A stretch of 32,917 bases of DNA from an uncultured beta proteobacterium (GTDB lineage Bacteria > Pseudomonadota > Gammaproteobacteria > Burkholderiales > Burkholderiaceae), in NCBI GenBank assembly GCA_903845455.1, contig CAIMXN010000071.1, positions 1 to 32,917 of the forward strand, written 5' to 3'. The notes under the pieces are model-generated. The model saw nothing but the letters and a program-made list of their open reading frames with translations, made no database searches and had not been told where the DNA came from. Shown piece by piece: positions 1 through 32,917 of this stretch. The position numbers and the translations under genes were made by a program. The stretch's first letter is position 1. Every line of letters begins with the position of its first letter.

Positions 1-1
1 G

Positions 2-496
2 ATTCCGGATGGGCAAGAAAGTCAGGCAGATGACGCACCTTTGTCCAAGGTTTGGCATAGCGTAGTTGAGGTGGCTAAATCGAATACAGCAAAGGTTTGG
101 CATGACGAGTTTGATTTGAATTTCATTAGTGTTGGCCGTCCAAATGTGGTCCTTAATGGTTCTTTTTATGTGGCTGGCCATTTAAATGAGAGGCCATTAG
201 TCGAGATTCGTCGTGCCTTACAACTGTTTGGTCTTGAGGCAGCACAGGAAGTTACCGAGACGGAGGATCATATTTCTGCCTTATGTGAGGTGATGCGTTA
301 CCTGATAGCTGGGGATGATGTAGAGATATCAAACCTTACAAATCAAAGGGTCTTTTTTAATGACCATATCCGTCCTTGGTATGACGAGTTATGCGATGCA
401 ATTGAGGGTATTCCCGAGATGCATCTGTACCATCCCGTTGCCGCCTTGACCAGAGAATTTCTAGCCATTGAAGGACAGAGTTTCGACATGATCTGA
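2..496 (+). CDS. TorD/DmsD-family molecular chaperone, 5'-truncated by window edge
   Basis: Frame is open from base 2 (IPDGQESQADDAPLSKVWH...), so the listed TTG start at 41 is probably internal. C-terminal WYDELCDAIEGIPEMHLYHPVAALTREFLAIE is TorD-like, and it lies directly upstream of FDH genes. Confidence 0.75.
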   Translation: MPDGQESQADDAPLSKVWHSVVEVAKSNTAKVWHDEFDLNFISVGRPNVVLNGSFYVAGHLNERPLVEIRRALQLFGLEAAQEVTETEDHISALCEVMRYLIAGDDVEISNLTNQRVFFNDHIRPWYDELCDAIEGIPEMHLYHPVAALTREFLAIEGQSFDMI

Positions 497-545
497 TGTT
501 GCATTGCATCAAAAAATTATTTGTTATATAAATGTCAAAAGTGCC

Positions 546-570
546 ATTTCCATTTACACTTGATGGAAAT
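546..570. repeat. Perfect 8-bp inverted repeat ATTTCCAT-N9-ATGGAAAT upstream of the FDH genes
   Basis: Read directly: ATTTCCAT 546-553, ATGGAAAT 563-570. Confidence 0.5.
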
Positions 571-596
571 CAAGAATAACGAAACAGGAGCATGCC

Positions 597-818
597 ATGA
601 GTACTAAATCTACAACTGCATCTAGAGAAGAGAGCAAACCTTCTCGCCGAAAGTTTTTTATCGGGGCGAGCGCTGCTGTTGGTGCTGTGGCTGTTGCGTC
701 ACAAACTACTATTGGCAAAGCAGTCATTCAAGAAATTGGTAGCAGCGTGCAGGGTAAAGATGATGGTTATCAGCTATCTGAGCATGTTCGTAAGTACTAC
801 AACACTACCTTGCTGTAA
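597..818 (+). CDS. Formate dehydrogenase-associated small twin-arginine protein
   Basis: 73 aa with SRRKFFIGASAAVGAVAVAS Tat-like motif; located directly upstream of FDH alpha. Confidence 0.8.
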   Translation: MSTKSTTASREESKPSRRKFFIGASAAVGAVAVASQTTIGKAVIQEIGSSVQGKDDGYQLSEHVRKYYNTTLL

Positions 819-888
819 TTGATCAATACCGTTTTATGCCATTCATTGTTTTTCTATAAATAAAAAAATTCTTTCTCAGGGACAACAT

Positions 889-3873
889 ATGAGTCTGACT
901 CGTAAATCCAATACCCCACAAAGCAGCCGTTCAGTACCTAGCTCCCGTTTAATCGGCAGCCTCTCGCGTGGACTTAAGGCTGCAGTGCCAACCATGGATC
1001 GCCGTACCTTCTTGAAACGTTCAGGGGTGGGTGTGGGTGCCGGTATTGCTGCTAGCCAATTAAGTTTGGTGCAAAAAGCGGTAGCAGAACCAAGCAAGGC
1101 CATGTTGGATGGCAAAGGGAAGATCGAAGTTAAACGCTCTATTTGCACCCACTGCTCAGTGGGTTGTGCGGTTGATGCTACTGTTGAGAATGGTGTATGG
1201 GTTCGTCAAGACCCCGTATTTGATTCCCCTATTAACCTAGGTGCTCATTGCGCTAAAGGTGCAGCTCTTCGTGAGCATGGACATGGTGATTTCCGTTTAC
1301 GTTACCCAATGAAATTGGTGAACGGTAAGTACGAAAGAATTTCTTGGGATCAGGCTTTAACTGAGATTTCTGCGCAGATGAAAGATCTTCGCACCAAGTA
1401 CAGCCCTGATTCACTGTTCTTCATTGGCTCTTCTAAGCATAACAACGAACAAGCTTATTTATTACGTAAGTGGGTTTCATTCTTTGGAACCAACAATACA
1501 GACCATCAGGCACGTATTTGTCACTCCACCACGGTTGCAGGTGTTGCTAATACCTGGGGCTATGGTGCGATGACCAATAGCTATAACGACATGATGAACT
1601 CCAAGGCAGCTTTGTACATTGGTTCAAATGCGGCTGAAGCCCATCCAGTGTCCATGCTCAGTCTTTTACATGCTAAAGAAAATGGCTGCAAAGTGATCGT
1701 GGTCGACCCACGTTACACCCGTACAGCAGCGAAGTCTGACCAGTATGTCCGGATTCGCTCTGGAACAGATATTCCTTTCTTGTTTGGTGTTCTGTATCAC
1801 ATCTTCAATAACGGCTGGGAAGATAAGAAGTACATCAACGACCGCGTATACGGTATGGATGAGATTCGCAAAGAAGTGATGGAAAAGTGGACACCAGCAA
1901 ATGTCGAGGCCGCCTGTGGCGTGCCAGAAGCACAGATGTATCAAGTTGCTGAGACCATGGCCAAGAATCGCCCAAGCACTTTAGTTTGGTGTATGGGTCA
2001 AACCCAGCACACCATTGGTAATGCCATGGTTCGTGCATCGTGCATCGTGCAATTAGCACTGGGTAATATTGGTAAGTCCGGCGGCGGCGCTAATATTTTC
2101 CGCGGTCACGATAACGTGCAAGGCGCAACAGACGTTGGTCCTAATCCCGATTCATTGCCTGGCTACTATGGCCTTGCTGCAGGATCATGGAAGCATTTTG
2201 CTAGCGTCTGGGGTGTTGATTATGAGTGGATTAAAGGTCGTTATGCGCCTGACATGATGGAGAAGTCTGGCACGACAGTGTCTCGTTGGGTAGATGCTGT
2301 GCTCGAAAAGAGTGACATGATTGATCAGCAAACCAATGTGAAGGGCTTGTTCTTCTGGGGTCATGCACCTAATTCACAAACGCGCGGTCTTGATATGAAG
2401 CGTGCGATGGATAAATTAGATCTGCTGGTAGTGGTAGATCCATACCCAAGTGCTACTGCAGCAATGGCAGCAATGCCTCCAGCAGAAGGACATGCGGTTA
2501 ATAAAAACCGTAATGTTTACTTGTTACCAGCAACAACCCAGTTTGAAACTTCGGGTTCAGCAACAGCTTCAAATCGCTCTTTGCAGTGGCGTGAAAAAGT
2601 TATTGATCCATTATTTGAGTCTGTTCCTGACCACGTCCTCATGCAAGCATTTGCTGATCGCCTTGGTTTTGGACAAGAGCTATCTAAAAATTACAAGATG
2701 CTGAGCTCTAAGTTTGCTGGCAAGCAGTGGAGAGAACCACAGATTGAAGATATCTTGCGTGAGATTAATCGCTCATGCTGGACGATTGGTTACACCGGTC
2801 AAACCCCAGAGCGCCTTAAAGCACATATGCGCATGGTGGGTGTATTTGATCCTAAAACTTTGAAGTCCCGTGGCGGCGTTGATCCAGTCTCTGGCTACGA
2901 TACTGCTGGTGATTACTATGGTTTGCCTTGGCCTTGCTATGGCACGGCGGCAATCAAGCATCCTGGATCGCCTAACCTCTATGACACTAGTAAGAGCTTG
3001 ATGGAGGGTGGTGGTAACTTCCGTGCCAACTTTGGTGTCGAGAAAGACGGTAAGAATTTATTGGCTGAAGATGGTTCTTACTCTAAGGGCTCTGCCATTA
3101 CTACTGGCTACCCAGAGTTTGATCATGTCTTGATGAAGAAATTGGGTTGGTGGGATCAGCTTACCGAAGATGAGAAAAAACTCGCTGAAGGTAAAAACTG
3201 GAAGACAGATTTATCCGGTGGTATTCAGCGCGTTGTAATGAAAAATGGCTGCCATCCATTTGGTAATGCGAAGGCAAGAGCAGTGGTCTGGAACTTCCCA
3301 GATGCGATTCCAATTCATCGCGAGGCTTTGTACAGCACCAATGAGCCCATGATGCGTAAGTATCCAACTGCAGCCGATCGGAAAAATTTCTGGCGTTTAC
3401 CAACGTTGTACAAAACAATTCAAGATCAAAACTTGTCTGAGAAGCTATATGAGAAGTTCCCCATCATTCTGACTTCTGGCCGTCTGGTCGAATATGAGGG
3501 TGGTGGCGATGAGACTCGTGCGAATCCATGGTTAGCTGAGTTGCAACAAGAAAACTTTGTAGAGATCAACCCCAAAGCAGCACAGGCCCGTGGCATTAAA
3601 AACTGGGATTACGTTTGGGTTAAATCACCAACTGGAGCCAAGATTAAGGTGCGTGCATTGGTAACTGAGCGCGTTGATCAGGGAACTGCATTTGTGCCAT
3701 TCCACTTTGCCGGCTGGTGGCAAGGCGTTGACTTGCGTAAATACTACCCTGAGGGTGCCGCCCCGATTATTCAGGGTGAAGCGGTTAATACTGCAACCAC
3801 TTATGGTTACGACATGGTGACGATGATGCAAGAAACCAAAACGACCATGTGCCAAATCGAAAAATTTGCCTAA
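889..3873 (+). CDS. Formate dehydrogenase catalytic (alpha) subunit, molybdopterin oxidoreductase family, Tat-exported
   Basis: 994 aa; DRRTFLKRSGVGVGAG Tat motif; CTHCSVGCAVDA 4Fe-4S motif; DHQARICHSTTVA active-site region with Cys in the Sec/Cys position. Confidence 0.93.
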   Translation: MSLTRKSNTPQSSRSVPSSRLIGSLSRGLKAAVPTMDRRTFLKRSGVGVGAGIAASQLSLVQKAVAEPSKAMLDGKGKIEVKRSICTHCSVGCAVDATVENGVWVRQDPVFDSPINLGAHCAKGAALREHGHGDFRLRYPMKLVNGKYERISWDQALTEISAQMKDLRTKYSPDSLFFIGSSKHNNEQAYLLRKWVSFFGTNNTDHQARICHSTTVAGVANTWGYGAMTNSYNDMMNSKAALYIGSNAAEAHPVSMLSLLHAKENGCKVIVVDPRYTRTAAKSDQYVRIRSGTDIPFLFGVLYHIFNNGWEDKKYINDRVYGMDEIRKEVMEKWTPANVEAACGVPEAQMYQVAETMAKNRPSTLVWCMGQTQHTIGNAMVRASCIVQLALGNIGKSGGGANIFRGHDNVQGATDVGPNPDSLPGYYGLAAGSWKHFASVWGVDYEWIKGRYAPDMMEKSGTTVSRWVDAVLEKSDMIDQQTNVKGLFFWGHAPNSQTRGLDMKRAMDKLDLLVVVDPYPSATAAMAAMPPAEGHAVNKNRNVYLLPATTQFETSGSATASNRSLQWREKVIDPLFESVPDHVLMQAFADRLGFGQELSKNYKMLSSKFAGKQWREPQIEDILREINRSCWTIGYTGQTPERLKAHMRMVGVFDPKTLKSRGGVDPVSGYDTAGDYYGLPWPCYGTAAIKHPGSPNLYDTSKSLMEGGGNFRANFGVEKDGKNLLAEDGSYSKGSAITTGYPEFDHVLMKKLGWWDQLTEDEKKLAEGKNWKTDLSGGIQRVVMKNGCHPFGNAKARAVVWNFPDAIPIHREALYSTNEPMMRKYPTAADRKNFWRLPTLYKTIQDQNLSEKLYEKFPIILTSGRLVEYEGGGDETRANPWLAELQQENFVEINPKAAQARGIKNWDYVWVKSPTGAKIKVRALVTERVDQGTAFVPFHFAGWWQGVDLRKYYPEGAAPIIQGEAVNTATTYGYDMVTMMQETKTTMCQIEKFA

Positions 3874-3900
3874 GTTAAAAAATAAAGTCAGGAGAACACA

Positions 3901-4557
3901 ATGGCAAGAATGAAATTTATTTGTGATACCGAGCGTTGTATTGAGTGCAACGGTTGTGTCACTGCCTGTAAGAACGAGAACGAAGTTCCTTGGGGTGTTA
4001 ATCGTCGTCGTGTAGTGACGGTGAATGACGGGATTATTGGCCAAGAAAAATCTGTCTCCGTAGCTTGTATGCATTGTTCAGATGCCCCTTGTATGGCTGT
4101 ATGCCCAGTAGATTGCTTCTATCGCACTGACGAAGGTGTGGTCTTGCATGACAAGGACATCTGTATTGGCTGTGGTTATTGCTCATTTGCATGCCCATTT
4201 GGCGCACCTCAATTCTTGAGCAAAGGCGCTTTTGGTGTACGTAGCAAGATGGATAAGTGCACATTCTGTAGTGGTGGACCAGAGGCGAACGGCAGTGTGT
4301 CTGAGTTTGAGAAGTATGGCCGTAACCGTTTGGCAGAAGGTAAGCTGCCTTTATGTGCCGAGATGTGCTCGACTAAAGCCTTAATTGGTGGTGACAGTGA
4401 TGTGATTACCGGCATCTTTAATCAGCGAGTTGCTATCCGTGAAAAAAATGGTAAGTACCCTGGTGCTAAAGCTTTTGGTTGGTCTACGGCTTATGGTGGT
4501 CCAGATACTCCTATGCCAAGCGCAACGCCTGCAGACAAAATTCCAGGAGTCAAATAA
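3901..4557 (+). CDS. Formate dehydrogenase iron-sulfur (beta) subunit, 4Fe-4S ferredoxin type
   Basis: CIECNGCVTACKNE, CMHCSDAPCMAVCPVDCF and CIGCGYCSFACPFGAPQ motifs; RBS AGGAGA upstream. Confidence 0.92.
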   Translation: MARMKFICDTERCIECNGCVTACKNENEVPWGVNRRRVVTVNDGIIGQEKSVSVACMHCSDAPCMAVCPVDCFYRTDEGVVLHDKDICIGCGYCSFACPFGAPQFLSKGAFGVRSKMDKCTFCSGGPEANGSVSEFEKYGRNRLAEGKLPLCAEMCSTKALIGGDSDVITGIFNQRVAIREKNGKYPGAKAFGWSTAYGGPDTPMPSATPADKIPGVK

Positions 4558-4793
4558 TGAAATTTAATTTCAAAACTTTTGGATTATTTTTGGTGACAGG
4601 ATTGCTTTTGGTGGCTTGCTCTGAACCCCCTGAGATTGCTGCTAAGGCTGCCAAACGTCCTGATGTTGCTCCATATATGGGCGCTGACAGTGGCTTCGTC
4701 ACAAAAGGCTGGATTCCTGGCAATGCAGTGAGTTGGACCGAGGCGATTAACAAGCGCACTCAGGGTCAAAACGAATACAGTCGCGTTAAGTGA
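4557..4793 (+). CDS. Small lipoprotein within the FDH operon
   Basis: MKFNFKTFGLFLVTGLLLVAC-SEPPEI... shows a signal peptide and lipobox; start overlaps the stop of the beta subunit. Confidence 0.75.
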   Translation: MKFNFKTFGLFLVTGLLLVACSEPPEIAAKAAKRPDVAPYMGADSGFVTKGWIPGNAVSWTEAINKRTQGQNEYSRVK

Positions 4794-4834
4794 TCAACTA
4801 AACAACAATAAATAAAACGAAAACGTTTAAGGAC

Positions 4835-5893
4835 ATGTGTATGAATCGATCATTCTCTAAAGTTATGCGCACTTTGGTAGTGGCTGCAGGCTTGTCGCTT
4901 ACCCTGGCAAGTGGAATCAGTTTTGCAGAGCGCACCCCCTTGGTGCCACTTCCATCTCCTAGTGGAGTAGATCATCCTTTATATGTACCAGCGAATCCGA
5001 GTAATTTGTCCAAGGGAGATCAAGCGCAATCACAACCTGCTGATTCATCTATTTTTACTGCGCCTAATAGTGATCCAGAAAACTACGTCAGTATTCCTGA
5101 TAGGCAAGCTGGCGTATTGATTCAGAGATCAGGCCAGCAATGGCGCTTGATTCGCAATGGCATTATCACTGTATACGGTGGCTGGTTATTAGCACTTGCT
5201 TTTTTTGGCGTCGTTGCAATGTATACCTTCAAAGGTTCCATTAAGTTGCACGAGCCTCTTTCAGGAGTAAAGGTCAAGCGTTTCAATGGCTTTGATCGTC
5301 TAGTCCACTGGGTGATGGCTGGAAGCTTTTTAGCACTCGCATTTACTGGTTTGATGATCCTGTATGGCAAGTACTTTGCCCTACCTCTGATGGATGGTCT
5401 TACTTATGGCTCCCTCTTGATGGTTTGCAAAAATATTCATAACTTTACTGGCCCCTTATTCACTCTTTGTATTGTCATATTCTTCCTCCTGTTTGTTCGT
5501 AAGAATATTTTTGGCGAGGGAGATATCGCTTGGCTTTTATCTTTCGGTGGAATCTTTTCCGGCAAACATATTCCAGCAGGCTTTTTTAATTTCGGTGAGA
5601 AGGTCTGGTTTTGGTTTGGTATGACCTTATTGGGCTTAGTGATTTCAGGATCTGGTTTTGTGCTTGATATGATCGTGCCTTTCATGCAAATCGAATATCT
5701 ACGCGGCACGATGCAGATTGCTAACATCATTCATAGCTCGGCAGCGCTTTTAATGACAGCTATGGCAATGGGTCATATTTATATCGGTACGATTGGCATG
5801 CAAGGCTCAATTGATGGTATGAAGACTGGCTATGTAGATGCTACCTGGGCTAAAGAGCATCACGAGATTTGGTACAACAAGATTAATAAATAA
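4835..5893 (+). CDS. Formate dehydrogenase cytochrome b (gamma) subunit
   Basis: Multiple TM segments; FNGFDRLVHWVMAGSFLALAFTGLMILYGK and NIHNFTGPLFTLCIVIFF are typical FDH-gamma segments. Start may be 4841. Confidence 0.9.
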   Translation: MCMNRSFSKVMRTLVVAAGLSLTLASGISFAERTPLVPLPSPSGVDHPLYVPANPSNLSKGDQAQSQPADSSIFTAPNSDPENYVSIPDRQAGVLIQRSGQQWRLIRNGIITVYGGWLLALAFFGVVAMYTFKGSIKLHEPLSGVKVKRFNGFDRLVHWVMAGSFLALAFTGLMILYGKYFALPLMDGLTYGSLLMVCKNIHNFTGPLFTLCIVIFFLLFVRKNIFGEGDIAWLLSFGGIFSGKHIPAGFFNFGEKVWFWFGMTLLGLVISGSGFVLDMIVPFMQIEYLRGTMQIANIIHSSAALLMTAMAMGHIYIGTIGMQGSIDGMKTGYVDATWAKEHHEIWYNKINK

Positions 5894-5903
5894 GGACGAA
5901 GCC

Positions 5904-6173
5904 ATGAAAAAAATCATTGCTTTTACATTCTGCACATTTGCTAGTGTTGCTGCATTTGCAGCCATTCCACCTTTATCGCCAGAAGCCCAAGAAATTGCAA
6001 ACTTGGCTAAAGCAAAGGCAGCGTATGGAGATAAGGTTGGCGCCTATCAGTTATGTCAATCTCAAAACCGTGTGGCCGATCGCTTCAAAGTTGCTGGTAC
6101 GCCAGCTCCAGCGGCTTGTGTAGCACCACCCCCATTTGTACCCCCTGTCGCTGCAGCACCAGTAGCAAAGTAA
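5904..6173 (+). CDS. Small secreted protein of unknown function, FDH-linked
   Basis: ATG at 5904 after AAGGACGAAGCC; MKKIIAFTFCTFASVAAFA signal peptide; Pro/Ala-rich C-terminus. Confidence 0.7.
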   Translation: MKKIIAFTFCTFASVAAFAAIPPLSPEAQEIANLAKAKAAYGDKVGAYQLCQSQNRVADRFKVAGTPAPAACVAPPPFVPPVAAAPVAK

Positions 6174-6884
6174 CTAATCCGCTAATAGCTCTTGATGCAG
6201 GTAGCGTTTAGCTGCCTGTGTTTGAGGGTTGGAAAAGAAGGGACCTACGGGTCCTTTTTCTTTGATCTCGCCATCATCAATAAAGAGGATGTATTGAGCA
6301 ATTCTTTGTACTTGTGCAAGTTGATGTGAAGAGAAAATTAGTTCAAATCCTTGATCTCTAAATTGACGCATCATGCCCTCAACTTGCTCGGTAGTATTGG
6401 GATCTAAGTTTGCAGTAGGTTCATCTAGCAGGACGATATTGGGTTTTTGCAGTATTGCCCTACCCAAGCAAAGCTTTTGTCTTTCTCCTGCAGATAACTT
6501 GTGCGCAGGGCTATCGGCTAGTCGAATTAAATCAGTCTGCTCAAGAAAGGTATTGATCTGCTTAGTGGTGATGCTGGCATCGGCATCCATCACCATGCTA
6601 AGGTTGGCACGGGCTGACGCTTTAATCAGCGGTGTGTGATGCAAAACAAGCGCGGTCTTTATGGGTGCAAATGAATAGGTAATCACGCCTGAGTCTGGGG
6701 TAATTAAGCCAGCCAACAGCTTGAGCAAGGTTGTTTTGCCTGCCCCATTAGGTCCAATACAGGCGGTAATACGATCGGCTGGAATGATTGCATGAGGAAT
6801 ATTCAGAATGGTTCTGCCGTCGCTCTTTACCAGCACCTCTTTGAGCTCAATGAACTTACCAAATGATTCAGTTTGATTAACCAT
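6174..6884 (-). CDS. ABC transporter ATP-binding protein, tungstate/molybdate type (TupC-like)
   Basis: Walker A GPNGAGKTT, signature LSAGERQK, Walker B IVLLDEPTANLD; overlaps a TupB-like permease. Confidence 0.8.
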   Translation of the reverse strand: MVNQTESFGKFIELKEVLVKSDGRTILNIPHAIIPADRITACIGPNGAGKTTLLKLLAGLITPDSGVITYSFAPIKTALVLHHTPLIKASARANLSMVMDADASITTKQINTFLEQTDLIRLADSPAHKLSAGERQKLCLGRAILQKPNIVLLDEPTANLDPNTTEQVEGMMRQFRDQGFELIFSSHQLAQVQRIAQYILFIDDGEIKEKGPVGPFFSNPQTQAAKRYLHQELLAD

Positions 6885-7572
6885 AGCGGCGTTCCGCGAT
6901 TTGACGAACTGCGAAAGTAAAGAGATTGGCTAGTAAGACAATGAACAGCAGAATCATCCCGAGCGCTAAGGCAAGAGGCAAGTCTCCTTTACTAGTCTCC
7001 AGGGCAATAGCTGTAGTCATGGTGCGGGTAGAGCGGTCAATATTTCCACCCACGATCATGACTGCGCCAACTTCCGAAATCGCTCTTGCCAATCCAGCCA
7101 AAATGGCGATGCTCAATGAGAAGCGACAATCCCAAACTAGCCACTTCAGATAGGATAGGCGGGGCAGATGAAGGGCTAAGAACGAGTCCCTGTGAATGCG
7201 CCAAGAATCTTCCAAGATTTGCCTGCTAAGGGCAGCTATTAAAGGGGTTGTCAGCAGTATTTGGGCAAGGGTCATACCTTTGGTGGTAAAGAGCCATCCC
7301 CAAGAGCCTAGAGGCCCTGTGCGCGAGAGGAGAAGGTACACAACTACACCAACGATCACAGTTGGCACCCCCATCAAGGTATTTAAGGTGATGATGATCC
7401 CTTTTTTACACTTAAACTCTTCGGTTGCCAAGAGAGCCCCTAGCGGGAGCCCCATTAAGGTTCCAAAGAATAGGGCGGTCAGGCTAACCTGTAGGGACAC
7501 TAAAACGATCCCCACCACGCCGCCATCTAAATGGGCTAGAAGTGAGAGGGCGTCTTGAAAGGCTATAAGCAT
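6877..7572 (-). CDS. ABC transporter permease, tungstate type (TupB-like)
   Basis: 231 aa membrane protein with LMGVPTVIVGVVVYLLLSRTGPLG and ARAISEVGAVMIVGGNI segments typical of TupB/ModB-type permeases. Confidence 0.8.
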   Translation of the reverse strand: MLIAFQDALSLLAHLDGGVVGIVLVSLQVSLTALFFGTLMGLPLGALLATEEFKCKKGIIITLNTLMGVPTVIVGVVVYLLLSRTGPLGSWGWLFTTKGMTLAQILLTTPLIAALSRQILEDSWRIHRDSFLALHLPRLSYLKWLVWDCRFSLSIAILAGLARAISEVGAVMIVGGNIDRSTRTMTTAIALETSKGDLPLALALGMILLFIVLLANLFTFAVRQIAERRYG

Positions 7573-7638
7573 GCGCTCGATTCTATCAAGGGGATGGCAA
7601 AATGGGTCTAATGCAACTAAATCTTTACATTTTTACCC

Positions 7639-7833
7639 ATGGCTGAGGTTATTTGTCTCTGCAATGAGGTCTGGGATCTCGATTTACGCGAGTACCTTGA
7701 TGCGCACCCTATTAGCTCCATTGAGGAGTTACGGGAACAGGCCTCCATTTGTAATAAGTGCATGCAATGCCAGGAATTGGTTGAAGGCGAGATTTATCAG
7801 GCGCGGATCAGACGCCAGCAAGTACAAGGATAG
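7639..7833 (+). CDS. BFD-like [2Fe-2S]-binding domain protein
   Basis: 64 aa; VICLCNEV...ICNKCMQCQELV four-Cys pattern. Confidence 0.7.
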   Translation: MAEVICLCNEVWDLDLREYLDAHPISSIEELREQASICNKCMQCQELVEGEIYQARIRRQQVQG

Positions 7834-7836
7834 TTG

Positions 7837-8589
7837 ATGTCCTTAAATAAGTTAGGTCGCTTCAGTGTCATGACGATAAATGTCCATAAAGGTTTATCAC
7901 CTTTACATCGCCAATCGACCATCTATCAATTACGCCAAAAGATGAGATTGCATCATCCTGATTTACTTTTTTTACAGGAACTGCAGCAAGAGCACCGCGG
8001 CAGAGTAAGAAGGTTTGGTCAATGGCCAGTCACTGAATTAACCCATTTTTTATCAGAAGATTTTTGGCATCATTCACACTACGGAAAAAATGTTGAGTAT
8101 CCCGATGGACATCATGGTAATGCCATACTGTCAAAGCATCCTTTACTAAAGGGCGGTAATTACGATATCTCAGCATATCGATTTGAGAAGCGCGGTTTAT
8201 TGCACAGTGTGACCTATGTTGAAGATTATGCTAAACCTATTCACTGTTTTTGTGTACATCTGGCTTTATTTGAAGGGGGTCGGGAACGTCAATTAGGAGA
8301 AATTATTCGCTATATAAATGAATTAGCCGCCAATAGTCCAGTGATTGTGGCGGGCGACTTTAATGATTGGCGTAATCGTATTAGTGCTCCTATGAAAGAG
8401 GCAGGGTTTAGTGAAGTATTCGAGGTGTTGACTGGATCACCAGCCAAAACTTTTCCAAGTGTGAGGCCTATGCTTCCTATGGATAGGATTTATGTACGAG
8501 GATTAAAAATTCACTCTGTCGATATCTTGCATGAATGGCTTAAATTGTCTGATCACTTAGGCATTAGCGCGGAACTGGAACTAATATGA
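7837..8589 (+). CDS. Endonuclease/exonuclease/phosphatase family protein (YbhP-like)
   Basis: MTINVHKGLSP, LLFLQELQQE, PVIVAGDFNDWRN, SDHLGI family motifs; stop overlaps the next start. Confidence 0.85.
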   Translation: MSLNKLGRFSVMTINVHKGLSPLHRQSTIYQLRQKMRLHHPDLLFLQELQQEHRGRVRRFGQWPVTELTHFLSEDFWHHSHYGKNVEYPDGHHGNAILSKHPLLKGGNYDISAYRFEKRGLLHSVTYVEDYAKPIHCFCVHLALFEGGRERQLGEIIRYINELAANSPVIVAGDFNDWRNRISAPMKEAGFSEVFEVLTGSPAKTFPSVRPMLPMDRIYVRGLKIHSVDILHEWLKLSDHLGISAELELI

Positions 8590-10061
8590 ATTTACTAGCC
8601 TTCTTTCTAGACGAATTTTTTAATTTCAATTTAGCTTGGCTGACCCCGGTTCATGCTGCGATTGTTATTTCATTTTTTATTCGCCTAATTTGGGAGAGAA
8701 GACCTGTAGCCGTTGCTTTTGCGTGGCTCTTAATCGTTATTTTATTACCGCTCATCGGGATTACCTTGTATGTCTTGATTGGTGAGCGCCCTGTGGGGCG
8801 AGGTCTGATGTTAAAAATCGATCGCATGAGTAAAAACTATATTGAGATTACTGACAATATGCGCCAGAGATTTCAGGATGATCGCAAGCAGATTCCTTTG
8901 GAGGGGAGGGCTTTAAGTCTCTTGGCAGAATCAAAAAATGGCTCACCTGCTGTCGCAGGTAACCAGATTGAATTATTTACTGATTCCTTAGAGATATTGC
9001 AAAAGTTCATTGATGCAATTAATGAAGCTAAAAATAGTTTGCATCTTGAGTTTTATATTTGGGCTTTAGGTGGTGACGCTGATCGGGTAGGGGAGGCTCT
9101 CATTGTGGCCTCTAAACGTGGCGTTGTATGTCGCGTCCTGGTGGATTCATTGGGAAGTAAAGATTGGCTTAAATCAAATTGGCCAGCCCGTTTTAGAAAC
9201 GCAGGGATTCAAGTTACTGAAGCACTACCGATTCAAATTGGCAGATTTCAGTTTCGGCGCGCTGATTTACGTCTGCATAGAAAAATCTTTGTGATTGACG
9301 GCGCCGTTGCATGGACAGGCAGTATGAATCTAGTCGATCCACGTACCTTTAAGCAAGATTCTGGGGTGGGTGAATGGGTGGATGCACTGGTGAGAATTGA
9401 GGGGCCAGTAGTTTCTCAATTTGACCTCACCTTTCTTTTTGATTGGAGTGTTGCAACTACTCGTGTCACTCAATTTAATGATCCCGACCCCGAAATCACA
9501 GCTCGAGCTGGGGGAGTATTGGCTCAAGAATTCGCATCAGGTCCTGTTTATCGGGATGATATTCTATATCAGGTATTACTCTCGGCCATCATGGATGCCC
9601 GTGAAGAACTCACTATTACGACGCCTTATTTTGGTCCTGATGATGGTTTGATTCAAGCCTTATTGGCGGCGTCAGGTAGAGGTGTCAAGGTGACTTTAAT
9701 CGTACCCAAGAGAAATGATTCCACCTTGGTTGCTTGGAGTAGCCGCAGTTTCTATGGCGACCTCTTAAGTGCGGGTGTGATTATTGCAGAATTCCACGGT
9801 GGTCTATTGCACACTAAGAGCATGTTGATTGATAAACGTATTGCTATCTTTGGCTCGGTAAATTTTGATCAGCGCAGCTTGCGTTTGAACTTCGAGATTA
9901 GCTTGATTGTGTACAACACAGACTTTTGTGCAAAACTTCAAGAGCTCATTAATTCCTACTTGGCGCGATCCGATATGGTTAGTCTTGAAGCTTGGGAGAA
10001 GCAACCGCGGTGGCGCATTTTGCTAGAAAATGCAGCGCACTTAGCATCGCCACTACTTTAG
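8586..10061 (+). CDS. Cardiolipin synthase, phospholipase D superfamily
   Basis: Two HKD motifs, LHRKIFVIDGAVAWTGSMN and LHTKSMLIDKRIAIFGSVNFD; N-terminal TM helices. Confidence 0.92.
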   Translation: MNLLAFFLDEFFNFNLAWLTPVHAAIVISFFIRLIWERRPVAVAFAWLLIVILLPLIGITLYVLIGERPVGRGLMLKIDRMSKNYIEITDNMRQRFQDDRKQIPLEGRALSLLAESKNGSPAVAGNQIELFTDSLEILQKFIDAINEAKNSLHLEFYIWALGGDADRVGEALIVASKRGVVCRVLVDSLGSKDWLKSNWPARFRNAGIQVTEALPIQIGRFQFRRADLRLHRKIFVIDGAVAWTGSMNLVDPRTFKQDSGVGEWVDALVRIEGPVVSQFDLTFLFDWSVATTRVTQFNDPDPEITARAGGVLAQEFASGPVYRDDILYQVLLSAIMDAREELTITTPYFGPDDGLIQALLAASGRGVKVTLIVPKRNDSTLVAWSSRSFYGDLLSAGVIIAEFHGGLLHTKSMLIDKRIAIFGSVNFDQRSLRLNFEISLIVYNTDFCAKLQELINSYLARSDMVSLEAWEKQPRWRILLENAAHLASPLL

Positions 10062-11287
10062 ATTGCTTTACTACTAGCCATCCCTTGGATTTGCTCTTCA
10101 CTAAGCCCAATCTCAGAGAGGATTTGGTGGGTATGCTCTCCGACTGCTGGTATGGGGTCCATTCGGTAGTCATAACTATCGTTGATGCCCGGTGGTAGTA
10201 GGGCGGGGATAGGGCCTGCAGGTGTATCCACATCAACCCAACGATGACGTGCTTTTAGCTGATCATGTTGCCAAAGCCCAGCCATATCATTCAGGCGTGC
10301 ATTGGCAATTTGTGCTTTGTCTAATTTTGCGATTACTTGCTCAGTAGTGAGTTTGCTAAAACAAGCATCAATAACTGCCAGAAGCTCTTCACGCTTTTCA
10401 TTACGCTTAAAGTTCCCATCAAAGCGTTCATCTTTTCCTAGGGCGACATTATCTAAAACGAGTTCGCAAAAGAGAACCCATTCTCGTTCATTTTGCAGGC
10501 CAAGCATGATAGTGCCGCCATCGCCAGCCTTGAATGGACCATAGGGGTAGATGGTGGCATGAGATGCTCCATTTCTGGGGGGTGGTTCAGCACCATCAAA
10601 AGCGTAATACATTGGAAAACTCATCCATTCGCCTAGTGATTCCAGCATGGAAATATCAATCACTGAGCCTTTACCCGTTTTCCCTCTTTGCAAAAGAGCA
10701 GCAAGAATATTGCTGTATGCATACATGCCTGCAGCAATGTCAGCAATCGAGTTACCTGCTTTGCTGGGGGATTGGGGAGTACCAGTGACTGACAAAAATC
10801 CTGCTTCACTCTGAATCAGTAAATCGTATGCTTTTTTATCGCGGTAAGGACCATCATTTCCGTAGCCAGAGATATCACACAGAATCAGTTTTGGATTATC
10901 TTTTTGCAAGGCTTCTGCTGTAAGACCCATACGAGCTGCCGCACCGGGAGCCAAGTTTTGTACTAAGACATCAGCTGTCTTCAGTAAAGTTTTCAGCGCA
11001 GCCAATGCAGTCGGTTGTTTTAGGTCTAATGTCAAACTTTCCTTAGAGCGATTCACCCAGACAAAATGAGAACACAAGCCTTTGACTTGTTTATCGTAGG
11101 CTCTTGCAAAGTCACCAGCGCCAGGGCGTTCAACCTTAATAACGCGCGCCCCCAAGTCAGCGAGTTGGCGGGTGCAAAAGGGAGCGGCAATGGCGTGCTC
11201 TAAGGAAACAACGGTAATACCATCAAGCGGACGTACTTGTATTGAGGTCATATCTGAGTTTCTCTTAAAACGATCTTGGTAAACCAA
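10058..11287 (-). CDS. Family III (CaiB/BaiF) CoA-transferase
   Basis: GITVVSLEHAIAAPFCTRQLADLGARVIKVERPGAGDFAR; LLIQSEAGFLSVTG. Confidence 0.9.
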   Translation of the reverse strand: MVYQDRFKRNSDMTSIQVRPLDGITVVSLEHAIAAPFCTRQLADLGARVIKVERPGAGDFARAYDKQVKGLCSHFVWVNRSKESLTLDLKQPTALAALKTLLKTADVLVQNLAPGAAARMGLTAEALQKDNPKLILCDISGYGNDGPYRDKKAYDLLIQSEAGFLSVTGTPQSPSKAGNSIADIAAGMYAYSNILAALLQRGKTGKGSVIDISMLESLGEWMSFPMYYAFDGAEPPPRNGASHATIYPYGPFKAGDGGTIMLGLQNEREWVLFCELVLDNVALGKDERFDGNFKRNEKREELLAVIDACFSKLTTEQVIAKLDKAQIANARLNDMAGLWQHDQLKARHRWVDVDTPAGPIPALLPPGINDSYDYRMDPIPAVGEHTHQILSEIGLSEEQIQGMASSKAI

Positions 11288-12434
11288 GAATATGTTCTGC
11301 GATATAGGAGTAAATCAAGTTAGTGGAGATTGGTGCCACCTGATAAAGACGGGTTTCTCTAAATTTTCGTTCGACATCGTATTCGTTAGCAAAACCAAAA
11401 CCACCATGTGTTTGTAAACAAACATTCGCAGCCTCCCACGAGGCTTTCGCGGCAAGATACTTAGCCATATTGGCTTCAGCACCGCAAGGCTGTTGATTAT
11501 CAAAGAGCTCACAGGCTTTAAAGCGCATGAGATTAGCTGCTTCGGTTTCGATAAAAGCATCTGCAATTGGAAATTGGATGCCTTGGTTTTTACCAATTGG
11601 ACGATCAAACACCACACGATCATTTGCATAGCGTCGTGCACGGTCTACAAACCAATAAGCATCGCCAATACATTCGGCTGCGATGAGAACACGCTCTGCA
11701 TTAAGGCCATCCAAGATGTATTTAAAGCCTAAACCTTCTTGGCCGATGAGGTTCTCAGCAGGAATTTCTAAGTTGTCGAAAAAAACTTCATTCGTCTCGT
11801 GATTCACCATATTGGCAATAGGAGAAATCTCCATGCCCTTACCAAGAGAGTCTTTTAGGTTGACGATAAAGATCGACATGCCTTCCGATTTTTTCTTTAC
11901 TTCAGCAAGTGGGGTAGTACGTGCCAGAAGAATCATGAGGTCAGAATGCTGAATGCGTGAGATCCAAACCTTTTGACCATTGACAACGTATTTGTCACCT
12001 TTTTTCACAGCAGTGGTTTTTAGTTTAGTGGTATCTGTTCCAGTAGTTGGTTCGGTCACTGCCATCGTTTGCAGTCTTAATCCACCGGTAGCAATCTTCG
12101 GTAAATAAAACTGCTTCTGTTCATCTGAGCCATGGCGTAGTAAAGTGCCCATGTTGTACATCTGACCATGACATGATCCAGCGTTACCGCCAGAGAAGTT
12201 AATCTCTTCCATAATGACTGAGGCTTCAGCAAGACCTAAACCAGAACCACCATATTCTTCTGGAATCAAAGCAGCTAACCAGCCCGCTTGTGCCATAGCA
12301 TCCACAAAAGTTTCAGGATAGGCGCGCTCGTGATCCACTTTTTGCCAATAAGCGGAGTCAAAACTGCTGCACAGGTCACGTAAGGCCTCGCGCATATCCT
12401 GATATTGATCTGGTTTTGGAATGGGCTGGTTCAT
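11265..12434 (-). CDS. Acyl-CoA dehydrogenase family protein
   Basis: LRLQTMAVTEPTTGTDTTKLKTTA, CLQTHGGFGFANEYDVERKFRETRLYQVAPISTNL. Confidence 0.9.
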   Translation of the reverse strand: MNQPIPKPDQYQDMREALRDLCSSFDSAYWQKVDHERAYPETFVDAMAQAGWLAALIPEEYGGSGLGLAEASVIMEEINFSGGNAGSCHGQMYNMGTLLRHGSDEQKQFYLPKIATGGLRLQTMAVTEPTTGTDTTKLKTTAVKKGDKYVVNGQKVWISRIQHSDLMILLARTTPLAEVKKKSEGMSIFIVNLKDSLGKGMEISPIANMVNHETNEVFFDNLEIPAENLIGQEGLGFKYILDGLNAERVLIAAECIGDAYWFVDRARRYANDRVVFDRPIGKNQGIQFPIADAFIETEAANLMRFKACELFDNQQPCGAEANMAKYLAAKASWEAANVCLQTHGGFGFANEYDVERKFRETRLYQVAPISTNLIYSYIAEHILGLPRSF

Positions 12435-12559
12435 TAGGGTCTCTATTGTTATGATTTAAAGCATATGACGGGTTATTGGGCATAGTTTAAGCAAGTTTTG
12501 AAAATCCGTGAAAATAGCGTATTAAGATAAAAAATTAAACATGAGACTTTGAAAAGAAT

Positions 12560-13765
12560 ATGGATTTAAAGCCCAAGCAGATACTTTCAGGAATCAAAGT
12601 TTTAGAACTAGGGCAATTGATTGCCGGGCCTTTTGCGTCTAAAACCCTAGCCGATTTTGGTGCTGAAATCATTAAGGTCGAATCCCCGGGTGAGGGTGAT
12701 CCTTTACGTAAATGGCGCCTGCTTCATCAGGGTACCTCTGTATGGTGGCAAGCCCACTCGCGTAATAAGCAATCGATTTGCTTAGATTTGCGTGTCAAGG
12801 AAGGGCAAGAAATTGCCCGTCGCTTGGCGCTTGAGGCTGATGTTGTGATTGAGAATTTTCGTCCAGGCACTTTAGAAAAATGGGGTTTGGGTTGGGAGGC
12901 ATTACATCAGGCCAACCCTAAGTTGATCATGTTGCGGATTTCTGGTTATGGGCAAGATGGTCCAAAACGGGATGAGCCAGGTTTTGCAGCGATTGGCGAA
13001 GCCATGGCGGGTCTTCGTTACATCACTGGCCACCCTAATGAGGTGCCTGTAAGAGCGGGCGTATCACTAGGTGACACTGTCGCAGGTTTACATGGTGCCC
13101 TAGGTGTCTTGCTTGCCTTGTACGAGCGTGATGCACGTGGTGGCGAAGGGCAAATGATTGATGTTGCTCTTTATGAGTCCATCTTTAACCTAACCGAAAG
13201 CTTGTTGCCTGAGTACTCTGTCTTTGGGGTTATTCGTCAGCCGGCTGGGGGCGCTTTACCCGGTATCGCTCCATCAAATGCTTACCGCTGTGGTGATGGT
13301 CAGTTTGTCCTAATTGCTGGCAACGGAGATTCCATCTTTAAGCGCTTAATGACTTTAATTGGCCGGCCTGATTTGGGTGATGATCCAAGTCTGGCGCAGA
13401 ACGATGGACGAGCAAAGCGAGTGATAGAAATTGATGCGGTTATCAATACATGGACTGCTACGCTGGGATTAGATGAGGTGTTACAAGGTTTGCTTCAAGC
13501 GCAAGTGCCTTCTGGAAAAATCTACACTGCTAAGGATATCGCTGAAGATCCACATTACCGGGCGCGTGGTGTAATCGCAAGCGTAGAGAGTGCTGATGGT
13601 TTAAGGGTGGAAGTCCCCGGAATTATTCCGAAGCTCTCAAAAAATCCTGGCGCTATTCGTCATCGGGCTCCGACTCTAGGCGAGCACACTGATCAGATTA
13701 TGAAATCTGCCGGTTTAACTGCAGAACAAATCGCCATACTGAAGAAATCCGGGGTTCTTGCTTAA
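12560..13765 (+). CDS. Family III (CaiB/BaiF) CoA-transferase
   Basis: GIKVLELGQLIAGPFASKTLADFGAEIIKVESPGEGDPLRKWR; NKQSICLDLR; LRISGYGQDGP. Confidence 0.92.
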   Translation: MDLKPKQILSGIKVLELGQLIAGPFASKTLADFGAEIIKVESPGEGDPLRKWRLLHQGTSVWWQAHSRNKQSICLDLRVKEGQEIARRLALEADVVIENFRPGTLEKWGLGWEALHQANPKLIMLRISGYGQDGPKRDEPGFAAIGEAMAGLRYITGHPNEVPVRAGVSLGDTVAGLHGALGVLLALYERDARGGEGQMIDVALYESIFNLTESLLPEYSVFGVIRQPAGGALPGIAPSNAYRCGDGQFVLIAGNGDSIFKRLMTLIGRPDLGDDPSLAQNDGRAKRVIEIDAVINTWTATLGLDEVLQGLLQAQVPSGKIYTAKDIAEDPHYRARGVIASVESADGLRVEVPGIIPKLSKNPGAIRHRAPTLGEHTDQIMKSAGLTAEQIAILKKSGVLA

Positions 13766-14268
13766 TGGAGCAAATGTTCGAGCATTTCTTTGGATGGTTT
13801 GGTATGCCATCCATTGGTTTACCAGCAGTCTTTATTAGTGCTTTTATTTCTGCGACTCTATTGCCCATTGGGTCAGAGCCAATTCTGTTTGGTTACATCA
13901 CAGTCAACCCCCAACTTTATTGGGTGGCTATTGGTATTGCCACGATTGGTAATACTTTGGGGGGCATGTTTGACTGGTGGCTGGGTATGCTTGCTCACAA
14001 TAAGCTTGAGTCACTTAAAGGACCTAAAAATGGTCGCGTGAAGGCATGGCTTGAACGGCACGGTCCCAAAGTGCTGCTTTTATCATGGCTACCTGGGCTT
14101 GGTGATCCTTTGTGCTTAGCTGCTGGATGGTTGCGCCTTGCATGGCAACCCTGTTTAATCTATATGTTTTTTGGCAAGCTACTGCGTTACCTCACCATGA
14201 CATGGTTGCTGACCCTGGTGCCTGATAGTGTTTGGCACCAGTTAGGTCATTGGCTCCATCTGATTTAA
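13765..14268 (+). CDS. YqaA/DedA-like small membrane protein
   Basis: FISAFISATLLPIGSEPILFGY...WLPGLGDPLCLAAGWLRL; start overlaps stop of the CoA-transferase (TAATG). Confidence 0.8.
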   Translation: MEQMFEHFFGWFGMPSIGLPAVFISAFISATLLPIGSEPILFGYITVNPQLYWVAIGIATIGNTLGGMFDWWLGMLAHNKLESLKGPKNGRVKAWLERHGPKVLLLSWLPGLGDPLCLAAGWLRLAWQPCLIYMFFGKLLRYLTMTWLLTLVPDSVWHQLGHWLHLI

Positions 14269-14969
14269 ACAGCACAATATTTCTGTTGAATTTCATCATT
14301 CTCTAATAGATTTTGGGCGGTGTCGTGAAACACAATCTCGCCTTGATCCAAGATATAAGCCCTATCTGAAATCTTTAGTGCCTGTTGGACATTTTGTTCA
14401 ACCAGCAAGATCGTGAGACCTTGTTGTTTGAGTTTTAAAAAGAGCTCAAACATTTCCTCTACCAAGACAGGCATGATGCCTTCTGATGGTTCATCCAGCA
14501 AAATAACCTTTGGTTTACCAATCATCGCTCTGGCAATGGCGAGCATTTGTTGCTCACCACCAGACATTGAAGTGCCATCTTGATCGAGGCGCTCTTTAAG
14601 GCGAGGGAAGATCTCAGCTATTTCGTCAACCATGGCGCTAATATCCCCGCGATTCTTTTTGGCGATCACCCCTAGCTCTAGATTTTCCTTGACCGTCAAG
14701 CCAGGGACAATACGACGATCTTCTGGAACATAGGCTAAACCTAGGTGATAGCGCTCATGTGCAGCGAGATCTAAGAAAGAAGTGCCGTCTATAAAGGCGC
14801 TACCTTGACGTTTAGTGAGGAGTCCCATGAGTGAGCGAAGGGTAGTTGTTTTACCAGCACCATTGCGACCCATGAGCGTCACAATCTCCCCTTTATTCAC
14901 TTCAAGCGATACACCTTGCAGGACATGGCTTCTGTCATACCAGGCATTTAAATTGTCTACTCGTAACAT
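14265..14969 (-). CDS. Branched-chain amino acid-type ABC transporter ATP-binding protein, LivF-like
   Basis: MLRVDNLNAWYDRSHVLQGVSLEVNKGEIVTLMGRNGAGKTTTLRSLMGL; LLDEPSEGIMPVLVEEM. The longer ORF to 15089 is an overlapping extension. Confidence 0.9.
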   Translation of the reverse strand: MLRVDNLNAWYDRSHVLQGVSLEVNKGEIVTLMGRNGAGKTTTLRSLMGLLTKRQGSAFIDGTSFLDLAAHERYHLGLAYVPEDRRIVPGLTVKENLELGVIAKKNRGDISAMVDEIAEIFPRLKERLDQDGTSMSGGEQQMLAIARAMIGKPKVILLDEPSEGIMPVLVEEMFELFLKLKQQGLTILLVEQNVQQALKISDRAYILDQGEIVFHDTAQNLLENDEIQQKYCAV

Positions 14970-14994
14970 ATTTAACCTTAATTCCTCAATCTCT

Positions 14995-15762
14995 TTAGCC
15001 TTGGCCAAGGTAGACGCGACGGACTTCCGCATTACTCTGAATTTCTTCAGGAGTTCCTTCTGCCAGAAACTCGCCGTGGTGAAGAACAATAATGCGCTTA
15101 CAAAGCCCCATGATGAGTTTCATCTTGTGCTCAACCAAGATCACCGTTCTCTCGCTCGCTAGAGTACGAATCAGATCCATCATGACCATCGTCTCTTCGG
15201 GGGACATTCCTGCAGTGGGCTCATCTAGCAACAATAGACTGGGATTGCAGGCCAAGGCCATCGCAATTTCTAGTGCGCGCTGCTGGCCATGAGCTAGGTC
15301 ACCCGTTGTTTTATTACATAAGTGTTCTAGATTTACTCTGCGCAAGAGTTGATCGGCTAGTTCAATGGGTTTCTGATAGTTTTGCGCATTACTCAGGAAG
15401 TTATAGCGTGAAGTTTCCATTTGTGCGGCGACACGAACATTTTCATGAACTGAAAGTTGTTTGAAAACATTGGTAATCTGAAAACTTTTAGAGATACCAA
15501 TGCGAGCAAATTCATGTTGTGGAATACCGGTGATGTCTTTACCATTAAACAGAATTTGTCCGCTAGAGGGTGGAAATGCGCCACTCAGCACATTAAAGAA
15601 TGTGCTTTTTCCTGCGCCATTGGGGCCGATGATGGCAGTAATAGTGCCAGGCATAAAGCGTGTCGAAACATTCTGCAATGCCTTGAATTTGCCGAAGTTC
15701 TTGCCGATATTTCGTGCTTCGAGAATGGGGATTTGAGCCATGCTGTCCATCTTATTGGGCAT
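14995..15762 (-). CDS. Branched-chain amino acid-type ABC transporter ATP-binding protein, LivG-like
   Basis: GPNGAGKSTFFNVLSGAFPPSSG; LLLDEPTAGMSPEET; alternative start at 15741 (MAQIPILEARN). Confidence 0.9.
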   Translation of the reverse strand: MPNKMDSMAQIPILEARNIGKNFGKFKALQNVSTRFMPGTITAIIGPNGAGKSTFFNVLSGAFPPSSGQILFNGKDITGIPQHEFARIGISKSFQITNVFKQLSVHENVRVAAQMETSRYNFLSNAQNYQKPIELADQLLRRVNLEHLCNKTTGDLAHGQQRALEIAMALACNPSLLLLDEPTAGMSPEETMVMMDLIRTLASERTVILVEHKMKLIMGLCKRIIVLHHGEFLAEGTPEEIQSNAEVRRVYLGQG

Positions 15763-16714
15763 CCTGATTAATGTGTAGCTTGCTCAGAATAGTTCCCCAA
15801 ATACCTTTTGGGAAAAACAGTACAAAGAACATAAAGACTAGGCCAATCACTGCCATCCAATGTCTGGTGAAGGTGGTGACAACATCCTCTAAATAGAGCA
15901 TCACTGCAGCGCCAATAAATGGTCCGAAGAAAGTACTCATACCACCTAAGATACTCATCATGACTGCCTGACCTGATTGAAGGTAGTGAAGCGAGTCAAT
16001 GGGTACGATAGATAAATGCAGTGCACGTAATGAGCCAGCTAAGCCACAAATAGCTGCCGATAAAATGAATACAAGTAATTTAGTTTTAGTGACATCAAAG
16101 CCACAAGCAGCTGCACGCTTTTCATTTTCACGAATGGCTTCCATGACTGCCCCAAGTGGCGAATTCAGAATCCGAGAAATCAGCCATAGTGCGATCGCTA
16201 CAAAGAAGAGAACGATGTAGTACTTGACCAGGGGGTTGAGAAAATCAACGGGTATGCCGAAGATATTAAAAGTGTCAACCTTGACACCACGCAAACCATT
16301 TTCACCACCAGTCAAACTTTCTGCCTTGTAGAAGATGTAGTAAACGATTTGACCAAGGGCCAGCGTCACCATTGAGAAATAAATGCCACGTGTGCGAATT
16401 GCTAAGAAACCCATAATGAGTCCACCAATAGCGGCACCCACCACTCCAATCAAAATGGCGGCACCCCAGGGTAGCGAGTAATGAACAATGCTGATCCCGG
16501 TGAGATAGCTACCAATGCCTAAAAATGCAGCATGCCCAAACGAGAGTAGGCCCATATAACCAAAGAGCAAGTTAAAGCCCATGGCAAATAAACCAAAGAT
16601 CAGAATATTAATGGCCAATGCTTCATAAGGCATGAAGAAGGGGAAAACCATTAAAAATAAAATACTGGCGTATAAGCGGTGGCGAGCAAGGAATTGAAAA
16701 AAGGCGTTCATCAT
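15752..16714 (-). CDS. Branched-chain amino acid-type ABC permease, LivM-like
   Basis: GYMGLLSFGHAAFLGIGSY; multiple TM; position between LivG- and LivH-like genes. Confidence 0.9.
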   Translation of the reverse strand: MMNAFFQFLARHRLYASILFLMVFPFFMPYEALAINILIFGLFAMGFNLLFGYMGLLSFGHAAFLGIGSYLTGISIVHYSLPWGAAILIGVVGAAIGGLIMGFLAIRTRGIYFSMVTLALGQIVYYIFYKAESLTGGENGLRGVKVDTFNIFGIPVDFLNPLVKYYIVLFFVAIALWLISRILNSPLGAVMEAIRENEKRAAACGFDVTKTKLLVFILSAAICGLAGSLRALHLSIVPIDSLHYLQSGQAVMMSILGGMSTFFGPFIGAAVMLYLEDVVTTFTRHWMAVIGLVFMFFVLFFPKGIWGTILSKLHINQDAQ

Positions 16715-16726
16715 TTGTCTAGGGCC

Positions 16727-17611
16727 TTAACCCATTGCCCCTGCTTTGCCAAATAAACCCTGGGGTCGAATGAGCAGGACAACTGCCATGAGGACGAAGA
16801 TCGAAAGCTCGGCAAGATCTGGAAAGAATAGTGAAGTCATGCTGTAGACCACGCCAACCAAAAGGCCCGCAACTACTGCACCAGCGGGTGAGCCCATGCC
16901 ACCCACTACCGTGACAACAAAAGATTCCGCCAGAATCGGAATGCCCATCTCAGGATTAACTGAACGGGTTGGCGATGCCAAGATACCCGAGAGGCCTGCA
17001 ATTGCACATCCCATACCAAAGACCAAGAGCCATACTTTAGCAATATCCACACCTAAGACTTTGACGATTTCTTGATCAGCAGCGCCAGCTTTAATGATGA
17101 GTCCATAACGCGTCTTTTGAATAAATAGCCAGACTGCAAAAATAATGCATGCCGTGGCAGCAATCAGAAATAAACGATATTTAGGGAAGGTGCCAATACC
17201 AACATCCATAGTGCCACCTAAACCCTCTGGCGTAATGGAAGGAAGGCCTTCGATACCAAAACTGACCCGCATCGCTTCAATGAGAACATAGGAAAGACCG
17301 AAGGTGAGTAATAGTGGATAGTCAATACCGCGACCATAAAGAGGGCGCACTAAGAAACGTTCCGTTACTAGGCCTAGTGCACCGGTAGCCAGTGGAGTCA
17401 GGATGAGACTAAACCAAAAATTACCAGTAATACCTAAGAAGTAGACACCCAGAAATGCGCCGACCATAAAAAATGCGCCATGGGCAAAGTTGACTACATT
17501 GAGCATGCCAAAGATCAGACATAAGCCAAGAGCAAGTAGTGCATAGATGCTACCCAAGGCTATGCCTGTGAGCAGCTGCATGCATAAAAGTTCAAACGAA
17601 AGTCCGGTCAT
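16727..17611 (-). CDS. Branched-chain amino acid-type ABC permease, LivH-like
   Basis: GIALGSIYALLALGLCLIFGMLNVVNFAHGAFFMVGAF; VVGGMGSPAGAVVAGLLVG. Confidence 0.92.
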   Translation of the reverse strand: MTGLSFELLCMQLLTGIALGSIYALLALGLCLIFGMLNVVNFAHGAFFMVGAFLGVYFLGITGNFWFSLILTPLATGALGLVTERFLVRPLYGRGIDYPLLLTFGLSYVLIEAMRVSFGIEGLPSITPEGLGGTMDVGIGTFPKYRLFLIAATACIIFAVWLFIQKTRYGLIIKAGAADQEIVKVLGVDIAKVWLLVFGMGCAIAGLSGILASPTRSVNPEMGIPILAESFVVTVVGGMGSPAGAVVAGLLVGVVYSMTSLFFPDLAELSIFVLMAVVLLIRPQGLFGKAGAMG

Positions 17612-17627
17612 AGAGGTACTCAGAAAA

Positions 17628-17658
17628 ACTCCCCTTAGACCAAGGTCTTCAGGGGAGT
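17628..17658 (-). terminator. Stem-loop with short U-tract between the SBP gene and LivH-like gene (intra-operon terminator/attenuator candidate)
   Basis: Minus strand reads ACTCCCCTgaaGACCttGGTCtaAGGGGAGTttttc: 8+4 bp stem followed by T4-5. Confidence 0.6.
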
Positions 17659-17699
17659 GACTCAGGGCTAATCACATGATCAACCCTGAAATTTCAGGA

Positions 17700-18935
17700 T
17701 TAGGCTTTGTGGCCTAATTCTGCGCAACTGCGCATGTTTTTCTCGGTAGTTGGCTCAATCGTCAAAATCTTAAAGACATCGTACTTGTCTTTCATATCTT
17801 TGGATTTGGACTCTACGATGATGACAGACTGCACAGCTTGGTGGTCGCACTTGCGATAGTATTCCGGACCCTTGTACCAGTCGTACTTGAGGTTCTCCAT
17901 CGCAGAAATCACTTTCATAGTATCTGTAGATTTGGCAATCTTAATGGAAGCGAGCACGCTTTTAATCCCAGCATAGCCTAAGGCACCATAGTCTGATGGG
18001 ACTGAACCGTTATACATTTTTCGGAAAGCATCATTAAATACTTTGGCACTCGGAATCCGATCTTCTAGCCCCCAGTAATAAGAGGTGCCACCCAGAATGC
18101 CTTCAAAGGCTTCGGGGCCACCAGCAAGACGTGAGGTGTAGAGCAGTACAGGGGCAACGATCTTCATATTCGCTTTGAGGCCGAAGTCAGTACATTGCTT
18201 GGCAGCATTAACAAGATCACGACCAAAATTACAGAGCACCAAAATGTCAGGGTTCAAAGCCTTAATACGTGGCAAGAAGGCTGAATAGTCAGAAGCACCT
18301 AGTGGATGGCGAATATCTGCCAAAGTAGTAGCACCCATTTCTTTACCAACGCGTTCAAACGCACGAACCATCTCATGCCCATATGCGTAGTCAGCGGTTA
18401 AGAAGACAATCTTTTTACCGAAGCGCGGAATACTATAGCGCGCAACAGCACCAGCAGTCATTGTCGGATTGAGGGCCTCGTGGAAAGTATAGATGCTCCA
18501 GTCCTTGACTTCATTGATAGCATCAGATTGGCTGATGGAATTAAATAGAACCTTACGCTCTTTACAAACAGCATTGATTGAGAGTTGGGTTGCAGCTGAG
18601 AGCGAACCAACAACATAATTTACCTTGTCTTTTTCAATCAACTCAAGGGTCCGGGTAGCCGCTTCACCGGGATTGAGTTTGTCATCGCGTACTAATAACT
18701 CTGCTTTGCGACCATTAAAGCCACCGGCATCGTTAAATTCTTTGATGGCTAGTTCAGCAGCTTTTACTTGATCTTGGGCTTCAGCTGAGAAGGCGCCAGT
18801 GAGCGGAGTCGGAAAACCAATTTTGATGGTATCGGCTTGGGCGCTTGCACCATTCATCCAGAGTGGTGTGCTTGCTGCAGCCGCTCCTCCAATGAGAATT
18901 TTTCTTCTTGTCTGATTCGTTACTTTTTGTTTCAT
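17700..18935 (-). CDS. ABC transporter substrate-binding protein, branched-chain amino acid/urea type
   Basis: Start MKQKVTNQTRRKILIGGAAAAS after GGAGGA; IKIGFPTPLTGAFSAEAQDQVKAAELAIKEFNDAGGFNGRKAELLVRDDKLNPGEA. Confidence 0.9.
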   Translation of the reverse strand: MKQKVTNQTRRKILIGGAAAASTPLWMNGASAQADTIKIGFPTPLTGAFSAEAQDQVKAAELAIKEFNDAGGFNGRKAELLVRDDKLNPGEAATRTLELIEKDKVNYVVGSLSAATQLSINAVCKERKVLFNSISQSDAINEVKDWSIYTFHEALNPTMTAGAVARYSIPRFGKKIVFLTADYAYGHEMVRAFERVGKEMGATTLADIRHPLGASDYSAFLPRIKALNPDILVLCNFGRDLVNAAKQCTDFGLKANMKIVAPVLLYTSRLAGGPEAFEGILGGTSYYWGLEDRIPSAKVFNDAFRKMYNGSVPSDYGALGYAGIKSVLASIKIAKSTDTMKVISAMENLKYDWYKGPEYYRKCDHQAVQSVIIVESKSKDMKDKYDVFKILTIEPTTEKNMRSCAELGHKA

Positions 18936-19011
18936 GGTATCTCCTCCATATAAAACAGTTAATAAATCTGATACTTTTAGTTGTTTTGTAAATCTTAACT
19001 GAATGCCCAAA

Positions 19012-20253
19012 TTAATGTGTAGTCACAGGAACAGCCTTTCCTTGGGCCAGCAGGGCGCTGATATCGACAGCAGTTTCTGCCATGACAGTATCGGCATTCC
19101 TTTTAAGGGTAGTGCTATCTCCATTACCTTTAGCGCCTTGAGCTTGCATATAGCGCCCCAAGTATTGCGCTCTGGCAACCACTTGCTGACCTAGTTGCAA
19201 TCTTTCTTCGCTATAGGCTGCCAGCGCTTCAGGAGTGGCGCCTAGATTATTGATATGTTGAGCTATAGCCATTGCTTCATCACCAGCTTTAGTAACACCC
19301 ATGCCTACGTGCGGGCGCCCAACAAAAGCAGCATCACCCATCAATGCGATTCGACCAAAAACAATTTGCTCTGATAACAGGTCATAAATAGGTTGTAAGA
19401 AAGGACTAGCTGTTTTTTCTAAGATTTCTGCAAATTGAGGGGCCAAAATATCGCGCGCTGTTTTACGAACGTCAGCAATATTCTTCCAGGAAACCTTAAG
19501 TGGTGGGATGCCAGTAGGGTAGTAATGCCCATCCGCATCCGTGAGCAAATTGATTAACTCTTGATCTTCGTTTGCGGGTCTGTACCAGACAAAGTTATAG
19601 CGTCGTTTTCCAGGGCGTGTATCGTTGCCTGAACCAGCCACAGGGTAGCCGAGCATCTGCTCGCCATTAGGGAGGCAGAAGCCAAAATTATTAAATAAGG
19701 TATTTAAGGTATTACTCGAAAGATAGGCTTCATCGCATACGCCACGCCATGCAACATATCCCGCATACTCCGGATGAATAGTTGGCGCCAGTTGAGCGCG
19801 AATGGCTGATCGAATGCCATCAGAAGCAATTAGTAACTCTGCTTCATACTTGCTACCATCTTCGCAACTGACTTGGACGGAGCTACTGTCTTGAGTAACC
19901 GTTTTTACAGCCTTGCCTTGCAGGTAGCGTTCGACTGGAAAGCACTCCTTAAGCAGTTGATACAGTCTGCTCCAAGAGGTCAAAATTTGGGGAATCTCCA
20001 TTTCGCCAATAGTTGAACCATCTTTATCTAAGGTAACGCGTTTAGTAACAGGGACCCCCAGAGTTGCATCAACGATTGCACCAGCCTGCCGTAGGGCAAC
20101 AGCAAGGGCATCATGGGTAATGATCCCTGCACCCCGGCCATCTAATGAGCCAAGTGCTTTTTCAAGCAGGGTGACATCGTGACCCTGACGCAGCAACATA
20201 TTGGCAACAAACAAGCCACCGAGAGAGCCGCCAACTATGAGAATTTTTGCCAT
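19012..20253 (-). CDS. FAD-dependent aromatic monooxygenase, resembling 2,6-dihydroxypyridine 3-monooxygenase
   Basis: ILIVGGSLGGLFVANML, EYAGYVAWRGV, YNFVWYRPA, GRIALMGDAAFVGRPHVGMGVTKAGDEA; recalled similarity to Arthrobacter DHPH, not searched. Confidence 0.8.
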   Translation of the reverse strand: MAKILIVGGSLGGLFVANMLLRQGHDVTLLEKALGSLDGRGAGIITHDALAVALRQAGAIVDATLGVPVTKRVTLDKDGSTIGEMEIPQILTSWSRLYQLLKECFPVERYLQGKAVKTVTQDSSSVQVSCEDGSKYEAELLIASDGIRSAIRAQLAPTIHPEYAGYVAWRGVCDEAYLSSNTLNTLFNNFGFCLPNGEQMLGYPVAGSGNDTRPGKRRYNFVWYRPANEDQELINLLTDADGHYYPTGIPPLKVSWKNIADVRKTARDILAPQFAEILEKTASPFLQPIYDLLSEQIVFGRIALMGDAAFVGRPHVGMGVTKAGDEAMAIAQHINNLGATPEALAAYSEERLQLGQQVVARAQYLGRYMQAQGAKGNGDSTTLKRNADTVMAETAVDISALLAQGKAVPVTTH

Positions 20254-20259
20254 ATCTTT

Positions 20260-20718
20260 TTATGTGTTCTTTGCATCGAGAGCTGCTTTTTCTGCAGCAG
20301 GATAGTTCAGTTCAATCACTATGCCATTGGGATCATCTAAAAATATTTGATGGAGTTTTAGGACTGGCACGGTACGTTCCCGATAAGGAACTTTCAGAGT
20401 CTTTAGTAATTGAATCTTATCTTCCAGACCTTTTGCAAAAAAAGCGATATGGTCAATAGCACCAGAGCCTTGCAGCGAAGTGGTAGCGCGATCGCCTAAG
20501 TATTTTTTCAAACCATCAGGATCATTTTTATCGATAGCAATTAAGTGCAGCACTGCATTAGACCAGTCACTTTCATCTCCGTTATATAACCAAACACCAG
20601 GAAATGGAAATTCTGGACGAGGTCCAATGGTCAGTCCAAGAACTTTATTAAAGAAGGTAGTGGTCTTCTCAATTTCTAAACTCCGAATTGAAAAGTGGTT
20701 GAGGCTTAAGTTCGACAT
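20260..20718 (-). CDS. VOC (glyoxalase/dioxygenase superfamily) protein
   Basis: SLNHFSIRSLEIEKTTTFFNKVLGLTIGPRP...GAIDHIAFFAKG...LHQIFLDDPNGIVIELNY. Confidence 0.85.
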   Translation of the reverse strand: MSNLSLNHFSIRSLEIEKTTTFFNKVLGLTIGPRPEFPFPGVWLYNGDESDWSNAVLHLIAIDKNDPDGLKKYLGDRATTSLQGSGAIDHIAFFAKGLEDKIQLLKTLKVPYRERTVPVLKLHQIFLDDPNGIVIELNYPAAEKAALDAKNT

Positions 20719-20727
20719 GATGGCTTT

Positions 20728-21423
20728 CTACTTGTTAAATAAGGATTTTGCAGAATGGAGATAGGAACTGATCCGATCTCGAATAATTTCTTGTTCGGCA
20801 TGCGGGCTACTAGCATCATAAATAGCCTGGCCATAGATCCAGCGGCGAATACCGATATAAAAGATCCCGCCGTGCAATCCCATTAAGTGCTCTAACTCCC
20901 GATGGCTGGGCTTAGAACGGTTATTCCGATTACAATATTTGCGAGTTTCTCGAATTAATCTTGGCAGTAAACGTGAGCGCAACATTTCAAAGAAGCGGTC
21001 ACTAATAGAGTGATCACTCAAGCCCGAAAAAATCAAGATACGCACTAGGTCATAGGTTAAGACGGTGCCAGAATAGTCAAGATAAAATGCATTCAGTTTT
21101 TCTTCTGGAGAAAGATTGTTGTCATCAAGCAAATCTTCCCATTCAGGTTTCCAGCGCGACTCGAACACATCTTCGTAAACTTGTTTGATTAAGGCATCTT
21201 TTGTTGGAAAGTAGTGATAGAGCAGGGTATGGGTAATGCCCAGTTCTTTGGTGAGGTTGCGTAATTGACCATCTAAGCCATGAGTAGCAAAAAATTGAAT
21301 GGCCCCATTGACTATTTGCCGTCTGCGATCAACTGTATTCATGCGGCGACGAATAGGCGCAACTAGACCAGCAACTTTATTTGCTTTACGAGGGCTTGGA
21401 ATGCTGTCTTGAGTGAAGCGCAT
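20728..21423 (-). CDS. TetR-family transcriptional regulator
   Basis: RRRQIVNGAIQFFATHGLDGQLRNLTKELGITHTLLYHYFPTKDALIKQVYEDVF; divergent from coxG-like gene. Start may be internal (MNTVDRRR). Confidence 0.88.
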   Translation of the reverse strand: MRFTQDSIPSPRKANKVAGLVAPIRRRMNTVDRRRQIVNGAIQFFATHGLDGQLRNLTKELGITHTLLYHYFPTKDALIKQVYEDVFESRWKPEWEDLLDDNNLSPEEKLNAFYLDYSGTVLTYDLVRILIFSGLSDHSISDRFFEMLRSRLLPRLIRETRKYCNRNNRSKPSHRELEHLMGLHGGIFYIGIRRWIYGQAIYDASSPHAEQEIIRDRISSYLHSAKSLFNK

Positions 21424-21450
21424 GAAGATCAGGGTTTATCCGAAGTTGGG

Positions 21451-21503
21451 CTTATTGACCAAAAGTTAAATAATGGTACATTGTTGAACAGTTGGTCAAT
21501 AAG
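21451..21503. promoter_or_regulatory. Perfect 12-bp inverted repeat CTTATTGACCAA-N29-TTGGTCAATAAG; candidate TetR operator(s)
   Basis: CTTATTGACCAA 21451-21462 and TTGGTCAATAAG 21492-21503, in the divergent TetR/coxG intergenic region. Confidence 0.75.
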
Positions 21504-21534
21504 ACTCTATTCGTACAAACCCCAAGGAGAAGTA

Positions 21535-22011
21535 ATGGAACTAAATGGCGAGCAATTAATAGCCGCTCCAATCCCTGAAGTATGGAAGGGATTGAACGAT
21601 ATTGATATTCTTGCAAAGTCCATTCCAGGGTGCGAGGAGATTAATCGCGTTACTCCAGAAGAAATCCATGCCAAGGTGATGTTTAAGATTGGCCCAGTAA
21701 GAGCCCGTTTTGCTGGCAAGTTATTACTGAGCGATATTGTCCCGGATGCCTCTTGTTCCATGGCGTTTGAAGGTTCTGGCGGCGCAGCAGGATTTGCGAA
21801 GGGTAAATCTCGGGTTGAGCTGAAGCCTGCTGATGGCGGCACCTTGGTTTGCTACACCACCGAAGCTTCTATTGGCGGTAAGTTAGGTCAAATTGGCGGG
21901 CGTTTAATTAGCGCATCTGCAAAGAAAATTGCCGATGATTTTTTCCAAAGGTTTGCAGCTGAATTGGGCGGTGAAATCATCCCATTAGAGGATGCCCCTG
22001 CTGAAGAATGA
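21535..22011 (+). CDS. CoxG-like SRPBCC family protein
   Basis: MELNGEQLIAAPIPEVWKGLNDIDILAKSIPGCEEI...GGGTLVCYTTEASIGGKLGQIGGRLI; RBS AAGGAGAAG before ATG 21535. Confidence 0.88.
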   Translation: MELNGEQLIAAPIPEVWKGLNDIDILAKSIPGCEEINRVTPEEIHAKVMFKIGPVRARFAGKLLLSDIVPDASCSMAFEGSGGAAGFAKGKSRVELKPADGGTLVCYTTEASIGGKLGQIGGRLISASAKKIADDFFQRFAAELGGEIIPLEDAPAEE

Positions 22012-22104
22012 TGGTCAATAAATAGTGAAGAGCTAAAAAGCAAAAAACCACAAGGCTAAATAACTAAAAAGCCTTGCTGAGATAAAAGTGGTGGAGGAGA
22101 TAAT

Positions 22105-22959
22105 ATGAAAGCAGCAGCATTTGATTATGTAAAGCCAGCGTCCTTAACAGAGGCATTAAGGCTGCTTGCCGAGGCAGGCGAGGAAGCACGTTTGATCGCT
22201 GGTGGACAGACTCTGTTAGCTACTTTAAATATGCGCCTATCAGAACCCAGTGTTTTGATTGACATCACTAACTTAAGTGAACTCAAAGGTATTCAACTAA
22301 ACGGCAAGCAATTGCGTATCGGTGCCTTAGTGACTCACACTGAAATTGAAGAGTCTGATTTAATTACCAAGCATGCTCCTTTATTGAAAGCTGCTGCTCC
22401 CCATATTGCACACCGTGCCATCCGTAACTTGGGAACTTGGGGCGGCTCACTGGCATATGGAGATCCAGCTGCAGAATGGCCTGCTTGTAGTTTAGCTCTT
22501 AATGCCACGATGATTATTCATGGTCCTGCAGGTGAGAGAAAAATTGCTGCTAAAGATTTTTTTGTTGACCTTTACACGACCTCATTAGAGCCGGATGACA
22601 TATTAGTAGCTACAGAGATTCCGGTTCCTGATAGTAGCCAAGTATTTTGTTTTCAGGAGCTTGCTCGCAGACACGGCGACTATGCTGTTGCAGGTTTAGC
22701 GGCAGTAGCGCAAAAGCAGGGCGCTGTCTTGACCCAATGTCAATTGATATTCTTTTCAGTAGGCGCCACTCCTCTCACAGCAGTTAAGACTCAAGCTCTG
22801 ATTGATGGCAAAAAGCTGAATGAACAATTGATTGCCGATGCCGTGAAAGTTGTTAGAGAAGAAATTGAAGTCATTGCTGATTTAACCAATAGTGCCGAAG
22901 CAAAACAACATTTAGTCGGTGTATTACTAGAGCGCGCTCTTAAGCAAATGATTGTTTAA
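22105..22959 (+). CDS. Molybdenum hydroxylase FAD-binding (medium, CoxM-like) subunit
   Basis: FDYVKPASLTEALRLLAEAGEEARLIAGGQTLLATLNMRL; HRAIRNLGTWGGSLAYGDPAAEWPA. Confidence 0.92.
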   Translation: MKAAAFDYVKPASLTEALRLLAEAGEEARLIAGGQTLLATLNMRLSEPSVLIDITNLSELKGIQLNGKQLRIGALVTHTEIEESDLITKHAPLLKAAAPHIAHRAIRNLGTWGGSLAYGDPAAEWPACSLALNATMIIHGPAGERKIAAKDFFVDLYTTSLEPDDILVATEIPVPDSSQVFCFQELARRHGDYAVAGLAAVAQKQGAVLTQCQLIFFSVGATPLTAVKTQALIDGKKLNEQLIADAVKVVREEIEVIADLTNSAEAKQHLVGVLLERALKQMIV

Positions 22960-22988
22960 ATACAGAAAAAAAGTATTTGGAGACTGTG

Positions 22989-23498
22989 ATGAGTTTGAAG
23001 AAAAAAATTACCCTGACTGTTAATGGCGTTCAAGTGACTGCTGAGGTCGAGCCACGAACCCACCTGGTAGATTTTCTGCGTGAAGATCTGCATCTCAAAG
23101 GGCCGCACCTTGGCTGTGAACAGGGTGCTTGTGGTGCTTGCACGGTTAAGGTTGATGGGCAAATTATTCGCGGATGTTTATATTTGGCTATTCAGGCTAA
23201 CGGCTCAGTTGTCGAAACTGTGGAGGGGTTAACGAAGAGTGGCGCTTTGGCAGATCTGCAAGAATCGTTCATGCGTCACAACGCCATGCAGTGTGGCTTT
23301 TGCTCATCAGGAATGCTGCTAGCAGCTGCTGAATTAGTTGAGAAGAAACCCAAAGCAAGTCGTGAAGAAGTGCGCGAGTGGATCTCCGGTAATTATTGCC
23401 GCTGTACTGGTTACCACTCTATTGTTGACGCGATTGTTGCTGTGTTGGATGCGCGCTCAAAAGGTCAAAAAATTAAACCTGTTGTTGCTAATGCTTAA
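22989..23498 (+). CDS. Molybdenum hydroxylase [2Fe-2S] (small, CoxS-like) subunit
   Basis: HLGCEQGACGACTVKVDG and QCGFCSSGML...GNYCRCTGYHSIVDAI motifs. Confidence 0.93.
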   Translation: MSLKKKITLTVNGVQVTAEVEPRTHLVDFLREDLHLKGPHLGCEQGACGACTVKVDGQIIRGCLYLAIQANGSVVETVEGLTKSGALADLQESFMRHNAMQCGFCSSGMLLAAAELVEKKPKASREEVREWISGNYCRCTGYHSIVDAIVAVLDARSKGQKIKPVVANA

Positions 23499-23516
23499 TA
23501 AATTCGGAAACGCACT

Positions 23517-25913
23517 ATGAATAAGCCAAGTGATTTAAAGGGATTAGTCCTCGATCCTGTGACCAGTGACCAACGCTATATCGGCGTGAGCGAGCCTAGA
23601 CATAGTGCGCGTCGTCTGCTCGAAGGCCAAGGTACCTATATTGACGACATTAAGTTGCCCCGCATGGCCCATGTGGTCTATTGGCGATCACCGGTTGCGC
23701 ATATGAAGATTGGCAAGATTCATCGTGAGCATGCTCAAAAGATGCCTGGTGTATTGGCAGTAGTGGATGGCGCACAGATGGCACTGATTTGCAAACCATG
23801 GGTGGCGACCCTTAGTCACTTGGTTGGCATGAAATCAGCCCCGCAGCATGCCTTAGCGATAGATCGTGCATGCTGGCAAGGTGAACCAGTTGTAGCAGTG
23901 GTTGCAGAAACCCGTGCGCAAGCAGAAGACGCCTTGCAGCATATTGATGTTGAATGGGAAGAATTGCCAGCAGTAGTTTCCATGGAGACTGCCCTAGATC
24001 CTGCAACTCCTTTAATACATCCTGAACTGGGTGACAACCTTTGCTTTAGCCGCACCCTTGATGTGGGGCAGGTAGATGAAGTATTTGCAAAGGCTGACGT
24101 GGTTGCAGAAGCTACCTTTGGCTTTGGTCGTCACACGGGAGTAACGCTAGAACCCCGTTGTCAAATTGCAGATTACAACCCGGGAGATAAGCGTTTAACG
24201 GTATATCACTCCCAACAGGCGCCGCACATGATGCAAGATTTATATTGCCGTCAGTTTGGTTTGTCAGAGTCTGAAGTGCATGTGCTTTGTAAGGACGTGG
24301 GTGGTTCTTTTGGTATTAAGGTTCACGCATATCCGGATGACTTTGCTACGGTTGGGCTGGCGATCATGCTAGAGCGCCCAGTGAAGTTTGTGGCAGATCG
24401 CTTGGAATCATTTACAAGTGATATTCATGCGCGTGAGCATCGTATTAAAGGCCGTATTGCGGCGAATAAAGCAGGTGATATTTTGGCCTTTGAGATCGAT
24501 GATCTTACTGCTATCGGTCCATATTCCATGTTTCCAAGAACCAGCGCAATCGAGGGTAATCAAGTCGTCAATTTGGTTGGTGGCCCTTACAAGCATCAGC
24601 ATTACCGCGCCAATTTAAATGTAGTCTTTCAGAATAAAACGCCCACCTGTCAGTATCGCGGTGTCGGTCATCCTATTGCTTGCGCTGTTACTGAAGGTTT
24701 AGTTGATTTAGCTGCTCAGAAACTCAACATGGATCCACTAGAGTTTCGTAAACGTAATGTGATCCCAGATGATGCCTATCCTTGTGCTGGTGCTTCAGGA
24801 ATTAAATTGGAAGTGTTGTCACACGAACAATGTTTGCGCACGATTGAGAAGATGATGGACTATCCGGCATTGCGCAAAGAGCAGACTGAGCTACGGAAGC
24901 AGGGCATCTATCGGGGCATTGGTTTTGCTACCTTGATTGAGTTAACGAATCCAAGCCCGGCTTTTTATGGTGTTGGTGGTGCCCGCATTGCTTCTCAAGA
25001 TGGTGCTTCTGCACGCTTAGATCCAAGTGGGGTGGTATCTATTTTGATTGGAGTTGGTGAGCAAGGGCAGGGTACTGAAGGTATTTATGCTCAGATTGCT
25101 GCTGATGCTGTTGGCATTGCAATTAAAGATGTCCGGATTGTCACTGGCGATACTGACGTAACACCTTATGGTGGTGGCACCTGGGCCTCACGTGGCGCAG
25201 GTATTGGTGGTGAAGCGGTCCTGCTTGCTTGTCAGGCCTTGCAAGAGAATATTTTGAAATTGGCTGGGGCGATCTTAAAGCGAGAGTCAGCCGAATTGTT
25301 TGTACGCCGTAGTCATGTCCTTGATAAAGCAACGGGTGAGCAGTTATTGCCTTTTAGTGAGATTGGTCGCATTGGTTATTTCAGAACCGATACTTTACCG
25401 TCTGGATTTTCGGTGGATTTAATGGTGACACGCCACTACACGCAGAAAGATTATCCATTTATTTTTACCAATGGGGTGCAAGCTTCTTATATTGAGTTAG
25501 ATCCAGATACTGGTTTTGTAAAGCTCTTAAAACATTGGGCGGTTGAGGACTGTGGACGGGTTTTAAATCCTATGCTGGTTGACGAACAAGTACGCGGCGC
25601 TATTGTTCAGGGTATTGGAGGCGCTCTATTCGAAGAGTGTCTGTACGATGAGAGTGGCTTACTTCGCAATGGCAGCATGGCGGATTATTTAGTACCCATG
25701 GCAAATGAAATGCCAGATATCGAGGTGGCACACGTTCAGACTCCGACACAATCATCGAAGCTCGGTGCAAAGGGTGCAGGGGAGGCTGGCACTGCTGGAG
25801 CTCCTGGGGCTGTAATGAACGCCATCAATGATGCGTTGATACCGTTTGATGCGACCGTCTTTGATCAACCCATTACAGGCGAAAAGATTCTCCGAGCATT
25901 GGGAAAGATTTAG
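23517..25913 (+). CDS. Molybdenum hydroxylase molybdopterin-binding (large, CoxL-like) subunit; not canonical CO dehydrogenase
   Basis: GVSEPRHSARRLLEGQGTYIDDI; VLCKDVGGSFGIKVH; CQYRGVGHPIA; KGAGEAGTAGAPGAVMNAINDAL. Lacks the form I CoxL AYXCSFR loop. Confidence 0.9.
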   Translation: MNKPSDLKGLVLDPVTSDQRYIGVSEPRHSARRLLEGQGTYIDDIKLPRMAHVVYWRSPVAHMKIGKIHREHAQKMPGVLAVVDGAQMALICKPWVATLSHLVGMKSAPQHALAIDRACWQGEPVVAVVAETRAQAEDALQHIDVEWEELPAVVSMETALDPATPLIHPELGDNLCFSRTLDVGQVDEVFAKADVVAEATFGFGRHTGVTLEPRCQIADYNPGDKRLTVYHSQQAPHMMQDLYCRQFGLSESEVHVLCKDVGGSFGIKVHAYPDDFATVGLAIMLERPVKFVADRLESFTSDIHAREHRIKGRIAANKAGDILAFEIDDLTAIGPYSMFPRTSAIEGNQVVNLVGGPYKHQHYRANLNVVFQNKTPTCQYRGVGHPIACAVTEGLVDLAAQKLNMDPLEFRKRNVIPDDAYPCAGASGIKLEVLSHEQCLRTIEKMMDYPALRKEQTELRKQGIYRGIGFATLIELTNPSPAFYGVGGARIASQDGASARLDPSGVVSILIGVGEQGQGTEGIYAQIAADAVGIAIKDVRIVTGDTDVTPYGGGTWASRGAGIGGEAVLLACQALQENILKLAGAILKRESAELFVRRSHVLDKATGEQLLPFSEIGRIGYFRTDTLPSGFSVDLMVTRHYTQKDYPFIFTNGVQASYIELDPDTGFVKLLKHWAVEDCGRVLNPMLVDEQVRGAIVQGIGGALFEECLYDESGLLRNGSMADYLVPMANEMPDIEVAHVQTPTQSSKLGAKGAGEAGTAGAPGAVMNAINDALIPFDATVFDQPITGEKILRALGKI

Positions 25914-25972
25914 GGGCGACTAGTAAAGCACTTCTCTTACTCAAGGTAGCAAGAGTTTAAGTATTCGGTGGC

Positions 25973-26048
25973 AATCACTGAATCTATTACTCTCTATTGT
26001 CAAGATTGAGAGTATTTGCGAGGATCTGACAGTAGTCTGGATTAGATT
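25973..26048 (+). promoter_or_regulatory. Copy 1 of dispersed promoter-like repeat (TTGAGAG-tat-TTGCGAG-N20-TAGATT)
   Basis: TTGAGAG 26006-26012, TTGCGAG 26016-26022, TAGATT 26043-26048; upstream arm AATCACTGAATCTATTACTCTC shared with copy 4. Confidence 0.7.
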
Positions 26049-26073
26049 GTTTCTGCTCAAGGTAAACATCACT

Positions 26074-26859
26074 ATGACTGCTACTATTCTCAATTTTTCA
26101 GCATTTACTCTCCTCCTACTCGTAATGATTCTCTTCATTCTTACGGGGCTAGTCATGTTATTTGTGGTGCAGAAATATTTTACTAAGCTGCATTTTTCAG
26201 GTCATGCTGAATTTGGTGAAATATTTGGCAATACGATCAGTATTATTTTTGGTTTTATCTTAGCCTTTATTACGATCTCAGTTTGGCAAAGTTACAATAA
26301 TGTAAGCGATACCCTTTCCAAAGAAGCCAATACCTTATTTAATATCTATCGAACAATTGAGGCTTATCCACCCGAGATTCGGGATGCTGGCAAAAAGCAA
26401 TTAATCATTTATGTGCATGAAGTCATTAATACCGAATGGGACTCACTAGCCAAGAGTCAATATGATCTGCGTGCATACAAAGCCCTCATGTCTTTTCATG
26501 ACTTAATCATTCACTTTGTACCAAAAAACAATGGTGAGATTGCCGCTCACCAAGAAGAGCTGAGGTTGCTGTCTAGTTATCGAGAGTTACGAAGGAATCG
26601 TGTTGAAAGTGCAAAATCGTTAATTGATCAACCTATGTGGATTGCATTGATTGCCAGTGCTGTCTTATTTTTATTCTTCTCTTCTCTATTTAAGATGAGG
26701 AGCCTGCGCATACATGCAACGATGATCACATTATTATCAATCTCGATTAGCTTAATTTTCTATTTACTACTTATTTATAACAATCCATTTATTGGTCCAA
26801 GCGCGCTTCAACCTGAACCTTTTCAAAAATTGCTTGATTATTACTGGCTGAAAACTTAA
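26074..26859 (+). CDS. DUF4239-like (bestrophin-like domain) membrane protein
   Basis: TM helices at both ends; GHAEFGEIFGNTISIIFGFILAFITISVWQSYNNVSDTLSKEANTLFNIYRTIEAYP; ATG at 26074. Confidence 0.8.
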   Translation: MTATILNFSAFTLLLLVMILFILTGLVMLFVVQKYFTKLHFSGHAEFGEIFGNTISIIFGFILAFITISVWQSYNNVSDTLSKEANTLFNIYRTIEAYPPEIRDAGKKQLIIYVHEVINTEWDSLAKSQYDLRAYKALMSFHDLIIHFVPKNNGEIAAHQEELRLLSSYRELRRNRVESAKSLIDQPMWIALIASAVLFLFFSSLFKMRSLRIHATMITLLSISISLIFYLLLIYNNPFIGPSALQPEPFQKLLDYYWLKT

Positions 26860-26949
26860 AAAAGTAAAGATCTCAAAATAACTCAATCTGCACTTAGCTG
26901 ATCACTCAAACTAGTCAAAAGAAGACGCTCAAGGTGCTCTTTAGTCGCC

Positions 26950-28356
26950 TCATTTTTCTGCTGAACCACCCAGCGCTAAATATAAATTAACACGCTGAGT
27001 AAGAGCATCCACTTTCCCTTGGCGCCAACTGATTTCACTAGTATTGGTTTTCATGATTTGCTGCTGCACCTGGCGTTGATCAATACGGCCAATCTGTAAT
27101 TCAGCATCCGTGTTTCGCATGATGCGTTTTTGCTCCTGAAGCTGTATTTCAAGTTGTTTACTCCGCTCGCGCCAGTTTGCTTCTCCAGATAATGCATTTT
27201 CAACATCATTAAACGCTGTCAAGACGGTTTTTCCGTAATTCGCTAAAGCCGCTTGTGCCTCAGCATTTTGATAAGCAATTTGCGCTTCGATGGTACCCCC
27301 TTGAAAAAGGGGGATAGCAGCATTAGCACCTAGCCCAAAGCTGGTGTTGGCTCCATTAATGAGGCTAAATATTTGGCTGTTGATGTATCCGAACCCAGCA
27401 GTCAGACTGATTTTCGGGAGTCTAGCTAGGCGCTTTTCATCGGCAAGATAGAAGGCGCTGTTTACCCTGGCTTCGGCAGCTATAACATCAGGCCTACGTT
27501 CTAGTAAGTCTGCAGGCAAGCCTGCGCTCACTGGGGCAGGGAGTGTTGGCAGGTCCGTAGTTTTGAGAGCTTGCGCTTTTGGATAACGGCCTACTAAAAC
27601 CTCAACGGCACGCAGTGCTTGATCTCTAGTCTGTGCTGCATTGAGAGCGGCATCTTTACTTTGGGCTGCGCTAATGACAGCCGCAGAGACTTCTGCCGGC
27701 GAAGATGCACCAATTCTTTCCCGAGCCTGCATCAGCTCGGCATATTTATTAGCGGCTAGTGCATTCTGATTTGCCAAGTTTGCTTGCTCTTGTAGATTGC
27801 GTGCCAGCCAGACAGATTTTGTGAGGGTAGCTATTAAAGAGAGGCGCGCTGCATCCTGATCTGCATTGATGGCTTTAGCATTTTGTTCTGCGCCTGCTAC
27901 AGAGGTTCTTACTCTTCCCCATAGATCTAATTCCCAATTAGCCCCAATGTAGTAGCCTGTTAGCCCCGAGCCATTAGAGCCCGATTTGCCACCGACATTA
28001 CCAATGGCATTTACTCCAGGATATTGCGCACCACCTGCGGCATCAATGAGTGACTCAGATTGACTACGTCTCGCAGCCATGACACGTATATCAGGATTAT
28101 TCTTGAGGGCTTCAGCAACCAATTCATTTAGTTCTGTGTCATTAAATTGTTTGAGCCAGCCATCATCAACTTGTGGTCCGTTAACATTCGTATTAACTGT
28201 AAATTGGCTTGGTATGGCAGCGCTTGGCAAAGACTTTTCTGTGAGCTCTTTACTAGTTTGAACCTTGCTAATCATGCAGGCATCAAGCAACATAGCAGCT
28301 AACAAGGCGTTCACCATCAAAGTGAAGCGGGTGGTCGTGATATTTTTGAACATCAA
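26950..28356 (-). CDS. NodT-family outer-membrane efflux lipoprotein (TolC-like)
   Basis: Lipobox LLDAC; DDGWLKQFNDTELNELVAEALKNNPDIRVMAAR; ADLLERRPDVIAAEARVNSAFYLADEKRLARLPKISLTAGFGY. Confidence 0.92.
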   Translation of the reverse strand: MMFKNITTTRFTLMVNALLAAMLLDACMISKVQTSKELTEKSLPSAAIPSQFTVNTNVNGPQVDDGWLKQFNDTELNELVAEALKNNPDIRVMAARRSQSESLIDAAGGAQYPGVNAIGNVGGKSGSNGSGLTGYYIGANWELDLWGRVRTSVAGAEQNAKAINADQDAARLSLIATLTKSVWLARNLQEQANLANQNALAANKYAELMQARERIGASSPAEVSAAVISAAQSKDAALNAAQTRDQALRAVEVLVGRYPKAQALKTTDLPTLPAPVSAGLPADLLERRPDVIAAEARVNSAFYLADEKRLARLPKISLTAGFGYINSQIFSLINGANTSFGLGANAAIPLFQGGTIEAQIAYQNAEAQAALANYGKTVLTAFNDVENALSGEANWRERSKQLEIQLQEQKRIMRNTDAELQIGRIDQRQVQQQIMKTNTSEISWRQGKVDALTQRVNLYLALGGSAEK

Positions 28357-29309
28357 TGCAGCTTAGGAATAATGTAGTTTAGTTTTGTACTAATACGTAG
28401 CATCACCTTACGAATAATGTGCAAAAACGCTAGATGATCTGTATACACTGCGCCATCGCCCACAGCTCCTGCTGGTAATAGCAACTCTGCATGACGATCA
28501 TCCATAACAAGTTTGACTGCAAAGCGGTTTGGAGTGATGTCTCTTAGGCCAGTGGTTGGTAAAGTCCCGCTCGCATTGAGTTGTCCTTGACCCTCAGCCA
28601 GAATGATTGACTCCACTTTAGCTTTGAGGATATTTCCTGGAAAGCTGGGAACATAGAACTCAGCTTCATTGCCAACTTCTATCTGGTGTAATTCATTTTG
28701 ATAGAAGAGGGCATAAATTTGCGGAGTATCTTCCATGAAAGTCATTACTGAGGCAATCGGAAAAGCTGCTACAAATGCACCAGGACGAAGTTGTACATTC
28801 ACTATGATGCCATCATTGGGAGCGCGCACGATAGTTTGGTCTAGATCATATTGCAAGCTTAGATTCTGCTCGCTCAACTCAGCCAGATCAGCTTCAGCTT
28901 TTTCTAGATCAAAGCGACTTCCTGCACCACTTTTAACGAGCGCTTGGTTTTCTTGAACCCGTAATTTCGCTAACTTGAGTTTGGCACTTACTGAGTTCAC
29001 TGCTGCCTTGTATTGAGTGGGGTCAATTTTAAAAAGAACATCCCCCTTTTTAACCCGTTGATTAACAGTGACCGGTACCTCTGTAACGCGACCTTTCACT
29101 TGACTCACAATCCCAACGGAGTTCCGAATGACTAGTACATTGCTAGAGGAAGGTGAAAAAATATTCAGAAGCAAGATCAAGGTGATCATGCCCACAACGG
29201 GGATAGTGAAAACAATAACCTTGGCAACAGTATTCCAGGGTAGCAGTTTGTACTTAAAGAAGATGAGCCAGACGATGCCGGCATAGATGCCGAGTATTAG
29301 CGCTTCCAT
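28353..29309 (-). CDS. HlyD-family membrane fusion protein (YiaV-like)
   Basis: N-terminal TM helices; VKGRVTEVPVTVNQRVKKGDVLFKIDPTQYKAAV; IVRAPNDGIIVNVQLRPGAFV. Confidence 0.88.
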   Translation of the reverse strand: MEALILGIYAGIVWLIFFKYKLLPWNTVAKVIVFTIPVVGMITLILLLNIFSPSSSNVLVIRNSVGIVSQVKGRVTEVPVTVNQRVKKGDVLFKIDPTQYKAAVNSVSAKLKLAKLRVQENQALVKSGAGSRFDLEKAEADLAELSEQNLSLQYDLDQTIVRAPNDGIIVNVQLRPGAFVAAFPIASVMTFMEDTPQIYALFYQNELHQIEVGNEAEFYVPSFPGNILKAKVESIILAEGQGQLNASGTLPTTGLRDITPNRFAVKLVMDDRHAELLLPAGAVGDGAVYTDHLAFLHIIRKVMLRISTKLNYIIPKLH

Positions 29310-29311
29310 CC

Positions 29312-29740
29312 TTATTTCACCCCATCTTGCATTTGTGTTCCTGCTTGCTTGTCTTTTTCGAGCGGCTCATATTTATCGCTCCCATAAGCAAGTTTGTACA
29401 TGGTTGGCCGGGTATATGCCCAAAGATAGGCAAAGGGCCAAAGTAGGCCTCCCACAAAAAGTGAGAGGATACAAAGCGCATGTATGGCATCTCTTTGGGG
29501 GTGTTCCCGACGCTTAGCGATGGTGTCGGGAAGAATATGGACATACCAAAAAGCTGCAATCAGGCCCACGGGCATTACGATGAGCACAAACCAAGAGAGC
29601 AGATTGGCAAAGTCGTCGATAAGATCAGGTGGTAGAAATGAAGCTCTTGCTAGGCTTGGTATGACCGCTAAAACAAGAAAAATAGGGGTAAAAAAGGTCT
29701 TTTTCATCAAATGTGGCCTCAGCTTGCGGGGTATATCCAT
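29312..29740 (-). CDS. DUF3302 membrane protein (YiaW-like)
   Basis: LLSWFVLIVMPVGLIAAFWYVHILPDTIAKRREHPQRDAIHALCILSLFVGGLLWPFAYLWAYTRP; adjacent to YiaV-like HlyD. Start may be internal (MKKTFF). Confidence 0.75.
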   Translation of the reverse strand: MDIPRKLRPHLMKKTFFTPIFLVLAVIPSLARASFLPPDLIDDFANLLSWFVLIVMPVGLIAAFWYVHILPDTIAKRREHPQRDAIHALCILSLFVGGLLWPFAYLWAYTRPTMYKLAYGSDKYEPLEKDKQAGTQMQDGVK

Positions 29741-29969
29741 TTTAATAATTGGCTCATCAAAAGAAGGGTAATTATTCCAATCCCCTTTTTCGTACTGAAA
29801 TTTATCACAGATTGACTGCGTCAGTAGCTTGTATGGAAATCCCTAATGTTTGTGCTGATGGTCTTAATACTTATGTGGTAAAAAATAGGATTAGCAGTCA
29901 TCAATTCTAGATTTAACTTAAAGTAGTACGGCATTTCTTTCCCGGATTTTTAAAATAATAAGGAGCATC

Positions 29970-30569
29970 ATGAAAAAAATTATTCTTCCTATCACTACTG
30001 CTATGCTTGTATTGCCATGTTTAGCTATGGCTCAAAATGCACCTCAAGGTGCCACAATCGTAGCCAAAGCGCCAGGTGAAGTTGCTGTAGCTGATGCTAT
30101 GCAAATTCAAGGCAAAATCAAATTAATTGATAAGCAAAATCGTAGCGTAGTAGTTGTGGGTCCACAAGGTAATGAGGTTGCACTTACCTTAGGGCCACAA
30201 AGCAGAAATTTCGACCAAATTAAAGTGGGTGATTTGGTAACGCTTACCTATGTTCAAGCCTTGGCTTTAGACCTGCATAAGTCAGTTAATGGCGGTAAGC
30301 TGGGTCAACCCATTGTTTCTGAGCAAGCAGTGCGTGCTGCTCCTGGCAATAAACCAGCTGGCGCAGTTGAAAGAACGGTGAGTCTGACTGCCAATGTTAT
30401 GAAAGTTGATCAAAAAAATCAAATCGTTACTTTAAAAGGACCTAATCGTACGGTCGAGCTTAAGGTGAAGGATCCTGCAATCCTGCAGAAGGTTAAAGTA
30501 GGCGATCAAGTCGACGCTACCTTTACTGAGGCAATCGCTATTGAAGTTACTGCTGCTCCAGCAAAATAA
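29970..30569 (+). CDS. Secreted protein with two tandem homologous beta-rich units, function unknown
   Basis: Signal peptide MKKIILPITTAMLVLPCLAMA; two similar segments (IKLIDKQNRSVVVVGPQG...KVGDLVTLTYVQALALDL and VMKVDQKNQIVTLKGPN...KVGDQVDATFTEAIAIEV). Confidence 0.75.
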   Translation: MKKIILPITTAMLVLPCLAMAQNAPQGATIVAKAPGEVAVADAMQIQGKIKLIDKQNRSVVVVGPQGNEVALTLGPQSRNFDQIKVGDLVTLTYVQALALDLHKSVNGGKLGQPIVSEQAVRAAPGNKPAGAVERTVSLTANVMKVDQKNQIVTLKGPNRTVELKVKDPAILQKVKVGDQVDATFTEAIAIEVTAAPAK

Positions 30570-30582
30570 AGTATTTCAATAA

Positions 30583-30613
30583 AAATGGCCCGATGTAAAT
30601 CATCGGGCCATTT
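30583..30613. terminator. Bidirectional Rho-independent terminator between convergent genes
   Basis: AAATGGCCCGATG-taaat-CATCGGGCCATTT: perfect 13-bp stem, 5-nt loop; A-rich/T-rich flanks. Confidence 0.85.
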
Positions 30614-30633
30614 GAAGTCCTTAGATTAGTGAC

Positions 30634-30921
30634 TTATTCCCACTTGCCACCACCGGTAGAGTAACCAGCGGCCAAGGCTGCAATGAATTCGCTCTGAGAT
30701 ATAGAGCCATCGCCATTAACGTCAATCTTTTTAAATGTCTTATCCGACATTCCGGCTGCCTTAGCCTCTGCTGCAGTAATGGTGCCACTACCATCTTTAT
30801 CGATAGCGTTAAATTGCGCAATTGCAGCTGCAGCTTTTGGATCTACAGCTGGCTTTTGCTGTGCAAAGCCAGTAATCGGTAATAAACACAATAAGACTGT
30901 TGCGATCTTGATGAATTTCAT
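30634..30921 (-). CDS. Secreted EF-hand protein
   Basis: Signal peptide MKFIKIATVLLCLLPITGFAQQ; DKDGSGTITAAE and DVNGDGSISQSE loops. Confidence 0.85.
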   Translation of the reverse strand: MKFIKIATVLLCLLPITGFAQQKPAVDPKAAAAIAQFNAIDKDGSGTITAAEAKAAGMSDKTFKKIDVNGDGSISQSEFIAALAAGYSTGGGKWE

Positions 30922-31145
30922 TTTTTGTCTTCCAGTTAATTATTTTTAAAACCCTTAAGAGGGATGCACCACAAGCGCAGCTAACATCAAAATAACAGAA
31001 GTAACTTCCGCAATAGAATGCCAACTAATCAATAGCAGTCATTTGTAGCCATTACCCCTTTTTTTAATTAGGGTTTTCACTATCTGGGAGTAGTCAAAGC
31101 ATATCCCTGAGCTTAAATCCTTTTCTATGCTCTATATTTAGAGGA

Positions 31146-31188
31146 TTGAGAGCTATTGCGAGAATCTGGCAGTAGGCTGTTTTACATT
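31146..31188 (+). promoter_or_regulatory. Copy 2 of dispersed promoter-like repeat (TTGAGAG-cta-TTGCGAG-N20-TACATT)
   Basis: TTGAGAG 31146-31152, TTGCGAG 31156-31162, TACATT 31183-31188. Confidence 0.7.
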
Positions 31189-31345
31189 CGTTTAAAGCTT
31201 ACTTTGTTGTTTATGAAGGGTACTCAACAAGGATGGGTAGAGTTCCCCAGCGCATTTAACAGCAGTTTGCAGATTCCATCTGATTTTTAAGATATTTGGG
31301 GTCAAGTGATTTTAAGATTTTAATTACATCATTAGGAGAAATATC

Positions 31346-31657
31346 GTGAATATCAATTCTGGTATCAATCAGTTGAATAACAAATTCGCTACATACGTCA
31401 CTATTGGCTTTGGAACAATGTGGTGCCTCTACGTCTTTCTAGTCTTTTCACTTTTGCCAATTTTTGCCCCGCAGTTGGAACATGTTGCCTTATATATCAG
31501 TAATTGTGTTCAGCTAGTTGCCTTGCCAGCGCTCATGGTTGGCAATGCGATTTTAGCCAAAGGAGCAGCAGAACAAGCTGAACAAGATCACAATGTGCTC
31601 AAAGAATTATTGGACGATATGCGCGAAGAGTTGGTGATATTAAAAAAACTAACTTGA
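31346..31657 (+). CDS. Small membrane protein with coiled-coil C-terminus, unknown function
   Basis: GTG start after AGGAGAAATATC; two hydrophobic segments, then EQAEQDHNVLKELLDDMREELVILKKLT. Confidence 0.65.
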   Translation: MNINSGINQLNNKFATYVTIGFGTMWCLYVFLVFSLLPIFAPQLEHVALYISNCVQLVALPALMVGNAILAKGAAEQAEQDHNVLKELLDDMREELVILKKLT

Positions 31658-31728
31658 ACTTTAAATTCACTGAACAGTCATCACACAAATCAGAATAGTT
31701 TTCTCCTAAAAGAGATATAAAAGGAACT

Positions 31729-32034
31729 ATGAAAATATCAAAAATTTTGATTGTTGTGATTATGTTGGTAATCGTGACCTATTTTTTTGCGAGTCGAACG
31801 AAGAGTGGTTCTGGACCAAACCAAGCTAAAGCCAGTTGGTTTTCTAAGCTTGATGCTAATGGTGATGGAACATTATCACCAGAAGAGCTAAAGGCAATTG
31901 ATGCCAATGGTGATGGAAAGATATCTGCCGCAGAGGCTAAAGCCTATGGCATACCTGATGCAGAATTTATCAAATGGGATAAAAATGGGGACGGATATAT
32001 TTCTCAAGAAGAGATGAAGACGTACGGCGGTTAA
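31729..32034 (+). CDS. Membrane-anchored/secreted EF-hand protein with three loops
   Basis: N-terminal TM; DANGDGTLSPEE, DANGDGKISAAE, DKNGDGYISQEE; RBS AAAGGAACT. Confidence 0.85.
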   Translation: MKISKILIVVIMLVIVTYFFASRTKSGSGPNQAKASWFSKLDANGDGTLSPEELKAIDANGDGKISAAEAKAYGIPDAEFIKWDKNGDGYISQEEMKTYGG

Positions 32035-32087
32035 GATTTTTTCAAAAATAGTGCTGCAATGAGCTACATATAGCTTAATTTCAAGTA

Positions 32088-32130
32088 TTGAGAGCTATTG
32101 TGAGGAATTTCATGTAGATATCGTTACATT
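32088..32130 (+). promoter_or_regulatory. Copy 3 of dispersed promoter-like repeat (TTGAGAG-cta-TTGTGAG-N20-TACATT)
   Basis: TTGAGAG 32088-32094, TTGTGAG 32098-32104, TACATT 32125-32130. Confidence 0.7.
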
Positions 32131-32273
32131 ATTAATGAAGAAAACTCCCCCTTGGGCTTATATGTAATTAAGTGCCTTAGTTGAGAATTTAATGTAGTAA
32201 AGTGCATTAGGGTTCAGGTTTCGGGATCTTTCTTACCTTGTGGATCAATAAATAATATAAGAGTGGAGCAGAC

Positions 32274-32549
32274 ATGAATAAAGCAATTCTTGCAGGATTA
32301 CTAGTACTAGGTTTTTCAGTTGCGGCATATGCCCAGCAGGCTACAACACCTCCAACAGCAGCCAAACCTGCACCAGTGCAAGCCAAAAAATATAACTTCA
32401 AAGCAATCGATGCGGATGGTGATGGAAAAATTACCAGGGCTGAAGCAAAAAAATATGGCATCAGCGATGCTGAATTTAAGATATACGACAAAGATAATAG
32501 CGGTTTTATTACTATAAACGAGGTATCGAACGAAGCTTGGAGCATGTAA
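32274..32549 (+). CDS. Secreted EF-hand protein
   Basis: Signal peptide MNKAILAGLLVLGFSVAAYAQQ; DADGDGKITRAE and DKDNSGFITINE loops; RBS AGTGGAG. Confidence 0.85.
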   Translation: MNKAILAGLLVLGFSVAAYAQQATTPPTAAKPAPVQAKKYNFKAIDADGDGKITRAEAKKYGISDAEFKIYDKDNSGFITINEVSNEAWSM

Positions 32550-32589
32550 TTCATGCCCTCATAAAAAACTAGCTTAGTGGAGTGACCCC

Positions 32590-32632
32590 CAAAAGTTGGA
32601 CAACATGTCTAACCAAGGGGGTTTTTTTATGG
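32590..32632 (+). terminator. Terminator-like hairpin with T7 tract, also resembling the left end of an IS3-family element
   Basis: CCCCC-aaaa-GTTGGACA-aca-TGTCTAAC-caa-GGGGG-TTTTTTT (one G-T wobble in inner stem). Confidence 0.55.
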
Positions 32633-32743
32633 GCAAATGATTTGGATTGAAGGGCGCCTGCCAAGATCACTTAGGGTCGCTCAGCGGCCAAAAATAGACA
32701 TCTTATAAAGCATTTCTCTGTCGGAATTGGTGGACATTCAAGT

Positions 32744-32820
32744 AATCACTAAGTCTATTTCTCTCCACTCCAAAAAATTGAGAGCTATTGCTAGGAATTT
32801 TAAGTGCTTTATACTAAATT
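32744..32820 (+). promoter_or_regulatory. Copy 4 of dispersed promoter-like repeat (TTGAGAG-cta-TTGCTAG-N20-TAAATT)
   Basis: TTGAGAG 32778-32784, TTGCTAG 32788-32794, TAAATT 32815-32820; upstream arm AATCACTAAGTCTATTTCTCTC matches copy 1. Confidence 0.65.
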
Positions 32821-32917
32821 CTCACCCAAGAAAACTCATCCTGCAGATCAATAGTTAGTCAGTGCCTCGCCTGAGATTTCGAATAAACAAAAAAACAGGG
32901 TATAGGCATCAGAAATC

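Follow-up and report, generated by a model that had tools for sequence, protein, structure and literature searches.

A tandem-heptamer promoter family of one uncultured beta proteobacterium and its candidate OmpR-family regulator

Related systems and the element in the window

The PhoB box has an 11-bp period. For OmpR, binding to a tandem pair of 10-bp half-sites has been described (PMC7380067). In the rewiring of the PhoP regulon of enteric bacteria, orthologous genes gain or lose OmpR-family control between related species (PMC2650801), and switched intergenic regions, or horizontal regulatory transfer, have been described locus by locus between strains (PMC5890482). Additionally, intragenomic sequence populations, among them those of REPIN type, are families multiplied within a single genome (PMC8049555).

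Here, we analysed a stretch of 32,917 nucleotides (the window; contig CAIMXN010000071.1, here C71) from the draft genome of an uncultured beta proteobacterium. The window contains four exact copies of a 43-base element, which we call class A, all on the plus strand and without mismatches in a pattern scan (Table 1). When up to two mismatches were allowed, there were still four matches versus 0.07 expected, and none of 100 shuffles reached four; the four plus-strand sites of invariant architecture proposed by an earlier sequence-only reading are all exact. The bestrophin-like gene starts 25 bp past the -10 of the element at 26006. The fourth site also exists as proposed, but it opens a contig-end stretch common to contig C125, and its target gene therefore lies outside the window.

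The element resembles the promoters of OmpR, PhoB and BasR/PmrA in carrying a head-to-tail repeat, one turn apart, over a class II -35 region, while it differs from promoters of the OmpR/PhoB family in its heptamers (TTGAGAG/TTGNGAG) and in a fixed spacing of 20 bp before the -10. The heptamer sequence was not found in the literature searched. Like the REPINs, class A is a family multiplied in one genome; unlike REPINs, it is promoter-sized, gene-oriented and conserved at promoter/operator positions only.

Table 1. Coordinates of the features in the window. Class T is the promoter class of the sister species; G numbers denote genomes.
Feature	Position	Strand	Basis or remark
Class A element TTGAGAG-N3-TTGCGAG-N20-TAGATT	26006..26048	+	exact pattern match; 40.6 bits
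Bestrophin-like membrane protein gene (PF14023, formerly DUF4239)	26074..26859	+	Pfam 1.5e-46
EF-hand protein gene behind possible class T promoter	30634..30921	-	likely G099 ortholog behind clear class T promoter
Possible decayed class T promoter ACCCTAA...ATGACT-N16-CATTCT	31015..31074	-	pattern scan; faces away from the 31146 element
Class A element TTGAGAG-N3-TTGCGAG-N20-TACATT	31146..31188	+	exact pattern match; 44.5 bits
Small membrane protein, 103 aa, GTG start	31346..31657	+	ORF; 0 Pfam families
EF-hand protein, 101 aa	31729..32034	+	Pfam; G099 and G170 orthologs behind class T promoters
Class A element TTGAGAG-N3-TTGTGAG-N20-TACATT	32088..32130	+	exact pattern match; 41.6 bits
5' leader module of about 63 nt, conserved behind class A and class T	32131..32193	+	alignments; homologous to sister-species leaders
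Secreted EF-hand protein, 91 aa	32274..32549	+	Pfam; G099, G113, G181 and G197 orthologs behind class T promoters
Class A element TTGAGAG-N3-TTGCTAG-N20-TAAATT	32778..32820	+	exact pattern match; 42.3 bits
Leader module of the fourth element, runs off contig end	32821..32917	+	alignments

Genomic copies and structure of the repeat

A genome-wide scan, which the earlier reading had called for, gave 14 matches to the strict pattern at up to two mismatches versus 0 for reversed-pattern controls. Searching the contigs of the same genome with a 48-bp model (R1) likewise returned 14 matches, scoring 40.5-50.8 bits; the next best, at 17.3 bits, is a further copy truncated by a contig end (C58). Assembly duplicates were discounted (C289 equals C42, and the 141 end bases of C125 recur at the end of C71), which leaves 12 distinct copies in addition to the truncated one. 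TANATT lies exactly 20 bp past the second heptamer in 13 of the 14 strong matches, the one on C255 having TGAATT. The EF-hand theme that had been predicted from the window recurs genome-wide, with such targets behind two copies on C151 and one on C58.

Outside this genome the element is absent from the material searched. Among 185 genomes of the same genus, matches stayed at the control level with no excess; a search of 85,462 GTDB species gave one match, in Limnohabitans, which lies inside coding sequence and was judged to be chance; no match was found in the viral contigs searched, and the element is absent upstream of bestrophin-like homologs (39-51% identity) in other species. Class A is a real promoter family of about a dozen members, confined to this species.

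The two heptamers form a genuine direct, not inverted, repeat with a 10-bp period, about one helical turn. Specifically, the second heptamer resembles the first at offset 10 (5.45 of 7 positions; P 6.5e-5) and at no other offset (next best 2.83). Pairwise identity among copies is 0.91-1.0 in the heptamers, apart from two variable positions at 0.39, and is 0.88 in the -10, 0.54 in the spacer and 0.28-0.37 in the flanks. Since the heptamers and the -10 are conserved and the flanks are at background, this is a functional profile rather than that of a neutral repeat. The repeat stands over the -35 region or in its place, always equally far from the -10, and the copies lack a TTGACA-type -35 at 17 bp from it. 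The reading as a conventional sigma-70 promoter, standard -35 included, was rejected, as generic promoter matches in the region were no more frequent than in shuffles, and so was a sigma-54 promoter, the aligned copies having no invariant GG-N10-GC (GG at -24, GC at -12).

Candidate regulator and competing explanations

Only two OmpR-type regulators were found in the genome, one PhoB-like and one orphan on contig C103; as the draft is 83.7% complete, another regulator may be missing. The C103 regulator (Response_reg PF00072, 4.5e-25; Trans_reg_C PF00486, 2.7e-9) adjoins a histidine kinase gene with HisKA, HATPase and 7TMR-DISM domains. Orthologs of this regulator, 48-51% identical, occur in three other species (G166, G011 and G056), in each of which TGAGAG-N4-TGAGAG repeats stand directly upstream of the kinase-regulator operon. 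These read TGAGAGGAA-[CG]TGAGAGGAA, with a single mismatch in G166, and sit 1969-1975 bp from the regulator gene, the background of this repeat being 3 matches per 201,602 bases; on C103, TTGAGAGTATTTGGGTG is found at the equivalent position. For G166, the sequence sampled amounts to 19% of the genome. The repeat was read at all three ortholog loci that cover the region, the contig of G088 starting inside the kinase gene. Regulators of 37-43% identity have no repeat at the equivalent upstream position. Additionally, five orthologs hardly differ in the recognition-helix region (ISRLRKK and neighbours), and a further three sites, each with one mismatch, lie on C103 (P about 0.003). The ortholog-locus sites resemble the element in the heptamers and the following GAA only and are unmatched by model R1. 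The spacing expected in related genomes is conserved at the regulator's own locus and not at the target genes.

On this sequence evidence, which favours the OmpR/PhoB-type reading first suggested from the window, the element is probably a class II operator-promoter of an OmpR/PhoB-family regulator, most likely the C103 regulator with its 7TMR-DISM kinase. In the proposed mechanism, a presumed signal would lead the adjoining kinase to phosphorylate the regulator, a dimer of which would bind head to tail on the heptamers NTGAGAG-N3-NTGNGAG, centred near -41. The bound dimer would activate rather than repress, substituting for the missing -35 and bringing RNA polymerase with sigma-70 to the -10 (TANATT), and transcription would start about 7 bp past TANATT. 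The predicted targets encode small proteins of the envelope and periplasm, namely EF-hand proteins, a bestrophin-like channel, UPF0114, cupin, cytochrome-like and PAS proteins. Under this assignment, a group of secreted EF-hand proteins from small, regulator-poor genomes would gain a named regulator together with its site and its target genes. The literature searched on the genus together with EF-hand proteins or two-component systems yielded nothing relevant.

It is unlikely that another binder of two adjacent major grooves (PhoB, or an activator of NarL or AraC type) occupies the element and that the C103 link is a coincidence. The layout, with its centre near -41 and no -35, would suit any class II activator, and the sites at the C103 locus are themselves degenerate, with no good -10 at N20 (AAAAGA, GGGTTA). 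Against this, the same 10-bp-period repeat lies upstream of the operon at every readable ortholog locus, and the PhoB-like regulator is present genus-wide whereas the element is not. Still less probable is a mobile or duplicated promoter repeat, multiplied by copying, constitutive and without a regulator of its own. With more than 40 bits each, the copies carry more information than binding sites typically do, the leader is common to several of them, and one strong match (C42:13890, identical to C289:236) faces a convergent gene. However, the even conservation with sharp ends that marks a neutral copied repeat was not seen, identity within the core changing between 1.0 and 0.39 from one position to the next with flanks at background, and the heptamers are found again at the regulator locus in other species. 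Copying could nonetheless be the route by which the sites spread.

An alternative-sigma (ECF) promoter with its -35 within GAGGAAYTT, an option raised in the sequence-only reading, is very improbable: some copies do carry GGAACTT, like ECF -35 boxes, but the GAGGAAYTT positions vary between copies (information of 0.3-1.1 bits, one A excepted), in contrast to the invariant bases upstream of them, no invariant GGAAC-type -35 occurs at 16-17 bp from the -10, and only three sigma-70-family proteins, just one of them ECF-like, were found in the genome. Chance recurrence is negligible given the excess of matches in both window and genome.

Class T promoters of the sister species and the conserved leader

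In the sister species, the orthologs of the EF-hand, cupin and cytochrome-like genes stand behind an unrelated promoter, class T (TTTGACC-N17-CATTCT). At the EF-hand locus (32088), the leader is homologous to the sister-species leaders and the promoter part is not; as the leader begins behind TANATT, this fits a start site there. The class A promoter of this locus was not alignable as a mutated class T promoter (z -1.7 to 0.7). No 10-bp direct repeat was detected in class T promoters, and no species with these promoters has a close copy of the C103 regulator. An RNA hairpin in the conserved leader was considered and rejected, RNAalifold predicting none and the named pairs doing no better than shuffles, and the leader had no match in Rfam.

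By sequence comparison, class A has replaced class T at orthologous genes, the gene set apparently being rewired promoter by promoter in this lineage. We see about an even chance that the operator of the two-component system itself multiplied and came to stand before several unlinked members of an existing envelope gene set, displacing class T, still in use in the sister species, with at least one old leader retained. As in the PhoP case, orthologous genes would switch OmpR-family control; there the regulator is ancestral and shared, whereas here several orthologous units exchanged their promoter block for one new class. Similarly, switched intergenic regions share the non-homologous replacement upstream of an orthologous gene, but in the present case a single species acquired one and the same new promoter at several unlinked loci. 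The set thus offers a natural example of genes changing control, with the sister species as the 'before' state, and because the promoter block was swapped at orthologous genes and the leader kept at the best-studied locus, a general question of bacterial regulatory evolution becomes directly testable.

The decayed class T candidate at 31015 is weak, as it was missed by model R2. At the cupin locus, class A and class T show a weak similarity (z 2.2 and 3.4; P 0.04 and 0.01).

Class A copies in the window and its genome

The sequence-only reading had described four copies of the class A element in the window (contig C71), namely a TTGAGAG-type heptamer, N3, a second heptamer, N20, and the -10-like TANATT, and all four were recovered exactly as described, where 0.07 would be expected. 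A 48-bp model built from 12 copies was run on the window's own genome (G000, an 83.7%-complete draft in 311 contigs, probably a Polynucleobacter judging by its genes and its size), giving 14 matches of 40.5–50.8 bits, with the next best at 17.3 bits; the latter is a class A copy that the end of contig C58 cuts short, before another EF-hand gene. With assembly duplicates counted once (C289 repeats C42, while C125:1-141 and window 32777-32917 have 141 bases in common), 12 distinct strong copies and the C58 copy are left. The genome-wide scan that the same reading had called for places the strong copies in G000 entirely in intergenic DNA.

Conservation among the copies is 0.91 in the first heptamer, 1.0 at the TTG and AG of the second heptamer with 0.39 at its two middle bases, 0.54 in the spacer, 0.88 in TANATT, and 0.28–0.37 in the flanks. 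Judged from the sequence, this is the pattern of a binding site combined with a promoter. The second heptamer is similar to the first at offset 10 and at no other offset (P 6.5e-5). With TANATT as the -10, the center of the repeat would lie near -41, the class II activator position, and a -35 hexamer is absent from the element. The strict pattern, with ≤2 mismatches, occurs 14 times in G000 versus 5 times across 185 other genomes of the genus, the latter being about the level of the reversed-pattern control; the exact pattern has a single match across GTDB r220, inside coding sequence.

Class A copies in G000, class T promoters, and the leader module
Feature	Position	Downstream gene or remark
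Class A	C71:26006	Bestrophin-like PF14023
Class A	C71:31146	Small membrane protein + EF-hand protein
Class A	C71:32088	EF-hand protein
Class A	C71:32778 and C125	Both reach contig ends
Class A	C42:13061	Cupin (Pfam score below curated cut-off)
Class A	C42:13890 = C289:236	Opposite a convergent gene
Class A	C130:6594	UPF0114
Class A	C151:3301	EF-hand protein
Class A	C151:3934	EF-hand protein + CxxCH protein (without Pfam family)
Class A	C273	PAS protein
Class A	C306	Small secreted protein
Class A	C255	Solute-receptor gene, 430 bp off
Class A, weaker	C130:11674	Upstream of paralog of C306 product
Class A, weaker	C103:18776	Upstream of cysD; TAAGAT at N20
Class T in G000	C57:5264, C195:75, C261:1060	
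Class T, other genomes	G099, G050, G106, G108, G001, G113, G082, G119, G121, G070, G083, G170, G177, G181, G190, G197	
Leader module	Window 32131-32193; L107, L163, L216, L217, L251, L257	Ends in GCCTGAGATTTCGAAT

The stretch common to C71 and C125 starts exactly at the class A motif, and its C125 side holds phage-like genes, holin-like and endolysin-like by eye; either this sequence is repeated in the genome or strains differ at that point. Close to the fourth site, window ~32585-32610 reads TGACCCCCAAAAGTTGGACA, which we take to resemble the terminus of an IS3-type insertion sequence.

Class T promoters and the shared leader

Orthologs of the 32274 EF-hand protein (69–77% identity; sister species G099, G113, G181 with two copies, and G197) all have a different conserved block at the equivalent place, ACCCTAGGTTT...AAATANCCCATAAA...TTTGACC-N17-CATTCT (class T). 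The class T block likewise precedes orthologs of the 31729 EF-hand protein (G099, G170), the C42 cupin (G108, G177), and the C151 CxxCH protein (G119, and G099 behind an EF-hand gene). Clear matches to the class T model occur in 17 genomes of the genus, one of them G000, which has three. EF-hand, cupin, and cytochrome-like genes are among those that follow this family, also written ACCCTAGGTTT...CCCATAAA...TTTGACC-N17-CATTCT. The window may also hold a decayed class T sequence, which would point away from the 31146 element.

Class A and class T blocks at the EF-hand locus cannot be aligned with each other (z 0.3, -1.7, 0.4, and 0.7), whereas the leader behind the promoter block is clearly homologous (z 27.6, 18.5, 3.9, and 12.2). 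A gradual origin is possible at the cupin locus, because weak residual similarity between the two classes is found there (z 2.2 and 3.4). The leader's first 63 nt are kept behind both promoter classes, among paralogs, and across species, and include the dyad CTTAAT-N4-ATTAAG. An RNA hairpin formed by this dyad has no covariation support; the dyad may be a DNA operator, possibly for a repressor.

A candidate regulator and its locus

Only two OmpR-type regulators were found in G000, a PhoB-like one on C76 and one on C103, the latter adjoining a histidine kinase with a 7TMR-DISM sensor; the sigma factors found number three, with an ECF-like one on C217. The nearest solved relative of the C103 regulator is BaeR by sequence and BasR over the full length. 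Its orthologs (49–51% identity) occur in G166, G011, G056, and G088, with almost no differences in the recognition-helix region across the five proteins. The region upstream of the kinase-regulator operon is readable in three of the four ortholog genomes (G166, G011, and G056). In the intergenic stretch directly 5' of the operon, G011 and G056 carry the 10-bp-period repeat NTGAGAGGAA-GTGAGAGGAA and G166 carries TTAAGAGGAA-CTGAGAGGAA, 1969–1975 bp from the regulator gene and oriented away from the kinase; C103 has TTGAGAGTATTTGGGTG at the equivalent place and orientation. The background of this repeat, one mismatch allowed, is 3 per 201,602 bases, and operons of regulators with 37–43% identity lack it. 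The repeat, which played no part in finding the class A element, is the strongest link between that element and a regulator. In a 19% sample of G166 it is not multiplied (0 exact; with one mismatch, 5 versus 5 in controls). No C103-type regulator of >41% identity was found in the 16 other class T genomes.

What the computation establishes is that the cis element exists, that it is confined to this species, that a site lies at the orthologs' regulator locus, and that class T has been replaced. Binding, activation, start site, and signal we infer, as well as the copying of the sites, as opposed to their evolving one by one: the phosphorylated C103 regulator would bind the class A heptamers as a head-to-tail dimer and, once bound, would recruit sigma-70 polymerase to TANATT. 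The class A layout is of a known kind, OmpR being described as binding two tandem 10-bp half-sites (PMC7380067), and single-gene rewiring (PMC2650801) and switched intergenic regions (PMC5890482) are already known. What is unusual is the species-specific set and the exchange, at several unlinked orthologous units, of one promoter class for a second that is unrelated and common to them all, and also that the swap is accompanied by a regulator unseen in class T species.

Besides the regulator, C103:1-20000 contains an EF-hand gene, acetolactate decarboxylase, a family-3 solute-binding protein, and cysDN. The divergent neighbors of the kinase-regulator operon in G166, G011, and G056 (L152, L153, and L154) are surface proteins, comprising a YadA-like adhesin, a CsgG-containing cluster, and an autotransporter.
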